This document shows, piece by piece, positions 1 to 64,000 of a DNA stretch of 64,000 bases (its first letter is position 1; the number at the start of each line of letters is the position of its first letter). The DNA comes from Nocardioides sp. Root240 (GTDB lineage: Bacteria > Actinomycetota > Actinomycetes > Propionibacteriales > Nocardioidaceae). Location: contig NZ_LMIT01000010.1 in assembly GCF_001428825.1 (NCBI RefSeq), positions 728,886 to 792,885 of the forward strand, written 5' to 3'. The notes under the pieces are model-generated. The model saw nothing but the letters and a program-made list of their open reading frames with translations. It was not told the origin of the DNA and searched no databases. Both the position numbers and the translations under genes were made by a program.

Positions 1-439
1 GGGCTCCCGACGTCCCGTAGCTGTAGTCGCCGACGGCTGAGACGTAGCCGCCGAGGCAGTTCAGGAACCTGTGGAGCTGGCTCTGCCCATGGTGGAACCT
101 GCCGGCACTCGACCATCCGTACGACCCGCCGTACACGGCCGATGGACCGCTCGCGGTGTACACACGGCACAGCTCGGCGGCCAGGAGGTCCAGAGCCTCG
201 TCCCAGCCGACCTCGATGAACGGCTCGTCCCCGCGTCCCGCGCCCCCGGGGCCGTTGCGCAGCCATCCCTCGCGAATCGCGGGACGAGCGATGCGGGAGG
301 CGTGGTGCTGGCTGGTGCCCACATTGCCGATGATGGCTCGGGGATCGGGATCGCCCGACCAGCCGGTGACGTCTCGCAGGGACCTTCCGTCGGTCTCCGC
401 CTCGAGCATCCCGAAGTGGGTCAGGTGTCGCGACCTCAT
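1..439 (-). CDS. Molybdopterin-dependent oxidoreductase, DMSO/TMAO/biotin-sulfoxide reductase type (N-terminal part)
   Basis: Reading leftwards from an ATG at 439, an open frame of 146 codons runs off the window edge, so only the N-terminus is seen. It contains GWDEALDLLA, then GGSYGWSSAGRFHH and RFLNCLGGYV, followed by GDYSYGTSGA. These resemble the start of the BisC/TorA/TorZ branch of the DMSO reductase family, periplasmic or cytoplasmic enzymes that reduce S- or N-oxides on a bis-MGD molybdenum centre. No twin-arginine signal precedes it, so a cytoplasmic BisC-like location is more likely. AAGGGAG lies about 11 bases before the start. It lies downstream of, and in the same direction as, the frameshifted permease. 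The exact substrate is unknown because the catalytic body lies outside the window. Confidence 0.85.
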   Translation of the reverse strand, partial: MRSRHLTHFGMLEAETDGRSLRDVTGWSGDPDPRAIIGNVGTSQHHASRIARPAIREGWLRNGPGGAGRGDEPFIEVGWDEALDLLAAELCRVYTASGPSAVYGGSYGWSSAGRFHHGQSQLHRFLNCLGGYVSAVGDYSYGTSGA

Positions 440-494
440 GAACTCTCGACTCCCTTAGGTTCCGGGTGATTGCTCAAGTCTGACGGACGGCGGT

Positions 495-1939
495 CTACTG
501 CCGACCGATGCGCTGGTAGACGCTCGGCTGGAGACGCTTGAGGGCGGCGGCCGTCAGTACGCCGGCAACGAAGATTCCCCCGATGACGACGAGCAGTGCG
601 TTCGACAGCGTCTGAGAACCGCCGGTCAGCAGATTGAAGTTCACGATGCCCAGGACCAGACTTGCGCCGAGCCCAATCGCCGCCAGCACCGGGATCACGG
701 TACGGCGCCAAGTGGTCTCCTGAGTGTCGCTCGAACGCATGTAGCGCATCACCGCGAGGTTGCTGCAAAGAAGACCGCCAGCGTCGCGACGGAAGCGATA
801 CCGAGGATCGCGGCGTAAAAGGCGAGAGGCTCGACATCGAGCACCACGATCGGCACGAAGATGACTGCCGTCGCCACGCTCATCGCCAAGGATGCGGCGT
901 GGGGGGACCCGTGGCGCTGGTGCACGCCCGAGAGCGCTCGCGGAAGGATGCCGTCCGCGCTGAGGTTGAACACGTAGCGCGAGGCGACGTTGTGCGCGGT
1001 CAGGAGGACGGCGAACGCGCTTGTGTTGACCAAGACATTTGCGGCATCCGTTGTGAACCGGCCAGCGAACTCGGAGATGCTCGCGTGCATGACTCCTTCG
1101 GGATCAGCAAGCACCGAAGCAACCGCGTTGCCCACGCCGAGCGAGTCGATGAAAAGCCAGGAGGTCACGCTGTAGAGGACACCGGCCGCTGCGATGACGC
1201 CAAACGTGGCGCGCGGAATCGCGCGGCGCGGGTCACGAACTTCGTCCCGGAAGAGAACGGCCACCTCGAAGCCACCGAACATGCCCATGGCGAAGAGGAT
1301 GCCGATCGCGAAGGATCCGTCGAACAGGTGCGCCGGTGAGAAAGGGGCAGCGCTCAGGTCGTCTGGACCGCCACCGTGGAGGATGACGGCGGTGTCGTAC
1401 ACCGCCACCACGACAAGCTCGCCGAACAGCAGCAACGTGGTGATCTTGGCGGACAGGTCGATGCGGAGATAACCGAGCACGGCGGTCAGTCCCCAGAACA
1501 CCGCACCCCACACGTACCAGGGCGCGCTTGGACCGTGAAGGGTGTCGGTCACGAGCGCGCCCAGCACGATGCCACCGAAGGCGACGGTCCCGGAAGCAAC
1601 GCAGAAGTACGCCACCAGCATGGTGAAGCCGGAACCGAGGCCGACCTCGCGGCCGAGGCCGGCGGTGATGAACGAGTAGAACGCTCCGGGCCGCGGCAGT
1701 GCCTTCGACATGCGGATGAATCCGTCCGCGAAAGCGGCGAGGATGATTCCCGAGATGATGAAGACGAGCGGCGTACCGACGCCGTTGCCCGCGACGAGCA
1801 TGATCGGGATGATGCCGACCACGACCACCAGTGGCGCGTTGTAGGCCATGATGCTGAAGAACAGCTCCAGCGTCCCGAGGTTGCCCCGCAGGCGCGGCCC
1901 GGTTCCCTGGTCGTTGGCTGGCTGAGTCGTTGAGGTCAT
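495..1939 (-). pseudogene. APC-family amino-acid permease, broken by a frameshift near 760
   Basis: From an ATG at 1939 (MTSTTQPAND) the frame encodes a membrane protein with the APC amino-acid/polyamine permease pattern: an N-terminal LELFFSIMAYNAP, the loop FRDEVRDPRRAIPRAT, and about ten hydrophobic segments. It stops at 749. The expected continuation, NLAVMRYMRSSDTQET plus two further membrane helices, is in another frame ending at 495. Joined, the two parts give roughly 480 residues, normal for the family; separately neither is complete. The shift falls within the bases encoding FFAATSR, where a one-base insertion or two-base loss restores the fusion. It may be a true mutation, a sequencing error, or (less likely) programmed frameshifting. 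Its place beside flavin amine oxidases suggests amino-acid or amine uptake. Confidence 0.8.
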
Positions 1940-2018
1940 CGCGCCCGTCCTTGTCGGCCGTGTCCTGCGCCGGGTTGCGCTCCTGGACGGGATCAGTCTG
2001 TTGAGCCCCTGCGGCCGG

Positions 2019-2030
2019 TGCACTGGTGCA
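2019..2030. promoter_or_regulatory. Short inverted repeat TGCAC-TG-GTGCA upstream of the permease
   Basis: A 5+2+5 base inverted repeat lies 80 bases before the permease start, in the 188-base gap between the permease and the FAD/Fe-S enzyme. It could be a regulator site, but it is short and occurs once, so it could be chance. Nothing else was recognised in this gap. Confidence 0.2.
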
Positions 2031-2127
2031 TCTACCATTCCGCTGCAGGGGCATTGGGCGTTCGCCAGTGCGCCGCCGGTTGGCCAGCCCCTCAGGCCCG
2101 GCGCTCAGGCGTTCGCCGCGGCAGGAC

Positions 2128-5055
2128 TCAACGGGCGTCAGTCTCGGGCATCGCCGACGACGTCATTGCGCGATCGATCAGTTCGGCAAGGTGCAGCCCG
2201 GAGCGGGAGGGATCCACCTGCTTGACCTGCATCGAGCAGCTGAAGCCGTCGGTGAGGACCGGCACGTCGGCCGCTGTCGATCGCAACGCCGGTGCGAGCG
2301 CCTGCTCCGCGACCGACATGGAGAGCTCGTAGTGCTCGGCCTCGAACCCGAAGTTGCCGGCGACACCGCAACAGCCCGTCGCCTCACGGACCTCCTCGAC
2401 GCCGAGCGCGGTGAGTGCCTTGCGTTGGACAGCGGCCCCGAAGGTCGAGTATTCGTGGCAGTGGGTCTGCAGGGTGACCGCGGCAGGCAGCGGCCCGGGG
2501 GTCCACCCGTCGCTCGTCCACGCGCCGGCGGCCTCGGCGAAGCTCTGGATCCTGGCGGCGACCCGCTCCGCCGCATCGGTGCCCAGGAGCTCGGGCACAT
2601 CCTTCTTGAAGGCCGCAGCGCAGCTGGGCTCGATGACGACGATCGGCGCATCACCGCTGTCGTCCAGTCGGTGTACGGCCCGTCGCATGACCTTCTTCGC
2701 ACGTTTGAGCTGGCCGGTCGAGATCCACGGCAGGCCACAGCACGCTTCCGTCTCGCACGTGATCGCGCGACCAGTGGCAGCGGCGACGCGCGCCGCCGCC
2801 CCCGCCACCTCGGGGCGGAAGCCCTTGGTGAAGGAGTCGACGAGCAGGACCACTTCAGGGGTGCCGACGGAGGATCCGGCTGTCTCGAGCTGGCGCTCGA
2901 CGGCACGCCGCGAAGCGAACCGGGGCAGCGCACGCCGTGTCGTGACTCCACCGGCGAAGGCGATGAAGCGACCCAGGGGTGAAGCGAGCACGAGGTTCAC
3001 GAAGCCCGGGACCCGACCAGTGATCTTCAACCAGAAGGGCAACCAGCCCAGCGTGAAGTGCGCGATCGGTCGCAGGCGGCGCCGGTAGTAGCGGGAGAAG
3101 AACTCTGCCTTGTACGTCGCCATGTCGACGCCGGCGGGACAGTCACTTGAGCACGCCTTGCAGGCAAGGCAGAGATCGAGCGCCTCCCGCACGTCCTCCG
3201 AGGCCCAACCGTCGCGCTGCGTCGGAGCGGATCGCACCATCTCCTGAAGCACGCGCGCACGCCCCCGGGTCGAATCACGCTCGTCGCCGGTCGCCCGGAA
3301 GCTGGGGCACATCACGCCCCCCGTCTCGGTCCGGCACCTTCCGACACCGATGCAGGACTGGACGGCATGGACCCAGGGATCGACCCCGGCCGCTGCGGCC
3401 TCGACGGGGTGGAGCGCAAAGCTGGTCCGCCACTCCCGATCGGGGACGCCGGCGAGCGCTAGGTTGTCGTCAAAGGCATCGGGAGCCGTGATGGAGCCCG
3501 GGTTGAGGATCCCCACGGGGTCCCACGCCAGCCGGAACTCCTCGAAGGCCGCCATCGCTTGGGACGAGTACATGATCGGGAGCAGCTCCGACCGAGCGCG
3601 CCCGTCACCATGCTCGCCGGACAGGGTGCCGCCGTGCCGCACGACGAGCGTTGCGGCCTCTCGTGTGAAGGTACGAAAGACCTGGCGCCCACGCTCGGAG
3701 CGAAGGTCGTAGGTCACCCTGATGTGCATGCACCCGGCGCCGAAGTGGCCGTACATGATGCCCGTCAGGCCGTGTGCTGAAAGCAGCTCGCGGAAGTCGG
3801 TCAGGTAGTCGGCCAGATCGGCGACCGCGACCGCCGAGTCCTCCCACCCCGGCCACGACTCGCCGCCGCTGGACGGGCGGTAGCTCAGACCGGCGCCGTC
3901 CTCCCGGACCCGCCACAGCGCGGTCCGCTCGGCTTGGTCGGTGATGAGGCGACCTTCGCGAAGCCGACCGGATCCGCCCAACCTGGCGAGCAGGGCCTCA
4001 GCATGCGACGCGACCTGGTCGGGATGCTCGCCGTCGAGCTCGACGTACAGGAAGGCCGATCCGGCTGGCAGTCCGACGACCGCATCAGGGCCTCGGCGCA
4101 GCCGCATGGTCGCGACGATCTCCTCGTCGATCCCTTCGACAGCAGCGGGGTCGAACTCGAGGATCGTCTCGACGTCGCGAGCGGCGTCGACCACGTCGTC
4201 GTAGCCGAGGACGACCAGGAGCGCAGAGAGCGGCTTCGGAACGACGCGGACGCGGGCACCCACGACCACCGCGCAGGTCCCTTCCGAGCCCGCCAGGGCG
4301 CGAGCAACGTCGAAGCCGTTCTCGGGCAGGAGGTTCGCGAGGTGGTAGCCGGAGACCTGACGAGAGAGGCGTCCGAGCTCTGTCCGGAAGGTCGCCAGGT
4401 TCGAGCGCGCGATCGTCGCGAGTCGAACGTTGAGCTTGTTGGCGCGTTCGGCGGACGATCGGTCCGCGGGGTCGGTCGGGCGCAGTCCGCCTGCGGCTGC
4501 CGTCAGCCGTGATCCGTCCGAGGTCACCAGGTCGAGCTCGACGACGTGGTCGGACATGCGGCCGTACCTGACCGAGTGATTGCCGCACGCGTCGTTGCCC
4601 ACCGCCCCGCCGACCGTCGCCCGTGTCCGTGAGGACGGGTCGGGCGCGAAGGTCAGACGTCCTCCCGTGACCGCCTCGGCCTCTCTGCTCAGCGCGGCGA
4701 GGACCACGCCTGGCTCGACATCGGCCGTACCGGCTCCCTCGTCGACGGTGAGGATGCGATGCATGTGACGGGAGAAGTCGAGCACCACTCCGGGCCCGAT
4801 CGCGTTGCCCGCCATCGACGTACCGCCACCGCGGCTGACCACAGGCGTGCGCGTCCCCCGGCAGACCGCCAGGACCGCGACGACGTCGTCGACCGATCGC
4901 GGGAAGACCACCGCCAGAGGTCGCACCCGGTAGTTGGATGCGTCGTAGGAGTAGGCGGCCAGCCGGTGCCCGGAGTTGTCGACCTCAAGGCCCGCCGACG
5001 TCAGCTGGTCGACAACCAGTTCCCCAGGGTCGCGACCCGGATCATCCTCACGCAC
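2128..5055 (-). CDS. FAD-linked and 4Fe-4S 2-hydroxyacid dehydrogenase (D-lactate/glycolate type)
   Basis: This 975-residue protein fuses an FAD-binding type-4 oxidase to an iron-sulfur subunit. The FAD-binding part has SRGGGTSMAGNAIGPGVVLD near residue 75 and GGAVGNDACGNHSVRYGRM near residue 150, then the FAD-oxidase C-terminal domain with HFGAGCMHIRV and SGEHGDGRARSELL. The second half has two cysteine clusters (CIGVGRC...MCPSF and CLACKACSSDCP) and CCG domains (CCGLPW, CCGVAGNFGFE). Proteins of this layout oxidise D-2-hydroxyacids such as D-lactate, glycolate or D-2-hydroxyglutarate and pass electrons to the respiratory chain. The length matches other actinobacterial fused forms. The cupin gene starts upstream and reads the same way, so they are probably co-transcribed. 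The exact substrate cannot be told from sequence. Confidence 0.85.
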   Translation of the reverse strand: MREDDPGRDPGELVVDQLTSAGLEVDNSGHRLAAYSYDASNYRVRPLAVVFPRSVDDVVAVLAVCRGTRTPVVSRGGGTSMAGNAIGPGVVLDFSRHMHRILTVDEGAGTADVEPGVVLAALSREAEAVTGGRLTFAPDPSSRTRATVGGAVGNDACGNHSVRYGRMSDHVVELDLVTSDGSRLTAAAGGLRPTDPADRSSAERANKLNVRLATIARSNLATFRTELGRLSRQVSGYHLANLLPENGFDVARALAGSEGTCAVVVGARVRVVPKPLSALLVVLGYDDVVDAARDVETILEFDPAAVEGIDEEIVATMRLRRGPDAVVGLPAGSAFLYVELDGEHPDQVASHAEALLARLGGSGRLREGRLITDQAERTALWRVREDGAGLSYRPSSGGESWPGWEDSAVAVADLADYLTDFRELLSAHGLTGIMYGHFGAGCMHIRVTYDLRSERGRQVFRTFTREAATLVVRHGGTLSGEHGDGRARSELLPIMYSSQAMAAFEEFRLAWDPVGILNPGSITAPDAFDDNLALAGVPDREWRTSFALHPVEAAAAGVDPWVHAVQSCIGVGRCRTETGGVMCPSFRATGDERDSTRGRARVLQEMVRSAPTQRDGWASEDVREALDLCLACKACSSDCPAGVDMATYKAEFFSRYYRRRLRPIAHFTLGWLPFWLKITGRVPGFVNLVLASPLGRFIAFAGGVTTRRALPRFASRRAVERQLETAGSSVGTPEVVLLVDSFTKGFRPEVAGAAARVAAATGRAITCETEACCGLPWISTGQLKRAKKVMRRAVHRLDDSGDAPIVVIEPSCAAAFKKDVPELLGTDAAERVAARIQSFAEAAGAWTSDGWTPGPLPAAVTLQTHCHEYSTFGAAVQRKALTALGVEEVREATGCCGVAGNFGFEAEHYELSMSVAEQALAPALRSTAADVPVLTDGFSCSMQVKQVDPSRSGLHLAELIDRAMTSSAMPETDAR

Positions 5056-5071
5056 CGTTCGTCCGCCGGCG

Positions 5072-5455
5072 TCAGATCTCGTCGCGCCAGTTCACCGGCG
5101 TGATGGAGAGGACGACCTCGGTGCCGATGTCGCCGCCGTACTCCACGATGACGCCCTTGGGCAGGACGACCAGGTCCCCGGGATCGCCCACGGTGACCTT
5201 GTCCCCCTCCCGGATCCGGAGCTGGCCCTTGATCACGAAGATCGACTCCTCGTACTGGAGCTGCCACGGGTCGCTGTAGAAGTCCTCCTGGAACACCATG
5301 AAGTAGGTCCCCAGCTTCGAAAGAGCGGTACCGGCAGTCCGGTGCTCGATCTTCGCGGGCCCGAAGTCGCGATCCTCGGCGGCTGAATAGCTGGGCTTGG
5401 TGACGGTCACACCGGTCACGGCGAGTTCCTCCAGGACGTTTGTTGGCTTGGTCAT
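5072..5455 (-). CDS. Single-domain cupin protein, EutQ-like
   Basis: The 127-residue product is one cupin barrel. The segment YEESIFVIKGQLRIREGD and the later GDLVVLPKGVIVEYGG match the two cupin motifs, though the usual metal-binding histidines are largely replaced by Glu and Val, as in EutQ-like and some sugar-processing cupins. No signal peptide or membrane segment is visible. The gene starts at an ATG that overlaps the end of the carbon-nitrogen hydrolase gene by four bases, so translation is coupled. It lies between that hydrolase and the FAD/Fe-S dehydrogenase and probably acts in the same pathway, but no specific reaction can be assigned. Confidence 0.65.
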   Translation of the reverse strand: MTKPTNVLEELAVTGVTVTKPSYSAAEDRDFGPAKIEHRTAGTALSKLGTYFMVFQEDFYSDPWQLQYEESIFVIKGQLRIREGDKVTVGDPGDLVVLPKGVIVEYGGDIGTEVVLSITPVNWRDEI

Positions 5456-6351
5456 GCAGTGGCGGAGGCGCGGAGCTTCTCGAAGAGGTCGAGGCGGCGC
5501 AGAGCCAGTCCGGGTGCCTCAGGAGCGGCGCGGGAGGCCTCGATCAGGTCGAGGTCGAGCTCCGCAACCACGATCTGCTCCTCCGCGCCGTCGGCCTCGG
5601 CCAGGATTCCGTCGTTGATGCCGACGGTCCGGTCCACGGGAGTCGTGATGATCGCGCGACCGGTCGCGTACATCGGCGCATCGAGCGGGAGGCCGCTGGA
5701 TCCGACCAGCGGCGACATGACGACATAGAGCTGGTTCTCGATCGCGCGTGCCTGACAGCCCGTGCGGACCCGGTGGACACCGCGACGATTCCACGTCAGG
5801 GACGGGCAGAAGATCAGATCCACACCCTGGCTCACCAGGTGCCGGGAGAGCTCCGGGAACTGAATGTCGGCGCAGATGAGGACGCCGGCGGTGAAGGGCC
5901 CGATGCGGGTCACCAGCAGCTCGTCGCCGCCGCGCGCACCCAGCGCGTGCTCAGGCGGGGTGAGATGGATCTTGTCCTGGCTCTCGACACGCCCGTCCGG
6001 GTGCAGGACGTAAGCGGTGTTCCGCAGCGATCCGTCGTCGGCGACCCGGTTGTGGCTGCCACCGACGATGGTCAGGTCGTGACGGGCCGCGAGGTTCGAC
6101 AGGAACTCCACGATGGGATCGACGAATCTCGGCAGCTCGGTCCAGTAGTCCGACGAGATCGAGTCCACCGTCACCTCATGATCGTCGATCGCCGCAAGCA
6201 GGCCCGTCGACGCGAGCTCCGGGAGCAGCACCGCGCGGGCGCCCTTGGCTGCCGCTTCGGCGACGAGCTCCTCGAGGTGGGCAAGAAAGGCACCTACGTC
6301 GCGCTCCGCGCGCAGCTCCAGTTGCACGGCGGCAACAGTCAGCGATGGCAT
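5452..6351 (-). CDS. Carbon-nitrogen hydrolase (nitrilase/amidase superfamily)
   Basis: The 299-residue enzyme has the Glu-Lys-Cys triad of the nitrilase superfamily: Glu in LLPELASTG, Lys in QDKIHLTPPE and Cys in VLICADIQFPE. Members hydrolyse nitriles, amides or N-carbamoyl compounds, in this branch usually amides. I place the start at ATG 6351 (MPSLTVAAVQ) because AGAAGGA sits about eight bases upstream and the superfamily begins at this residue; a longer frame to 6408 is probably leader. The downstream cupin overlaps by four bases. With two flavin enzymes and an amino-acid permease nearby, a role in breaking down a nitrogenous compound is a reasonable inference. Confidence 0.82.
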   Translation of the reverse strand: MPSLTVAAVQLELRAERDVGAFLAHLEELVAEAAAKGARAVLLPELASTGLLAAIDDHEVTVDSISSDYWTELPRFVDPIVEFLSNLAARHDLTIVGGSHNRVADDGSLRNTAYVLHPDGRVESQDKIHLTPPEHALGARGGDELLVTRIGPFTAGVLICADIQFPELSRHLVSQGVDLIFCPSLTWNRRGVHRVRTGCQARAIENQLYVVMSPLVGSSGLPLDAPMYATGRAIITTPVDRTVGINDGILAEADGAEEQIVVAELDLDLIEASRAAPEAPGLALRRLDLFEKLRASATA

Positions 6352-6545
6352 GGGGGTTCCTTCTCTCCAACGGGATCTCGGCGGCCGTGACGTCGTTGCC
6401 GCTCGCATCTGAGCTGTGGCGGTCCTCGGCGTGGACCGACGCCTGTGAGGCGCGAGAACGACGCTAGGACAGGCCGCCTGGGGTGGTCATTGGCAGATCG
6501 GCGAACCCCTGACCAGATCGCTGTGAGATCGCCAGCGAGCTCGGC

Positions 6546-7772
6546 TCAGCTCAGCATTGCGCGCTGCGGGCTCAGGCCTGCAGCGAAGTCACTGTCCTCG
6601 CCGGCGATGCTCTCCGCCACCACCTGTGCACAGATCGGAGCGCTGGCCACACCCCACATGTGGCCGACGTTGACATACGCGCCATCCAGGCGGCCGACGA
6701 TGGGCAGGTTGTCGGGCGTCTCACTGCCCAGACCGGCCCAGAGACCGGTGACACCGAAGTCGGCATAGCGGTCGAACCTGTCCATGGCGACCGCTGTCAT
6801 CGCACGCGTGGCGTTGAGGCTGATGTGTGGATTGAGCGAACCGCGCCCATCGATGCTGTGCCCGATGTAGAGCGATCCCCCGTGGTTCAGCGAGATGGTG
6901 TCGTCGTACTCCAGCGCGCTGGCCGGCTCGCCATCGTCGACGCTGTTGTCCTCGCCGTAGGCCGGTGGCGCGAAGAGACCAGGGTCGAAGTCCGGGAGGT
7001 CGAGGAGCGCGCCGCAGCCGTGGACACCCCGTGGCCCGCGAAGAGGCGGGCTGGTAGCCGTCTCCAGGGGCTGGGTCATCAGTTGTCCCATCCGGGTCGT
7101 CTCGATCGGCAGATCGATGCCTTCCGTCCGGAGCATCACTGCCCATGCGCCGACCGCCCAGACCACACCACCCGCGTGAACCTCACCGCGCACGGTTCGG
7201 ACCCCGGTCACGGCGTCACCGTCGCGCAGCGAGGAAAGGACGGAACAGTTGCGCAGGATCTGGATGCCGTGCCTGATGCAGGCGTTCTCCAGTGCGTTGA
7301 CGAAGCCGAGCGAGTCGATCTGCGCGTCATCACGGCAGAACGCCGCGCCGATCGCGGTCTCGGGAAGGACCGGAGAGAGCTCTGCGGCGACATCCCGCGA
7401 GACCATCTCGATGTCGAGCCCAGCGTCCTGCCGATCACCCACGTAGCGCTCGATCACCGCGCGCTGCTCGTCGTTCTCGAAGAAGAACAGTCCTCCGTCG
7501 CGCCGCAGGTCGAAGACGTCACCGAGCACGTCGATGTACTCGCCATACTTCTCTCGGCCCGCACGGGCGAGCGTCAGCTCCAGGCCTCGACGCCGGGTCT
7601 GCAACCACAGACCTCCAGCATTGCGGCTCGATGCGCCGTAGCCGGGGAAGCGCTGCTCGACGACTGCCACGGTGAATCCGCGCTTGCGCAGCTCCCACGC
7701 CGTACAGAGTCCGACGAGACCTGCTCCGACGACGACGACATCGGCGGACGCCAGCGTGTTGCCTTGGGCCAT
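6546..7772 (-). CDS. FAD-dependent oxidoreductase, DAO (glycine/D-amino-acid oxidase) family
   Basis: The 408-residue protein starts MAQGNTLASADVVVVGAGLVG, carrying the GxGxxG dinucleotide-binding motif in the first 20 residues, then EQRFPGYGASSRNAGG, typical of the DAO family FAD domain. A C-terminal segment with GLWAGLGSETPDNLPIVGRL closes the FAD site. Such enzymes oxidise glycine, sarcosine, dimethylglycine or D-amino acids. I chose the ATG at 7772 because upstream residues show no domain. It is divergent from the PucR-type regulator gene, separated by 282 bases that should contain both promoters. About 30% of the way through the cluster, it probably supplies oxidation of an amine substrate. 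Confidence 0.82.
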   Translation of the reverse strand: MAQGNTLASADVVVVGAGLVGLCTAWELRKRGFTVAVVEQRFPGYGASSRNAGGLWLQTRRRGLELTLARAGREKYGEYIDVLGDVFDLRRDGGLFFFENDEQRAVIERYVGDRQDAGLDIEMVSRDVAAELSPVLPETAIGAAFCRDDAQIDSLGFVNALENACIRHGIQILRNCSVLSSLRDGDAVTGVRTVRGEVHAGGVVWAVGAWAVMLRTEGIDLPIETTRMGQLMTQPLETATSPPLRGPRGVHGCGALLDLPDFDPGLFAPPAYGEDNSVDDGEPASALEYDDTISLNHGGSLYIGHSIDGRGSLNPHISLNATRAMTAVAMDRFDRYADFGVTGLWAGLGSETPDNLPIVGRLDGAYVNVGHMWGVASAPICAQVVAESIAGEDSDFAAGLSPQRAMLS

Positions 7773-8054
7773 CTCGAACCAGTCCTCTCGATCAACCTCG
7801 GCTGTCGCGGTGCTCGACTCGTCGCGAACCGCAGCAAAGGCCTGCACCCTATCCGCGCCTGGGCCGTCCCGAGCCGTGAAGGCGTGAGCGCTCCCACGAA
7901 GGTAGACCCGGCAGCCAGCCGGGCGGGATGAGTACATCTCCAAGCATGAGGGCTGCCCCTCGGAGTTCTACCAACATCTCGGTGCCGGTGGCGGGATAAT
8001 GTGCCCACGCGAACCAATCGCTCACCAGCGAGCCCCAGCAACCCGGGAGGGCGC

Positions 8055-9719
8055 ATGACGGCGAGGTCATCCACGTGCACCCTTGCCGCCGTCCTTGCCG
8101 AGCTGGGGACCGAGGCGGAGCTCCTGGGAGACGAGGCGCACTTCTCGACCCGTGCGGTCGCCGGCTCGACCATCTGGCCGGGGACCGGCAGGCCCCGTCC
8201 CGAACCCGATCTCGTCATCGTCTGTCCTCCCGTCCAGGGGACCGACGCCCTGGCTGCCCTCTTCGACACGCTGCCTCTGTCGCCCTCGCGGATCGTGGCC
8301 CTGACGACGTCGCCCGCGGTCCCCTCAGCGAAGCTGAGGAAGATGGCTGGTGAGCACGCCGTCATCATCCTTCCCGGGTTCGAGCAGTCCGACGTGGTCC
8401 TGGCGATCGCTCGCGCGACGGACAGCCCCGACGAAACGGTCGCGCGCCGGCTGAGCGCCTTGCAACGATCGCTGACGCTGGCGTTGAGCGAGACGGAACC
8501 CATTCCGGCACTGCTCACCAAGCTGAAGTCGCTCTGCAACGCCACGGTCGCCCTCGTCGACAAGCGCGGGCGCACGATCCACGCGTCCGGCCCGCTGCCG
8601 ATGAGTCTGCTGATGGCCGAGATCACCAGCACCGAAGCCCCCTCGCAGAGCGTGCAGGCAGAAGGCTGGTACGGCCTCGCCGATCGGATCAGCGATCCCA
8701 CGCAGGCCGGCGAGCACTTCGGTTGGCTCATCGCGACCGCCCGCCGCTCCGAGTTCCCCGACGGCTACTCATCGGCCGCCATCCACGTCGCGACCACGCT
8801 CGTCGAGGCCAGCCTCCGCATGACCCAGGTGACTGCTCGCCAGGAGCGTGCGGTCCGGTCGGCAGTTCTAGAGGAGGCCATCGCCCTTGATCGGCGCCCC
8901 CGAGCTCCGGAGCTTGCAGGACGGTTGGCGGGCTTCGGCCTGTCCTTCAGTGACGAGCTCCGGGCGGTGGTGTGCCAGCCCGCTGAGAGCGATCGCACCG
9001 ACCGCGCCAACGCGGCGATCGGGGAGCGCATCCCACTCGCCCTGGGACGCGAGGGCATTCCGCACCTCATCTCGGGGCGCGACCGGTACGCGATCCTTCT
9101 CGTGCAGTGCACGCCGGCCACCTTCCGTCGGCTGCTGGTGGCCGAGGGCGACTCCCTCCCGGAGATGAATGTCGGGATCGGGCGCTCGATCAGGCAGATC
9201 TCCGACGTGGCGGACTCGTTCCACGATGCTCAGCTGGCCGTTCGTTCGTTGCGGCGTCCCCCGCCGGGGACGAATGCGATGTGCTACGACGACTTCTCCT
9301 TCGCCACCCGCCTGTTCTCCGACGTCGGTCTGGACAGCATGCTTGCCTGGGCGGACGCGTTCCTCGAGCCGATCGACCGCGACGGGCCGCTGTTCGAGAG
9401 CCTGCAGGTGTACTTCGAGCAGCACCAGAACATCAACGCCGCGGCCGAGCTGCTCCACGTCCACCACAACTCTCTGCGCTACCGGCTCGCCAAGACCGAG
9501 GAACTCCTCAAGGTCTCGCTTCGTGATCCGGCCGCAGTGGCATCGGTCTATCTCGCTCTCGCAGCAGTGGACCTCGGCAGCATGCAGTCGACCACCAGGC
9601 CGCGCCACGTCGCTCAGCCCACCCGTCTGCCCGCGGACATCGAGGCACCCGGTACGCCGGCCGAGCTGTCCGGTCGTCCGAGCGACCGGAGTGGAGTCGT
9701 GCTCGGCCTCGAGTCGTGA
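8055..9719 (+). CDS. PucR/CdaR-type transcriptional regulator
   Basis: The 554-residue protein has an N-terminal PucR ligand-binding-type region (about residues 15-130), a central GGDEF-like/PucR region, and a C-terminal helix-turn-helix with NINAAAELLHVHHNSLRYRL and DPAAVASVYLALAAVDL, the signature of the PucR C-terminal DNA-binding domain. PucR proteins usually activate adjacent catabolic genes in response to the substrate. The start at ATG 8055 follows GGGAGG by four bases; an in-frame upstream start at 8001 lacks this. It is transcribed away from the FAD oxidoreductase, so regulation of that gene and the downstream hydrolase/cupin/dehydrogenase genes is likely. It converges on the next minus-strand operon with only ten bases between. 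Confidence 0.85.
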   Translation: MTARSSTCTLAAVLAELGTEAELLGDEAHFSTRAVAGSTIWPGTGRPRPEPDLVIVCPPVQGTDALAALFDTLPLSPSRIVALTTSPAVPSAKLRKMAGEHAVIILPGFEQSDVVLAIARATDSPDETVARRLSALQRSLTLALSETEPIPALLTKLKSLCNATVALVDKRGRTIHASGPLPMSLLMAEITSTEAPSQSVQAEGWYGLADRISDPTQAGEHFGWLIATARRSEFPDGYSSAAIHVATTLVEASLRMTQVTARQERAVRSAVLEEAIALDRRPRAPELAGRLAGFGLSFSDELRAVVCQPAESDRTDRANAAIGERIPLALGREGIPHLISGRDRYAILLVQCTPATFRRLLVAEGDSLPEMNVGIGRSIRQISDVADSFHDAQLAVRSLRRPPPGTNAMCYDDFSFATRLFSDVGLDSMLAWADAFLEPIDRDGPLFESLQVYFEQHQNINAAAELLHVHHNSLRYRLAKTEELLKVSLRDPAAVASVYLALAAVDLGSMQSTTRPRHVAQPTRLPADIEAPGTPAELSGRPSDRSGVVLGLES

Positions 9720-9729
9720 GACCTACGAG

Positions 9730-10584
9730 TCACTCTGGATCGGGGCCGTCGGTCCAGGTGTCGTAGACCTCGGAGAGGGTCGGGAACCAGACGTCCGCGT
9801 GCTTCGTGACGTGGTCGAGGAACCGCTCCAGCATCAGGATGTTGTGCGCCCGTCCGATCGTCTGCGGATGGAGGGTCCACGTCATCACCCCGCCGGGGCA
9901 GCGCTCATAGGCGAAGTCGAAGCTGTCGATCCACCGACGCAGGACCGTCTCGTTGCTCTGCATGAGGGCGCTGCCCTTGAACGACTCCAGCTCAGGAAAG
10001 TCGTCGAGGATCCAGGAGACCGGCATCTCCAGCACGGAGCTCGGGGGCCCGAAGGTGTTGCCCTCCTCGAGATCGATCCCCGTGACGACGCGAGGCCGAT
10101 AGGGCTCGAAGTCTCGTCCCATGAGCGAGGAGTCCCAGTCGAAACCGAACTCGGCGAGCAGATCCAGCGTGTGATCGGTGATGTCGAGGGCAGGCGAGCG
10201 ATACCCGCGCGGCCGCTGGCCGAGCAGCGAGTCGTGCAACGCCACCTGGAGCTCGAGGAGCCGCCTCTCCTCGTCGAGCTCGAGGGACGGAATGTACTCG
10301 TGAAAGACCCCGTGCGCCCCGATCTCATGTCCATCACCGCGTACAGCCTCGACCGCGTGGGGGAACGTCTTCATGGTGTGGGTGGGAACGCACCAGGTCG
10401 TGGTGATGCCGAACGTCCGGAACACCTCGAGCAGTCGCGGCGCTCCGACCTCGGCCCCGAACTCACCGCGGGAGAGATTGGTCTGCGATCGGGACCGGAA
10501 GGTTCCGATCCAGACGCTCTGGGCGTCGAAGTCGGGGCTGAGGCAGACGGCGAGGCGCTTGTCCTCAGGGAGCTGAACCGGCAC
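9730..10584 (-). CDS. NodB-fold polysaccharide deacetylase-like hydrolase
   Basis: The 284-residue product has the NodB homology motifs: SPDFDAQSVW (motif 1 aspartates), HEIGAHGVFHE (HxxxH metal site) and GYRSPALDITDHTLDLL (motif 3). Its first motif differs from the TFDDG of chitin deacetylases and resembles the allantoinase PuuE and HpPgdA branch, which act on small amides. I place the start at GTG 10584, which overlaps the TAG stop of the preceding citryl-CoA-lyase-like gene by one base and has GGAGGG eight bases upstream. No signal peptide is seen, so a cytoplasmic hydrolase is likely. It is the last gene of the 18-9.7 kb operon. The substrate is unknown. Confidence 0.78.
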   Translation of the reverse strand: MPVQLPEDKRLAVCLSPDFDAQSVWIGTFRSRSQTNLSRGEFGAEVGAPRLLEVFRTFGITTTWCVPTHTMKTFPHAVEAVRGDGHEIGAHGVFHEYIPSLELDEERRLLELQVALHDSLLGQRPRGYRSPALDITDHTLDLLAEFGFDWDSSLMGRDFEPYRPRVVTGIDLEEGNTFGPPSSVLEMPVSWILDDFPELESFKGSALMQSNETVLRRWIDSFDFAYERCPGGVMTWTLHPQTIGRAHNILMLERFLDHVTKHADVWFPTLSEVYDTWTDGPDPE

Positions 10585-11402
10585 TACTTCTGCCCTCCTA
10601 CTGACGCCCATTCGTCCGCGAAGTTGCGGCCGCGCTGCACGTCGTAGTCGACCTGGTCTCGCGCGATGACACGAATCGGCCGGTTGGCCGCGAGCTCTTC
10701 TGAGATGTGCGCAATCACTCCCGGCATCGTCGAGAGGATGGCGACTCCTGCGCCCTCAGCCGGCGTGAAACCGAGTCCATGCAGGACGGCGGCCATGACT
10801 CCCACGTCGTTGATGGGGATGTCGCCCTTGCCCGGCAGGGCGACGAAGGCAGCGTGGACCGCCTCGTACAGCTCAGCGGACTCGGGCCAGTAGCCCTCGG
10901 CGACCGCGATCGACTTCAAGAGCTGGCCACGTGGATCGACCTTCTTGAACACCGGGTGCCCCAGGCCGGGAATCCTGCGCCGCTCGGCGCGCAGCTGCGC
11001 GACCTTGTTCCTCGCGAACTCTGCCATCGACAGCGAGGAGTCCTGGAACTCCCTGTAAGTGCCTTCGATGAAGATGCCGGTCTCCTCGGTGCTCAGCGTG
11101 TGCGAGCCGACCGAGAGACAGGCCGCAGCGAGGCCGGCGGCGACACTCGGGTTCGCCGACACGGCAAATCTGGCAGCGACGGTGCCCGGCTTCTCGAGTG
11201 AGTAGTCGAGAACCGCGTTGAGGGCCGCGTCCAGGACCCGGATCTGCGATGGCGTCGGCAGTTCTCCCTTGATGAGGAGGTAGACAGAGCCCGTGAAGGG
11301 CAGGGCTCCGATCAGGTCTTCGAGGTCGTAACCGCGGATGTACACCTTGTCGTCGGTGGCCACGCTGACCTTCGATGACCAATAGCGTTCAGAGTTCTTC
11401 AT
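10584..11402 (-). CDS. Citryl-CoA-lyase/citrate-synthase-fold protein (first copy)
   Basis: The 272-residue protein is a short single-domain member of the citrate synthase superfamily. It has YDLEDLIGALPFTGSVYLLI, the conserved region RIPGLGHPVFKKVDPRG, and GVGVAILSTMPGVIAHISEE-like text near the end (here EGAGVAILSTMPGVIAHI). Its length is far below that of true citrate synthases (about 400) and matches proteins annotated as citryl-CoA lyases, which cleave a citryl-CoA-like thioester by a reverse Claisen reaction. It overlaps the acyl-CoA synthetase gene by four bases, so the ligase probably makes the thioester it uses. A second homologue lies at 33342-34142. The true substrate is not known. 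Confidence 0.78.
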   Translation of the reverse strand: MKNSERYWSSKVSVATDDKVYIRGYDLEDLIGALPFTGSVYLLIKGELPTPSQIRVLDAALNAVLDYSLEKPGTVAARFAVSANPSVAAGLAAACLSVGSHTLSTEETGIFIEGTYREFQDSSLSMAEFARNKVAQLRAERRRIPGLGHPVFKKVDPRGQLLKSIAVAEGYWPESAELYEAVHAAFVALPGKGDIPINDVGVMAAVLHGLGFTPAEGAGVAILSTMPGVIAHISEELAANRPIRVIARDQVDYDVQRGRNFADEWASVGGQK

Positions 11403-12955
11403 CGGCTTTCTCCCGTCGCCTGGGACCCGGGGACCACTGTCGCGGCCAGTTCCTGGGCGACGTCACGCCGGCTGACCTTGCCGTTGGTGTTCAACGGGAG
11501 CTGGTCGACCCGCACGAACGTCGAAGGGACCTTGTACGACGTGAGGTGGTCACGTGCGAAGACAGCCAGCGCCTCCGAGTCGAAGACCCCTTGCTGACGC
11601 GGCACGACGGCGGCCGCCACCTGCTGGCCGTACAGGTCGTCCGCGAGGCCGACGACGGCGACATCGGCCACATCGGGGTGGGTGCGCAGGACGCGCTCGA
11701 CCTCGGCCGGCGAGATGTTCACGCCGGCACGGATGATCAGGTCCGAGAGGCGGCCGACGACGTACACGAACCCGTCTTCGTCGACCCGAACCAGGTCCTT
11801 GGTGCGGTACCAGCCGTCCTCGGTGAGCGCGGCGCGCGTCTCTTCCGGGTCCTGCCAGTAGCCGAGCATCAGCCCAGGCCCCGTCGACAGGGCCTCGCCG
11901 ACATCCCCGACGGCCACGTCGTGGCCTCCCGGATCGACCACCCGGAGCTGGGACCGCGGCACGACCTTGCCGGCCGAGCCGAGGCGCGGGATCTGGTTCT
12001 CGACCGGGTCATAGGTGACCAGCGGCAGGCACTCGGAGGCGCAATAGGCATCCAATACGGCCGTTCCGGTGAGCTCGAGCCACCGCTCGAAGGCAGGCTC
12101 GTTGCGGGGCTCACCGCCGGAGATGCAGAGGCGAAGGGTGGCGAAGCCGGAGAGGTCGAACTGCTGGTGATCGGCGTGCTGGACCAGCTTCGCGAAGGTG
12201 TTGGAGACGCCGGCCAAGAAGGTGGCGCGGTGCTCGGCCGCCGCCGCGGCGATCGGCTCGGGACGCGCTCGCCGTACGACGATGACCGTGGCGCCGGCAT
12301 GCAACAGTGCCAAGGACGTGCTGGCGAGCCCGTACATCCACGCCATCGGCAGGCACACGATCCCCCGATCCTCCGCCGAGAGCCGCCACACCTCGGCGTA
12401 GGTCTGGGCGCAGTTGAGCACGGCAGTCGCGGACAACATGATGGCCTTGGGGCGACTCGTCGTTCCGGACGAGAAGCAGATCAGGTGCAGCGGCTCGCGA
12501 AGCCCCTCGGGATTGGGGGCGGCGTCGTGGCGAACGGGCGGCACGTCCGCCGCACCGAGGAGCGCCGTCGGGATCCGTCCGCGCAGGCTCCCGAGCAGGT
12601 CCTGGTCGAAGTCGTCGTCGACGATGAGCAGGGCCGGATCACTGCTGGTGATCGCGTACTCCAGATCCGACCGGCTGGACGACGGGTAGACCGTGACCAG
12701 CACGCCCCCGGCCCGCCAGACGCCCAGGGCGGCGGCAAGATAGTGCGCGGAGCTCTCCGCGACGAGCGCGATCCGCTGCCCCGGCTGCATGCCGGCGTCG
12801 GCGAGCCGCCCGGCCCAGGCCCGGATCCTGTCGACCAGCTCGCCGTAGCTCCATGTCACACCGGAGTCGATCACGGCGGTGTGGCCGGGCTGCGCCGCAG
12901 CGATCTTCTCGACCGCGTCGACGCACGTCGGCTTCAGTTGCTCGTTCATCGCCAT
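11399..12955 (-). CDS. AMP-forming acyl-CoA synthetase/ligase
   Basis: The 518-residue enzyme of the ANL superfamily has the ATP-binding loop FSSGTTSRPKAIML near residue 165, the DGWYRTKDLVRVDEDGFVYV block with the adenylate-binding Asp and Arg, and the C-terminal lysine in NTNGKVSRRD. It activates a carboxylic acid to an acyl-AMP and then to the CoA thioester in the cytoplasm. Between CISGGEP and DAYCASE is the A5-like region. The start at ATG 12955 is followed by a second Met two codons on; either may be used. It overlaps the downstream citryl-CoA-lyase-like gene by four bases. Acid substrate cannot be predicted by eye. Confidence 0.88.
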   Translation of the reverse strand: MAMNEQLKPTCVDAVEKIAAAQPGHTAVIDSGVTWSYGELVDRIRAWAGRLADAGMQPGQRIALVAESSAHYLAAALGVWRAGGVLVTVYPSSSRSDLEYAITSSDPALLIVDDDFDQDLLGSLRGRIPTALLGAADVPPVRHDAAPNPEGLREPLHLICFSSGTTSRPKAIMLSATAVLNCAQTYAEVWRLSAEDRGIVCLPMAWMYGLASTSLALLHAGATVIVVRRARPEPIAAAAAEHRATFLAGVSNTFAKLVQHADHQQFDLSGFATLRLCISGGEPRNEPAFERWLELTGTAVLDAYCASECLPLVTYDPVENQIPRLGSAGKVVPRSQLRVVDPGGHDVAVGDVGEALSTGPGLMLGYWQDPEETRAALTEDGWYRTKDLVRVDEDGFVYVVGRLSDLIIRAGVNISPAEVERVLRTHPDVADVAVVGLADDLYGQQVAAAVVPRQQGVFDSEALAVFARDHLTSYKVPSTFVRVDQLPLNTNGKVSRRDVAQELAATVVPGSQATGESR

Positions 12956-13001
12956 TTTCGATCTCCGCTCGAGGGGTCTCGCTGCCCGGATGCGTGCCGC
13001 C

Positions 13002-13790
13002 TCAGGTGGCGGTCCAGCCGCCGTCCACTGCGATGACCTGGCCGTTGAGGTAGGACGCCTCGTCCGAGGCGACGAACAGCACCACGTTCGCGACCTCCGA
13101 CGGATCGGCCGAGCGCTTCGCGGGGATCAGGAAGTCCATGATCTCCGGGGAGACACCGATTCCTCGTTGCTGCGACGACACGAGATCACCGAGCACCTCC
13201 TCGGACGTCGCGCGCAGGTTGGTGCGGATGACACCGGGCGCGACGACGTTGGCGGTCACGTTGGACGGCCCGACGTCGATCGCGAGCCGTCGGTGCATGC
13301 CCTCGATGGCGGCCTTGGACGTGACGTAGGCGATCCCGTCCGCGGCACCACGCTGGCCGGCCACCGACCCGATGGTGACGATCCGCCCGGACTTCTGCGG
13401 GATCATGACCTCCGCAGCGGCCTTGCAGCCGTGGAAGGTGCCCGTCAGGTTCACCCCCAGGATTCGCGACCACAGCTCGGTGGACGTCTCGAGGACGTCG
13501 GCGTACCCGTCGAAGAGCCCGGCATTGTTCACGAACACGTCGAGCTTGCCGTGCTCGGCGACCACGTCGCCCACGACGGTCCGCGTCGCCTCGAAGTCGG
13601 TCACGTCCAGGACCCGGGTGTGCAGGTTGGCCGGCGTCTGGAACTCGTCGGCCGTCTCCTTCAGCCGCTCCTCCGACCAGTCGGTCGCGTAGACCTCGTA
13701 GCCGGCGTCGACGAACGAGCGGGCGATGGCGCGGCCGATGCCCGACCCGGCCCCGGTGATGATGACGCTTCGTGCACTGGTGGTGCTCAC
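13002..13790 (-). CDS. Short-chain dehydrogenase/reductase (SDR)
   Basis: The 262-residue SDR has the NAD(P) motif TGAGSGIGRA near residue 12, NNAGLFDG, the active-site YVTSK and the C-terminal LNGQVIAVDGGW. An acidic residue in YATDWSEERL after the second strand suggests NAD(H). It starts at GTG 13790, whose GTGA overlaps the stop of the upstream SRPBCC gene, with AGGAAGGA upstream. Classical SDRs oxidise secondary alcohols such as 3-hydroxyacyl intermediates; in this operon it could follow the MaoC hydratase. The substrate remains an inference. Confidence 0.87.
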   Translation of the reverse strand: MSTTSARSVIITGAGSGIGRAIARSFVDAGYEVYATDWSEERLKETADEFQTPANLHTRVLDVTDFEATRTVVGDVVAEHGKLDVFVNNAGLFDGYADVLETSTELWSRILGVNLTGTFHGCKAAAEVMIPQKSGRIVTIGSVAGQRGAADGIAYVTSKAAIEGMHRRLAIDVGPSNVTANVVAPGVIRTNLRATSEEVLGDLVSSQQRGIGVSPEIMDFLIPAKRSADPSEVANVVLFVASDEASYLNGQVIAVDGGWTAT

Positions 13791-14413
13791 GGGTGGTCCT
13801 TCCTGGGTTGGGACGGCGACGAAGCAACTTCGCGCCGGAAGATCTTGTCTCGCAGGGCGCGCAGGAAGCCCTTGACCCGCGCCCAGAGCGTGGTCGGAGC
13901 GGGCTCGATGCCACCGACGACTGCGACGAACTGGTTGAGCGCATCGGCCATGATCGAGCGGACGACCGGGCCACCCATGGCGGCGAGACTTCCGTCGATA
14001 CGAAGGTGCGCGGTGTAGTCGAGCACCGCCTGGGACGGCACCGTTCCCTGCGTGACATCGACGCTCGCGACGCCGTGCATCTTCATGTTCAGCCGGCTGT
14101 CGGTGCCGTCCAGCAGGACCTTCAGCCGGCGGCTACGGGGATCGGGCTCGATCGTCGCGCGCAGGTCCCAGTTGGCGCTGATCCCCATCACCGTGTTGAC
14201 CATCTTGGCGCGGTAGACGCTCGAGGACTCGGCGACCAGGGTGGCCGGGTCGAGTCCGGGGAGACAGGAGGCGACGAGAGGCACGTCCTCGAGCCGGGTC
14301 CACACCTGGTCCACTGCCGCCGGCACCTCGACCCGGTCCTCGAGGTCGACGGTGGTGCCCGGGGTCTTCTTGTTGGCGGTGCGCTTGCCCCAGTCCGCCT
14401 TGCGTGTTGCCAT
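13787..14413 (-). CDS. SRPBCC/CoxG-like protein
   Basis: The 208-residue product carries one START-like SRPBCC domain with LEDRVEVPAAVDQVWTRLED and VPLVASCLPGLDP, the pattern of the carbon-monoxide-dehydrogenase subunit G (CoxG) family. The C-terminal 40 residues are basic and may include a membrane-associated helix (FVAVVGGIEPAPTTLWARVK). CoxG recruits the CO dehydrogenase to the membrane, but many relatives sit in other operons with no known role. I chose ATG 14413 with GGGGGAAG eight bases upstream over a TTG at 14431. There is no CO dehydrogenase nearby. It couples by overlap to the SDR. Confidence 0.68.
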   Translation of the reverse strand: MATRKADWGKRTANKKTPGTTVDLEDRVEVPAAVDQVWTRLEDVPLVASCLPGLDPATLVAESSSVYRAKMVNTVMGISANWDLRATIEPDPRSRRLKVLLDGTDSRLNMKMHGVASVDVTQGTVPSQAVLDYTAHLRIDGSLAAMGGPVVRSIMADALNQFVAVVGGIEPAPTTLWARVKGFLRALRDKIFRREVASSPSQPRKDHP

Positions 14414-14474
14414 CGGTACTACTTCCCCCAACGGGTCTCGGTGTGGGCTGGAAGGTCCAGCTGGTGGTGATCGA

Positions 14475-15713
14475 TCAGCCCAGGGTGGCGGCGCGCGCCA
14501 TGCCTTCGGTGATCGCCGGTCGCTCGTAGCGGAACGGGGTCATGTCGATGGCCGGCTGCTGGCCGAGGATGAGATCGGCGAGCACGCGTCCGCTGCCGGC
14601 TCCGACGGTCGCTCCGTAGGCATGTCCGGAACCGATGAACAGCCCCGGCACGCGCGACACGCCGTCGAGGACGGGCAGACCGTCGCCGGTCTGCGGAGCG
14701 ATTCCGCCCCAGACCCGCTCGACCGGGATGTGCTGGAGGGCGGGGATGTGGTCGCCCAGGACTCCGAAGGTCTGGGCGAGTCCGGCCACGGTCGGCTCCG
14801 GCGACGCGTCGGGGCCGTCGACGAACTCAATCGGGCAGCCAAGCCACAGGCGACCGTCGGCACGCTGGCAGACGAGCTCCAGGAGTCCCACCTCGGGCAT
14901 GATCTGCTGGAGCGGGTGCATCACGATGTCGTCGTCGTAGCCGGGCAGCTCGCGAACGAACGCGTACTCGTGAAAGAGGCTCGGGCCGTACGCAGCGACG
15001 TTGAAGCGCTCCTCGACAGGCGCCGTCTCCGCCATCTGCATTCGCATGTGCAGGACGTGGAAGGGAAGTCCGGCCTTCTCGAGCAGAGCGGGCGTCCAGG
15101 AGCCAGCAGTGACGGCCACGGCATCGGCGGCCAACTGTCCCTCGGAGGTGGCGACACCGACGCAGCGACCGTCCTGGATGTCGAGTTCGAGGACGTCGGC
15201 TCGCACGACCTTGGTCCCGAGCTCCACGGCGGCGGCGACCGCGGCCTCGACGAACTTCTCCGGGTGCAGGTAGCAGTCCCGAAGGCTGTGGATCGCCCCG
15301 ACGACGTCGTCCGGGAGCAGGGGGAAGAGCTCGCGCGCCCGGTCACCGTCGACGATCTCCATGGGCAGCCCGTCGGCGACCCGACGCTCGACGAATCCGG
15401 GTATCAGCGGGAGCTGCTCCTCGTAGTAGTAGACGAGCGCGCCGTTCGGCTGGAACTCGAAGTCAGCGATCTCCTCGGCGAGCTCGCCGTAGAGCTCTCG
15501 GGAGAGATTCGCCAGGGAGAGCTGTCCACCCGGCGCACGCGTGACCATCGAGATGTAGCCGGCATTGCGGCCGGAGGCGCCCCAAGCCGGGCGCTCCCGG
15601 TCGACGAGGGTGACCTGGACGCCGGAGCGGGCGAGGTAGAGCGCCGTGGTCGCGCCGATCACGCCGGCGCCGACGACGACGACATGTGCCGGGTTTTCAG
15701 TGTTCGAGGTCAT
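14475..15713 (-). CDS. FAD-dependent oxidoreductase, DAO family (second copy)
   Basis: The 412-residue protein begins MTSNTENPAHVVVVGAGVIG with the FAD-binding GxGxxG, followed by RPAWGASGRNAGYIS. It shows the DAO family layout: LLPDDVVGAIHSLRDCYLHP in the middle and RVWGGIAPQTGDGLPVLDGV near the C-terminus. It oxidises an amine or amino-acid carbon-nitrogen bond with release of hydrogen peroxide or transfer of electrons. The ATG at 15713 is preferred to a frame extension to 15785. It is in the same operon as the MaoC protein upstream and the SRPBCC protein downstream. It is only distantly like the copy at 6546-7772, judging by their different C-terminal halves. Confidence 0.82.
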   Translation of the reverse strand: MTSNTENPAHVVVVGAGVIGATTALYLARSGVQVTLVDRERPAWGASGRNAGYISMVTRAPGGQLSLANLSRELYGELAEEIADFEFQPNGALVYYYEEQLPLIPGFVERRVADGLPMEIVDGDRARELFPLLPDDVVGAIHSLRDCYLHPEKFVEAAVAAAVELGTKVVRADVLELDIQDGRCVGVATSEGQLAADAVAVTAGSWTPALLEKAGLPFHVLHMRMQMAETAPVEERFNVAAYGPSLFHEYAFVRELPGYDDDIVMHPLQQIMPEVGLLELVCQRADGRLWLGCPIEFVDGPDASPEPTVAGLAQTFGVLGDHIPALQHIPVERVWGGIAPQTGDGLPVLDGVSRVPGLFIGSGHAYGATVGAGSGRVLADLILGQQPAIDMTPFRYERPAITEGMARAATLG

Positions 15714-15781
15714 CGTTGGTTCCTTCTCCGTAGCGACTGACAAGACCGGTGGTGCGGGGTGCGGGGCTGGTCCGGGACGGC

Positions 15782-16267
15782 TCACGCCGGACGGCGGCTG
15801 AGCATGACCGTCCAGATGCCCTGCTGGGTGACGACGTCGTCCTGGTTGACGACCTCGACCTTGGTCGCCACGACACCACGGTCCGGCTTGGTGCGTGAGG
15901 GCGTGACCTCGACGACTTGCTCGCGAACGTGCAGGGTGTCGCCGATGAAGACGGGGGCGAGGAAGGTCCAGTCCCGGATCCCCAGGAACGCGATGGCGGA
16001 TCCGATCTTCCAGCCGAGACTCATCTCAAGACCGAAGGCGACCGACAGGGCGCCGGGACCGTGGAAGACCCGCGTGCCGAAGGTGCTCGTCCGCGCGTAC
16101 TCCTCGTCGGTGTGGAGCGGGTGCATGTCGCCGGACCAGGTCGCGAACGTCAGGACGTCGCTCTCGGTGATCGTGCGGCCCCGGGTCACCCAGGAAGTTC
16201 CGACGACGATGTCATCGAGGTAGCGCACCTGGCTGGGCTCGTGGTCGAGGGTGACGTTGACGGTCAC
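15782..16267 (-). CDS. MaoC-like dehydratase (hot-dog fold)
   Basis: The 161-residue protein has the MaoC hydratase-2 motif region DMHPLHTDEEYARTSTFGTR, with the Asp-x5-His type pair expected for an (R)-specific enoyl-CoA hydratase, and FHGPGALSVAFGLEMSLG. It likely adds water to an enoyl-CoA. I place the start at GTG 16267 because AGAAAGG lies nine bases before it; a TTG further up has no such site. It precedes the DAO-type oxidoreductase in the operon. A mesaconyl- or methylthioacryloyl-CoA hydratase role is possible but cannot be fixed. Confidence 0.75.
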   Translation of the reverse strand: MTVNVTLDHEPSQVRYLDDIVVGTSWVTRGRTITESDVLTFATWSGDMHPLHTDEEYARTSTFGTRVFHGPGALSVAFGLEMSLGWKIGSAIAFLGIRDWTFLAPVFIGDTLHVREQVVEVTPSRTKPDRGVVATKVEVVNQDDVVTQQGIWTVMLSRRPA

Positions 16268-16454
16268 GATGGACAACCTTTCTCGTTGGCCCAATCCCCT
16301 CGGCCGAGCCAGTGGCGGGCTCCGACAGACCCGTGCTTGTGCCCGGCTCTCATCGCGAGCGCGATGCGGATGTCCTCGACTCTAGGCATCGGGCGGCCTC
16401 GTCCTCCTTGGTGGCGTTCCGAAGGTTTGCGGCCGCATCGGGTGTGCTTCCAAC

Positions 16455-16868
16455 TCATGGTGATGCCGCCGTCACGGCTGCCCTCAGCGCTTCATCGATG
16501 TCGGTCGGCAAGGCGCGTGCCGTCTCCGTGGTCGCCTCGACGTTCACGTAGATCAGAGTCAGCCGCGCCAGCCGAACCCCGTCACGCGACACGATCGTGT
16601 CGAGGGTGAAGCTCGTTCGCCCGACGCGCGCACAGACCACGTCGACATCCAGGAGGTCGTCGAAGTGCGCGGGCTTCTCGAGGGTCATGTTCACCTGGAC
16701 CACTGACGGATCCATGCCGCGCGCGACCATGTCGCTGTAGTCGAACCCCAGGTAGCGGAAGAACTCGGTCATAGCGACGTCGGCTATCTCGAGGTAGCGA
16801 CCGTTGAAGAGGAAGCCTTGGGCGTCTGCTTCGTGATAGCGCACGCGATGGCGCAGCACCCGGGTCAC
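16455..16868 (-). CDS. Acyl-CoA thioesterase (4-hydroxybenzoyl-CoA thioesterase/YbgC type)
   Basis: The 137-residue hot-dog protein starts with HRVRYHEADAQGFLFNGRYL, which holds the catalytic Asp of the 4HBT class (YxEtD-like pattern), followed by DVAMTEFFRYLG. YbgC/4HBT thioesterases release the free acid from acyl-CoA. It follows the nitronate-monooxygenase-like gene by 46 bases and precedes the MaoC gene by 187 bases in the same direction. It may recycle CoA or release a product of the pathway. The fold and family are clear; substrate is not. Confidence 0.83.
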   Translation of the reverse strand: MTRVLRHRVRYHEADAQGFLFNGRYLEIADVAMTEFFRYLGFDYSDMVARGMDPSVVQVNMTLEKPAHFDDLLDVDVVCARVGRTSFTLDTIVSRDGVRLARLTLIYVNVEATTETARALPTDIDEALRAAVTAASP

Positions 16869-16914
16869 CTGACACCGCTCATTTCGGTCGCTCCGACCAC
16901 TCGCACGTGGACCG

Positions 16915-18030
16915 TCAGTCCAGCGACGTCCGGGTCTCGAGTGCCTCGAGTGCCTCGACGTACTCGTCGAGGAGGCGAGTCATCTCACTCTTGACCGTGG
17001 TGCTGCGCTGCATGTCTCCGATGACCTGACCGACGGCGTAGGTCCAGTAGTCCAGCTCGTGCGCCCGCTCGGCCCGCATGTAGGAGTAGCCGTTGAGGAT
17101 CGACTGCATGGGCCACTGCAGCGGGGAGGGCGCGTCGGGCGCCTGCCACGCGTCGACGTACGGCGTGCGGAGCATCCGTCCCTGCTTGCCGGTCATGACC
17201 TTCGCGATGACCGCGTCCTCGGACTTCGCCTGGAAGAGCTTGTCGCGGGCTTCGAGGCTCAACTCGCCCTCGGCGGTGCCCAGCCACAGGGATCCGAGCC
17301 ATACGCCCTGACAACCCAATGAGAGTGCGGCGAGGACGTGCGAACCCCGCGACACGCCGCCGGCCCCCAGAACAGGCACGCCTGCCGCGGCCTCGACGAC
17401 CTGCGGCCACAGCACCATCGACGCGACATCGCCCACGCTTCCGCCGGCCTCCGTCCCCTGAGCCACCAGGAGATCGACACCGACCTCGACCTGCTTGGCG
17501 GCGTGTCGGGCACTGCCGACGAGGGCACCGACCATGACGCCCTTGGCGTGCGCCTCCTCGACCACCCACTTCGGGGTGACCCCGAGCGCGCCGACAATGA
17601 GCCGAACGGACGGGTGCGCCAAGGAGATCTTGAGCTGACGGGCACTCTTCTCGTTGGTCATCGTCATCTTCTGGGCGTTGTCCGCCATGAACGCGTCGCG
17701 ATCATCCGCGGCAACGTCGCTCAGGCCCGCCTCGTCGAGCATGCCCGTCACGAAATCCATGTAGGAGGGCGGGATGCTCGCGAGGTACTCGTCGGCCTCC
17801 TTCTCGTCCTCGCCGGTGCCGGGGAAGACCAAGTCGACGCCGAACGGCTTTCCGTCGACCTCCTTCTCGAGCCATTCGATGGACATCTCGAGCTCCTCCG
17901 GCGTCATCCACGCAGCGCCGAGGACCCCGAGTCCGCCGGCCTTGGTGACGGCGGCGACGACATCCCTGCAGTGGGAGAAGGCGAAGATCGGCACTTCGAT
18001 GTCCAGCGCCTTGGCCACGTCAGTTCGCAT
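16915..18030 (-). CDS. Nitronate-monooxygenase-like flavoprotein with a changed active site
   Basis: The 371-residue TIM-barrel protein has the NMO/NPD family signatures AVTKAGGLGVLGAAWMTPEE, DLLVAQGTEAGGSVG and VPVLGAGGVSRG. In most class members the fourth to sixth residues after QGTEA are GGH, with His as the catalytic base; here residue 198 is Ser. FMN-binding glycines remain. It may therefore act as a different FMN oxidoreductase rather than oxidise nitronates. The start at ATG 18030 follows GAGAGGA by ten bases. It is the first gene of the operon running to 9730, and a pair of nested inverted repeats lies just upstream at 18051-18082. Confidence 0.75.
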   Translation of the reverse strand: MRTDVAKALDIEVPIFAFSHCRDVVAAVTKAGGLGVLGAAWMTPEELEMSIEWLEKEVDGKPFGVDLVFPGTGEDEKEADEYLASIPPSYMDFVTGMLDEAGLSDVAADDRDAFMADNAQKMTMTNEKSARQLKISLAHPSVRLIVGALGVTPKWVVEEAHAKGVMVGALVGSARHAAKQVEVGVDLLVAQGTEAGGSVGDVASMVLWPQVVEAAAGVPVLGAGGVSRGSHVLAALSLGCQGVWLGSLWLGTAEGELSLEARDKLFQAKSEDAVIAKVMTGKQGRMLRTPYVDAWQAPDAPSPLQWPMQSILNGYSYMRAERAHELDYWTYAVGQVIGDMQRSTTVKSEMTRLLDEYVEALEALETRTSLD

Positions 18031-18050
18031 GTCGGATGGTCCTCTCCAGA

Positions 18051-18082
18051 GTTGACTCAACTGTTCCAGTCAAACTAGGAAC
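18051..18082. promoter_or_regulatory. Nested inverted repeats upstream of the 18-9.7 kb operon
   Basis: Three overlapping inverted repeats occur in 32 bases: GTTGA-C-TCAAC (18051-18061), TTGACT-N10-AGTCAA (18052-18073) and GTTCC-N10-GGAAC (18063-18082). They lie 21-52 bases upstream of the first gene of the operon, a place usual for a repressor site. They do not fit the IclR-type consensus found elsewhere in the window, so another regulator, perhaps of TetR type, would use them. Confidence 0.45.
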
Positions 18083-18167
18083 CGATGGGGTGGTGCGGCA
18101 TTGGAGTGTTCTTGAAGAAGTCACCGACTGGTGGTCGAGACTCCAAGAAGCCGACACCGCGGCCTGT

Positions 18168-18494
18168 TCAATGGGCGCCGCTGAGATTCAGCACGACAAC
18201 ACCGAGAACGATCATCGCGATGGCAGCAGCTTTGGTCAGGCTCATCGGCTCGCCGAGGACGGTGGCCCCGATGACCGCGACCGCCGCAGTGCCCACACCT
18301 GCCCAGACGGCGTAGGCCACCGACACGGGTATCTCCCGGACAACAATCGCCAAGAGGCCAATGGAGGCCACATAGCCGGTCAGCACAAGGGCGGTCCACC
18401 CGAGATGGCGGAACCCGTCCGTCCGGCCGAGAGCCGAAGTTGCGGCGACCTCGACAGTGATGGCGATGGCCAGGAGGCCTGCCGAAAGTATCAC
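18168..18494 (-). CDS. Small multidrug resistance (SMR) family transporter
   Basis: The 108-residue product has four hydrophobic helices and the SMR signature with the membrane-embedded acidic residue in the first helix (AIAITVEVAATSALGRT, Glu15). PVSVAYAVWAGVGTAAVAVI and GEPMSLTKAAAIAMIVLGVV are typical of EmrE/QacE and SugE relatives. SMR dimers export cationic compounds or guanidinium-like metabolites by proton exchange. The GTG start at 18494 lies 14 bases downstream of the CocE hydrolase stop, so it is the tail of that operon. Export of a toxic product, or of guanidinium in the Gdx subclass, is possible; the sequence does not settle which. Confidence 0.9.
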   Translation of the reverse strand: MILSAGLLAIAITVEVAATSALGRTDGFRHLGWTALVLTGYVASIGLLAIVVREIPVSVAYAVWAGVGTAAVAVIGATVLGEPMSLTKAAAIAMIVLGVVVLNLSGAH

Positions 18495-18507
18495 CGGACA
18501 TCCGTTC

Positions 18508-20223
18508 TCAACATGGGACGACCGGCAGCTCGATGTACGACGGCCACCTCGCGTCGTGGTGTACCCGCTGCAGCGCGGAAGTGAAGTTGGGGTTGTCCTG
18601 GTCGCCGGTGTTCAGGTTGCGGTCCCATCGGGGGAAGCAGCTGTTGGTGATCTGCACCCGGATCCGGTGACCCGCCAGGAAGACGTTGCTCGTCGCCCAG
18701 AGGTCGATCTCGATCTCGCGACACGAGTCGGCGCCACTGTCGATGCGGAAGATGCCGTCGGCGAGGTTCAGCGAGCGTCCGTCCGGTCCGACGTCGCAAA
18801 GCCGAGCGACCCAGTCGGCCGACGGAGCCGAGCTCTCGACGTGGAGCCGTACCCGGAGGGGGCCCGTGACCTCAAGGTCCTCCTCGAGGACCTCAGAGGT
18901 GAAGAGGAGGACGTCAGGTCGCGCTTCGATCCGTGCCTGGTCGACGGGGCCGCGCTCGAAGGGGTGGAGGATGAGCGTCCCGCCGTGTGTGGGGACGGGA
19001 TCAGCCGGGTCGTAGACGACCTCGCTCGGGGCCGCATCGACAGCGGGCGCCGCAGTGCTCAGGCTGCCGTCGGCGTGCAGGTGCCATTGCTCGGAACGTG
19101 CGCGCTCCAACGGCCAGGCCTCTTCGAAACGCCACTCGTTGCGGCCCATTACGAAGAGCTGGACCGGCGGCGTTTCGGCGGTCGGCGCGTCATTGACGAG
19201 ATGGCTGCGGAGGAAGGTCAGGACCTCGTCGCTCCAAGAGCCGTTTGGGAAGGCGAACGCATCGCGCATGGACATGACGCCGAACATCTGGTCACCTACC
19301 TTGTCCCCGAACTCCATGTGCGTCCACGGGGCGATGATCAGCCGTGTCTCCCTGCCCAGCACCCGCATCGCCAGGTAGTTGTCGAGGGTGCCCTTGAGGA
19401 GTGCATCGAACCATCCGGCGGTCTGGAGAGTGGGCACCTCGACTCGCTCGTGGCCGGTGATGGCCAGGTGGTTGGTCGCCTCGAAGTCGTTGACGGCATC
19501 GAGTTCCACGAACAACGGCGGCGCGTGCCGTTGCATAACGGGCAGCGCAGTGACGGGGAGGTCCCAGAGACCTTCGTCCGTTAGGCGGTCGTAGTCGCGG
19601 ATCAGGGTGCCCGCGCGCTCCCCGAGTTCGTCGTCAGGTAGGCCTAGGCGGGTCATCCAGTCGAATCCCTGTGCCAGCGGCCACGAGGTGGCGATCGCCA
19701 ACTCCATCGCCCCTCCGCGGGACACGAGGCCGTCTCGCGGGTCGGCCCAGGTCAACAGAGGCGTGATCGCCTTGAGCGCTGGCGGCTGCTCGATCGCCGC
19801 CTGCCACTGGGTGTTGCCGCAGTAGCTGCCTCCGACCATGCCGACGCGGCCGTTCGAGCCGGCCAGCCGCGCGGCCCATGCGATCGTGTCAGCCCCGTCG
19901 TGACCCTCGTGCCGGAGCACTTCCCACACGCCATCTGACGCGAAGCGGCCGCGGACGTCTTGGACCACTACCAGGAAGCCGCGCCGGGCGGCCTCCGTGG
20001 GCGAGACCCCGTTCCATGCGTTCTCGGTGATCGAGCCCTTGCCGTAGGGGGTCCGGACGACCAGTGTCGGCCAAGATCCCTCACCCGCAGGGCGATAGAT
20101 GTCGGCTCGCAACACGACGCCGTCGCGCATGCGTGCGGGGACGTCGAAGTCGACAAGCACGGATGAACACGACGCGCGGTCCAAGTCATCGACCTGTTGG
20201 CCCACACTCTCTGCTGTACTCAC
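18508..20223 (-). CDS. CocE/NonD family hydrolase (first copy)
   Basis: The 571-residue enzyme has the S15/CocE alpha/beta-hydrolase fold: RDGVVLRADIYRP at the start, the nucleophile motif GMVGGSYCGNTQW, and the C-terminal jelly-roll domain with FLAGHRIRVQITNSCFPRWD, which is typical of cocaine-esterase and Xaa-Pro dipeptidyl-peptidase-like proteins. They hydrolyse esters or amides. No signal peptide is visible. The GTG at 20223 has GAAAAGG eight bases upstream, better than a longer frame starting at 20271. It lies in an operon after the nitroreductase. A close paralogue is at 36681-38390, and the two share many identical stretches, so a duplication is likely. Confidence 0.87.
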   Translation of the reverse strand: MSTAESVGQQVDDLDRASCSSVLVDFDVPARMRDGVVLRADIYRPAGEGSWPTLVVRTPYGKGSITENAWNGVSPTEAARRGFLVVVQDVRGRFASDGVWEVLRHEGHDGADTIAWAARLAGSNGRVGMVGGSYCGNTQWQAAIEQPPALKAITPLLTWADPRDGLVSRGGAMELAIATSWPLAQGFDWMTRLGLPDDELGERAGTLIRDYDRLTDEGLWDLPVTALPVMQRHAPPLFVELDAVNDFEATNHLAITGHERVEVPTLQTAGWFDALLKGTLDNYLAMRVLGRETRLIIAPWTHMEFGDKVGDQMFGVMSMRDAFAFPNGSWSDEVLTFLRSHLVNDAPTAETPPVQLFVMGRNEWRFEEAWPLERARSEQWHLHADGSLSTAAPAVDAAPSEVVYDPADPVPTHGGTLILHPFERGPVDQARIEARPDVLLFTSEVLEEDLEVTGPLRVRLHVESSAPSADWVARLCDVGPDGRSLNLADGIFRIDSGADSCREIEIDLWATSNVFLAGHRIRVQITNSCFPRWDRNLNTGDQDNPNFTSALQRVHHDARWPSYIELPVVPC

Positions 20224-20295
20224 CGTCAGAACCTTTTCTCGGGGGTGTTGGGATGGCGGGAGACCGTGCAAGCGGTCAGCCTCGTCGGCGTTCCT

Positions 20296-21021
20296 TCAGA
20301 TCCAGCGGGTGAAGCTCTCAACCGTTTCCCGCGGCGTCTCGAGGGTGTTCACGCGAGCCGATTCGTCGGCGTAGCCGAGAGCCATCCCGCAGACCAGTAC
20401 CTCTTCCTCGCCAGCGCCGATGAACGGCAGGATCACCTTCGGGTAGTAGTTCCACGCTGCTTGGGGGCAGGTGTGCAGGCCGCGTGCGCGGGCAAGGAGC
20501 ATGATGTTCTGGAGGAACATGCCGTAGTCGAGGAGCGAGCCCCGGCCCATGACGCGGTCGATGGTGAAGATCAGCCCTACGGGGGCGTCGAAGAAGTGAT
20601 AGTTGCGCTGCGACTGCGCGTGCATCTTCTCCTTCTCGCCCTTGCTGATGCCCAGAAGGCTGTACAGGCTCCAGCCATTCTGGCGGCGCCGGTCGATGTA
20701 AGGGGAGACCCATTCCTGCGGGTAGTAGTCCGGCTGGTCGCGGTACTTCTCCGCGCTCGCCGGGTTGGCGAAGACCGCGTCATCCGCCTCGCACACCTGA
20801 GAGACGAGGTCGTCCCTGCTCTGGTCCTGCAGTACGTAAACGCGCCATGGCTGGGTGTTGACCCCCGAGGCGGACTGGCGCGCCACATGCAGGATTTCCT
20901 CGATGTCGTTGCGGGAGACCGGCTTGTCCCGCAGGAAGGCGCGGCAGGAGAAGCGGCTTTCGATAGCTGCTTCGACGCTCGTCGGATCGTTCACGACGGT
21001 CGTGAGGCGGGCGGTGACCAT
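20296..21021 (-). CDS. Nitroreductase-family flavoprotein
   Basis: The 241-residue protein begins with VEAAIESRFSCRAFLRDKPV, the FMN-binding Arg/Ser start of the nitroreductase family, then RQSASGVNTQPWRVYVL, also FMN-binding, and ends with a GMALGYADESARVNT-type segment. These dimeric FMN enzymes reduce nitro groups or quinones with NAD(P)H, or act on enones or as dehalogenases. The start ATG 21021 has AGGAG nearby. It is the second gene of the operon whose first gene is the CaiB remnant with IclR-type operators upstream, and precedes the CocE hydrolase. Confidence 0.87.
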   Translation of the reverse strand: MVTARLTTVVNDPTSVEAAIESRFSCRAFLRDKPVSRNDIEEILHVARQSASGVNTQPWRVYVLQDQSRDDLVSQVCEADDAVFANPASAEKYRDQPDYYPQEWVSPYIDRRRQNGWSLYSLLGISKGEKEKMHAQSQRNYHFFDAPVGLIFTIDRVMGRGSLLDYGMFLQNIMLLARARGLHTCPQAAWNYYPKVILPFIGAGEEEVLVCGMALGYADESARVNTLETPRETVESFTRWI

Positions 21022-21067
21022 CCCAGGACTCCTAGCTTTCTGATTTCTGTCCGGCAGGATTTGTGGA

Positions 21068-21430
21068 CTAGATGACGCCGGACTCGCGACCTGCGGCGAT
21101 CTGTCCGGTGGAGAGGCCGAGGACCACGACCACGTCTGCGTCCTTGACCAATTCCTTGAGGATCCGCTGACCGTCTGAGTGGCGCAGGTCGAGCGTTATC
21201 GACTTCTTGTTGCGCGCCTCGACGTTCCACCACAGGCTGTCGCCCTCTTCACCGTGGGGTCCGACGTGACGCAGTGTGTCTCCGCTGACCGGCTGCTCGA
21301 CCTTGATGACGTCGGCGGCGAGGTCCGCGAGCAGCGTTGCCGCGACAGGGCCCGCGACCATCGTGCCGATGTCGATCACCCGGATGCCGGAAAGCGGCCC
21401 GTTGACGCTGCGATCTACGCTCACGCTCAT
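21068..21430 (-). pseudogene. Class III (CaiB/BaiF) CoA-transferase with a large in-frame internal deletion
   Basis: The 120-residue frame starts at ATG 21430 after AGGGAGAG. Residues 12-100 are the normal CaiB N-terminus: LSGIRVIDIGTMVAGPVAAT, DVIKVEQPVSGDTLRHVG and ARNKKSITLDLRHSDGQRIL, up to ADVVV. It then passes directly into VLGLSTGQIAAGRESGVI, which looks like the last 17 residues of CaiB proteins, and stops. About 280 residues, including the catalytic Asp region, are missing, so the product cannot be an active transferase, though it might be a fragment with a structural role. It retains its ribosome-binding site and its operator pair, and it heads the nitroreductase/CocE operon. Confidence 0.72.
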
Positions 21431-21509
21431 CTCTCCCTGCGGTTGGCCACATGAATGCCCGCGTCTAGGAGCGGCGGAGTACCCCGGCAAGGCCGGCCCT
21501 GGCGGATCT

Positions 21510-21546
21510 GTTCCATTACACAGCACACCGTTCCACTCTGTGGTCC
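21510..21546. promoter_or_regulatory. Tandem IclR-type operator pair 1 (CaiB-remnant operon)
   Basis: Two 17-base sites start at 21510 (GTTCCAT-TAC-ACAGCAC) and 21530 (GTTCCAC-TCT-GTGGTCC), exactly 20 bases apart. They lie 80 bases before the minus-strand gene at 21430. The same pair pattern, consensus GTTCCRY-N3-RYGGNAC, occurs at four other places in this window. In the 340-base gap between this gene and the MHS transporter nothing else was recognised besides the second pair at 21680. Confidence 0.72.
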
Positions 21547-21679
21547 ATCCAGTGTGATCGGCCCCAGGGTGACGTGTCAAGGATCAGGAGCCGCCGTGGA
21601 CCGCGACGGCTTCACCGCCCATCCCGCTCCTGTCGAGCCCCAGCCGTTGACACCGAGGCATGTGACGCCCATCATGTTT

Positions 21680-21716
21680 GGGTCACACAGTGGCACGACG
21701 TTCCATTGTGCGGCAC
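21680..21716. promoter_or_regulatory. Tandem IclR-type operator pair 2 (MHS transporter)
   Basis: Sites start at 21680 (GGGTCAC-ACA-GTGGCAC) and 21700 (GTTCCAT-TGT-GCGGCAC), 20 bases apart, ending 54 bases before the transporter ATG at 21771. The upstream site keeps only its right half well; the downstream site fits the consensus. The distance to the gene is usual for a promoter-overlapping operator. Confidence 0.75.
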
Positions 21717-21770
21717 ATCTCGGGCGAGGTTCGTCTCGCCACCACCTCGACTGCCGGAAGTGAACACGCG

Positions 21771-23132
21771 ATGACTGCTCCAGGCTCGCAACCCGACCAA
21801 TCGACGACCCCTCGGGTATCCCAGAAACGGGTCGGCGCGGCCATCGTCGTCGGCACTGCTCTCGAGTACTTCGACTTCTTTCTCTATTCGGCCATGGCCG
21901 CACTGGTGATCGGACCGACCTTCTTTCCCTCTGAGAACTCCGTCGCCAGCGCCATGGCCGCATTGGCAACCTTCGGCATCGGCTTTCTCGCTCGCCCCTT
22001 CGCCGGACTGGTGTTCGGCATCATCGGAGACAAGTTCGGCCGAAAGGCTGTCCTCTCGTGGAGCTTGATCATGATGGGCATCTCGTCCGGACTCATGGGA
22101 CTGCTGCCCTCCTACGCGACCATCGGCGTGGCGGCACCGATCCTGCTCGTCGTTCTTCGAATCGTCCAAGGAGTCGGGGCAGGCGCAGAGTTCAGCTCCG
22201 CGATTGCCGTGTCTTATGAGTACGCCCGCGAAGGCACCCGAGGACGACTCGGTTCCCTGCCGACGCTAGGCGTCAACCTCGGCGTATTCTGCGCATCGCT
22301 GACAGTCGCTGGATTGGCCTTGATCGGTGACGACTTCTTCTATTCCTGGGGCTGGCGGATTCCGTTCGTGGCCAGCTTCGTCCTGGCGCTGGTCGGGTAT
22401 GTCATTCGTTTGAAGCTTCCCGAGAGCCCCGAGTTCACCGCAATGCCCGCCCAGGAAAGCAAGCGGAGTTGGTCCCGGGTCATGGCGGACCTCTTCAGGT
22501 CCGACTGGAGAGGATTGGTCATTGTCTTCGTGGTGTACGCGGGATACGCGCTCGTCGCGACGCTCTGGAAGACCTTCTCGCTGTCTTACCTTTCCGAGTT
22601 CCAGGACGTCAGCGGAGCCGTCAGCAGCTTCGGTGTCACCCTTGCCAGCCTGTTCGCCATCATCTGGACGCCCATATGCGGAAGGCTGTGTGACGCTGTT
22701 CCGGTTCAGCGCGTCCTGGCATTCGGCGGAGCGCTGGTCATCCTGTACTCCTTCCCGTTCTTCTGGCTGCTCGATACCGGGAACTCGTTCGGGATCTGGA
22801 TAGCGTTGATCCTCGGAACGGGCGCTCTTGCACCGCTGCTGTCGGTTGCGGCGAGCCCATTCATGGCTCGGCAGTTCGCGACCAACACACGCGTCACGGG
22901 CTTGGGAGTGGGCAAGGAGTCGAGCGGCGCCGTTGCGGCCGGATTCGGACCGGTGGTGGCGCTCGGTCTCGTCAGTGCTTCTGGAACTGCCAGTACGACA
23001 GGGGTTTCCATGATGTTCGCCGCAGGCGGGGTTATGTTCCTGATCGCGGCTTGGAAGGGCAAGACGACAGCCCCGCAGGTTGGGTCCATCACTGAGCGCA
23101 GTCTCCTGGAGGGCGCTCACCGAGGTAGTTGA
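21771..23132 (+). CDS. MFS transporter of the metabolite:H+ symporter (MHS) family
   Basis: The 453-residue inner-membrane protein has twelve predicted hydrophobic segments, the opening GTALEYFDFFLYSAMAALV, the loop 2-3 motif GDKFGRKAVLSW and RIVQGVGAGAEFSSAIAVS, all typical of MHS (ShiA/KgtP/PcaT-like) symporters of carboxylates such as shikimate, ketoglutarate, citrate or proline betaine. The start at ATG 21771 follows GGAAG; upstream residues in the frame are leader. It is a single-gene unit on the plus strand, divergent from the CaiB-remnant operon and convergent with iclR, with an IclR-type operator pair before it. It probably imports a substrate or an intermediate of the regulon. Confidence 0.9.
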   Translation: MTAPGSQPDQSTTPRVSQKRVGAAIVVGTALEYFDFFLYSAMAALVIGPTFFPSENSVASAMAALATFGIGFLARPFAGLVFGIIGDKFGRKAVLSWSLIMMGISSGLMGLLPSYATIGVAAPILLVVLRIVQGVGAGAEFSSAIAVSYEYAREGTRGRLGSLPTLGVNLGVFCASLTVAGLALIGDDFFYSWGWRIPFVASFVLALVGYVIRLKLPESPEFTAMPAQESKRSWSRVMADLFRSDWRGLVIVFVVYAGYALVATLWKTFSLSYLSEFQDVSGAVSSFGVTLASLFAIIWTPICGRLCDAVPVQRVLAFGGALVILYSFPFFWLLDTGNSFGIWIALILGTGALAPLLSVAASPFMARQFATNTRVTGLGVGKESSGAVAAGFGPVVALGLVSASGTASTTGVSMMFAAGGVMFLIAAWKGKTTAPQVGSITERSLLEGAHRGS

Positions 23133-23252
23133 CGGACCGCTGCCACACGCCTGGGATGCGTTCAGCGAGTCGAGAGCCCGTCCGGCGTCGGAGCATCCCG
23201 TGGTCTGGCGCCGGGCTTTCTGGCAACGAGCCGTGGGCGCAGGCGACTTCGC

Positions 23253-24005
23253 CTACAGGTCTTCTCCGAAACGGCCAGCGATGGTGCGCGCAGCGTCCAT
23301 CACGTATTGACCGAACGCCTCTTCCAGTTCAGGGGTCATTCGCTGAGCTGGCGTGGACACGCCGATACTGGCGATACCCACGCCGCCGACGACGATCGGG
23401 GCAGCGACGGCGTGGACACCGTCGCGGAACTGACCCTCGCCCGAAGCGAAGCCCCGCTCTCGGGCTCGACGAATGACATCCTCGAAAGCGGCCGGGTCGG
23501 TGACGGTCGACGGGGTGGACGCCGTCAGCCCCTTGGAAATCAGGTCCCGCAGAACCTGTTCGGGTTGCGTGGACAGGAGCGCGCGCCCGTTGGTGGACGC
23601 ATGGAGCGGCAGGACATCCCCCGGATCGACATGGGCGCGGACCGCCTGGGGACTGTCGAGACACTCGACGACCACGACCGTGTCATCCCGCTGGACGACT
23701 AGGTGGACGGTCTCTCGCGTCGCGTCACGCAACTGCTCCATCACGGGCAGTGCGGTCGAGCGGAGTCCGTTCCCCGCGTGGTGGTGCTGCCCGAGACGGA
23801 ACATCTTGGGTGTCAGGGTCCAGCGGGTCGTCTCGCCACGAACGTCCGCGGCCCAGCCGGCCTCCTTGAGCGTGAGCAGCATGCGCTGCACCGAGCTCTT
23901 GGGGGCCCCCAGGTCGCGCGCGATCTCGGAGACACCCACGAGACCGGGCTCGGACAACCGCTCCAGAACACGCGTTGCCGTGAGGACGCTCTGGACGACG
24001 CTCAT
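23253..24005 (-). CDS. IclR-family transcriptional regulator
   Basis: The 250-residue protein has an N-terminal winged helix (VSEIARDLGAPKSSVQRMLL, residues about 20-45) and an IclR effector domain with LPLHASTNGRALL, GFASGEGQFRDGVHAVAAPI and SIGVSTPAQRM. IclR proteins act as tetramers or dimers of dimers that repress or activate catabolic operons when they bind an organic acid. The start ATG 24005 is chosen because residues before it are not conserved. It has its own operator pair at 24048-24084, suggesting autoregulation. The same site pattern at four other promoters makes it the best candidate regulator of the 18-46 kb regulon. Confidence 0.88.
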   Translation of the reverse strand: MSVVQSVLTATRVLERLSEPGLVGVSEIARDLGAPKSSVQRMLLTLKEAGWAADVRGETTRWTLTPKMFRLGQHHHAGNGLRSTALPVMEQLRDATRETVHLVVQRDDTVVVVECLDSPQAVRAHVDPGDVLPLHASTNGRALLSTQPEQVLRDLISKGLTASTPSTVTDPAAFEDVIRRARERGFASGEGQFRDGVHAVAAPIVVGGVGIASIGVSTPAQRMTPELEEAFGQYVMDAARTIAGRFGEDL

Positions 24006-24047
24006 CCGAAATCCCCTGTCCGCAGACCCGTTTGCATGCGCCCAAAC

Positions 24048-24084
24048 GTACCATCCTGTGGAACGAGAGGCCGCACAACGGGAC
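24048..24084. promoter_or_regulatory. Tandem IclR-type operator pair 3 (iclR gene)
   Basis: Sites start at 24048 (GTACCAT-CCT-GTGGAAC) and 24068 (AGGCCGC-ACA-ACGGGAC; on the other strand GTCCCGT-TGT-GCGGCCT), 20 bases apart, ending 43 bases before the iclR start at 24005. The second site is the weaker on its left arm. Confidence 0.7.
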
Positions 24085-24137
24085 ACTACGCGCGGTGGGG
24101 GTTTCTCGTGGCATCTCCCGCCGGGACGCTTGTCCGG

Positions 24138-25157
24138 TCAGGCGGGGCGCACACGCTCCGCGACGCGCGCCCCGGCCTCGGCCAGGGCCGTTGGGTCGGA
24201 CGCGACCATGATGCCATCGAACCGCTCTGCGAACTCGCCAAGATCGAGGTCGATCGACCCCACGACGGCAAAAACCGGCTTGTTCGCCACGCGGGTCAGC
24301 ACCGCGGAGATGATCTTGCCCTGTTGGGTCTGGGAATCCAGCCGTCCTTCTCCGACGACGATCGCCATGGCGTCGCCCGCGAGCCGGTCGAAGTCGATCA
24401 TGTCGAGGACGTAGTCAGCGCCGGAGACCAGTTCTGCGCCGTACCAGGACCACAGGGCTCCGCTGAACCCTCCGGCCGCACCCGTGCGGGCCACGCCACG
24501 AGGATCGCTCGGATAGCCGCCGGCCTGCTCGTGCAGGCGAGCGGTGAGAAGTCCTACCTGGTCGGGATCGGCACCCTTCTGGGGACCGAACACCACGGCT
24601 GCGTCCTCGAAGCTCGTCGTCACGTCGCACAGCACGGTGATCCGTGCGCCGCGGAGACCACCTCGCTCCGCGATGGCGGCGACCGCCCCGGCTCCGCCAT
24701 CGGTCGTGGCGCTGCCGCCTGCAGCGATGACGATGTGCCCCGCTCCCCGCTCGGCAGCGTGGGCAACCAGGAGGCCCGTGCCGAAGGTGTCGGATGCCAG
24801 GGCGTCGTCGTCGTCGCGGCGAAGCCCCAGGCCGCTCGCGGCGGCCAGCTCGATGATCGCCACGCCTTCGCGCGTGAGCGCGTAGGCAGCCCGGAGCGGG
24901 TCCCGCCACGGACCGACGGTCTCCACCTCCACCACGTCGGCGCTGAGGGCGTGCCGAAGGACGTCGTAGGTTCCCTCGCCACCGTCCGCCAAGGGACACT
25001 CCACCGCAGTGGCGCCCGCTGCCCGGGCGCCGCGCGCGATGTGAGCCGCCACCTCGGCGGCGGCGTAGGTCCCCTTGAAGCTGTCCGGGGCCACCAACAC
25101 GGTAGGGCTCGCCGAGCCGCCGAGGTGCTTTCCGGAGGCTCCCGACCGCTGCATCAC
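24138..25157 (-). CDS. Glycerate kinase (GlxK/GarK family)
   Basis: The 339-residue enzyme has the glycerate kinase motifs VLVAPDSFKGTYAAAEVA at the N-terminus, CPLADGGEGTYDVL, AAGGSATTDGGAGAVAA and VVGEGRLDSQTQQGK. It phosphorylates D-glycerate with ATP to 2- or 3-phosphoglycerate, feeding glycolysis. The 4-base overlap with the hydroxyacid dehydrogenase gene upstream couples the two: the dehydrogenase would give glycerate, the kinase would send it to central metabolism. It is the last gene of the 34.1-24.1 kb operon. It starts 10 residues before the conserved part. Confidence 0.9.
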   Translation of the reverse strand: MMQRSGASGKHLGGSASPTVLVAPDSFKGTYAAAEVAAHIARGARAAGATAVECPLADGGEGTYDVLRHALSADVVEVETVGPWRDPLRAAYALTREGVAIIELAAASGLGLRRDDDDALASDTFGTGLLVAHAAERGAGHIVIAAGGSATTDGGAGAVAAIAERGGLRGARITVLCDVTTSFEDAAVVFGPQKGADPDQVGLLTARLHEQAGGYPSDPRGVARTGAAGGFSGALWSWYGAELVSGADYVLDMIDFDRLAGDAMAIVVGEGRLDSQTQQGKIISAVLTRVANKPVFAVVGSIDLDLGEFAERFDGIMVASDPTALAEAGARVAERVRPA

Positions 25158-26131
25158 CCGGTCACCGGCGTGAGAGGTGCTCTACCGGACAGGACCTCGA
25201 CGACGTTGTCCACCGCCATGCCGGCCATGGCGTCGCGGGTTGCGGCACCGGCGCTCCCGATGTGCGGCAGGACGACGACCTCGTCCATGCGCCGCAATCG
25301 ATCGTTGACCCGTGGCTCGTTCTCATGCACATCGAGGCCCGCGCCGGCCAGGTGTCCACACTCGATGGCATCGGCGAGGGCCTCCTCGTCGACCAACGGT
25401 CCGCGCGCGGTGTTGATGAGGTAGCTCCCCTTCCTCATCGCGGCCAGCTCCTCGCCACCGATGAGGTGTCTGCTCTCCTCGGTCAGGGGGCAGTGCAGCG
25501 ACACGACGTCGCTGCGCCCGAGCAGCTGCGCGAGGTCCACGGACTCCACACCGAGACTCTTCGCTTCCTCGGACGTGGCGCGGCTTCCCGTGGCCAGGAT
25601 CCTCATGCCGAAGGCGTGGGCGCGACGCGCGGTCGCCATGCCGATCCGGCCGAGGCCGACGATCCCCAGCGTTGCCCCTGCGCTGAGGTCGAGCCCCACG
25701 AAGCTCTGGGGACCCCAAATCCACGGCGTCGCCGTGCGCACGAACCTGTCAGCCTCGACCAGCCGCCTCGTGGTCGAGAGGATCAGGGCGAGCGTGAGGT
25801 CCGCGGTCGCCTCGTCCAGCACCCCGGGCGTGTTCGTGACGATGATGCCTCGTCGGGCTGCAGCGTCGACGTCGATGTTGTCGAAGCCGACGGCGACATT
25901 GGCCACGACCCGGAGCTGAGGTCCGGCGGCCTCCAGCACCTCGTCGTCGACCTTGTCGGTCAGCATCGTGATGAGGCCCGATGCGCCGCGAGAGCCGTCG
26001 AGCAGCGCCGGGCGATCAGGCGGCCACTCAGTGTCGGCGTGCACCCGGAGAGTCGCAGGCAACGACTCGCGTGCGGCCTGCAGGACGCGCTCGGACACCG
26101 GGCGAGTGAGGAACACGTGGGGATCGGGCAT
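25154..26131 (-). CDS. D-isomer-specific 2-hydroxyacid dehydrogenase (glyoxylate/hydroxypyruvate reductase type)
   Basis: The 325-residue enzyme has the NAD-binding GIVGLGRIGMATARRAHAFG, the conserved VVANVAVGFDNID, INTARGPLVDEEALADAI with the substrate Arg, and the catalytic Glu/His in VHENEPRV and VLPHIGSAG. This pattern is that of GRHPR-like enzymes that reduce glyoxylate to glycolate and hydroxypyruvate to D-glycerate. ATG 26131 (MPDPHVFLTRPVSE) is the family start; the frame extends upstream without homology. Overlap with glycerate kinase by four bases supports a glycerate role. Confidence 0.87.
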   Translation of the reverse strand: MPDPHVFLTRPVSERVLQAARESLPATLRVHADTEWPPDRPALLDGSRGASGLITMLTDKVDDEVLEAAGPQLRVVANVAVGFDNIDVDAAARRGIIVTNTPGVLDEATADLTLALILSTTRRLVEADRFVRTATPWIWGPQSFVGLDLSAGATLGIVGLGRIGMATARRAHAFGMRILATGSRATSEEAKSLGVESVDLAQLLGRSDVVSLHCPLTEESRHLIGGEELAAMRKGSYLINTARGPLVDEEALADAIECGHLAGAGLDVHENEPRVNDRLRRMDEVVVLPHIGSAGAATRDAMAGMAVDNVVEVLSGRAPLTPVTG

Positions 26132-26205
26132 TCGCGTCACTTTCGTCCTACTTCTTTTGGGAGGTTCCTGTGATAACCGAACCGGCACGACGTCCGGGCG
26201 AGGTG

Positions 26206-27500
26206 CTACCAGGTGTCGACATGGGAGCGCCGCTCACGTTTCGCCAAGGTGGCTGGGTCGAGCGACCTGATGCCCGCGGTCAGCCACGCACGGGTGTCGA
26301 CCGGGTCGAGCACCTCATCGACCGAGAAGGCGGCGGCCGCATTGACCGCTCGGGCCTTGTCGAAGAGCTCGTCGACCATCTCCTGGAACCGCCGGTCGCG
26401 CTCCTCCGGGTCGTTGATCGCCTCCAGCTCACGCCTGCGCCCCGCCTTGACCTGGCCCTCGAGGCCCATGGAGCCGTACTCGGCGCCGGGCCAGGCCACG
26501 GTGAACTGCGGGGCCCTCATGGATCCGCCGAGCATCGACTGTCGACCAAGTCCGTAGGCCTTGCGCACGAGTACGGCGAAGATCGGCACCGTGAGGTTGG
26601 CGCCCACGACGAAGGGCCGGCTGCAGTGGCGGACCAGACCTGTTGCTTCCGAGACGGGGCCGATCATGTTGCCCGGGGTGTCGCACAACGAGAGGATCGG
26701 AAGCCGGTGCGCGTCGCAGAGCTGCATGAAACGCGCCGCCTTGTCCGCCGCCTCACTGTCGATCGCGCCACCTGACACCGCGGCGTTGTTGGCGATCACA
26801 CCGAACGGGATGCCTTCGACCCTGCCCAGGCCGGTCACCATTGCGCGACCGAACCCCGACCTCAACTCGAGGACGACGGCGCGCGCGGCCTGCCGGCCAG
26901 GAACCGCTCGACGTAGAGCTCGCCCGACCCGAAGGCCACGAGCGCCTCCTCACGACAGACACGAAACGCCGCATCGACCTCGTCGACCGACTCGACCAAC
27001 CGGATCCCGCGGCCACCGCCGCCCGCGGTGGCCTTGATAAGTACCGGAGCGCCAGCCGCGTCCTTCATGAACGCCGCGACGTCAGCCGGGGTGTCGATGA
27101 CCTTCCCCGGAACCACCGGGACCCCGGACTTCCCCGCCAGGTCGCGAGCAGCTGCCTTGTCCCCGAACAGGTCGAGGACATCCGACGAGGGCCCGACGAA
27201 CGTCAGACCCGTCGCCTCACAGGCACGGGCGAAGTCCGCGTTCTCGCTGAGGAAGCCGTACCCGGGGTGCACGAAGGTGCACCCGGTCGTCACGGCGGCA
27301 TCGACGACCTGGTCGATGTCGAGGTACGCCGCGGGACCGGCACCCGGCAGGGAGTGCCGGTACTCTGCGGCCGAGGCGTGGAGGGAGCCCTGGTCATCCC
27401 GGCTGTAGATGACGACCGGGTCGTACCCGGCAGCGCGGACACCGCGGCAGACGCGGATCGCGATCTCGCCCCGATTGGCCACTAACACACGATCGCGCAC
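26206..27500 (-). pseudogene. Remnant of a fused biotin carboxylase-carboxyltransferase (acyl-CoA carboxylase) with its middle deleted
   Basis: From GTG 27500 (GAGGGAGG upstream) a normal biotin carboxylase N-terminus is read: RVLVANRGEIAIRVCRGVR, VHPGYGFLSENADFARAC, and KATAGGGGRGIRLVES, up to YVERFLAGRPR about residue 207. The next bases encode a stop at 26862. In the next frame, starting with LELRSGFGRAMV, the C-terminal half of a carboxyltransferase follows: VIANNAAVSGGAID, CDTPGNMIGP and FDKARAVNAAAAFSVDEVLDP, ending at 26206. The rest of the biotin carboxylase, the biotinyl domain and the first half of the carboxyltransferase, about 650 residues, are missing. It was probably a 1,050-1,100-residue fused acyl-CoA carboxylase. 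Not functional as it stands. Confidence 0.75.
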
Positions 27501-27521
27501 GGGCCCTCCCTCAGTCAGCGA

Positions 27522-28316
27522 TCAGCGGTTCTGCCAGGCGGGCTCACGCTTCTCGACGAAAGCGCGACGACCTTCAACCGCGTCTTCGGTCTGAAGGATT
27601 CCGAGCTGCTCTTTCTTGGTGACGCGCCAGAAGTTGTCCTCGACATCGGTGCCGTCACCGACGCCGTACGCGATCCTCTTGATCGCCTGGACCGAGAGCG
27701 GAGCGTTCTTGTTGATCGACGCGGCCAGCTCGAGTGCCGCCTCCAGCGTACTGCGACCATCCCGAACCACCTCGTTGATGAGGCCTAGGCGCAGTGCCTC
27801 GTCGGCATCGATGGAATCGCCCGTCCACAGCAGCTTGAGGGCAACCTTGGGCGGAAGCTCCTGCAGGAGACGGAAGCATCCGCCACCAGCAGCCAGGGTG
27901 CCGATCTTCACCTCGGGGAGGCCGAACACCGCCTTCTCATCGGCAACCACGAGGTCGGTGGCGAGCACGAGCTCCATGCCACCACCGAGCGCGAGTCCGT
28001 TGACGGCCGCGATGACGGGCTTGCTGATGAAGTGCCGTACGAAGCCGCCCCACCCCCACGCCTGGTACCGCTCGGGAATCTCGGGCCGACCAGCCAGCGA
28101 TTCCTTGATGTCGGCACCGGCACAGAAGGCTCGGCCCGCACCGGTGATGACGACGGAGCGGATGTCGTCGTCGGTCTGGGCCTCCTCGAGGGCGTCGGCG
28201 ATGGCCAGGCTCATCGGCGTCGTCACGGCGTTCAGGGACGCAGGGCGGTTCAGGGTGATGACGAGCGTATGACCGGAGCGCTCGACCTTGAGGTCGTTCT
28301 CCACGGGGTCGGACAA
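27522..28316 (-). CDS. Enoyl-CoA hydratase/isomerase (crotonase family)
   Basis: The 264-residue crotonase has the oxyanion-hole segments GAGRAFCAGADIKE and ALGGGMELVLATDLVV, with LEEAQTDDDIRSVVITG before them, and the C-terminal FVEKREPAW. The Glu in KIGTLAAGGGCFRL region is less clear, so isomerase versus hydratase action is open. The start is probably TTG 28316, five bases after GGAGAA; a longer frame to 28367 has no homology. It sits in the acyl-CoA operon between the thiolase-like gene and the carboxylase remnant. It would hydrate an enoyl-CoA formed by the acyl-CoA dehydrogenase. Confidence 0.85.
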   Translation of the reverse strand: MSDPVENDLKVERSGHTLVITLNRPASLNAVTTPMSLAIADALEEAQTDDDIRSVVITGAGRAFCAGADIKESLAGRPEIPERYQAWGWGGFVRHFISKPVIAAVNGLALGGGMELVLATDLVVADEKAVFGLPEVKIGTLAAGGGCFRLLQELPPKVALKLLWTGDSIDADEALRLGLINEVVRDGRSTLEAALELAASINKNAPLSVQAIKRIAYGVGDGTDVEDNFWRVTKKEQLGILQTEDAVEGRRAFVEKREPAWQNR

Positions 28317-28386
28317 GACGATTCTCCATTCTGGGAAGGGTCGATGGGTGAGCCGTCGCCGGCCCACGTCGGACGGTTAACGAGCT

Positions 28387-29523
28387 CTATCGCTCCAAGA
28401 TGTGTACGACGCACACGGGGCCGATGCCGACCATGTGAGCCAGGCCGGTCTTGGCGCCAGGGTGCTGGCGGTCGCCCGCCTCTCCGCGCAGCTGTCGCGT
28501 GATCTCGGCGATCTGCCCGAGTCCGGTCGGGCCGAGCGGGTGTCCCATGGCGAGCAGGCCACCGGAGGGACTGACGGCGGTACGCCCGCCGATGTTGAAC
28601 GATCCGGCGGCGAGTTCGCCGGCACCTGCGCCCGGCGGGCAGAGGCCCATGGCCTCCACGAACAGCAGCTCCTCGATGGCGAAGGCGTCGTGCACCTCCA
28701 CGATGTCGAGGTCCTTGGGGTCGCCGCCCCACTCCTCGTAGGCGGCGTTGGTGGCGCTGACGGTGAGCGCCACGTCGGCGTTCTGGCCGTCGAACGCCTG
28801 GTCGCTGGTGGTGGCCGAGGCGGCAACCCGCACGGTGCGGTCACGCGCCACGCCGTACCGCTGGATGGCGTCCTCGGACATCACGATCACCGCAGCGGCG
28901 CCCTCACCCTGGGGAGTGATCTGGAGGCCGTTCAGGGGACCCGCGACGGCGGGTGCCGCCAGCACCTCTTCGAGGGTCCTCTTCTTGCGGCGCTGGGCGT
29001 AGGGGTTGAGGGCGCCGTTGCCGTGGTTCTTCACCGCGACCATGGCGATCTGCTCCCTGGTGTAACCGGCCTCGGCGAGATAGCGCTCGGTCAGCAGCGC
29101 GTACCGCGCGAACGGGATGTCGGCTGCCGGCGAGATCGGGGTGATGCCCGTGCCCGCTGCCGCGATCTTGCCCAGAGCCTTGTCGACTCCGATGGCGATG
29201 GCCACGTCAGCGAGACCGCTGGCGACCTCGGCGACGGCTTGGCGAAACGCCGTGGAGCCGGTGGCCGAGGCGTTCTCGACCTGCGACACCCGCAGGCCGG
29301 TCATCCCGAGATACCTCAGCATCGGCACCCCCGCTGCCATCCCGAGCCGCGCAGTGCCGACGAAGGCAGCCTCGACGCTGGGCCAGGGCACGCCGGCGTC
29401 GGCCAGGGCCTCGCGCACAGCGTGCAGGCCCAGCTCGATGTACGACGTCTCCGTCGGGTACTGGTACGGATGCAGGCCGATGCCGGCTACGTGCACCGGG
29501 CGGAGATCAGTGATGCGTGCCAT
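28387..29523 (-). CDS. Thiolase-fold protein (lipid-transfer/Ltp2 aldolase-like) with Ser at the usual Cys
   Basis: The 378-residue thiolase-superfamily protein has VENASATGSTAFRQAV near residues 82-97, where thiolases carry Cys; here residue 86 is Ser (TCG). Other features are kept: EVHDAFAIEELLFVEAMGL, RTAVSPSGGLLAMGHPLGPT and GIGPVCVVHILE with a Cys near the end. Loss of the nucleophilic Cys, with a DUF35 partner gene overlapping directly upstream, fits the SCP-x/Ltp2 aldolase or BbsAB-type thiolase group, in which the DUF35 subunit forms the complex. It likely cleaves a 3-oxo- or 3-hydroxyacyl-CoA by retro-Claisen or retro-aldol chemistry. Confidence 0.8.
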   Translation of the reverse strand: MARITDLRPVHVAGIGLHPYQYPTETSYIELGLHAVREALADAGVPWPSVEAAFVGTARLGMAAGVPMLRYLGMTGLRVSQVENASATGSTAFRQAVAEVASGLADVAIAIGVDKALGKIAAAGTGITPISPAADIPFARYALLTERYLAEAGYTREQIAMVAVKNHGNGALNPYAQRRKKRTLEEVLAAPAVAGPLNGLQITPQGEGAAAVIVMSEDAIQRYGVARDRTVRVAASATTSDQAFDGQNADVALTVSATNAAYEEWGGDPKDLDIVEVHDAFAIEELLFVEAMGLCPPGAGAGELAAGSFNIGGRTAVSPSGGLLAMGHPLGPTGLGQIAEITRQLRGEAGDRQHPGAKTGLAHMVGIGPVCVVHILER

Positions 29524-29920
29524 GCGGCTTCTCCTCCAGCACGAAGATCAGGTACGGCTCTCGGGACAGGTCATCGGCGTCGCCAGCGACCCTCATGCCC
29601 GGCTCCCACGCCGTCTCGGCAGAGAGGAAGGAGTGGACGATCGGACCGTCGTCGAGCTCGACCTCACCCATCAGGAACGGCACCGGCCACACGGCGTGGC
29701 GCTCGATCGACGCCGAGCTCCGCAGAACGCCGCGAGCAGCAAGCGCTGACTCCGAGATGTCCTCTCGGGGCGCGCCGCATCGCTCACAGCCGAAGTACTG
29801 GCGAGGCAGACCGCGCTGACCGCACTGCCCGCAGGCCCACCCGATCAGGACCGCACCGCCCCCGGTCTTCTCCCAGATCCGGGGCGGCTCTGGTGCCGTC
29901 TCCTCCGTTGGCCTGGCCAT
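29507..29920 (-). CDS. DUF35 zinc-ribbon/OB-fold protein, partner of the thiolase-like protein
   Basis: The 137-residue protein has a zinc ribbon with CGQCGQRGLPRQYFGCERCG near its start (CxxC twice), and an OB-fold after it (VVHSFLSAETAWEPGMRV region, here IVHSFLSAETAWEPG). DUF35 proteins join thiolase-like proteins as small subunits (for example ChsH2-Ltp2 and BbsA-BbsB). The ATG at 29920 is chosen; the frame extends further but the residues there are not conserved. Its last 17 bases overlap the thiolase gene, so the two are probably translated together. Confidence 0.8.
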   Translation of the reverse strand: MARPTEETAPEPPRIWEKTGGGAVLIGWACGQCGQRGLPRQYFGCERCGAPREDISESALAARGVLRSSASIERHAVWPVPFLMGEVELDDGPIVHSFLSAETAWEPGMRVAGDADDLSREPYLIFVLEEKPHGTHH

Positions 29921-29972
29921 GGGCTTCTCCGATCTCGCGCGTTGTTGGTGAATGACTGCCGTGGGTTGCCCG

Positions 29973-30854
29973 TCAGGGCATCTTTGGCGGCTCGACGACC
30001 GGCTCCGCGGGGACGCTGGACAGGGCCTTGGCGACGCCGGGAATCTCCCACCGACGACCGTTCTCGAAGGTGTCAACCAGGTGCCAGCCCTCGTACACGC
30101 CGATCAGGTCGCCCACGACTCGGAACACGTGGCCCGTCATGATGCAGTCGGTGGACGCCAGGTAGGCCACGAGCGGTGAGATGTTTCCGGGGTGGTACGG
30201 ATCGAAGTCCGGATCTGACTCGGTCTCGGCGAGGCGCTCGACGAGACCCGGCGTCGCCTGAGTGGTCTGGGTCCGCGCGAAGGGCGCGATGCCGTTGACC
30301 CGGACGCCGACCCGCTTAAGCTCCTTGGACCAGACCTGGGTCATAGCTGCGATTCCGGCCTTGGCGGCGGCATAGTTCGTCTGCCCGACACCGGGCTGCA
30401 TCCCTGCACCCGACGAGGTGTTGATGAGGGCCCGATCCACGTCATGGCCCAGCTTCGACTGCTCCCGCCAGTAGCGCGCAGCGAAGTGGCCGACCGCGAA
30501 TGTCCCCTTGAGGTTGACATCGACGACCGAGTCAAACTCCTCCTCGGTCATGTTGACCAGCATGCGGTCGCGCAGGATGCCCGCGTTGTTGACGACCACG
30601 TGCAGGTCACCGAAGCCCTGCACGGCCGCTTCGACGAGGCCCTCGGCCGCGCTCCAGTCGCTGACGCTGTCGGTGTGGGCGATCGCCCGACCACCGGCTG
30701 CCGTGATCTCTTCAACGACGGCGTGGGCGAGGCCGGGCCCGACGTCGTTGACCACGACATACGCCCCCTCAGCGGCGAACAACAGGGCGTGCTCGCGACC
30801 CAGGCCCTGGCCTGCACCGGTGACAATTGCTACGCGACCCTCAAGAGCAGCCAT
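29973..30854 (-). CDS. Short-chain dehydrogenase, multifunctional-enzyme type 2 (hydroxyacyl-CoA dehydrogenase-like)
   Basis: The 293-residue SDR has IVTGAGQGLGREHALLFAAE, followed by VVNDVGPGLA, where the Asp of NDVG suggests NAD(H), then NNAGILRDRMLVNMTEEEFD and the active-site TNYAAAK. This pattern, with the extended C-terminus, is that of the MFE-2/HSD17B4-like (3R)-hydroxyacyl-CoA dehydrogenases. The ATG at 30854 has GAAGGA eight bases upstream; a start at 30863 also exists. It follows the acyl-CoA dehydrogenase and precedes the DUF35 gene. It probably oxidises a hydroxyacyl-CoA to the oxo form for the thiolase-like step. Confidence 0.85.
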   Translation of the reverse strand: MAALEGRVAIVTGAGQGLGREHALLFAAEGAYVVVNDVGPGLAHAVVEEITAAGGRAIAHTDSVSDWSAAEGLVEAAVQGFGDLHVVVNNAGILRDRMLVNMTEEEFDSVVDVNLKGTFAVGHFAARYWREQSKLGHDVDRALINTSSGAGMQPGVGQTNYAAAKAGIAAMTQVWSKELKRVGVRVNGIAPFARTQTTQATPGLVERLAETESDPDFDPYHPGNISPLVAYLASTDCIMTGHVFRVVGDLIGVYEGWHLVDTFENGRRWEIPGVAKALSSVPAEPVVEPPKMP

Positions 30855-30923
30855 GGTCCACATCCTTCGTTGCAGTTGGCTGCGCGGCGCAGCACTGGAT
30901 CTCGTGGCGGAAAGGGGTCCGCA

Positions 30924-32078
30924 TCACTTCGCGACACCAACTGCTCGAGCGAGCACCGTGCGCTGGATCTGGGAGCTACCGGCCGTCACGGTGGCGACGC
31001 GCGCCTCGCGCCAGTAGCGCTGCATGTCGTACTCCAGCATGAAGCCGGCACCGCCCATCAGCTGCATACCAGTGTTCGTCGCGCGCTGCAGGGCCTCGGA
31101 GCCGAACAGCTTGGCTGCCGTCACCTCCGTGAAGGCGGGCTTCCCGGCGTCCAGGATGCTTGCTGCCTTGTAGGTCAGGAGCCGGGCTGCCTCCAGGTCG
31201 CAGTACATGTCCGCGATCGGGTGGGCCACCGCCTGGAAAGCCCCGATGGGCCGACCGAACTGCTTGCGCTCGCTCACGTAGTTCCTAGTCATCTCGAACA
31301 CTGTGCTGAGCGCACCGATGAAGCCGGCGCAGGTGAGAGCACGTTCGAGCTCCAGGTTGGAGTGCAGGACGTCCCAGCCTCCATTCAGTTCGCCGAGGAT
31401 CTGGTCGCGCTCGACGCGGACGTTGTCGAAGAAGACCTCATTGGTCCCCAGCAGGTGGCGACCGACCGTGCGCAGTCGTCGTACCTCGATGCCGGGGGTG
31501 TCCGCCGGGATCAGGAACATCGTCATCCCGCCGTGGCGGCCCGCGCCTGGATCCGTGATCGCGGTGACGTGCAGGATCGTGTTGGGTAGCCCCGCTCCGG
31601 TGATGTAGAGCTTCTGCCCGTTGAGGACGAACCCGCCGTCCTCCTCCCGGGCCGTCGTGCGGATGCTGGCTGCGTCGCTGCCGGCCTCGGGCTCGGTCAT
31701 GCAGATGCTGTAGCGCTCCGCACCAGAGATCGCGCGCGGAAGGTGGTACGCCTTCTGAGCCTCGGTGCCGTTACGCAGGATGTTCATGCCGAGGAAGATC
31801 GTGTTGCCGTAGCCAGCGCCGAACTCGAGGCCGCGGCGAGCAAGCTCCTCCGCCACGATGACCATGCCGGTGACACCTTGGCCGCCACCGCCGTACTCCT
31901 CGGGGAGCGGGAGGCCGTAGTAGCCGAGCGACGCGAGAAGGCCGTAGAACTCCTCGGGGTAGTGGGCCGCTTCGTCCCACTCCTTGACGCGCTCCTGCGG
32001 TGCTTCCTTGTCGATGACCTCGCGCACGGCAAGGCGCAGCGCGTTCTGGTCTTCGGTTTCGTCGAAGTTCATTGCCAC
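30924..32078 (-). CDS. Acyl-CoA dehydrogenase
   Basis: The 384-residue flavoenzyme has the acyl-CoA dehydrogenase motifs PLPEEYGGGGQGVTGMVIV, ICMTEPEAGSDAASIRT with FAD-binding, and FGRPIGAFQAVAHPIADM. At the C-terminus, where medium-chain enzymes have the catalytic Glu before GTSxIQ, here it reads VTAGSSQIQR, so the base is probably the Glu in LELERALTCAGF, as in isovaleryl-CoA dehydrogenases. It introduces a double bond at C2-C3 of an acyl-CoA and passes electrons to ETF. It lies 60 bases downstream of the CaiB transferase. Confidence 0.88.
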   Translation of the reverse strand: MAMNFDETEDQNALRLAVREVIDKEAPQERVKEWDEAAHYPEEFYGLLASLGYYGLPLPEEYGGGGQGVTGMVIVAEELARRGLEFGAGYGNTIFLGMNILRNGTEAQKAYHLPRAISGAERYSICMTEPEAGSDAASIRTTAREEDGGFVLNGQKLYITGAGLPNTILHVTAITDPGAGRHGGMTMFLIPADTPGIEVRRLRTVGRHLLGTNEVFFDNVRVERDQILGELNGGWDVLHSNLELERALTCAGFIGALSTVFEMTRNYVSERKQFGRPIGAFQAVAHPIADMYCDLEAARLLTYKAASILDAGKPAFTEVTAAKLFGSEALQRATNTGMQLMGGAGFMLEYDMQRYWREARVATVTAGSSQIQRTVLARAVGVAK

Positions 32079-32138
32079 GATTCCATTTCTTTGATGCCGT
32101 GCGCTGGACGGGCGGGAACGCTCCCAACCCCTAGGACT

Positions 32139-33329
32139 TCAGCTTCCTGCGACCGTTCCCGACTCGCGGAGGGCAGCGATCGCCTCCGGGGTGTAGCCCA
32201 GCTCCGCGAGGACCTTGTCGGTGTCCGCACCCAGCTGGGGAGCGGAGGCCAGGGCCGGAATGTCGTACGCCTCTGACGTGAAGGGCATGCGCACGGCCGT
32301 GTAGCGCTGGTCGCCGGACTCGCTCTGCACGAAGGTGTTGTTCTGCCGTGCTTCCTCGCTGCGCATCACGTCGACGTGGGCGAGCACGGGGCCTGCGATG
32401 ATGCCGTTACGACGGAATCGAGCCGTCCACTCGTCGCGCGTGCGCGCGCCGATGGCGTTCACGAGCTCGGTGCGCAGCAGCTTCCGGTTCGCGACACGCG
32501 ACGATCCGTCTGCGAACCGGGGGTCGCTGTAGAGGTCCGGCCTCTCGATGGCCTCGCACAGGAGTCGCCACTGCTCGGGAAGATAGGCCGCCATCTGGAT
32601 GTAGCCACCGTCGGACGTCTCGAACATGTCGGTGGGATAGGCCAGCTCCCCACCAGTGTTGCCTGTCCTGGACACCTCGGAGCCGGTCACGGACGCCTCG
32701 ACGAAGTAGTGACCCTGCAGGAAGGCGCTGACGTCGTAGAGGGACGTGCTCACGTGCTGCGGCTCGCCGGTCATGTCGCGAAGTCGCAGGGACGCCAGGA
32801 TCGCCTGGGCCAGTGCCAGGCCCGCCGCGCCGTCCACGACCTGGAAGCCCACCTTGAACGGGTGGCCGTCCGGGTCGCCCGTCGCGGCCATGATGCCCGT
32901 CTCGGCCTGGACGACGGCGTCGACACCCTTCCTGGCTGCCCCGGCGCCCCGGTGCCCGAATCCGGACAAGGACGCGTAGACCAGGCGCGGCTGGATCTTG
33001 ACGAGATCCTCGTAGCCGAGGCCCATGCGATCCATCGCTCCAGGACTGAAGCCCTGGACGACGATGTCGCAGTCGGCGACCAGCTTCTTGACGATCTCCT
33101 GCGCCTCGGCCCGCTTGAGGTCCATCGACACCGAGCGCTTGTTGCGGTTGTAGGCGAGGAAGATCGTCTTCAACGAGGCGCCGAGGCGGCGCGAGAGCTC
33201 GCCGTCGAGCTGCTCGATCTTGATGACTTCGGCGCCCATGTCGGCCAGCAACATCGTCGCCGACGGGCCCGCCATCAGCTGCGTGAAGTCGAGGACCTTC
33301 ACCCCCGACAGAGGCTTGAGAGTGCTCAT
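32139..33329 (-). CDS. Class III (CaiB/BaiF/Frc) CoA-transferase, full length
   Basis: The 396-residue protein has the intact class III pattern: VKVLDFTQLMAGPSATMLLA, FLAYNRNKRSVSMDLKRAEA, VVQGFSPGAMDRMGLGYEDL, then TSLYDVSAFLQGH, where the Asp is the likely catalytic residue as in formyl-CoA transferase. It ends ELGYTPEAIAALRESGT. It transfers CoA between carboxylic acids, here probably activating the pathway's acid with CoA from a donor thioester. Only 12 bases separate it from the upstream citryl-CoA-lyase-like gene. The defective copy at 21068-21430 shows how the same family looks when internally deleted. Confidence 0.88.
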   Translation of the reverse strand: MSTLKPLSGVKVLDFTQLMAGPSATMLLADMGAEVIKIEQLDGELSRRLGASLKTIFLAYNRNKRSVSMDLKRAEAQEIVKKLVADCDIVVQGFSPGAMDRMGLGYEDLVKIQPRLVYASLSGFGHRGAGAARKGVDAVVQAETGIMAATGDPDGHPFKVGFQVVDGAAGLALAQAILASLRLRDMTGEPQHVSTSLYDVSAFLQGHYFVEASVTGSEVSRTGNTGGELAYPTDMFETSDGGYIQMAAYLPEQWRLLCEAIERPDLYSDPRFADGSSRVANRKLLRTELVNAIGARTRDEWTARFRRNGIIAGPVLAHVDVMRSEEARQNNTFVQSESGDQRYTAVRMPFTSEAYDIPALASAPQLGADTDKVLAELGYTPEAIAALRESGTVAGS

Positions 33330-33341
33330 GGCTCGCTGCGC

Positions 33342-34142
33342 TCAGGCATCTTCCGGCAGGGGGCCGGTGTAGGCAACCTGGTCGACGGGCACGTGACGCC
33401 ACGTGTTGCCCTGCTCGATCTCCTCCAGGTAGTGAGCCGCCAGGCCGACCGTTCGGGGCGTGACGATCAGGACCCGCGCCACGTCCGGCTTGAGGTCGAG
33501 GTCGAGAAGGATGGCAGCTGAAGCGCCGTCGATGTTGGCTCCGACCCGGCGTCCGATGGCCGCAGCCAGCTCGTCCTCGAGGTGGGTGAGCAGCGCGCAG
33601 TGGTACGCGAAGACGCCCTGCTCCTTCGCCAGCTTGAGCAGGATGGGCGTGCGGAAGTCGGGATCGTGCTGCGGGTGGCCGAATCCGTCGAGCGGCGCCC
33701 GGCGCGCCCTGGCATCGGCGACCATCTCCTTCGCTGCCAGCCGGAGCGCCTCGTCGGTGACCTCGCCCTCAGCCTTGACCCGCTCCACGACCGAGTGGAG
33801 GTTGCGAGCCAGCTCTTGGCCGGCGCCTCCCTGGATGTCACCGAAGGTCAGCGCGCCGCCGGCGATGGCCGCCTGGATCGGCACGCCGTAGGAAGCGAGG
33901 AGCCTCGCGACGGTGCTCGACGGCGCGATGCTGTGGTCCATCACGGAGATCAGGAGTGCTTCGAGGACCTTGGCTTGACCCGGTGTCGCGCGCTTGCCCG
34001 CCAGGATCAGGTACGCCACCTCGGCGAACGACGCCTTGCCCATGAGCTCGCTCATCCGCTCGCCCCTGACGATGAGGTCGTGGGGCTCGATCTTGGAGAT
34101 CGCCGTCTCCCACGAGTTCGTATCTCTTGCAGCCATTCCCAC
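33342..34142 (-). CDS. Citryl-CoA-lyase/citrate-synthase-fold protein (second copy)
   Basis: The 266-residue protein is a second short citrate-synthase-fold member. It has SWETAISKIEPHDLIVRGER, SFAEVAYLILAGKRATPGQA and DGFGHPQHDPDFRTPILLKL, with a His in the GFGHPQH position like the citrate synthase active-site His. A third conserved region is ANIDGASAAILLDLDL. It lacks the C-terminal domain of citrate synthase. By analogy it cleaves a citryl-CoA-like thioester to an acyl-CoA and an oxoacid. It is the first gene of the acyl-CoA operon. A starting Met at residue 3 (34136) is an alternative. The operator pair lies 154 bases upstream. Confidence 0.78.
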   Translation of the reverse strand: MGMAARDTNSWETAISKIEPHDLIVRGERMSELMGKASFAEVAYLILAGKRATPGQAKVLEALLISVMDHSIAPSSTVARLLASYGVPIQAAIAGGALTFGDIQGGAGQELARNLHSVVERVKAEGEVTDEALRLAAKEMVADARARRAPLDGFGHPQHDPDFRTPILLKLAKEQGVFAYHCALLTHLEDELAAAIGRRVGANIDGASAAILLDLDLKPDVARVLIVTPRTVGLAAHYLEEIEQGNTWRHVPVDQVAYTGPLPEDA

Positions 34143-34565
34143 TCCTAGTTAGCCGTGTGCCGGAACTACGTCGGGACTCCGGTGCTGCGCCGATCCGTCC
34201 CGCTCCCCTGAGGTCGCGCGGCCCGCTCTGCCAATCTCGGCACTCGTCGCGAGCGCCAGAACGGCTGCTCTTCCTGTTGTCCACCAGATCCCGGCGTTCC
34301 GTCTAGCGGCACGCCGTACCGCTTGTCGGTACGACCACGGTAGTGCGATGGAACCCCTCCGTCAAGGGCCTCGAGTGGCGACGGTCACTGAGATCTGCGA
34401 GGCCGGGTGTCGCGAGGGCGGCGTCCAGCGCGCCATCGAGGTGCGCGGGCAGGCAGTGATGCAGGGAGAACGACGCGCGCGAACACCCGCCCAGTCGTGG
34501 CTGGGCGGCAGGCTCGATGGCGCGCGAGTAGTCCCTATGGCGGCTGGACCGCGTGACGCGCTCGG
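34143..34565. other. Intergenic stretch between two long minus-strand operons
   Basis: This 423-base region separates the aldo/keto reductase gene from the citryl-CoA-lyase-like gene. It holds the IclR-type operator pair at 34296-34332, so the promoter of the acyl-CoA operon is presumably here. I see no convincing gene in the rest: open frames in it lack a good ribosome-binding site and any recognisable domain. No clear terminator was found. Confidence 0.6.
34296..34332. promoter_or_regulatory. Tandem IclR-type operator pair 4 (acyl-CoA operon)
   Basis: Sites start at 34296 (GTTCCGT-CTA-GCGGCAC) and 34316 (GTACCGC-TTG-TCGGTAC), again 20 bases apart, lying 154 bases before the citryl-CoA-lyase-like gene start. 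Both keep nearly all consensus bases; this is the best match of the five pairs. Confidence 0.78.
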
Positions 34566-35534
34566 CTACCGGCTTCGCGCGCTGCTCGGCGGGGGGCCGG
34601 GCCGGGCGCGGTAGCCCGCGGCATGGAGCAGCCCGTACCACTCCGGGCGGGCGAGCGTGACCTCGGCACAACGAGCGGCCTCGGCGATGCGCGCCGGGTT
34701 CGTCGAGCCAAGGAGCACCTGCGCGGCGGCCGGATGCCGCAGGATCCACGCCGCCGCGATCGCGGCGGGAGGCACCTCATGGATGTGGGCCAGCTCATCG
34801 ATGGCGGCGTTCAGCACGGGGAAGTCGGACGATCCGAGGAAGACCCCTCGTGATCGTCCGGCCTGGAACGGTGCCCAGGCCTGCACGGCGATTCCCTTCG
34901 TCCGGCAGTAGTCGAGTACCCCTCCACCATCTGCCACTAGTGCCTGCTCGGATCCCTCGATGTTCATGGCGAAGCCCTGCGCGACCGCGGGTGCGTGTCC
35001 GAGCGAGAGCTGCAGCTGGTTCGCGACGATTGGCTGATCCACAGCGGTGGCCAACAGGTCCATTTGTCGTGGCGTGTGGTTAGACACCCCGAACGCAAGG
35101 ACCTTGCCCGCTGCGGCGAGATCGTCGAACGCACGAGCCACCTCGTCCGGCTCGACGAGTGCGTCAGGACGATGCAGCAGGAGGATGTCGAGGTAGTCCG
35201 TGCGAAGTGCCCGGAGAGATCCTTCGACGGACGACACGATGTGGTCGTAGCTGAAGTCGAGGTAGGGCCCCTCGGCGACGGTTCCACACTTGGTCTGCAG
35301 CGTGATTTCCTCCCGCTGCGATGCCGTGAGGTGCAGCGCATCTCCGAAGCGCGTCTCGCATTCGTGCGGCCGGGAGCCGTAGACCGCTGCGTGGTCGAAG
35401 AAGTCGATGCCCACGTCGCGGGCCGCGGCGTACCAGCCACGCATGGCATCGTCGTCGAGCTCCCGGATGCGCATGCACCCGAGCCCGATCGCGGAGGACG
35501 GACGCTGGACACCCGGGAAGCTCACGGCGCCCAC
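34566..35534 (-). CDS. Aldo/keto reductase family protein
   Basis: The 322-residue protein has the AKR (beta/alpha)8 pattern: IGLGCMRIRELDDD, the active-site Tyr in FFDHAAVYGSRPHE, Lys in LQTKCGTVA, His in LLLHRPDALVEPDE, and VSNHTPRQMDLL then ILRHPAAAQVLLGSTNPARI for cofactor binding. It reduces or oxidises carbonyl groups with NADP(H). The start is uncertain: GTG codons at 35525 and 35534 are possible, with GGGGA-type sequence upstream. It is the last gene of the 45.2-34.6 kb operon, 215 bases after the AEC transporter, so it may be partly independent. Confidence 0.85.
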   Translation of the reverse strand: MGAVSFPGVQRPSSAIGLGCMRIRELDDDAMRGWYAAARDVGIDFFDHAAVYGSRPHECETRFGDALHLTASQREEITLQTKCGTVAEGPYLDFSYDHIVSSVEGSLRALRTDYLDILLLHRPDALVEPDEVARAFDDLAAAGKVLAFGVSNHTPRQMDLLATAVDQPIVANQLQLSLGHAPAVAQGFAMNIEGSEQALVADGGGVLDYCRTKGIAVQAWAPFQAGRSRGVFLGSSDFPVLNAAIDELAHIHEVPPAAIAAAWILRHPAAAQVLLGSTNPARIAEAARCAEVTLARPEWYGLLHAAGYRARPGPPPSSARSR

Positions 35535-35749
35535 GGAATCCCCGACTCCCGTGCGCCGCCCGTTCCAGGCACGCCTCCAGCACAAGCGCGTCGCCGCACT
35601 TGTTCGGCCGATCGGCGGTCAGGCCGGTTCCTGTCACGCCACTCACTCATGACTCCACCTTTGTGTCCTTGTCTGTGGTGCGGGCCGTCCGCAAGTGGAC
35701 CTGTCGTGGTCGTGGCGCCGTCGCTCGACGACGCGCATCTCCTAGCTGC

Positions 35750-36667
35750 TCACGCCAGCAGAGCGACGATTACGATCACGACCGGCACGCATCCGAACGT
35801 GCTGACGAAGATCGCGTCCCGAGCCAGCAGTTCCGCGCGCTGGTAGCGGCTGGCGATGACGAAGACGTTCTGCGCTGTGGGGAGTGCAGAGATGACGGTC
35901 ACCGCGAGGAGGCTTTCGTTGTCGAGACCGATCAGCCGACCCACCACGTAGGCGACGGCCGGTTGCACGAGGAGCTTGAGGCCGACGGCCAGCCCCAGAT
36001 CGGCCGCCGGCACCCCGCGGCCCGGCAGGGGGCCGAGTCGGAGGCTGACGCCGTATGCCAGAAGCATTGAGGGAACGGCCATACCGCCGATCAGAGCGAT
36101 CGGAGCGTTCACCACCTCCGGAACGCGGAGCTCCGCCAGCGTGACCCCAACGCCAGCGAGGCTGGCGACCGTGATTGGGTTGCGCAGCGGTCTGCTTGCC
36201 ACGCTGCGCAACGATGGGCGCCCTGAGTTCCGGGCCGCGTCGAGGACCATGAGCGCCGGGGGTTGCAATACGAGCAACTGCAGGAGCAGGATCGGCGCGA
36301 TCAGGGCTGTGTTCCCCAGGACGTAGGCCGCGATGGGCAGCCCGAGATTGCCCGCGTTGCAGTACGACGAACACATGGCCGCGACCACGGTCCGAGCAGA
36401 TCCGTCGCGACGCACGATGCCGACCACAACGGTCGCCGACAACGTGCAGAGAACGCCGGCCGAGATTGCGACGAGGTTCCCGGAGAAGACCTCGGCAATG
36501 TCGCTCTCCTGAAGCACCGTGAACAGCAGGGCCGGGCTGGCCAGGAAGAACGCGACCGCGCTGAGGGTCCGCTGTCCTGCGCTGTCGACGACGCCGAGAT
36601 GGGCCAGGAGTGCGCCGAAGCCAATCACGACCCCGATGACGGCGAAGCCGTCGAACACGCCTGCCAC
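35750..36667 (-). CDS. AEC (auxin efflux carrier) family transporter
   Basis: The 305-residue membrane protein has about ten hydrophobic helices and the AEC pattern: GFGALLAHLGVVDS, a helix break in YCNAGNLGLPIAAYVLGN, and PTAQNVFVIASRYQ near the end. AEC members transport carboxylates such as malate or malonate in bacteria. It starts at GTG 36667. It is 13 bases downstream of the CocE gene in the same operon, so uptake or efflux of an organic acid is likely to be linked to that hydrolase. Confidence 0.85.
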   Translation of the reverse strand: MAGVFDGFAVIGVVIGFGALLAHLGVVDSAGQRTLSAVAFFLASPALLFTVLQESDIAEVFSGNLVAISAGVLCTLSATVVVGIVRRDGSARTVVAAMCSSYCNAGNLGLPIAAYVLGNTALIAPILLLQLLVLQPPALMVLDAARNSGRPSLRSVASRPLRNPITVASLAGVGVTLAELRVPEVVNAPIALIGGMAVPSMLLAYGVSLRLGPLPGRGVPAADLGLAVGLKLLVQPAVAYVVGRLIGLDNESLLAVTVISALPTAQNVFVIASRYQRAELLARDAIFVSTFGCVPVVIVIVALLA

Positions 36668-36680
36668 AGTCAGTCAGTGC

Positions 36681-38390
36681 TCAGATGGCGACCACGGGCA
36701 GCTCGACGTACGACGGTCGATCTGCGTCGTGGAAGAGCGTCTGATGCGCCGCGACGAAGTCGGCCGATTGCTGGTCGCCGGTGTTCAGGTTGCGGTCCCA
36801 GCGAGGGAAGCAACTGTTGGTGACCTGCACCCTGATCCTGTGACCGGCCAGGAACACATTGCTGGTGGCCCAGAGATCGATCTCGATCCCCTGCACCTCG
36901 TCCGCGCCGCTGTCGAGTCGCCGAATGCCGTCGCACAGGTTGAAGGACTGCCCGTCAGGATGCACGTCGCACAGGCGCGCGACCCAGTCGGTCGACGGCG
37001 CCGAGCTCTGCACGTGCAGCTTCACCCGGATCGGCCCGGTCACCTCCAGATCCTGCTCGAGCACTTCCGAGGTGAAGACGAGGACGTCGTCCCTGGCCTC
37101 GACGGACGTCTGTTCGAACGGACCGCGGCCGGGGCCCACGCCGAGCGGCCCGCCCCAGGTCGGTACGGGGTCCGCCGGGTCGTAGGTGATCTCGCTCGGG
37201 TTCTCGTTGACGGGAGGATCTGTGCTGAGGCTGCCACCAGCGTGCAGGTGCCACTGCTCCGTACGAGCTCGTTCGAGGGGCCAGGTTTCCTCGTCACGCC
37301 ACCTGTTGAGGCCCATCACGAAGATCCTGACCGGGGACGACGCCGGGGCATGGTTGTCGTCGGTGAGGTGACGCCTCAGGAAGGCCAGCACCTCATCGCA
37401 CCAGGTGCCGTTCGGGTGCGTCCCCGCATCTCGCAGGGACATCAGGCCGTAGTCCTGGTCGCCGACACGTCCACCGAAGTCCTCGTGCGTCCAAGGCCCG
37501 ACGATGACACGCGACTCTCGTCCGAGGTCGCGCATCGCCATATAGGCGTCGAGCGTCCCCTGCAGACAGCTGTCGAACCAACCGCCGGTGTGCAGGCTGG
37601 GGACTTCGACGCGCGCATAGGAGCCTGCCACCCGCATGTGCTGTGTCGCGGCGACGTCGTTGGCACTGCTCGGCTCCACGAAGAGTGGCGTCCCGTGGCG
37701 TCGTAGGACGGGCAGTTCGGAGACCGGTAGCCCCCAGTAGCCGTCGGCCTCGAGCCGGTCGAAGTCTTCAACCATTGACGCCGCCCGGGCGGCCCTCTCT
37801 TCATTCGTCAGCTCTTGGCGCGTCAGCCAGTTGAACCCGGAAGCCAGCGACCATGAGGTGATGACCGAGATCTGGGTCGCGCCGCCGCGGGCGACCAACG
37901 CTTCGCGGGGCTCTGCCCACGTCATCAGGGGCGTGATCGCGTGAAGCGCAGTCGGTTGCTCCATTGCGGCACGCCACTGCGTGTGACCGCAGTAGCTGCC
38001 ACCAACCATGCCGACGCGGCCATTGGATCCGGCCAGTTCGGCCGCCCAAGCGATCGTGTCCGCGCCATCTCGCCCTTCATGGTGCAGGGGCTCCCAGACG
38101 CCGTCGGATGCGTACCGGCCGCGGACGTCTTGAATGACCATGATGAATCCCTTGCGGGCAATCTCGGTCGGGGAGAAGCCGTTCCACCAGTTGCCCCAGA
38201 TGTCACTCTTGTCGTAGGGCGTGCGGACGACCAGAGTGGGCCACCTTCCCGTTCCGACGGGCCGATACACATCCGCCCTCAGCACGACGCCGTCGCGCAT
38301 TGTCGCGGGGACATCGAGCTCCACCTGCAGGGTTGGCGGCATGTCGATCTCCTTGTTCGTGGCAAGGCTGCGTTCGAAGTTGACGGTCAC
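36681..38390 (-). CDS. CocE/NonD family hydrolase (second copy)
   Basis: The 569-residue hydrolase is a close paralogue of the one at 18508-20223: RDGVVLRADVYRPVGTGRWP, MVGGSYCGHTQWRAAM with the Ser nucleophile, and FLAGHRIRVQVTNSCFPRWD. The two copies share nearly identical stretches through their whole length, yet lie in different operons. It starts at GTG 38390, where GTGA overlaps the stop of the esterase upstream and GGAGG lies just before. It splits an ester or amide, probably of an imported substrate. Confidence 0.87.
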   Translation of the reverse strand: MTVNFERSLATNKEIDMPPTLQVELDVPATMRDGVVLRADVYRPVGTGRWPTLVVRTPYDKSDIWGNWWNGFSPTEIARKGFIMVIQDVRGRYASDGVWEPLHHEGRDGADTIAWAAELAGSNGRVGMVGGSYCGHTQWRAAMEQPTALHAITPLMTWAEPREALVARGGATQISVITSWSLASGFNWLTRQELTNEERAARAASMVEDFDRLEADGYWGLPVSELPVLRRHGTPLFVEPSSANDVAATQHMRVAGSYARVEVPSLHTGGWFDSCLQGTLDAYMAMRDLGRESRVIVGPWTHEDFGGRVGDQDYGLMSLRDAGTHPNGTWCDEVLAFLRRHLTDDNHAPASSPVRIFVMGLNRWRDEETWPLERARTEQWHLHAGGSLSTDPPVNENPSEITYDPADPVPTWGGPLGVGPGRGPFEQTSVEARDDVLVFTSEVLEQDLEVTGPIRVKLHVQSSAPSTDWVARLCDVHPDGQSFNLCDGIRRLDSGADEVQGIEIDLWATSNVFLAGHRIRVQVTNSCFPRWDRNLNTGDQQSADFVAAHQTLFHDADRPSYVELPVVAI

Positions 38391-39334
38391 TTGTCCTCCA
38401 CCTGGTCACGGAAGATCCACCGGAGCGCCTCGGGAAGCGCAGCACCGGCGTGGCCGAGGCTGTGGCCGCCCGTGCCGAAGACGAACATCGAGTCGTAGCG
38501 GCGGTACTTCAGGGCAGCGTCGAGGTCGCGGTTCGCGATCGGAATGTTCCCGTAGATGAGGTCTGCGTCGCGTTCTCCGGTCTGGTGCCAGACGCGGATC
38601 GGCTTTCGGGGGGCGCGCCGGACCATGCTCGGGTAGTTGTTGGCGCCCAGGATGTTGATGAAGCTGCCGCAGTGCGTGATGACGTTGCCGAAGACGTCGG
38701 GGCGGTGAAAGGCCGCTCCGAAGGCGCCCGCGCCGCCGGAGCTGTGGCCGCAGATGAGACGGCCCTTCGGATCGTCGGTCAGGCTGACCCTGGTCCGGAT
38801 GACCGGGAACAGTTCCTCCGCGAGGTAACGAGCGAAGTCCTCGCTCACCGTGTCGTACTCGACGCCACGGTTCGTCGTTCCGCCGTAGATCGGGTATCCC
38901 GGCCCGGTCTCCCCCGGGTTGTGGAACAGGCCGATGGTCATCGGGATGTCACCGGCGTGCACCAGGTTGTCCAGAACCGTCGTGGCACGCACTTGCTCAC
39001 CCACGTAAGAGAGGCCGTCCAGGCAAACCATCAGGTTGACCGACTCAGCCTCTTCAGCGCCGTGCGGCAGGTAGAGGTAGACGCTGCTGGTGACACCTGG
39101 GTAGACCGTGTGACTCGTCCAACGGACGTGCAGGTACTGGCCAGCCGGAACGCCCTCCTGCGGCAGGGACTCGAAAGTCAGGCGATACTCCGACGAGGTG
39201 TCATCCTCCGACAGCTCGAAAGTGGCGACGTCCTTCGGCGGGATGGAGTAGGTGGAATAGTCCTCCGGGGCCATCGCCATGTGGTCGAGGTCCACCGCCT
39301 CGAACTCAACCGTATCGACGTGCGAGTGGGTCAT
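38387..39334 (-). CDS. Alpha/beta-hydrolase of the enterochelin-esterase (Fes) type
   Basis: The 315-residue protein has an N-terminal domain, then a Fes-like alpha/beta-hydrolase with YPGVTSSVYLYLPHGAEEAE, LVHAGDIPMTIGLFHNPGET and the nucleophile elbow LICGHSSGGAGAFGAAFHRP. The Asp and His of the triad are probably in GERDADLIY and GGHSLGHAGAALPEALRW. Fes-like esterases cleave trilactone siderophores or other esters. It is translated together with the CocE hydrolase downstream by a GTGA overlap, so the pair may act on one substrate. It starts at ATG 39334. Confidence 0.82.
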   Translation of the reverse strand: MTHSHVDTVEFEAVDLDHMAMAPEDYSTYSIPPKDVATFELSEDDTSSEYRLTFESLPQEGVPAGQYLHVRWTSHTVYPGVTSSVYLYLPHGAEEAESVNLMVCLDGLSYVGEQVRATTVLDNLVHAGDIPMTIGLFHNPGETGPGYPIYGGTTNRGVEYDTVSEDFARYLAEELFPVIRTRVSLTDDPKGRLICGHSSGGAGAFGAAFHRPDVFGNVITHCGSFINILGANNYPSMVRRAPRKPIRVWHQTGERDADLIYGNIPIANRDLDAALKYRRYDSMFVFGTGGHSLGHAGAALPEALRWIFRDQVEDK

Positions 39335-39364
39335 TCTGAAACGCTCATTTCTGATTCGTCGCCG

Positions 39365-40642
39365 TCAGGATCTTGTTCCGAGAGTGTGCGAAGCAGGACC
39401 TGCTCCATCTGAACCAACTTCGCGCTCGGCGGGTTCGTCCAACGCGCTCACCATGGCTCGTGCTCCTGCGTCGTCGCCGGCATCGATGGCGGCTGCCAGA
39501 TCACGCATTCGCCGAACGAAAACACCCGACTGTCCGCGGGCGGACCACGCAGCGCACCTTCTGGTGCGTGCCTCTTGCAGGTGGGTCTGCATCGCTGCAG
39601 GCGTCATGCCCTCAGAGGTGCGGGGGGTGAGTTCGAGTAGGGCGTCGCGCAGTTCGATCAGGCTGTCGAGTCCTCCCTTGGCCTCAGCTCGGGACAGCGC
39701 AACCGTCAATGTCGTGGCTCGCGGGTCCGGCTGGGCGAGCGTCTCTGTCACCGCTTGACGCTCCATGGCCAGAAGGAGGTCATCGCCAAGTCGGATGCGA
39801 TCGTCGGTCTCATTGAGCGCGAGCCGCGCCATCGCCCGGCGCGCGCGGCGCCGATCTTCTTGCACGTCGGCGTCAGCGGTCAGCGACGCAGCGATGAGCC
39901 GGCGAGTGTAAGGCTGGGTCGGCTGCTCCGTCACCGTTCCCGCCTCTCCCTCTTCCACGAGCCGCCCTTGCTGCAGCACGGCGATTCGCGTGCTCATGTG
40001 TCGCACCACGGACAGGTCGTGGGTGATGAACAGGTAAGCGACTCCGCGCTCTCGCTGCAGCTCCAGGAGAAGGTTGAGGATCTGCGCCTGCACGGACAGG
40101 TCGAGAGCGGACACGGACTCGTCACAGACGACGAGCCTGGGCTCGGGCAGGAGGGCGCGCGCGATCGCGATGCGCTGGCGTTGCCCGCCCGAGAACTGAG
40201 CGGGGAACTTGGCCAGCGCCGACTGGTCCATTCCGACACGCTCCAGCATGGCGACGACGCGGGCGCGCTTCTCCGCGCCCGACATCGACGGCAGGTTGGT
40301 CAGTGTCTCGCTGACGCTCTGCTCGATGGTTCGGTGGGGGTTGAACGAGCTGTAGGGGTCCTGAAAGACCGCTTGGATCTGTGAGCTCAACGCCCGCCGT
40401 TGCGAACGGGAGGCGCCCGTGATGTCCCGGCCGTCGAACGTGATGGTTCCGCGAGCGGGTTGCACTAGTCCCAGGACGCAGTTGCCCAGTGTCGACTTCC
40501 CTGATCCGGACTCGCCCACCAGCCCGAGGGTCTCCCCCTCGCTCAGATTGAGACTGACATCCTCGAGAGCGACCTTGTCCTTGCGTCGACCTCGGCCCCG
40601 ATAGAGGACCGACAGGTCGCGAACTTCGAGCAACGGTGTCAT
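39365..40642 (-). CDS. ABC transporter ATP-binding protein (DppF/OppF type) with an unusual C-terminal extension
   Basis: The 425-residue protein starts at ATG 40642, overlapping the upstream gene by four bases. Residues about 1-260 are a complete ATPase with Walker A GLVGESGSGKSTLGN, the signature FSGGQRQRIAIARALL and Walker B LVVCDESVSALD, of the oligopeptide/dipeptide class. Then, after YTRRLIAASLTADAD, about 160 residues follow that are not part of the usual domain, including a helix-rich segment ERQAVTETLAQPDPRATT and VRRMRDLAAAIDAGDDAGAR. Usual DppF proteins end near residue 330. The extension faintly recalls the FCD effector domain of GntR proteins, but this is only a resemblance. Confidence 0.85.
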   Translation of the reverse strand: MTPLLEVRDLSVLYRGRGRRKDKVALEDVSLNLSEGETLGLVGESGSGKSTLGNCVLGLVQPARGTITFDGRDITGASRSQRRALSSQIQAVFQDPYSSFNPHRTIEQSVSETLTNLPSMSGAEKRARVVAMLERVGMDQSALAKFPAQFSGGQRQRIAIARALLPEPRLVVCDESVSALDLSVQAQILNLLLELQRERGVAYLFITHDLSVVRHMSTRIAVLQQGRLVEEGEAGTVTEQPTQPYTRRLIAASLTADADVQEDRRRARRAMARLALNETDDRIRLGDDLLLAMERQAVTETLAQPDPRATTLTVALSRAEAKGGLDSLIELRDALLELTPRTSEGMTPAAMQTHLQEARTRRCAAWSARGQSGVFVRRMRDLAAAIDAGDDAGARAMVSALDEPAEREVGSDGAGPASHTLGTRS

Positions 40643-42597
40643 GCCTTCACCAAGCCGTCCTGCGCAGTGCGGATGCAACGTGCGCCAGCACCTTCGCCCA
40701 GCGACACCATCGGGATGAATCCAGACCGACATGCGTCCTCGACCAAGCCGCACCGACTGGCGAATCGACAACCCAGGGGCCAAGAACCAGGCGGCGGCAC
40801 GGCGCCTGCAATGACGGGCAGCAGCTGACGGGGCGCAGCCCCGACGGAAGACGAATGGAGCAGTGCCCGCGTGTAGGGGTGCGTGGGTCGGGTGATGATC
40901 GTCCTCACGTCGGCCCTCTCAACGATCTGCCCTGCGTACATCACGAGCGCGCGGTCGCAGGTCTCGGCAACGACTCCCCAGTCGTGCGTCACCAGGATGA
41001 GAGCCATTCCGCTCTGCTCTCGCAGGTCGCGGAGAAGGTCCAGGATCTCGCACTGCACCGAGACATCAAGCGCGGTCGTCGGCTCGTCTGCAATCAGCAG
41101 CTCGGGTTCTCCCGCGAGCGCTCGGGCAATGGCGATGCGTTGCGCCATACCTCCCGAGAGCTCGTGGGGATACTTCTTCGCCACTACCTCAGGATCGGGC
41201 AAGCGGACGCGAGTCATCAGTTCGTGCGCGATCTGACGGGCTTCGTGCTTGCTAAGCCCTCGATGCAGTCTGACGGCCTCTTCGAGCTGGTGGCCGACGG
41301 TGAAGGCCGGGTTGAGGCTCGAGATCGGTTCCTGCGAGATGAACCCGATTCCCGTTCCTCGATAGCTGTTCATCTGACGCTCGCTCAGTGAGGTCAGCTC
41401 CACGCCCTTGAAGGTGATCGATGCGGCCTGCACATGGGCGCCCATCGGCAGCACCCGAAGTACTCCCGAGATGGTCATCGATTTCCCGCACCCGGACTCG
41501 CCGACGATTGCGACGGCCTCGCCGGGTTTGACGTCAAAGCTGACGGTGTCGACGATCGGAATCTCGCCCTTGCCGCGCGGCAGGCTCACCGTCATGCGGT
41601 TCACGCTCAGGACCGCCTCTCGTCCTGGGGGTGTCTCTCCCGGACGAGCCGGGGTCAGGGGCTGGGAGACTCGGGCTGCGAGAGCACGCCAACTGAAGGA
41701 CTTGGTTGAACCGCTGGACCGACCCATGTAGGCGTCACGGACGCCATTTCCGATCAACGTCAGGCTCAGTGTGACGATGGCGATGATCCCACCGGTGGGA
41801 ACGAGCATCCAGGCGTCGAGCGGCATTGCCTGTTGGGCATCGGTCACCATGTTTCCCCAACTTGGGGCTGGCGGTGTCACGCCGAGACCGAGGTATCCGA
41901 TCCCAGCTTCGACGAGACAGGCCACCGCTGCCACAATGCTGATTTGCGTGAGCGCAGGTCCAGCCACACCGGAGAGAATGTGGCGGCGCATGATCTGCAG
42001 GCTGGTGAGGCCGGCGACTCGAGCACCTGCAACATAGGGCTCCTCGCGAACTGCGATGGTTGCCGAATAGACGACCCGCGCCAACGTTGGCGACATGATC
42101 ACACCCAGCGTGATCATCGCTGCGGTTTCGTTGTTTCCGTAAATTCCGAGAACGACCAGGAGCATGACCAGCCCCGGTACTGCGAGCAAGAGATCACAAA
42201 GTCGCATGGCAACCAGCTCCACCCAGCCGCCGAGCGTTCCCGCCGCCATGCCCAGGCAGAGTCCGATCGCCGTGCAGACCGCAACGGCCTGAGCGATGCC
42301 GGCCAGTGTCACCCGGCCACCGTGGAGCATTCTGGAGAGGATGTCGCGGCCCAGTTGATCGGTGCCGAGCAGGTGGTCCGCGGAAGGCTTGGCGTAGATG
42401 TTCAGGAGGTCCTGTTCGAGGGGCGCGTACGGCGACACCCAAGGCGCGAGAAGACACCCCACGACGACGATCATCAGGACCAGAGCGCAGACCACCACAA
42501 GTGGCTGCCGCAGGAGGCGCGAGAAGAAGCCCGCTCCGCGCTCAGCCGCCCTGCGAAACTCTTCGTCGGTGGAAGGGCCTTCAATGACCGCGCTCAT
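40639..42597 (-). CDS. Fused ABC permease-ATPase (DppC-DppD) of a peptide/nickel-type transporter
   Basis: This 652-residue protein joins a DppC-type permease to a DppD-type ATPase. Residues about 30-290 hold five or six membrane helices with the inner-membrane signature GARVAGLTSLQIMRRHILSG. From about residue 325 an ATPase follows: Walker A VAIVGESGCGKSMTISG, HELSGGMAQRIAIARALAG and LIADEPTTALDVS. It then ends with the CxxR region of DppD (PLGCRFASRCGLVEDACR). The fused form is known in Actinobacteria. It is coupled to the ATPase downstream and the DppB-type permease upstream by four-base overlaps. Confidence 0.9.
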   Translation of the reverse strand: MSAVIEGPSTDEEFRRAAERGAGFFSRLLRQPLVVVCALVLMIVVVGCLLAPWVSPYAPLEQDLLNIYAKPSADHLLGTDQLGRDILSRMLHGGRVTLAGIAQAVAVCTAIGLCLGMAAGTLGGWVELVAMRLCDLLLAVPGLVMLLVVLGIYGNNETAAMITLGVIMSPTLARVVYSATIAVREEPYVAGARVAGLTSLQIMRRHILSGVAGPALTQISIVAAVACLVEAGIGYLGLGVTPPAPSWGNMVTDAQQAMPLDAWMLVPTGGIIAIVTLSLTLIGNGVRDAYMGRSSGSTKSFSWRALAARVSQPLTPARPGETPPGREAVLSVNRMTVSLPRGKGEIPIVDTVSFDVKPGEAVAIVGESGCGKSMTISGVLRVLPMGAHVQAASITFKGVELTSLSERQMNSYRGTGIGFISQEPISSLNPAFTVGHQLEEAVRLHRGLSKHEARQIAHELMTRVRLPDPEVVAKKYPHELSGGMAQRIAIARALAGEPELLIADEPTTALDVSVQCEILDLLRDLREQSGMALILVTHDWGVVAETCDRALVMYAGQIVERADVRTIITRPTHPYTRALLHSSSVGAAPRQLLPVIAGAVPPPGSWPLGCRFASRCGLVEDACRSGFIPMVSLGEGAGARCIRTAQDGLVKA

Positions 42598-43535
42598 CGC
42601 GCCCTCACCTTCGGGTTCAGATAGCCGGTAGCGATATCAGTCATGAGGAACACGACGACGACCATCGCGGTGTAGAAGACCGCCAACCCCTGAATGACCG
42701 GCAGGTCGTGCTTGGTCGTTGCACTCACCATCAGGGTTCCGAGGCCGGGCATCCCGAAGATCTGCTCCATCAGGATGGTGCCGCCCAAGAGGCCGACGAA
42801 CACCAGGCTCACCATGGTCAGGACCGGCCCGGCGGCGTTCTTTGCGATGTGCTTGAACACGATTCGCTTCCACGGATAGCCGTTCGAGCGCAGGCTGCGG
42901 ACGTAGTCGCTGCGCATTGCGGAGAGCATCTCTGCCCTCGTCACGACGGCGACCAAGGCTGTTTCCGCCACGCCGAGAACGGCAACAGGAACGATCAACG
43001 ACTGGACCCAGCCGGATGCCGACTCACCGATTGGCACGTAGCCGGAAACGGGCACCCAGGCGAGGTTCACTCCGAACACGAGGACGGCGATCAGCGCGAG
43101 CCAGAAGCTGGGCAGACCTCGGCCCAGGACTGCGAGCACCTCAGCCAGTCTGCCGGTGGCGCCGCCGCGGATCGCTGCGACCGCCCCGGATGCCACGCCA
43201 AGCACAATGACGAGGAGGAGCGCGCCTACGGACAGCGACAGCGTCACTGCGAGTCGCGAGGAGATGGTCTCCGACACTGGGAACCCCGTGGTGACCGATG
43301 TTCCCAGATCCCCGGAGAGAGCATTGCGGAGCCAGTCGCCGTACTGCACCAGCACGGGACGGTCGGCCCCCAGTTGCGCGTTCAGCTCGGCGATCGATTC
43401 CGGGCTGGCGGTCGGACCAAGGATCGCCTGCCCGGTAGAACCTCCGGCGAGTGAGCTCAGTACGAAGACGACGAGCGAGATCACTGCCATCAAGGGGATT
43501 CCCATGAGCAGTCGTCGAGCAACGACACCCAGCAT
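42594..43535 (-). CDS. ABC transporter permease (DppB type)
   Basis: The 313-residue protein has six membrane helices and the DppB/OppB layout: MLGVVARRLLMGIPLMAVIS at the N-terminus and RSDYVRSLRSNGYPWKRIVF near residue 215, the loop that contacts the ATPase. It starts at ATG 43535 after the strong site AAGGAGG. A hairpin at 43634-43657 separates it from the substrate-binding protein gene upstream. Together with the fused DppC-DppD, the ATPase and the binding protein it makes a complete transporter for peptides or similar solutes. Confidence 0.92.
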   Translation of the reverse strand: MLGVVARRLLMGIPLMAVISLVVFVLSSLAGGSTGQAILGPTASPESIAELNAQLGADRPVLVQYGDWLRNALSGDLGTSVTTGFPVSETISSRLAVTLSLSVGALLLVIVLGVASGAVAAIRGGATGRLAEVLAVLGRGLPSFWLALIAVLVFGVNLAWVPVSGYVPIGESASGWVQSLIVPVAVLGVAETALVAVVTRAEMLSAMRSDYVRSLRSNGYPWKRIVFKHIAKNAAGPVLTMVSLVFVGLLGGTILMEQIFGMPGLGTLMVSATTKHDLPVIQGLAVFYTAMVVVVFLMTDIATGYLNPKVRAR

Positions 43536-43633
43536 GACCGATCCCTCCTTTCGGGATTCTCTTCACCAAGGGATGACTGACGACGATTCGGATGACTGCG
43601 CTCGAATGCGCGATCGCCGGCGATCCTTGGCGA

Positions 43634-43657
43634 CCCGGCCCTGGGAGGAGGGCCGGG
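43634..43657 (-). terminator. Perfect hairpin between the binding-protein and permease genes (attenuator)
   Basis: CCCGGCCCT, six loop bases and AGGGCCGGG form a perfect 9-bp stem just after the binding-protein stop at 43672. No run of T follows, so it is more likely a partial terminator or an mRNA-stabilising hairpin. In such operons this usually makes more binding protein than permease. Confidence 0.55.
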
Positions 43658-43671
43658 GCGCTGGACCAGCG

Positions 43672-45252
43672 TCAGTTCTTCGGCTTCCAAGCCGTGATCG
43701 CGAACTGTCCCATCGGCTCGGCCTTGCCGATCTCGATGCCGTCGGAGAACACGAACTGGGGAATGGTCACGATCGGCAGGTACCAGACCTTCGCAGTCAT
43801 CGCTTCGTTGAACTGCTTGGCGGCGTCCTCGAAGGTGGCGTCCGTGGAGGTCACAAGGGCGTCGTAGGCCTTGTCGATCTCCGGGTCAACGGACCTGAAC
43901 GGATTCCACACGTCCGAGAACGGCGACTTGTAGAGGCGGTAGGCATCGCCCGGGAGCACGCCGTACAGCCCGTACGACACTGCCCCAGCCGAGTACTTCT
44001 TCTCGGCGAAGTCGGTGAAGAACGACGTGTTCGGAAGGGCCTTCACCTTCAGGTCGATACCGATCTTCCCGAGCTGGTCGACCGCGGCGGCGACGGCTGT
44101 GGTGGCAGCCGGGTCGTCGCTGTTGACCTCCAAGGTCATGGAGAAGCCGTCGGGGTAACCGGCTTCAGACAGCAGGCTCTTGGCTTCGTCCACGTCGTAG
44201 GCGTACTTCGACGGCAGGTCAGCGTCGTAGCCGACGTAGTCGGTGAGGGTGAACTGGTCCTGGGGCGTGACGTCGGGGCCGACCGCCTTCGCGATGGCCT
44301 CACGGTCCAGGGCGAGCGCCATGGCCCGACGGACACGTACGTCGCCGAGCGCCTTGGTAACTTCACCGGATCGGTCCCAGAGCATCATGGCGATGGCGGA
44401 CTTCCTCATCACAGTGACGTCGTAGCCCTTGTCCTTGGCCTGCCCGACAAGCGACGTCCCGCCGGCCATGTCCACCTGAATCTGCCCGGATGCGAGTGCG
44501 TTCAGAGCGGTGTTCTGGTCCGCCATGACGCGCAGGACGACCTTCTTCCAGTTCTGGCGCGACTTGTCGTAGTAGTTCGGGTTGGGCGTGTACGTGTAGT
44601 GATCGCCGGGCTCGCTCTCACTCGGCTCGTACACATACGGTCCCGCACCGAAGGTCGCCGTCTTGAGCTTCTCCGGGTCCTTGAGCCCAGCCGCGCTGAT
44701 GATCAGCCCGTTGTTGCAGTTCCCGCTGTCGCCCAGGATCGACTCCATCCCGATGAACGGGTTCGGCGACGTGATCTTGACGGAGTCGTCGCCTTCGGCG
44801 GTGACCTTCCAAGGCTTGATGTAACCGTCGTTCAGCCCCGGAACGGACTTGTAGTACTTGAGGGTGTCGAGTACCGAGTCGCGGGTGACGTCAGTTCCGT
44901 CGGCGAACTTGATCCCATCACGAATCTTCATGGTGAAGACCGTGTTGTTCTCCGAGTACTCCCAGGACTCCGCGATGCCGGGCTCATACTCACCATCAAG
45001 CCCGGTTCGGATCAGTGGCTCATAGGCCAGCTGGAACATCGGGCTGGAGCATTCCTGATTCAGCTGGAAGCTCGTGGGCGAGTCGACCGGGATGGCGATC
45101 GTGAGTGTGTCGGTCGACGAGGAGGACGACGACGCCCCCCCGCCGCACGCCGCGAGACCAACCGCTGCCAGCGTCCCGGTCAGCACTGTCGCGGTCAATC
45201 GTCGAGCGCGGCGCGGACCCCCGCCGGACCAGAACTGCTTGCGCACCTTCAT
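43672..45252 (-). CDS. ABC transporter substrate-binding lipoprotein, family 5 (DppA/OppA-like)
   Basis: The 526-residue protein has a lipoprotein signal: basic start MKVRKQFWSGGGPRRARR, a hydrophobic stretch and the lipobox LAAC near residue 35, followed by a Gly/Ser linker. The body is the SBP family 5 fold with ESWEYSENNTVFTMKIRDGI, VRVRRAMALALDREAIAKAV and LLSEAGYPDGFSMTLEV. It captures the solute outside the membrane for the DppBCDF-like transporter. It starts at ATG 45252 after GAGGAG. It is the first gene of the operon, with the operator pair at 45318-45354 just upstream. Peptide versus other solute is not decided by sequence. Confidence 0.92.
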   Translation of the reverse strand: MKVRKQFWSGGGPRRARRLTATVLTGTLAAVGLAACGGGASSSSSSTDTLTIAIPVDSPTSFQLNQECSSPMFQLAYEPLIRTGLDGEYEPGIAESWEYSENNTVFTMKIRDGIKFADGTDVTRDSVLDTLKYYKSVPGLNDGYIKPWKVTAEGDDSVKITSPNPFIGMESILGDSGNCNNGLIISAAGLKDPEKLKTATFGAGPYVYEPSESEPGDHYTYTPNPNYYDKSRQNWKKVVLRVMADQNTALNALASGQIQVDMAGGTSLVGQAKDKGYDVTVMRKSAIAMMLWDRSGEVTKALGDVRVRRAMALALDREAIAKAVGPDVTPQDQFTLTDYVGYDADLPSKYAYDVDEAKSLLSEAGYPDGFSMTLEVNSDDPAATTAVAAAVDQLGKIGIDLKVKALPNTSFFTDFAEKKYSAGAVSYGLYGVLPGDAYRLYKSPFSDVWNPFRSVDPEIDKAYDALVTSTDATFEDAAKQFNEAMTAKVWYLPIVTIPQFVFSDGIEIGKAEPMGQFAITAWKPKN

Positions 45253-45317
45253 GACGTTTCTCCTCGCATCTCCAGCGTCCGCGACTCCGCGCTCAGCCGA
45301 TCAGTGGGCCACTCGGC

Positions 45318-45354
45318 GTTCCGTTCTATGGCACGCTGTATCTGCTAGTGGTAC
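45318..45354. promoter_or_regulatory. Tandem IclR-type operator pair 5 (ABC transporter operon)
   Basis: Sites start at 45318 (GTTCCGT-TCT-ATGGCAC) and 45338 (GTATCTG-CTA-GTGGTAC), 20 bases apart, ending 66 bases before the binding-protein start at 45252. The first site is a strong match; the second has a weaker left arm. The 241-base gap otherwise shows nothing recognisable. Confidence 0.75.
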
Positions 45355-45493
45355 ACCGATGATCTACGTCACAGTCCGCCGTGTCAACGAGATGCGCTGA
45401 CTTTGGAGGATGGACGACAGCTGTACGCGCGGTTCTCACTCTCCACACTGGCTGCGGGCGACCCCGCGCGCCCTCCAGTCGGCCACGACGGGT

Positions 45494-46516
45494 TCAGTCG
45501 TCGAGTACGACGACGTGCTTGCCCGGCATACCCCCAGCTTCAACGTCGGCTTGCGCATCGCGGACCTGTTCCAGGCCGCGGTAGACCTTCGCGATCGGGA
45601 CCTCGATGCGACCCTCCGCGATGGCTTCGAGCTGGCGCGCGAGTGCGTCTTCGGGCAGGTCTGCCGCCGTGCCCGCATAGCTGGTCAACCGGACCCCGCT
45701 GGGGATCATGAAGGGGGAGAAGTCCGGGATCGACCACTGCCCGGCCAAGGCTCCGGTGAAGCAGACGGTGCCATGGCGACGGACAGTCGCGAGGGTGTCC
45801 GCGAGAGCCGAACAACCCACCAGCTCGAGAGCCGCGTCCACGCCGGCGGGCGCCAGCTCGCGCACCTGGTCGGCAACGGCGCCGGTGTCGACCAGCACAT
45901 GGTCGACACCCACTGCGCGCAGGTCCTCGGCGCGATCCGCGCTGCGGGTAGTGGACAGCACCGTGGCGCCAAGCTCCTTCGCGATGGCCGCTGCGCTGAG
46001 CCCGACCGTCGAGGTGCCGCCGCGAATCAGCAGTGTCTGGCCGGCCTGCAGATCGAGCCCGGTAGCGAGGGAGCCATACGCGGTCTGGAACATCTCCGGT
46101 AATGCGCCGACGACCTCCCACGGCAGGTCGGTCTCGAACCGGATCACCTGCGCAGCCGGGACGCTCACGTACTCGGCGTAGGCGCCGTCATAGGCGCGGC
46201 CCATGCCACCCATCATGGTCGCGACCTGCTGGCCCGGCTGCAGACCGCTCGCACCGTCGGCCTCATCGACCACTCCGACGCACTCGATGCCCGGGACACG
46301 CGGATAGGTGACCTCCGCATCCGACTCGCCCTTGCGGGTGAGGACCTCGGACTCGTTGACGCCGAAGGCCTGTACCTTGATCCGCACCCAACCCGCACCA
46401 CGGGTCGGCACGGGTACGTCCTTGATCTCCAGAACGTCGAGGCCGCCCGGACGGGTGACGACGACGGCCCGCATCGTCACCGGAAGGACATCGCCGGCAG
46501 GTTTCGGTCGAACCAT
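45494..46516 (-). CDS. Zinc-independent alcohol dehydrogenase/quinone-oxidoreductase-like protein (MDR superfamily)
   Basis: The 340-residue medium-chain reductase has the GroES-like N-terminus with VRIKVQAFGVNESEVLTRKG and YPRVPGIECVGVVDEADG, and the NADP-binding motif LIRGGTSTVGLSAAAIAKEL. The zinc-binding cysteines of alcohol dehydrogenases are missing, so it belongs to the quinone-oxidoreductase-like group that reduces enones or quinones with NADPH. ATG 46516 follows GAGGAA; upstream residues show no homology. It reads towards the ABC transporter operon but is separated from it by an operator pair, so it is probably its own unit. Confidence 0.85.
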   Translation of the reverse strand: MVRPKPAGDVLPVTMRAVVVTRPGGLDVLEIKDVPVPTRGAGWVRIKVQAFGVNESEVLTRKGESDAEVTYPRVPGIECVGVVDEADGASGLQPGQQVATMMGGMGRAYDGAYAEYVSVPAAQVIRFETDLPWEVVGALPEMFQTAYGSLATGLDLQAGQTLLIRGGTSTVGLSAAAIAKELGATVLSTTRSADRAEDLRAVGVDHVLVDTGAVADQVRELAPAGVDAALELVGCSALADTLATVRRHGTVCFTGALAGQWSIPDFSPFMIPSGVRLTSYAGTAADLPEDALARQLEAIAEGRIEVPIAKVYRGLEQVRDAQADVEAGGMPGKHVVVLDD

Positions 46517-46622
46517 GTCGAGTTCCTCACTCTCATTCAGTTCCGTGCGGCGCGAGAACGGTCGACCGGCGGTGATCTCACGTCCGGACGGCATGGCGCA
46601 GCCTTGGTCGTCAGCCCGAGAC

Positions 46623-47321
46623 TCACCCCCAGGTGGTTTCCCCGTGACGGTCCACGAGGCGCCCCGAACCGTGGCCGGGGCCTTCCGTGGCGAGCTTGAC
46701 GATGGCATCGGTGCCCTCGGTCACGGTCTGGGGACCACTGTTGCCGTTGAGGTCGGTCGCGGTGTAGCCCGGGTCGGCGACGTTGATGCGAATGTCGGGG
46801 ATCCCCTTCGCATACTGCGTCGTGAGCATCGTCAGCGCAGCCTTCGACGCGGTGTAGCCGGGCACGATCGCGTGCGCCTCGGCTCGGGACAGGTCATGGG
46901 TCAGCTCGAGGGATCCCATCCCACTGCCGACGTTGACGATGGCCGGGTCGGTCGACTTGCGCAGCAGCGGCAGGAACGCCGTCGTCGCGCGGACCACGCC
47001 GACCACGTTGACGTCGAGAACGGCGGCGACGTCGGCTGCCGTCAAGATGGCCGGGTCGACCATCGGTCCGAAGATGCCGGCGTTGTTGATGAGCACGTCG
47101 ATCTTCCCCTCATGCTCGAGAACGTCTGCTGCCGCTTCGGCGACGGACACCTCGTCGGTGACATCGATCTGTACGAATCGGGCCCCCAGCGCTGCGGCGG
47201 CAGCGCGCCCTGCCTGCGGGTCACGTGCTCCGAGCAGGACGGTGTGGCCGTACTCGACCAGGCGGCGGGCGGTCTCGTGGCCGAGGCCCTTGTTGGCGCC
47301 GGTGATGAAGGTGATGGTCAT
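46623..47321 (-). CDS. Short-chain dehydrogenase (carbonyl-reductase-like SDR)
   Basis: The 232-residue SDR starts MTITFITGANKGLGHETARR with the NADP motif, then IDVTDEVSVAEAA, NNAGIFGPMVDPAI and the active-site YTASK. The fold and length are right for a classical SDR, of the group near carbonyl reductases. A much longer open frame in the same phase continues upstream to 48410 but has no homology and runs through the helix-turn-helix gene on the other strand. It is divergent from that regulator, which probably controls it. Confidence 0.88.
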   Translation of the reverse strand: MTITFITGANKGLGHETARRLVEYGHTVLLGARDPQAGRAAAAALGARFVQIDVTDEVSVAEAAADVLEHEGKIDVLINNAGIFGPMVDPAILTAADVAAVLDVNVVGVVRATTAFLPLLRKSTDPAIVNVGSGMGSLELTHDLSRAEAHAIVPGYTASKAALTMLTTQYAKGIPDIRINVADPGYTATDLNGNSGPQTVTEGTDAIVKLATEGPGHGSGRLVDRHGETTWG

Positions 47322-47423
47322 GCACTGATGCTGGTGCGCGCGTTGGCGTGACAACAGGGATGCGTCTACCCCAGGACAACCAGTACCACCCTCGGCGCCG
47401 GCATCCTCAGGGACAATCGTGCG

Positions 47424-48293
47424 ATGAGCGACCTGGGTACGACGCTGCGCACGTGGCGTGACCGCATGTCTCCCGCCGCGGCCGGTCTCCCGTCCAGACG
47501 AGCACGCCGTGCAGCCGGCCTGCGACGCGAGGAGCTCGCCGAGCTCGCGGGCGTGTCGGTCGACTATGTCGTGAGGCTGGAACAGGGACGCGCCACGACC
47601 CCGTCGGTGCAGGTGGCCTCGGCGCTGGCCAGGGCCCTGCACCTGAGCGACGAGGAGCGCGACCACCTGTACCGGCTCGCTGGCCTGGCACCGCCGGGCG
47701 CCGAACAGATTTCCCGCCACATCCAGCCGGGCATGCAGCGAGTGCTTCTCCGCCTCGGCGACACAGCGACCGCCGTCTTCGCTGCGGACTGGCAGATGCT
47801 GTGGTGGAACCGAGGATGGGCCGCACTCCTGGGCGACCCCTCGGCGACTCCGCACGCGCTGCGCAACTTCGCGCGTGACACCTTCCCGGCCGAGACCCTC
47901 GGCCAGGGACCCCAGCTCGCCCATTGGCCGGTCACGGCCTTCGACGGCGGGGCCTCCGACGCGGCCGTCGTCTCCGACCTGCGCCGAGCCAGCGGCCGCT
48001 ACCCTCGAGACCGGCAGCTGGCAGCCCTGATTCGCAGCTTGCGGACAACCAACAAGCGCTTCGCTGATCTCTGGGCCGCCGGCGAGGTGAGCCCGCATCG
48101 CGAGGGCCGCAAGGTCGTCGAGCACCCAGCCGTCGGTCCCGTCACGGTTGACTGCGACGTGCTCATCGACGCTGACACGGACCTGAAGATCGTGGCGATG
48201 ACAGCAGCGCCCGACACCGAGGACGAGTCGAAGTTCCGCCTCGCCCTGCTGTCCGGCGTCCACGCCCCTGCGCGGAAGACGAGCGCGCACTGA
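47424..48293 (+). CDS. XRE-family helix-turn-helix regulator with MmyB-like ligand domain
   Basis: The 289-residue protein has an N-terminal XRE helix-turn-helix (RREELAELAGVSVDYVVRLE and ATTPSVQVASALARAL), followed by an MmyB-like domain (VFAADWQMLWWNRGWAALLG, then the WAAGEVSPHREGRKVVEHPA segment), common in Actinobacteria. The adjacent divergent SDR gene at 46623-47321 is its usual partner. MmyB-type regulators mostly repress the neighbouring oxidoreductase, perhaps sensing a fatty-acid-like ligand. The gap of 102 bases must hold both promoters. ATG 47424 is the family start. Confidence 0.88.
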   Translation: MSDLGTTLRTWRDRMSPAAAGLPSRRARRAAGLRREELAELAGVSVDYVVRLEQGRATTPSVQVASALARALHLSDEERDHLYRLAGLAPPGAEQISRHIQPGMQRVLLRLGDTATAVFAADWQMLWWNRGWAALLGDPSATPHALRNFARDTFPAETLGQGPQLAHWPVTAFDGGASDAAVVSDLRRASGRYPRDRQLAALIRSLRTTNKRFADLWAAGEVSPHREGRKVVEHPAVGPVTVDCDVLIDADTDLKIVAMTAAPDTEDESKFRLALLSGVHAPARKTSAH

Positions 48294-48385
48294 CGTCGCG
48301 GTGACGGGTCGACCACCCGACGAGCACATACGCAGGTGGAAGTCAGAGACCTGCTCGCGAACGCATTCGCCATCGAAGGAAGACC

Positions 48386-48475
48386 ATGACCAGGCACGCA
48401 TCAACGACATCTCCCGACACCCTCAAAGCTTTCACCGCCGAGATCCGAGACACTGGCGGAACGATCGCCCGCTGA
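48386..48475 (+). CDS. Possible 29-residue ORF or gene fragment after the XRE regulator
   Basis: ATG 48386 follows GAAGGAAGACC, a good ribosome-binding site, and codes for a short peptide MTRHASTTSPDTLKAFTAEI and nine more residues, ending at 48475. It looks like the start of a longer protein cut short. No domain is recognised. It converges with the NTF2-like gene with one base between. Low confidence. Confidence 0.3.
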   Translation: MTRHASTTSPDTLKAFTAEIRDTGGTIAR

Positions 48476-48476
48476 C

Positions 48477-48947
48477 TCAGTCAGTGGAATTCTCGACGGG
48501 GGAAGGCAGCGGTGACGTGTGCTCGTGGATGACCCTCCAATCGTCCCCGGCTCGGCCCCACACCAAGGTCTCTCGCATGCGGTACTCAAACCTCTCGCCG
48601 TTGCGGAGGTTGCCGACGTTGCGCAGAATGACGATGGTGACGGCCAGACCGCCGGAAGGATCGCGTAGCACGACGACGTCCTCAACGATGTCGGACAGGC
48701 TTTCAACCTCCTCGTCCAACCAGGTGCGGGCCGCCGCCGCGTAGGCGTCGTAGCCAGGTGCAGCAACCGGCGAACCGTCCCAGATCCGCACGCGCTGGTC
48801 ACGGGAATACCAGCTCGCGCCGGCATCGAACCCGCGTTCGAAGTCGACCAGGAATCGCCGTACCTTGGACTCGAAGGTTGCCGCGTCCTCGGCCGTGACC
48901 ACCGGGTACACCGTGAGGGGCTTCACCCCAGCTGCTTCAGACATCAT
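48477..48947 (-). CDS. NTF2-like/SnoaL-type protein
   Basis: The 156-residue protein has the cone-shaped NTF2-like pattern: FLVDFERGFDAGASWYSRDQ, an ESLSDIVEDVVVLRDPSGGLA strand region and RETLVWGRAGDDWRVIHEHT at the end. Such proteins are often small hydratases, isomerases or ketosteroid-isomerase-like enzymes, or have unknown roles; the C-terminal VIHEHTS is a frequent signature. No catalytic residues can be identified securely. No clear partner: its neighbours are the XRE regulator (convergent) and the TetR regulator (same strand, 130 bases upstream). Confidence 0.7.
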   Translation of the reverse strand: MMSEAAGVKPLTVYPVVTAEDAATFESKVRRFLVDFERGFDAGASWYSRDQRVRIWDGSPVAAPGYDAYAAAARTWLDEEVESLSDIVEDVVVLRDPSGGLAVTIVILRNVGNLRNGERFEYRMRETLVWGRAGDDWRVIHEHTSPLPSPVENSTD

Positions 48948-49077
48948 CCTGCCCTTTCAACGACAGTCGGCGGCGCATCATCGGACGAGCCATCTACTCG
49001 TGGTCACAGCGACCCATGGCTCGACGAGAGCTCCCGGCGCTATCGAGCCCGACGGGCACCGGTCAGCTCGCATTGCC

Positions 49078-49671
49078 TTAGCCATCGTTGAGCCCCTCGG
49101 CTTGGAAGGGGTGATCGGGCCCAGCGAGCGCAACGATGGCTTCGTAGGGCCGGCGCACTGTTGCTTCGTCGAGCGAAGTGTCGGGGTGCGCCAAGCGGTG
49201 ACTCCACCAGCCCCACAGCAGGGCGTTGATGGCGAGCGCGATGCTGGTGGGGACCACGGGCTGAAGCATCGCGAGCGCGTCGTCCTCGACCGCCTGGAGC
49301 ACCGCCGCCACCTTGGGGTCCCGAGCGCCGTAGTGACGGATCTCCTCGTAGAGCCGGATATCGGTGAGACTCGGGCTCGTCGAGCCGATCGTGGCGTCAA
49401 CGAGTGCATCGACGACGTCGGCGGGGGTCCGGGCGCCGCGGAGCGGGGCTGCATACCGGGGTTCGAGATCGCTGCGGGTCGAGTCCAACGCGCTCAGGAT
49501 GAGGCCCTCGAGGGTGGGGAAGTAGTACGTCATCGACCCCAGCGGGACCTCGGCATGCGCTGCGACGCCCCGATACGAGACAGCGCTGATCCCGTCGGTC
49601 CTGATCACGTCGAGCGTGGCTTCAAGGATCCGCGAGCGACGTCCTGGGTCGTTCGGCTTCCCGCGGCGCAT
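49078..49671 (-). CDS. TetR-family transcriptional repressor
   Basis: The 197-residue protein has a TetR helix-turn-helix (SRILEATLDVIRTDGISAVS then YRGVAAHAEVPLGSMTYYFP) and a C-terminal ligand domain. It is divergent from the YjbR/carboxylesterase operon across 95 bases. In this gap two 21-base repeats at 49693 and 49715 are probable operators, so autoregulation and control of the neighbouring operon are likely. The start is ATG 49671. Confidence 0.9.
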   Translation of the reverse strand: MRRGKPNDPGRRSRILEATLDVIRTDGISAVSYRGVAAHAEVPLGSMTYYFPTLEGLILSALDSTRSDLEPRYAAPLRGARTPADVVDALVDATIGSTSPSLTDIRLYEEIRHYGARDPKVAAVLQAVEDDALAMLQPVVPTSIALAINALLWGWWSHRLAHPDTSLDEATVRRPYEAIVALAGPDHPFQAEGLNDG

Positions 49672-49692
49672 GGCCCTCCTCTGTCAGTCCAG

Positions 49693-49735
49693 GTGTGTAC
49701 CATCGTACGCACTAGTGTGTACCGTCGTACGCACT
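49693..49735. promoter_or_regulatory. Tandem 21-base repeats between the TetR gene and its divergent operon
   Basis: GTGTGTACCRTCGTACGCACT occurs twice, starting at 49693 and 49715 (period 22). Each copy is an imperfect palindrome around its centre. They lie in the divergent promoter gap, from 22 bases upstream of the TetR start to 32 bases upstream of the YjbR-like start, which is typical of a TetR operator pair. Confidence 0.8.
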
Positions 49736-49766
49736 GGATTCTAGAGTAGCCCGACGAGGAGATCGC

Positions 49767-50204
49767 GTGAACGGCAACAAGCTGCAGGAGCAGGCTCGCG
49801 AGCGAGCGCAGGAGTTGCCCGGCGCCCGGCTCGAGCACCCGTTCGGTCCGGACTGGGAGGTGTTCAAGGTTCGCGACAAGGTGTTCATGCTGCTGACGGA
49901 CATCACCGGGGAACCCATCGTCATCATCAAGGCGGCGCCGGAGCATGGCGAGGAACTGCGGAAGCAGCACGAGGACATCACCCCCGGCTATCACATGAAC
50001 AAGCAGCACTGGATCACGCTGCATCCCGGCGGTGGTATGCGAAAGGAGCTCGTGGACGAGCTGGTGACCGAGTCATTCCTCCTCGTCGTCGAGGGCCTGC
50101 CACACGCGAAGCGCCCAGTGGACCCGGCGACGTTCGGCAGCGCGGGCACCAACGACACGACCCCCACCGTCACTGACGACACTACGACCTCAGACCACAC
50201 CTGA
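49767..50204 (+). CDS. MmcQ/YjbR family protein
   Basis: The 145-residue protein carries the MmcQ/YjbR DNA-binding-like fold: DWEVFKVRDKVFMLLTDITG, VIIKAAPEHGEELRKQHEDI and GYHMNKQHWITLHPGGGM. The C-terminal 25 residues are a Thr/Asp-rich tail. Members are small and mostly of unknown role, in spite of the name. It starts at GTG 49767 after GAGGAG. It is first in the operon with the carboxylesterase (19-base gap) and is probably repressed by the divergent TetR protein. Confidence 0.82.
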   Translation: MNGNKLQEQARERAQELPGARLEHPFGPDWEVFKVRDKVFMLLTDITGEPIVIIKAAPEHGEELRKQHEDITPGYHMNKQHWITLHPGGGMRKELVDELVTESFLLVVEGLPHAKRPVDPATFGSAGTNDTTPTVTDDTTTSDHT

Positions 50205-50222
50205 TCCTCGAAAGGACTCTCT

Positions 50223-51659
50223 ATGACCAGCAGCGACGACACCACAGTGCAGGGCGCCGTGCACTCGTGGCTCGGCATCTCGTACGCCACCGCCGACCGC
50301 TTCCACAGCCCGAAAATCGTGCCCTTCGACCCGGACCTGCCCTACGACCAGAAGGGTCTGGCACCGCTCCAGGCCGGCGACACCAGCTGGCTGGAAGCCG
50401 ACAACGGGTTCAGCGAGGACTGCCTGAACCTCAACGTCTGGGCACCCGCCGACGCTGGAGACAAGCCCCTCCCGGTCATCGTGTATGTCTTCGGCGGCGG
50501 GTGGATGCTCGGCGCGAACACACAGACCACCTCCAACGCGTCCGGCCTCGCCGCGACCGGTCGCGCCATCGGCGTCTCCATCAACTACCGTCTGGGCGCG
50601 TTCGGTGCACTGTCCCTCTCCCAGTACGGCGGCGCTCTCGCGCAGGCTACGAACCTCTGCCTGCAAGACATCATCACCGCGCTGCGGTGGGTCAACGAGA
50701 ACATCAGCCACTTCGGCGGCGACCCCAACAACGTCACCGTCACCGGGCACAGTGCCGGCGCGTACTCCACCCTGAGTCTCCTCGGCGCACCCTCCGCAGA
50801 CGGCCTCTACCACCACCTCGCGGCGTTCTCCGGCATGCCGGCACGCCAAGTACCCGCTTGGGGAGCGGAAGAACGCGCCCACGCCGTCCTCACCGCACTC
50901 GGGATCGAGAACGATCCCGAGCAGCTCCTGACCGTTGACGCACACCTGCTCGCCGAGACGATGGCTGCGACGCAGTCCTCAGACCCTGGGGCAGCGCACG
51001 GCGTCGACAACGATCTCGTTGCCATCGTCGACGACCGAACTCAGCCCAACGGCATCCTCACCGATCTTCCCATGCGCGTCCTCGAGTCCGGACGACACAA
51101 GGAGATCGACATCCTGTTCAGCAGCACCACCCACGAGCTCGACTGGTGGGTCCTGCACAAGACCGACGAGTTCGACCCGGGCAGCATCGACGCTTTCGTC
51201 ACGGAGTTCGCCAACCGCAACCGCATCCCACGCAGCCGCGCCCGCAAGATCGTCGCCGCCTACGACGTCAACGGGCGCACACCAGTCCAGGTCCGCGGAG
51301 CCCTGCTCACCGACTTCTCATTCACACTGCCTCAGACCCGCGGAGCGCTCGCCCACGCCGCGGCCGGAGGGAACGCGCACCTGCTCTCCATCGGGCCAGT
51401 CGAGGGCGCACACGCCGTCCACGGCACGGAGATGTACGGCATCGTCGGCCAGACCCGCCCCGGCGCCGGCCACGAGCAGATCGTTCGCGACACGTTCGTC
51501 CGAGACGCGCTGCTCTCCCTCGCCACGAGCGACAACGGCGCACTTTGGAGGCCCGTCGCCACGGCGCCGACCGCCCAAGGGATCGGCGACATGCCGTACG
51601 ACGCCACCGCGCACGCCGAAGATGTACTTGAGACCTTCTCGGGCATCAAACGCCCATAG
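50223..51659 (+). CDS. Type B carboxylesterase
   Basis: The 478-residue enzyme is a carboxylesterase of the COesterase/para-nitrobenzyl-esterase family: SEDCLNLNVWAPADAG, VFGGGWMLGAN (oxyanion hole), and the nucleophile TVTGHSAGAYSTLSL with Ser177. The triad acid and His are probably near SSTTHELDWW and GAHAVHGTEM. No signal peptide is visible. It hydrolyses short esters or xenobiotics. The GC-rich third codon bias is stronger than in the neighbours. With TetR and YjbR it forms a small detoxification-type unit. It starts at ATG 50223, with GAAAGGA upstream. Confidence 0.87.
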   Translation: MTSSDDTTVQGAVHSWLGISYATADRFHSPKIVPFDPDLPYDQKGLAPLQAGDTSWLEADNGFSEDCLNLNVWAPADAGDKPLPVIVYVFGGGWMLGANTQTTSNASGLAATGRAIGVSINYRLGAFGALSLSQYGGALAQATNLCLQDIITALRWVNENISHFGGDPNNVTVTGHSAGAYSTLSLLGAPSADGLYHHLAAFSGMPARQVPAWGAEERAHAVLTALGIENDPEQLLTVDAHLLAETMAATQSSDPGAAHGVDNDLVAIVDDRTQPNGILTDLPMRVLESGRHKEIDILFSSTTHELDWWVLHKTDEFDPGSIDAFVTEFANRNRIPRSRARKIVAAYDVNGRTPVQVRGALLTDFSFTLPQTRGALAHAAAGGNAHLLSIGPVEGAHAVHGTEMYGIVGQTRPGAGHEQIVRDTFVRDALLSLATSDNGALWRPVATAPTAQGIGDMPYDATAHAEDVLETFSGIKRP

Positions 51660-52327
51660 CCGCACCTTCGGGCTGGGAGCCTTCTGGGTCCCCTCCTGAA
51701 GAACCGGTGCAATCAGCGAGAACCGCAACAGCCGCGTGGAGTCGTTTCGCTAGCGGTTGCCGTCGCCCCTCACAAGCCGAGGCGAGGATACGCAGCGCGG
51801 GCTGGCGGGGGCGTGGGCCGGCAGCGTTCTCCGTGGAGCCGGGGGATCCGGGAGCGCGCGGGCCAAGGCCTCAAGCCGGGGAGCGCTACCAGTGCTCGCG
51901 TTGGGCGTAGGGATTGTCGACTACCACCGGTCGTAGCGCGGCATCCTGGAGATGACGCTCCCGGGCACAAGAATCGGTCAGACACATAGCGGCCGTGAAG
52001 ATCAGCACTCCGAACTGCGTCGAGACGGTGGTCACGGCGAATTGGCCTGCCGTGCCGACCAGCAGCACACGATGGGTCTGCTGCATGAACGCCGTCTGGG
52101 TGCCCCACCTTGGCAAACCAATCCCGTGTCCCTCTCAAGCCCAGGGCGACCAGCGAACTGGCTGCGCGCCCGAGAGCCGTCCAAGCGGCGTGAAGCGGGC
52201 TTGAGGGGCGGCCGCGGGAAACGTGTGGCAAACGTGTCAATCGGCTGAACGGACCCAAGACGTACAAGGCTCTGACGACCATTTCTGCTGGTCGGAGCCA
52301 CTGCCGTCGGAGCCGCCCGTCGTGTTC
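51660..52327. other. Gene-free stretch between the carboxylesterase and the integrase
   Basis: About 670 bases hold no convincing gene. One minus-strand frame at 51886-52116 codes for 76 residues with a short hydrophobic run but has no clear ribosome-binding site and no homology that I can see. The stretch may be decayed DNA at the edge of an integrated element. Confidence 0.5.
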
Positions 52328-52352
52328 TGCCGCCCGCCGGAATCGAACCGAC
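52328..52352 (-). repeat. tRNA 3'-end-like fragment abutting the integrase stop (attachment-site candidate)
   Basis: On the minus strand these 25 bases read as a T-arm (stem GTCGG/CCGGC around loop TTCGATT), followed by GGGCGGC and an A, the layout of a tRNA 3' end. The first base follows directly after the integrase stop codon. No matching 5' half exists, so it is not an intact tRNA. Such fragments mark attachment sites of tyrosine integrases. It does not match the tRNA-Arg next door. Confidence 0.35.
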
Positions 52353-53783
52353 CTAGTCATCTCGGTTCAGGTGCGTGGTTTCTGCTGGAGCGGCGGGTGG
52401 GCCTGCGGTGAGGTCGAGGTAGTCGTTGATGGCGTCGGCAACGACTGCATCGCGGCCGGGCAGGACGTGGGAGTACTCGCGGAGCGTGGTCGAGGGGTCT
52501 GCGTGGCCGAGGCGTTCTTGGGCTTCGAGGATCTTGCCTTGGGAGACGAGGAACGTGGCGACGCTGTGACGTAGACGGTGCAGAGTCGCATCGGGGATAC
52601 CGGCGGCGTCCCGGACTGCCTCGAACCGGTGTCCGAGGACCTCAGATCCGAGTCGACGCCAGTGCCCGGAGTCAGAGCTGAAGACCCACGGTCCCAACAC
52701 ATGCGCTCCGGCGGCACCCATCGGTCCAGCTCCACCAAGCGGGACAGCCGCGCGAGCGACGCGCTCCGCCCAGGTGTCGTGAAGACGGTGCCAGAGGTCA
52801 GCGGTGTCAGCGCCGAGCGTGACCGTTCGAGTGTGGCCGGACTTGGGCGTGGTGAGCTGGCCAGCGGAGACGGCCCGCTGGATGTGCAGCACCCGGCCGG
52901 TCAGGTCGTCGAACCGCAGCGCGACCAGCTCACCACGTCGGGCGCCGCTGTCGGCGGCGAGGCGAACCAGGAGGAGGCACTGTTCGGCGACGCGCAGGCG
53001 CCTCCAGGCCGCGGAACTCTCCGCGGCAGCGGCGTTCACTCGCGCAGCGTCCCGGTTAGCGCTCGCGCCCGGACTGCTCGAACCTTCGCTCGCGAGGCGA
53101 TGGGGGATGTTCGCATGGGCCTCGATGACCCGGAGCTCGGCCGCCAGAAGCAGGGCTCGGACCTCATCGTCGGCCAGAGCTTGGCGGGGTGGGGAGCGGT
53201 GAGGTCCGCGCATCAGCCGCAGCGGGTGGGTGTCGAGGAGACGTTCGTTGTAGGCCCAGGTCAGACATGCACGCAGGACACGGAACCGGGCGGCGACCAC
53301 GGCGTCGGAGGCGCCCGCGTCGCGCCAGTCCGCGAGCCGACAACGGATCTCGTCCGGTGACAGCGCGGCGGCCGGCCGCTCGGCGACGGGGTCACAAGCC
53401 AGCGCACGGGCATTCGAGGTGTACCCGACGTAGGTCGACGGCTTCCAGGGGTGGTCCGCGGCCAGCCAGGCCTGCAGCAGGAAGCCGACGGTGACCCGGT
53501 CCGGTGGCGGGATGATCGGGCGGCCCGTGGCCAGCAGCCGGATCCGGGTGGCGGTGGCATCGGCTTCGGTGCCGTGCACGGTCACCGAGAGGTGCCGGGT
53601 CCGGCCGGTCACCGGGTCGACATCGGCGGGAAGCCGGACCTCCCAGACCCCGGGGCGGCGTTCGCGCTGAGTGCCCTCACCACGAGAGCGGCGGCGGCGG
53701 CGCCGGCGCGCAGGCGCCGAGGCGGCCGTGTCGAGCACCGGCGGCATGTCGAGCGAGCGAGGCGAGGGGAGAACGGCGGTCAT
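52353..53783 (-). CDS. Tyrosine recombinase/phage-type integrase
   Basis: The 476-residue protein has an N-terminal Arg-rich segment (RRRRRRRSRGEG), an SAM-like DNA-binding region and a catalytic domain with the tyrosine recombinase residues: Arg in ARRGELVALRFD, His-x-x-Arg in LHRLRHSVATFL, and Tyr in STTLREYSHVLPG. It cuts and joins DNA at an attachment site. I choose ATG 53783 over a TTG at 53819. It reads away from tRNA-Arg, whose 3' end is 137 bases upstream, a usual arrangement at the edge of integrative elements. A small, possibly remnant, element: no excisionase, replication or conjugation genes are seen in the window. Confidence 0.9.
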   Translation of the reverse strand: MTAVLPSPRSLDMPPVLDTAASAPARRRRRRRSRGEGTQRERRPGVWEVRLPADVDPVTGRTRHLSVTVHGTEADATATRIRLLATGRPIIPPPDRVTVGFLLQAWLAADHPWKPSTYVGYTSNARALACDPVAERPAAALSPDEIRCRLADWRDAGASDAVVAARFRVLRACLTWAYNERLLDTHPLRLMRGPHRSPPRQALADDEVRALLLAAELRVIEAHANIPHRLASEGSSSPGASANRDAARVNAAAAESSAAWRRLRVAEQCLLLVRLAADSGARRGELVALRFDDLTGRVLHIQRAVSAGQLTTPKSGHTRTVTLGADTADLWHRLHDTWAERVARAAVPLGGAGPMGAAGAHVLGPWVFSSDSGHWRRLGSEVLGHRFEAVRDAAGIPDATLHRLRHSVATFLVSQGKILEAQERLGHADPSTTLREYSHVLPGRDAVVADAINDYLDLTAGPPAAPAETTHLNRDD

Positions 53784-53835
53784 CTCACCACGGTGCGCCT
53801 GACCAGACGGTGCGCTCAACCGCTGACGATGGACT

Positions 53836-53857
53836 CGTAATGGGATCCGTAATGGGA
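53836..53857. repeat. Direct repeats CGTAATGGGA upstream of the integrase
   Basis: The 10-mer CGTAATGGGA occurs at 53836-53845 and 53848-53857, period 12. It lies between the integrase start and the tRNA-Arg 3' end, where arm-type sites for an integrase or excisionase would be expected. Only two copies were seen. Confidence 0.35.
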
Positions 53858-53920
53858 CAACGGGACAGACTCTCCCGGCCCATCACCGGCCAACCCACGT
53901 TTGACCTGCGAAAACTCTTG

Positions 53921-53993
53921 CGCGCCTGTAGGGATTCGAACCCCAAACCTTCTGATCCGTAGTCAGATGCTCTATCCGTTGAGCTACAGGCGC
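53921..53993 (-). tRNA. tRNA-Arg (ACG)
   Basis: Reading leftwards from 53993, 73 bases fold as a cloverleaf: acceptor GCGCCTG with CAGGCGC, D-arm with AGCTCAACGGATAGAGC, anticodon stem TCTGA/TCAGA with loop CTACGGA (anticodon ACG), and T-arm with GGTTCGAATCC. The discriminator base is G and CCA is not encoded. It lies 137 bases from the integrase start and its 3' end faces it. Confidence 0.95.
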
Positions 53994-54044
53994 CCGTCCC
54001 TCATTGCTGAGCGACCGGTCGAGAATAGCCGAGACCGGACCCCG

Positions 54045-55088
54045 ATGCCGAATCAGCGCGGCCTCCCGGTGTGGAAGCATGTCCCCGTGGCGGGTTACCA
54101 GCCGGAGGACCGGGAGCTCTTCGAGCGTGAAGCGACTGGTCTCTACGAGCAGGCGCTCGCCGAGGGCGGGCTCGCTGCCGACGATGCGCGGCTGGCCGAC
54201 GGGGCGCCCTCGCGACGCGGTTTCGACCTGCTCGTGGAGCTCGGGCTGCTGCAGCTCGACAGCGCCCGTACGACGTGGCGGCCGCTCGAGCCGAGCAACG
54301 CGCAGTCGCGGGTGGTCACCCCGCTGGGCAACGAGGGTGCGCGGCTGATCGAGGAGTCGGCGCGCTGGGCGAACGCCTTCGCGGGGCTCAACCAGAGCTG
54401 GCGCCGCTCGCCGGTGGCGTCGGAGTCGGGGCCCTTCCTCTACCTCCACGGCGAGGCCGGTCGGTCCTACCTCACCGCCTTGGTCAGCGACGCCCAGGAG
54501 GAGCTGCTGACGGCGCAGCCGCAGGCCCACCGCAACGCGAAGACCGTCCAGGAGGCGGCGGTGCGCGACGTCGCCGCGCTCAAGCGTGGCCTGGCGATGC
54601 GGACGCTCTACCAGCACAGCGCGCGGCGCCACCCCGCCACGCACCGGTACGTCGCCGAGGTCACCGAGCACGGTGCCGACGTCCGCACCCTCGACGAGTT
54701 CTTCAACCGGCTGATCGTGGTCGACCGGCGGGTCGCGCTGATCCCGGCGGCCGACGACCAGGCGACGGCGGTCGTCGTACGGGAGCCGGCGATCGTGGCC
54801 TACCTGGTCGACGTCTTCGAGCGCGCGTTCGCGCGGGGGCGGCCGTTCGCGACGAGCGAGCAGCGGGTGATGAAGGAGATCGCGTCGGAGCAGCGCTCGA
54901 TGACGATCCGGATGCTGATCGAGGGCCATGCGGACGCGGTGAGCGCCAAGCGGCTCGGCGTCAGCCCGCGCACGTACGCCGGCTACGTGGCCGAGCTCAA
55001 GGACGAGTACGAGGCCGAGACGCGCTTCCAGCTCGGCTACACGATGGGCCAGCTGGGGATCGCCGGCCAGGAGTCGGACGACGCCTGA
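54045..55088 (+). CDS. Actinobacterial LuxR-type helix-turn-helix regulator
   Basis: The 347-residue protein has a TrmB-like N-terminal region (LYEQALAEGGLAADDARLAD and RGFDLLVELGLLQLDS), a central region and a C-terminal helix-turn-helix (MLIEGHADAVSAKRLGVSPR, then TYAGYVAELKDEYEAETRFQ) with the LuxR-like pattern of paralogues common in Streptomyces and Nocardioides. Such proteins regulate unknown genes. The start is taken as ATG 54045; another Met follows downstream. A frame going back to 53901 would run through the tRNA gene and is not credible. A hairpin at 55106-55140 ends it. Confidence 0.75.
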   Translation: MPNQRGLPVWKHVPVAGYQPEDRELFEREATGLYEQALAEGGLAADDARLADGAPSRRGFDLLVELGLLQLDSARTTWRPLEPSNAQSRVVTPLGNEGARLIEESARWANAFAGLNQSWRRSPVASESGPFLYLHGEAGRSYLTALVSDAQEELLTAQPQAHRNAKTVQEAAVRDVAALKRGLAMRTLYQHSARRHPATHRYVAEVTEHGADVRTLDEFFNRLIVVDRRVALIPAADDQATAVVVREPAIVAYLVDVFERAFARGRPFATSEQRVMKEIASEQRSMTIRMLIEGHADAVSAKRLGVSPRTYAGYVAELKDEYEAETRFQLGYTMGQLGIAGQESDDA

Positions 55089-55105
55089 AGTCCTCCGAGC
55101 GCGCC

Positions 55106-55140
55106 TGAGCCCCGGTCGACCCGAGGGTCTCCGGGGCTCA
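55106..55140. terminator. Hairpin terminator between convergent genes
   Basis: TGAGCCCCGG and CCGGGGCTCA form a perfect 10-bp stem with a 15-base loop, 18 bases after the regulator stop and before the end of the small secreted-peptide gene on the other strand. It could serve both directions. No T-run follows, which is common in GC-rich actinobacteria. Confidence 0.65.
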
Positions 55141-55153
55141 GTGCAGCGTCAGG

Positions 55154-55291
55154 TCAGCGGTCGGCGTGCCGCACCATGATGCGGAACGGCCATCCGGTGT
55201 CGGCCTCGGCCGCGGACGGCAGTGAGACGACACCCAGCGAAGCGATCAGGGCAACGGTCGCGAACGCGATCCGGCGAGCGGCCTTCTTCAT
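55154..55291 (-). CDS. Small secreted peptide (45 residues with signal peptide)
   Basis: ATG 55291 follows AGGAGACAGAAAC, a strong ribosome-binding site, and codes for MKKAARRIAFATVALIASLG, VVSLPSAAEADTGWPFRIMV, RHADR. The first 30 residues form a clear Sec signal peptide: a KKxxRR basic start, a hydrophobic core and an AxA-type cleavage site AEA. The mature part is 15 residues beginning DTGWPF. No cysteines are present. Its role is unknown. Such a small product is easily missed by gene finders. It is convergent with the upstream regulator and downstream of a tRNA-Ser. Confidence 0.7.
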   Translation of the reverse strand: MKKAARRIAFATVALIASLGVVSLPSAAEADTGWPFRIMVRHADR

Positions 55292-55469
55292 GTTTCTGTC
55301 TCCTGTCCGCCGGGAGTCTCGGCAGGTTCGGATACACCCTCCAAAGGACTAGCGTGATGCATCCGGACCGCCGTGGCAACCCGTCGGGGGGCATTGTCGC
55401 GACCGGGAAGCGGAGCGCGCGGGAAAAGCGAGGATCCGCCCGGCGAACCGGGCGGATCCTGCGTTGCTG

Positions 55470-55560
55470 CGGAGGCGGAGGGATTTGAACCCTCGATGGG
55501 GTTGTAGCCCCAAACCCGCTTAGCAGGCGGGCGCCATAGACCGGACTAGGCGACGCCTCC
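55470..55560 (-). tRNA. tRNA-Ser (GCT)
   Basis: Ninety-one bases reading leftwards from 55560 fold as a tRNA with a long variable arm, the sign of tRNA-Ser. Acceptor GGAGGCG pairs with CGCCTCC; anticodon stem CCCGC/GCGGG encloses loop CTGCTAA (anticodon GCT); the variable arm has GGGGCTACAACCCC; the T-arm has GGTTCAAATCC. Discriminator G. CCA is not encoded. Confidence 0.94.
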
Positions 55561-55641
55561 TCCACTTCGACCGACCCCGAGGGACCAGCCAGCGGAGCAA
55601 GGTTACAAGCAGCGGCGTGCGACGCCCAATCCACCCGCCGG

Positions 55642-56100
55642 TCAGCGGGTGGCGCGGTCCAGGTGGGCGCGGACGTCGCGGGCGAGGTCGTCCTTGTCGG
55701 CAGCCACGAGCTGCACCGGGATCGTGGTCGAGCGACCGTCGCGCAGGCGCAGGACCAAGCACTCGATGTCGCGCGGGGCGGCGGCGACGGCGTCCTCGAC
55801 CTCGCTCCACCGGGCCTCGGAGACGCCGGCGGCGCGGATCATCCGGACCTGGTAGCCCGCCTCCGTCAGTCGTACGACGACCAGCCGGCTCCGCAGCCAC
55901 CAGGCCAGCCCGATCAGGCCGAGCACACCGAGCCCGAGGACGAGGACCAGCAGGTCGGCATCGAGGTCGAGCGCGACCGCGGCGACGGTCACGGCGAGCA
56001 GGACCACGGCGAGCAGGACGAGGTAGGCGCCGACGAAGCGCGCCATCACCGGCGGCGCCAACCGGTAGTCGCTCACCGACGGCTCCTGGGGGCTGCTCAT
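55642..56100 (-). CDS. Membrane protein with PH-like domain
   Basis: The 152-residue product has two hydrophobic helices (VLLAVVLLAVTVAAVALDLD, then LLVLVLGLGVLGLIGLAWWL) followed by a soluble domain, RLTEAGYQVRMIRAAGVSEA and ARWSEVEDAVAA. It resembles the bacterial PH-domain proteins found widely in Actinobacteria. Function unknown. It lies between the two tRNA-Ser genes. It starts at ATG 56100. Confidence 0.7.
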   Translation of the reverse strand: MSSPQEPSVSDYRLAPPVMARFVGAYLVLLAVVLLAVTVAAVALDLDADLLVLVLGLGVLGLIGLAWWLRSRLVVVRLTEAGYQVRMIRAAGVSEARWSEVEDAVAAAPRDIECLVLRLRDGRSTTIPVQLVAADKDDLARDVRAHLDRATR

Positions 56101-56200
56101 GGGGCGAATTGAACAAGACCCGGTCCCGCGCGGGCAAAGCGGGTCGGTCTCCTAGACTCGAGCCCGGTCGACTGCGACGCTGCGGCGTCGCGGAGGCCGA

Positions 56201-56285
56201 GGAGGGATGCCGGAGTGGCCGATCGGAACCGCCTTGAAAGCGGTCGTAGGGAGACCTACCGCGGGTTCGAATCCCGCTCCCTCTG
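56201..56285 (+). tRNA. tRNA-Ser (TGA)
   Basis: Eighty-five bases fold with acceptor GGAGGGA/TCCCTCT (the first pair is G-U), D-arm, anticodon stem ACCGC/GCGGT with loop CTTGAAA (anticodon TGA), a long variable arm GTAGGGAGACCTAC and T-arm GCGGGTTCGAATCCCGC. Discriminator G at 56285. It reads UCA and UCG serine codons. Confidence 0.94.
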
Positions 56286-56307
56286 CTGAAGTGACGTGGA
56301 TCGCCTG

Positions 56308-57339
56308 CTACAGCAGCGGGGAGAACCGTCCCGGCTCCGGCCGTACGGCGGCTGCCTGCTCCGCCACGCGGCTGCGCCGGCCGCGGTTGCCGGTCAGGGC
56401 CAGGTCGAGGCGGATCAGCACCCACCCGACGAGCAGGCCGACCACGAGGCCGTAGACCACCGAGAGGGTGGCCTCGGTGACGGAGACGGCCGGGTTCGCG
56501 AGCGCGGTCGCGGTGGGCGAGGTGGCGGCGACGCCGAAAGCGCACACCCACCAGCCCTGGCGGCGGCGCGCCCGCATGTGGACGCCGTAGGCGAGGGCGG
56601 GGACCCCGAGGACGGTCTCGATCGGGCGCGGGAAGGCGCCGAGGTGGTCCCGGCTCCAGCGGACCCACGTCAGCAGCTCGTCGACCAGCCCGGAGGAGCC
56701 GTACTGACGCAGCATCTCGGCGTACAGCAGGGTCGCGGCGAGCACCACGCCGCCGATGGCGACGACCACCAGGCCACGGCGGCCGAGGCCGTGGAGGCCC
56801 GCGCCGAGGCGGTAGACGAGCACGAGGGCACCGAGCAGCGCGAGGCCGAGGCCGACGTACTCGAAGCGCTCCTTCTGGATCGCCGGCTCGAAGCCGACCG
56901 TGGCCATCGCACCCACGGCGGCACACAGCAACGCGACCGAGCACTCCCGCGCGGAGGCGAGGAAGCCGGACGCCGGCACCGTGATCATCACGCCCAGCAC
57001 GGCCGCGAGAGCGGAGGTGCTGACGGCGGCCCCGGTCAGCAGGATGTCCTGGTCGCTGAGCACGGCGACGAGTCCGCAGAGCAGGGCCAGCGCGCCGAAC
57101 ACGAACGGGCGGCCGCCGGTGCGGGCGGCGAGCGCCGAGGTGTAGGCCGTCGCGATCACGATGGAACCGGTGACGCCGAGCCAGTCCGGGCCGACCTCGA
57201 CCATGGCCGCGACGAGCGCGGCGGTGCCGAGACCGATCAGGACGACCCACGCGGAGAACGGGGCGCGGGAGGCGCCCAGCTCACCGATCCGCTGCTCGAG
57301 CGGCGCCCGGGTGGGGGAACGTACGGCGGCGCGGGACAC
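56308..57339 (-). CDS. Multi-pass membrane protein of unknown function
   Basis: The 343-residue product has about nine hydrophobic segments, such as AFSAWVVLIGLGTAALVAAM, LLTGAAVSTSALAAVLGVMI and LSVVYGLVVGLLVGWVLIRL. No transporter signature is recognised. The C-terminus is basic. The GTG at 57339 lies 12 bases after the stop of the carbon-nitrogen hydrolase, so it is probably in the same unit. A longer frame runs back through that gene and is not credible. Confidence 0.65.
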   Translation of the reverse strand: MSRAAVRSPTRAPLEQRIGELGASRAPFSAWVVLIGLGTAALVAAMVEVGPDWLGVTGSIVIATAYTSALAARTGGRPFVFGALALLCGLVAVLSDQDILLTGAAVSTSALAAVLGVMITVPASGFLASARECSVALLCAAVGAMATVGFEPAIQKERFEYVGLGLALLGALVLVYRLGAGLHGLGRRGLVVVAIGGVVLAATLLYAEMLRQYGSSGLVDELLTWVRWSRDHLGAFPRPIETVLGVPALAYGVHMRARRRQGWWVCAFGVAATSPTATALANPAVSVTEATLSVVYGLVVGLLVGWVLIRLDLALTGNRGRRSRVAEQAAAVRPEPGRFSPLL

Positions 57340-57350
57340 GAGGAAGCAGA

Positions 57351-58142
57351 TTACATCCGGCGGTTGACCAACGACGGGTTGACGCGGCGGGCCTCGTCGA
57401 GCGTCACGCGGGAGGCGGTGGCCCGGATCACCTCCGGCACGTCCGGGGCACCCGGCCCCGCCTCCACCAGGACGTCGCCGAACGGGTCGACGACCATCGA
57501 GTGGCCGCAGTAGCGGGGCGCGGGCTGGCCGACGGCGGCGACGTAGACGGTGTTCTCGATGGCCCGCGCGGTCAGCAGGGTGCGCCAGTGGTCCACCTTG
57601 CGCGGACCGGCGACCCAGGCGGCCGGGACGACGAGCAGCTCGGCACCACGGTCGACGAGGGCACGCGCCAGCTCGGGGAAGCGGAGGTCGTAGCAGGTCA
57701 TCAGGCCGACCTGCCACCCCGCGACGTCGAGGACGACCGGCTCGAGCGGCCCCGGGCTGAGGCGGTCGGACTCGCGGTAGCCGAACGAGTCGTACAGGTG
57801 CACCTTGCGGTACGACGCCTCGGACGCCCCCCGCGCGACGAGGGTGTTCCACGGCCGCCCCGGCACCGGGCCCTCCTCGAACATCCCCGCCACGACCGTG
57901 GTCCCCGCCTCGGCGGCAGCAGTCGCGGCGGCGGTCGCGAAGGGGCCGTCGAGCGGCTCGGCGTACGGGCTGACGTCGGAGCCGGCCTCGCCGAAGTCGC
58001 GCGCGAAGGCCTCCGGCAGCACGACCAGGTCGGTGTCGGGACCGGCGGCGGCGACCAGCTCGGTGAGGGCGGCGCGGTTGACGGCGGGCTCGAGCGCCGC
58101 GGCGGCCTGGACCAGCGCGATGCGGAGCGTGGGGGCGGTCAC
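57351..58142 (-). CDS. Carbon-nitrogen hydrolase (nitrilase superfamily, second copy)
   Basis: The 263-residue enzyme has the Glu-Lys-Cys triad: Glu in LVVLPEAFARDFG, Lys in YRKVHLYDSFGY and Cys in GLMTCYDLRFPE. This pattern is near Nit2/YafV and omega-amidase-type enzymes. GTG 58142 is chosen since homology begins there. It is divergent from the mobA-like gene across about 200 bases. It is probably a housekeeping hydrolase, clearly different in context from the island copy at 5452-6351. Confidence 0.83.
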   Translation of the reverse strand: MTAPTLRIALVQAAAALEPAVNRAALTELVAAAGPDTDLVVLPEAFARDFGEAGSDVSPYAEPLDGPFATAAATAAAEAGTTVVAGMFEEGPVPGRPWNTLVARGASEASYRKVHLYDSFGYRESDRLSPGPLEPVVLDVAGWQVGLMTCYDLRFPELARALVDRGAELLVVPAAWVAGPRKVDHWRTLLTARAIENTVYVAAVGQPAPRYCGHSMVVDPFGDVLVEAGPGAPDVPEVIRATASRVTLDEARRVNPSLVNRRM

Positions 58143-58339
58143 GGTGCAAGCGTAGATGCGTGAGTTCAAGGGATCGCGCGCTGAGCGCCGCCCAGGGCCG
58201 CGCCGACAAGGCGCCGGCGCGAAGGCATGCTGGGCGCACGGCGAGCGTCGGCAACGCCGTCGGCGTGGATGCTGGGTGGTGCTCGGCGTGGGAGACCTTG
58301 GACTTACTCATCCGGGCCGGTGTTTGGGAGACTCACGGC

Positions 58340-58924
58340 GTGATCGAGCTCGGACTCTCCGGATTCGCCGCCGTCGTGCTCGCCGGCGGCCAGGCCTCCC
58401 GCCTCGGCGGTGCCGACAAGGCCACCATCGAGCTGGGCGGTCGCTCGCTGCTCGACCGGGCGCTGGACGCCGTGGTCGATGCCGGCGAGGTCGTGGTCGT
58501 CGGCCAGCAGGTGCCGACCGAGCGACCGGCGACCTTCGTCCTCGAGGACCCGCGCTTCGGCGGTCCGGCGGCCGGCCTGCTGACCGGCCGCGACTCGCTG
58601 CTGCGGACCTTCCCGACGATCGCGGTGCTCGCCGTCGACATGCCGCACCTCACCTCCTCGACGTTCCGGAGGCTGCACGAGGCCGCGGTCGGGCACGAGG
58701 GGGCGGTGCTGACCCGCGACGGTCGCCGGCAGCTGGCGTTCGTCGTCGAGACCGCACGGCTGGACGCCGTACGGCCGCACCGGGAGGCGGAGCACGGTCT
58801 CGCCGTCCGGGCACTGCTGGAGCAGCTCGACCTCGTCGACGTCGCGTCGACCGGCTCCGAGGCGCGCGACGTCGACACGTGGAGCGACCTGCGCGACCTG
58901 GCCTCCGAGGCCGAGGGGCACTGA
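58340..58924 (+). CDS. mobA: Molybdenum cofactor guanylyltransferase (MobA-like)
   Basis: The 194-residue protein has the nucleotidyltransferase opening AAVVLAGGQASRLGGADKAT, with the MobA motif LAGGxSxRxGxDKA, and the mid-protein ILAVDMPHLTS-type motif (VLAVDMPHLTSST) holding the metal Asp. It adds GMP to molybdopterin to make the guanine dinucleotide cofactor. The GTG start at 58340 is favoured; the frame extends upstream without homology. It is followed by a small DUF6457-like gene, often its partner. It could mature the molybdoenzyme at the left edge of the window, if that one uses the same cofactor. Confidence 0.82.
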   Translation: MIELGLSGFAAVVLAGGQASRLGGADKATIELGGRSLLDRALDAVVDAGEVVVVGQQVPTERPATFVLEDPRFGGPAAGLLTGRDSLLRTFPTIAVLAVDMPHLTSSTFRRLHEAAVGHEGAVLTRDGRRQLAFVVETARLDAVRPHREAEHGLAVRALLEQLDLVDVASTGSEARDVDTWSDLRDLASEAEGH

Positions 58925-58974
58925 CACGCCCGGGACCCTTGTCAGACGGCGGGGGTCTGGATCACTCTGGACGG

Positions 58975-59298
58975 GTGAACCTCCACGACTGGATCGACGA
59001 GTTGTGCGACGTCCTCGACATCGAGGCCGAGGCGGACGAGGGCCTGCTCGTCGACCTCTCCGGGATCACCCGTGACAACGTCCATCCGGCCGCCGGCGCG
59101 GTGACCGCCTTCCTGCTCGGCTTCGCGGCCGGGGAGCAGGGGGCGGACCCGGACCAGGTCGAGCGCCTCGCGGCGAAGGCCCAGGCCCTCGCCGAGTCGT
59201 GGGACCGACCAGCCGGCGCCGCGTCGGTCGAGGACGAGGACGTCGAGATCGAGGAGCTCGCCGACGCGGACTACGAGGACTCGGACTCGCTCGTCTGA
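58975..59298 (+). CDS. Small DUF6457-like protein beside MobA
   Basis: The 107-residue acidic protein starts at GTG 58975 (LHDWIDELCDVLDIEAEADE), has VHPAAGAVTAFLLGFAAGEQ in the middle, and ends in a run of acidic residues. It resembles the DUF6457 proteins that sit next to, or are fused to, MobA in Actinobacteria, thought to help cofactor assembly. Function unproven. It lies 50 bases after the mobA stop. Confidence 0.68.
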   Translation: MNLHDWIDELCDVLDIEAEADEGLLVDLSGITRDNVHPAAGAVTAFLLGFAAGEQGADPDQVERLAAKAQALAESWDRPAGAASVEDEDVEIEELADADYEDSDSLV

Positions 59299-59328
59299 GC
59301 CGCTTCGCGGGTAGGCAAGACTGGCGTC

Positions 59329-60306
59329 ATGCGTGCCGTCACCCAGACCAGCCCCGGGGGTCCGGAGACCCTCGTCGTCACCGAGCTCCCGGACCTCGTG
59401 CCCGGTGCGGGCGAGGTCCTGATCGAGGTCGCCGCGACCGCGGTCAACCGGGCCGACCTGCTGCAGCGGCAGGGCTTCTACCCACCGCCGCCGGGCGCGT
59501 CCGAGGTCATCGGCCTGGAGTGCAGCGGCACGGTCGCCGCGCTCGGCGAGGGCGTCACCGACTGGGCGGTGGGCGACCAGGTGTGTGCGCTGCTGGCCGG
59601 CGGTGGCTACGCGAGCCAGGTCGTCGTCCCCGCGGGCCAGGTGATGCCGATCCCCGACGGCGTCGACCTCGTGACCGCCGCGGCACTGCCCGAGGTGGCG
59701 TGCACGGTCTGGTCCAACGTCTTCATGGTGGCGGGGCTGCGGCCCGACGAGGTCTTCCTCGTCCACGGCGGCGCCGGCGGCATCGGCACCTTCGCGATCC
59801 AGCTGGCCTCACGCCTGGGCGCCCGCGTGTTCACCACCGCCGGCAGTCCCGACAAGCTAGCGCGGTGCGAGGAGCTGGGGGCCGAGCGGGCGATCAGCTA
59901 CCGCGACGAGGACTTCGTGGCCGTCGTACGGGAGGCGACGGACGGGCACGGCGCCGACGTGGTCCTGGACAACATGGGCGCGAAGTACCTCGCCCCCAAC
60001 GTCGACGTCCTGGCCACCGAGGGCCGGCTGGTGATCATCGGCATGCAGGGCGGCTCGAAGGCCGAGCTCAACATCGGCCAGCTGCTGTCCAAGCGCGGCG
60101 CGGTCATCGCGACGACGCTGCGGGCGCGGCCGAAGGACGGCAAGGCCAACATCTGTACGTCGGTCGTCGAGCACGTCTGGCCGCTGGTCGCCGACGGGTC
60201 CATCACCCCGGTCGTGTCCGCCGTGCTCTCCCTGGACGACGTGGCCGATGCGCACCGCCTGATCGAGGGTGGCGACAACATCGGCAAGGTGCTGCTCACC
60301 CCGTGA
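59329..60306 (+). CDS. NAD(P)H quinone oxidoreductase (QOR/PIG3 type)
   Basis: The 325-residue MDR protein has NRADLLQRQGFYPPPPGASE, the PIG3 opening, and the NADPH motif LVHGGAGGIGTFAIQLASR. It lacks the catalytic zinc cysteines. It reduces quinones and is widely conserved. The start ATG 59329 fits. The gene lies between the DUF6457-like gene and the proteasome activator, part of a normal actinobacterial backbone order. Confidence 0.9.
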   Translation: MRAVTQTSPGGPETLVVTELPDLVPGAGEVLIEVAATAVNRADLLQRQGFYPPPPGASEVIGLECSGTVAALGEGVTDWAVGDQVCALLAGGGYASQVVVPAGQVMPIPDGVDLVTAAALPEVACTVWSNVFMVAGLRPDEVFLVHGGAGGIGTFAIQLASRLGARVFTTAGSPDKLARCEELGAERAISYRDEDFVAVVREATDGHGADVVLDNMGAKYLAPNVDVLATEGRLVIIGMQGGSKAELNIGQLLSKRGAVIATTLRARPKDGKANICTSVVEHVWPLVADGSITPVVSAVLSLDDVADAHRLIEGGDNIGKVLLTP

Positions 60307-60340
60307 GCCCGCGTCGGTGCCGTTGGCTAGGTTGGGGGAC

Positions 60341-60928
60341 ATGACCGAGAGCGGTGACGAGCAGATCGTGGTGGTGGGGCCGGACGGGCAGCCGATCGGC
60401 AAGGTGCCGGCGTCGGCGGTGGAGCAGCGCGACGACGGTGACCACGACGACGACGGCGAGCACTCGATCGGCGACCTGGTCGAGCAGCCTGCGAAGGTGA
60501 TGCGGATCGGCAGCATGATCCGTCAGCTCCTCGAGGAGGTGAAGGCGGCCCCGCTCGACGAGGCCAGCCGCAACCGCCTCGCCGCGATCCACCGCTCGTC
60601 GATCGCCGAGCTCGAGCAGGGCCTCGCCCCCGAGCTGGTCGAGGAGCTGGAGCGGCTCTCGCTGCCCTTCTCCGAGGACGTCACGCCGTCCGAGGCCGAG
60701 CTCCGGATCGCCCAGGCGCAGCTCGTGGGGTGGCTCGAGGGCCTCTTCCACGGCATCCAGACGGCGATCTACGCCCAGCAGATGGCCGCGCGGGCGCAGT
60801 TCGAGCAGATCCGTCGCGCGCTGCCCCCGGGCATGGCGATGGGTGGGCCGGCGGCCGACCCCTCCGCCCCCGGTACGACGCCGGGCGAGTCCGGCGACGA
60901 GCCCCGCTCGGGCGGCATGTACCTCTGA
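60341..60928 (+). CDS. bpa: Bacterial proteasome activator (Bpa/PafE family)
   Basis: The 195-residue protein has an acidic N-terminus, then a helical core (QPAKVMRIGSMIRQLLEEVK, LDEASRNRLAAIHRSSIAEL, RLSLPFSEDVTPSEAELRIA) and a C-terminal tail ending GMYL, close to the GQYL motif by which Bpa rings dock on the 20S proteasome. In Mycobacterium, Bpa opens the gate without ATP to degrade unfolded proteins. This supports an actinobacterial host with a proteasome. Start ATG 60341. It is followed by a small hairpin. Confidence 0.9.
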   Translation: MTESGDEQIVVVGPDGQPIGKVPASAVEQRDDGDHDDDGEHSIGDLVEQPAKVMRIGSMIRQLLEEVKAAPLDEASRNRLAAIHRSSIAELEQGLAPELVEELERLSLPFSEDVTPSEAELRIAQAQLVGWLEGLFHGIQTAIYAQQMAARAQFEQIRRALPPGMAMGGPAADPSAPGTTPGESGDEPRSGGMYL

Positions 60929-60929
60929 C

Positions 60930-60953
60930 GCCCGGCCTCGAGGAGGTCGGGGC
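60930..60953. terminator. Imperfect hairpin between convergent genes
   Basis: GCCCGGCCTC and GAGGTCGGGGC can pair with one bulge just after the bpa stop, before the end of the next minus-strand gene. It could end transcription in both directions. Weak evidence. Confidence 0.35.
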
Positions 60954-61655
60954 TCAGTGCGTCGGGCGGCGACCCGTCCAGCCCAGCAGGACCAGGCCGA
61001 GCAGGCCGACCAGGGTGATCGCGGCGCCCGGCGCCACCACTCGGCCCAGGCTCGGCGGACCGTCGGACCCGCCGGAGGGCGCGGTGAGCACGACGTCCGC
61101 GTCGTCCTCGGGCGCCAGCGCGTCGCGCAGCAGGTCGAGGGTCACCGTGTCGAGGTTCGGCGTGGCGACGTAGCCGTTGCAGTCGACGGCGTGGAGCGCG
61201 TCGTTGGCGCCGGTGGTGAAGAAGAGGTACTGCTCGTTGCGGCGCGGCGGCAACTTGCCGTCGGTGCCGGTGACGAGGACGTTGACGTTGCGCCCGTCGG
61301 TGAGGTCGCCGGTGAGCACGTTGAGGACCCGGACCGTCACCCGGAGTGTCCGCGCCGCGGGCACGCCCGGTGTGGTGGTCGCGGTCGCCGCGTCGGTGGC
61401 CGTTCCGGTGCTGCCGGCCGTGCTCCGCACGACCGCGACCTGGCGGACGACGGCGTGGAAGACGTCGTCGGTGCCCTCGGCGTTGGCCGCGACGGCCGTC
61501 GCGTCGTCGAGGTCCAGCGCGGTGCAGCTGACCGGGATCGCGGCCGGCGCGACCGCGCCTGACGGGGCGGCGGGCACCACCACGGCCGCGGCGAGCGCGG
61601 CGGCCGGAGCAGCCGTGACCAGCGCGGCGCGAAGACGACGGGGGGCGGACCTCAC
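60954..61655 (-). CDS. Exported, C-terminally membrane-anchored protein of unknown function
   Basis: The 233-residue product has a signal peptide (RLRAALVTAAPAAALAAAVV then ending near GAVA) and a C-terminal membrane helix (APGAAITLVGLLGLVLLGWT) followed by a short basic tail. The central part has VSCTALDLDDATAVAANAE, NVLTGDLTDGRNVNVLVTGT and ANDALHAVDCNGYVATPNL, with two cysteines that could form a bond. Such a type I topology is common in cell-surface proteins of Actinobacteria. GTG 61655 overlaps the stop of the HAD gene by four bases. No family is recognised. Confidence 0.7.
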   Translation of the reverse strand: MRSAPRRLRAALVTAAPAAALAAAVVVPAAPSGAVAPAAIPVSCTALDLDDATAVAANAEGTDDVFHAVVRQVAVVRSTAGSTGTATDAATATTTPGVPAARTLRVTVRVLNVLTGDLTDGRNVNVLVTGTDGKLPPRRNEQYLFFTTGANDALHAVDCNGYVATPNLDTVTLDLLRDALAPEDDADVVLTAPSGGSDGPPSLGRVVAPGAAITLVGLLGLVLLGWTGRRPTH

Positions 61656-62521
61656 GTGCCCATCCCACCAGATCCGCCGGCGGGGAACCAGCGGCCGATC
61701 TCGACGGCGGCACCGTCGTCGTCGACGGAGTCGGTCACGGCGTCGGCCGCGGCCTTGACCTCGTCGACGGCCTGGCCCATGGCCACGCCGCGTCCGGACC
61801 ACTGCAGCATCTCGATGTCGTTGCGCCCGTCGCCGATCGAGAGCACGTCCGCCCGGTCGACGCCGAGCTGCTGCGCGACGTACTCGAGACCGGAGGCCTT
61901 GGAGACGCCGACGGGGGCCAGGTCGAGCCAGGCGGTCCAGCCGACGACGTAGTCGGTGCCGTGGAGGCCGAGGTTGCCCGCGAGCTTCACGAAGTCCTCG
62001 GCGGTGGCCTTCGGGTCGCGGATGATCACGCGGCTGACCGGGCGGGCGACCATGTCCTCGACCGCGGCGACGATGGACTCGCCGCCGAGCTCGCCGTCCG
62101 GGAAGGGCGCGGAGACGCGGTAGCCGATGCCGCGCTCCTCCACGGCGACGATCGCCTCGGGGTGCTGGGCCAGGACGGCCGCGACGGCCGGGGCGGCGTC
62201 GAAGGTGACCTCGTGGACGACCTCGGCGGGCGGGTACCGCAGCACGACCGCGCCGTTGGCCGCCACGATCCAGAGCCGCTCGCCGTGGCCGTGGAGGTCG
62301 AGCATGTCGGCGACGGCGGTCATGTTGTGCGGTGCGCGGCCCGACGACAGGACGACGTGGGCGCCACTGTCGAGGACCCGCTGGACGGCGTCGTGGACGG
62401 CCGGCGTGACCTCCTCGTGGCTCATGCCGAGCCCGGCCACCCACCGGAGCAGGGTGCCGTCGATGTCGAGGGCGACGAGGCGCGGCCGCCAGCCGGGCTC
62501 CCCCGGCGCCGGCGTGGTCAC
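61652..62521 (-). CDS. HAD-superfamily phosphatase, Cof/type IIB
   Basis: The 289-residue protein has all four HAD motifs: [13 protein letters not shown] (motif I, catalytic Asp), [11 protein letters not shown] (II), [14 protein letters not shown] with Lys (III) and [14 protein letters not shown] (IV). The cap between motifs II and III fits Cof-type phosphatases, which act on sugar phosphates, pyridoxal phosphate or flavin nucleotides. It starts at GTG 62521, overlapping the serS stop by four bases, and is translated with it. It is a usual neighbour of serS in this group. Confidence 0.9.
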
Positions 62522-63798
62522 TGCGACACCGGGGTCAGGACCTCGAGCCCACCCATGAACGGCTGCAACGCCTTCGGGACCCGGACCGACCCGTCGGCCT
62601 GCTGGTGCGTCTCGAGCACGGCGACGATCGCTCGGGTGATCGCGGTGAGCGTGCCGTTGAGCGTTGCGACCGGACCCGTCTTCTCGCCGAACCGGCCCCG
62701 GGTGTCGAGGCGGCGGGTCTGGAAGTCGGTGCAGTTCGACGTCGAGGTGAGCTCGCGGTACTTGCCCTGGGTGGGGATCCACGCCTCGCAGTCGAACTTG
62801 CGGATCGCGCTCGAGCCCAGGTCGCCGGCCGCGATGTCGACGACGCGGTAGGCGAGCTCGAGCTTGTCGAGGAACTCCCGCTCCCAGGCCAGCAGGCGCT
62901 CGTGCTCGGCGGCGGCGTCCTCGAGGGTGGTGTAGACGAACATCTCGACCTTGTCGAACCAGTGGACCCGGATGATCCCCTTGGTGTCCTTGCCGTGCGA
63001 GCCTGCCTCCTTGCGGAAGCACGGGCTGAACGACGCGTAGCGCCGCGGCAACGAGGCGCCGTCGAGGATCTCCTTCGAGTGGTAGGCCGCCATCGGCACC
63101 TCGGACGTCCCGACGAGGTAGAGGTCCTCGCCCTCGATCCGGTAGATGTCCTCGCCGCCGCCCTGGTCGAGGTAGCCGGTGCCCTCCATCGCCTCGGTGC
63201 GCACGAGCGACGGCGCGATCACCTGCGTGAACCCGGCGTTGCGGGCCTGCTCCATCGCGAGGTTGACCAGCGCCAGCTCCAGCTGCGCGCCGACGCCGGT
63301 GAGGAAGTAGAAGCGGCTGCCGCTGACCTTGGCACCGCGCTCGAGGTCGATCGCGCCGAGCATCCGGCCGAGCTCGATGTGGTCGCGGGGCTCGAAGCCC
63401 TCCGCGGCGAAGTCGCGCGGCGTACCGATCTCCTCGAGGACCACGAAGTCGTCCTCGCCGCCGGTCGGGGTCTGCTCGGCCACCACGTTGGGGATCGCCT
63501 TGAGCGCGCTGGTCCAGGCCTCGTCGGCCGCGGTCTGCGCCGCCTCGAGCTCCTTGACCTGCGCGGCGAGCTGCTTGACCTCCTCGAGGAGGGCCTGCTT
63601 CTCCTCGCCCTTGGCCTGGGCGACCTGCTTGCCGAACGCCTTCTGCGCGGCGCGCTTCTCCTCGAAGTCCGCGATGGCCGTACGACGTGCGGCGTCCGCC
63701 TCGAGCGCGCGGTCGACCACGTCGGGAGACGCCCCGCGCTTGGCCTGCGAGGCGCGGACGCGGTCGGGCTCGTCACGGAGGATGCGCGGGTCGATCAT
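62518..63798 (-). CDS. serS: Seryl-tRNA synthetase
   Basis: The 426-residue enzyme charges tRNA-Ser. It starts [20 protein letters not shown], with the coiled-coil tRNA-binding arm at about residues 30-110 ([20 protein letters not shown]), and has the class II motifs: [16 protein letters not shown] (motif 1-2 region), [19 protein letters not shown] (motif 2) and [20 protein letters not shown] (motif 3). Two tRNA-Ser genes lie about 7-8 kb away at 55470-55560 and 56201-56285. It starts at ATG 63798. The gene order fits a chromosome backbone. Confidence 0.96.
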
Positions 63799-63856
63799 GA
63801 GTCGAGGTTATCGGCCGGCCCCGACCGGGCGCGCATCGGTTTGGCTCGCGTTGTGC

Positions 63857-63952
63857 TGCAGGAATCCCCGCTCCGGCGGGGAAACTGACGGTTAGTGGCC
63901 GTTGCAACGGCCACTAAGCGCAGGAATACCCGCCGGAGCGGGGATTCCTGCA
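63857..63952. repeat. Nested coaxial palindrome between serS and the next gene
   Basis: A 24-bp arm at 63857-63880 and its exact reverse complement at 63929-63952 enclose an exact 26-bp palindrome at 63892-63917 (TTAGTGGCCGTTG and its complement). Both are centred on the same point, 63904.5. The 11 bases on each side between the arms do not pair. Each outer arm also folds on itself around GCGGGG-type stems. There is no T-run. It could be a bidirectional terminator, a REP-like element, a small mobile palindrome or a cruciform site. Confidence 0.85.
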
Positions 63953-63956
63953 CCGG

Positions 63957-64000
63957 TCAGAACAGCGCGATCCTCTCCGGGGCGGGGAAGAGCGCGTCCA
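63957..64000 (-). CDS. C-terminal end of a minus-strand protein (possibly prephenate dehydratase)
   Basis: The last 44 bases, read leftwards, encode DALFPAPERIALF and a stop at 63957. Only 13-14 residues are visible. In related genomes pheA lies beside serS, so prephenate dehydratase is a guess from gene order, not from sequence. Confidence 0.3.
   Translation of the reverse strand, partial: DALFPAPERIALF

Follow-up and report, generated by a model that had tools for sequence, protein, structure and literature searches.

Palindromic repeats are widespread in bacteria. The closest described systems combine such repeats with a dedicated gene: REP and REPIN sequences are described as short dispersed palindromes, single or in inverted pairs and mostly located between tandem or convergent genes, and the RAYT gene as a single-copy, vertically inherited chromosomal gene that is dedicated to these repeats and flanked by them (PMC3733652, PMC8049555). 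The enzyme that these two accounts report as dedicated to such repeats is the RAYT transposase, and the tag of these REPs is defined as an unpaired GTAG at the hairpin base (PMC3733652). The same 2013 survey of GTAG and CGTC repeats describes the CGTC REPs, found mainly in alpha-proteobacteria, as having stems of 8-9 bp and an unpaired CGTC tag; it associates no transposase gene with them and leaves that one superfamily without an enzyme (PMC3733652). Here we compare with these systems a palindrome from a 64,000-nucleotide stretch of Nocardioides sp. Root240 (the window), which is probably a non-autonomous copy of a two-part element consisting of a gene for an AbiEi-Vsr/EDxHD protein, as predicted by modelling, and dispersed palindromes.

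The palindrome occupies positions 63857-63952 of the window and, judged by its sequence, its folds and its copies in the genome, is a 96-bp, unstranded L-type element of a repeat family designated family A, with two outer hairpin arms and one core palindrome. The outer arms, 24 nt each (63857-63880 and 63929-63952), are reverse complements without a mismatch, the 26-bp inner palindrome (63892-63917) is exact as well and shares with them the centre 63904.5, and the 11-nt spacers on each side of the core are partly paired in the predicted folds; the nested palindrome with coaxial exact arms claimed by the first-pass annotation was thereby verified in its coordinates, exactness and common centre. 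Comparison with other copies places the left outer (R) hairpin arm at 63857-63881, with its inner half partly decayed and CCCCGC-tccg-GCGGGG kept. The core, 63892-63917, comprises arms b and c′, as assigned from the sequence and from core pairs that covary across 67 distinct copies, and its centre GTTGCAAC is the commonest among copies, some of which carry other centres. The right outer (R) hairpin, 63920-63952, assigned from sequence and covariation, reads GCAGGAATACCCGC-CGGA-GCGGGGATTCCTGC with a terminal A.

Structure prediction, suggested along with the original description, gave folds far stronger than those of shuffled sequences: the RNA fold of 121 nt reached -89.1 kcal/mol on the plus strand (z -12.3) and -84.2 kcal/mol on the minus strand (z -10.0), the DNA fold of the 96 nt had a z-score of -15.1, and in all three cases none of 200 shuffles was as good. 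The 26-mer gave a mean of 0.00 matches in shuffled sequence, even at 3 mismatches. A chance palindrome, the fallback offered in case no copy existed elsewhere, is ruled out by these fold z-scores and shuffle matches and by the further copies that the genome does contain. Rfam candidates comprised sub-threshold matches only, the best being microRNA families, and were taken as hairpin artefacts. Both neighbouring genes lie outside the system and on the minus strand. The seryl-tRNA synthetase gene serS (62518-63798) starts 58 bp from the element, and an aldo/keto-reductase-like gene (L068:12843-13937, a name from sequence reading with no database match) enters the window with its 3′ end at 63957-64000 and runs past the window edge, its stop codon (63957-63959) standing 4 bp from the element. 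The element therefore precedes serS, and the first annotation of a junction downstream of that gene is wrong.

Searching the Root240 genome (G000, 5.13 Mb, 16 contigs) with the palindrome yielded 56 matches, strong and weak, at E<=10. A covariance model, R1, was built from 16 copies of a second layout, the S-type; its E-values are rough, and at E<1e-7 it located family A at 27 places in the genome, which refutes the claim that the sequence is otherwise unique. Two weak reverse-strand matches to the model elsewhere in the window (48250-48354, E 0.048; 27848-27915, E 0.087) are probably due to chance. In the L-type layout, an R hairpin stands on either side of a single core palindrome (the window copy, L002, L005, L008 and L009). 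The S-type runs a - t1 - b - c′ - t′ - R, with a = GGTTGnTGACG, t1 = TTCCTGC, core = GGTTGnTGACGGTTGCAACCGTCAnCAACC and an R hairpin of the form GCAGGAATCCCCGC-nnnn-GCGGGGATTCCTGC. Read from the sequence, box a repeats the core arm a third time, and t′ takes part in both the extended core stem and the R hairpin, so that only one of the two foldings can form at a time. Covariation was scored on 69 model matches from 55 chosen loci, 67 of them distinct and one on the reverse strand; 25 of the 27 pairs had changed on both sides, with a score of 0.443 versus 0.147 in shuffled and at most 0.094 in slid controls, on an alignment fitted to the model and hence biased towards the model structure. Two further tests concerned pairs outside the model, namely the alternative t1-t′ helix (0.378; slid controls <=0.140) and the pairing of box a with c′ (0.334; slid controls <=0.130), and both scores exceed their controls, indicating that the three arm copies change together.

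The sole pair of family A elements less than 3 kb apart in Root240, C2:405889-405974 on the minus strand and C2:407027-407112 on the plus strand, encloses a gene (C2:406052-407011) on another contig than the window, and close element pairs in two other genomes (G002 and G033) enclose the same kind of gene. Relatives of this gene are present in 102 of 118 genus genomes, at 1-6 matches per genome having any. When 32 gene loci of the genus were scanned with R1, 24 carried elements on both sides with R pointing outwards and 2 more did so partly. Among 80 named loci with relatives of the gene, in which some genomes of the 32-locus scan recur, 44 had family A at both flanks, 14 at a single flank and 22 at neither (E<=0.05, with partial hairpin matches allowed, opposite-strand palindrome echoes dropped and one L146 row narrowly outside the distance rule); the 22 loci without an R1 element at the expected place count against the two-part reading. 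Elsewhere in these 466 kb of named loci, family A occurred at 6 places, and two loci (L131, L185) had only a match in the wrong orientation. A model-free score was obtained by aligning the upstream flank to the reverse complement of the downstream flank. Of 79 loci, a further one with a short flank being excluded, 75 scored higher than any of 77 controls shifted outwards (median 79 versus 24). The direct-orientation score also lay above the control line in 54 of the 79, as palindromes must produce. Two loci (L130:2289-4708 and L268:283-2696) contain three family A elements in a row; the gene occupies the first interval and a different stretch the second, and only one nuclease gene per locus was found there.

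Across the genus, family A was detected in at least 73 of 118 genomes under strict filters and among at most 38 scored candidates per genome. The gene occurred without family A in 34 of the 118 at the thresholds used, which again counts against a two-part element. Conversely, five genomes carried family A with no relative of the gene at E<=1e-20 (G020, G107, G108, G065 and G035, with 16, 14, 6, 3 and 1 matches), which likewise weighs against it; these may be orphan populations or may have a more distant enzyme.

The product of the gene on contig C2 was modelled with AF2 (pLDDT 93.5, pTM 0.89). Residues from about 10 to 197 of the model resemble the AbiEi antitoxin 6y8q (Foldseek E 4.8e-5, Z 10.4, 172 residues aligned) and Rv2827c (1zel, Z 8.1), and residues 202-314 resemble the homing endonuclease I-Bth0305I (3r3p, Z 11.4, rmsd 2.4 over 97 residues) and Vsr (1cw0, Z 9.7; 1vsr, Z 8.4). 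Since the Foldseek E-value for 1cw0 is weak (0.063) and two Toxoplasma mitoribosomal proteins match the nuclease-like half nearly as well (Z 9.2-9.3), the fold alone is no proof of nuclease activity. The residues E205, D237, E248, D250 and K254 do not vary among the 31 aligned sequences. Pfam returned AbiEi_4 only, below its cut-off, no NCBIfam family was found for the protein, and PADLOC AbiEi profiles matched it with an E-value of 1.3e-10; a PADLOC restriction-enzyme match (E 0.008) was set aside. A sequence search of solved structures gave a single weak match, AbaSI (E 0.035), which was also retrieved structurally (4par, Z 6.5). The protein is thus predicted to consist of an AbiEi-antitoxin domain joined to a Vsr/I-Bth0305I-like nuclease domain.

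Each half of this predicted protein has a described counterpart. The modelled C-terminal fold resembles that of the EDxHD homing endonuclease I-Bth0305I and that of Vsr, but here it is joined to an AbiEi domain, the gene is bracketed by dispersed palindromes, and no intron or intein was seen around it. The AbiEi fold and the PADLOC profile match recall the AbiE type IV toxin-antitoxin systems, from which the protein differs by the added nuclease-like domain. No AbiEii toxin gene was seen beside the unit in Root240, where the neighbours, apparently as in G002, are RelA/SpoT-like and DUF349-like by sequence reading; with no partner gene seen there and no second gene inside the unit, a toxin-antitoxin operon was rejected. 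AbiEi is reported to bind inverted repeats (PMC3985639), and on that ground the palindrome would be a natural ligand for the AbiEi-like domain.

A paralog on contig C15 of Root240, with 38-39% identity, is flanked by a different palindrome, family B, the downstream copy of which is truncated. Family B occupies at least 40 places in the genome. The 20 copies that were read are 92-99% like the query, and 15 of them are two-ended, all with exactly 106 bp between the outer hairpin edges. Their layout is that of family A, with an R hairpin, a core palindrome, a shared t and a third arm, and no sequence similarity between the families was visible by eye in the 20 copies; two families unrelated in sequence thus have the same architecture, and the close likeness of the family B copies makes the system testable. 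Family B copies also lie at several contig ends (C4:13, C13:44, C14:45, C16:13, C4:82796 and C13:635733), where the repeat is the probable cause of the assembly breaks. The genome has one more homologue of the gene, a distant one, at G000:C14:73420-73848 (L078, L245; 26% identity).

The solo copies resemble the elements flanking the gene of their own genome. Mean identity between gene-flank elements and solo copies was 0.78 within and 0.65 between genomes, and in 4 of 5 genomes the gene-flank elements were more like their own solos, which outside Root240 were 4-6 of the best-scoring, than like those of other genomes. G076 is the exception that speaks against the pattern, its solos being no nearer to its own gene flanks than to those of others.

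Orthologous sites of four Root240 copies, including an L-type copy other than that of the window, were compared across 38 stretches. At the S-type copy C10:464997, the flanks are 88-102 bp apart in Root240 versus 14, 37 and 0 bp in G446, G437 and G106, and a compensated version of the element is kept in G034, G076, G438 and G406. The flanks of two family B copies and the L-type family A copy are 119-162 bp apart in Root240, versus 20 and 14 bp (G103, G101), 10, 1 and 19 bp (G103, G406, G469) and 4, 1 and 12 bp (G076, G446, G429), respectively. The element and some neighbouring bases are thus missing there, with approximate boundaries. In the remaining stretches the site was taken up by filler, by a decayed R hairpin, by an unrelated palindrome or by the element. 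Empty sites therefore exist and presence at a site varies between species; they could instead stem from loss, the flanks being about 77-90% alike and the gap often exceeding the element. At the C10:464997 site, G411 has another AbiEi-type gene followed by another palindrome, and G114 has an AbiEi-type gene and a palindrome beside it; a search for AbiEi-type genes there gave weak matches in G464 and G469 and none in G416. Two further palindromic sequences were noted at intergenic sites. One of the form GGTAGTCCC...CAAAAGCACC, with an inverted copy, appears at two different orthologous intergenic sites (L233 in G120, L294 in G033), and the word GCCGACCCGGC, followed by a run with AAA, is intergenic in L295 (G406) and L241:187-424 (G416) and forms long inverted arrays in L241.

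Homologues of the gene were present at E<=1e-15 in 44 of 246 genomes of a phylum sample that includes Root240. Flank similarity was above the control maximum (30) in 12 of the 29 loci read and not in the other 17, which counts against the two-part reading. The palindromes of 8 of the 12 positive loci were joined as one query and searched in their 8 genomes, a set selected for having flank palindromes and not a random sample. Each of the 8 flanking palindromes matched its own genome alone, among the matches listed (at most 40 candidates scored per genome), and on the same basis the places per genome numbered 2, 3, 5, 7, 10, 18, 20 and 21; in G174 both places were just the gene flanks. These pairs of a gene and its own palindrome in other actinobacteria point to an undescribed kind of small mobile DNA.

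We next weighed readings other than the two-part element. The unit could be an IS-like transposon, with the nuclease as transposase, two inverted structured ends, L-type copies as MITEs and S-type copies as solo ends. The inverted ends do lie at near-constant distance from the gene (medians in the named loci of 115 bp upstream of the match start and 5 bp downstream of the stop), L-type copies correspond to both outer ends minus the gene, as in the short non-autonomous derivatives of insertion sequences, and the 80 loci fall into 36 contexts, the largest with 13. The gene, however, is low-copy and often at the same place across species, so that it moves rarely, a point that also weighs against the two-part reading, and short copies (27 and at least 40 places) far exceed bracketed genes (one for each family) in Root240. 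No target-site duplication was seen above the mismatched-pair controls, the longest common word averaging 3.0 in both 15 family B and 16 family A copies versus 2.81 and 3.29 in the controls. The one gene of the unit, moreover, has a predicted AbiEi plus Vsr-like fold and not a DDE fold. An IS-like transposon is on this evidence unlikely.

In a second reading, the AbiEi-like domain represses its own gene through the palindromes, and the dispersed copies are the sites of a regulon. The AbiEi of Streptococcus agalactiae is reported to repress abiE through inverted repeats in the promoter (PMC3985639), and one element does stand upstream of the gene. This reading is at odds with the second, inverted element downstream of the gene in the 44 doubly flanked loci, with the differences between species at the same site, and with the gene context of the dispersed copies: the 22 family A and 20 family B copies were tandem in 26 cases, convergent in 16 and divergent in none (0/22 and 0/20), as raw counts without a genome-wide background from a simple codon-position caller that was checked on two genes and gave several weak calls. 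We consider operators improbable.

The tandem and convergent positions, the strong hairpins on both strands and the presence of other palindromes at the same orthologous sites in other species would also suit selected terminators or mRNA 3′-end hairpins spread by gene conversion, with the nuclease gene merely located there. That account explains neither the bracketing of the gene on two sides, nor the separate palindromes of paralogs and genera, nor the agreement of solo copies with the gene flanks of their own genome, and a consensus scan found no T-tailed terminator at the window copy; we regard it as very improbable as the origin of the family, and a bidirectional terminator is possible as a side role of the window palindrome.

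The best reading is a REP/RAYT-like system that has an unrelated nuclease as its dedicated enzyme. As in that system, the palindromes are dispersed, extragenic and, in the 42 copies examined, not between divergent genes, and a dedicated gene is flanked by the repeats, but the enzyme differs, RAYT being a Y1 HUH protein and the present one combining AbiEi and Vsr/EDxHD-type folds in the model. The core-plus-third-arm layout and the occurrence in actinobacteria are further differences, and no unpaired GTAG tag was seen by eye in the S-type consensus of the 16 Root240 copies. The Y1 tyrosine transposase (PF01797) was found in 0 of 37 genus genomes, with the control search positive in 5 of 14 known genomes. 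With the CGTC REPs, family A shares palindromic, extragenic copies in oppositely oriented pairs; no CGTC tag or 8-9 bp stem was seen in it, the model stems having 13 and 14 pairs. The REP/MITE-like mobile palindrome proposed in the first-pass annotation therefore holds as regards dispersal, empty orthologous sites and avoidance of divergent gene pairs, and does not hold as regards a RAYT-type REP or the target-site duplication of a MITE. A phage or plasmid origin of the gene was rejected, with 2 partial relatives in viral contigs and 2 weak ones in plasmids; together with the low copy number, the often unchanged location and the lack of Y1 in the 37 genomes, this scarcity resembles the way of life of a RAYT.

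We infer that the nuclease mobilises the palindromes. In the proposed two-part element, the first part would be a chromosomal gene of low copy number that encodes an AbiEi-type winged-helix/antitoxin domain ahead of a Vsr/EDxHD domain and lies between two inverted elements that turn the R hairpin outward and box a towards the gene, and the second part would be the dispersed S-type (a - t1 - b - c′ - t′ - R) and L-type (R - core - R) copies. The AbiEi-like domain would bind arms a, b and c′, the nuclease domain would cut at or near an extruded or single-stranded hairpin, and repair or end-joining would put a copy at a new place with no target duplication. In this way the resident enzyme would move and sustain a palindrome population of its own, much like a RAYT transposase with its REPINs.

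A search of the open-access literature showed, among the titles and abstracts listed, no earlier account of a nuclease-palindrome system. The chances appear even that a phylum-wide, undescribed kind of actinobacterial mobile DNA is involved. Its sole enzyme, an AbiEi-Vsr/EDxHD nuclease unaccompanied by a transposase or recombinase, would recognise a three-arm palindrome by an antitoxin-derived DNA-binding domain and spread it, every nuclease lineage would have a palindrome family of its own that diverges alongside it, and these families would compete for the same intergenic hairpin sites. If true, bacteria would have, beside RAYT, another and independently evolved solution that is based on a nuclease, a role would be suggested for a chromosomal actinobacterial protein family left unnamed by Pfam and NCBIfam, and a toxin-antitoxin DNA-binding fold would have been turned into a targeting module.
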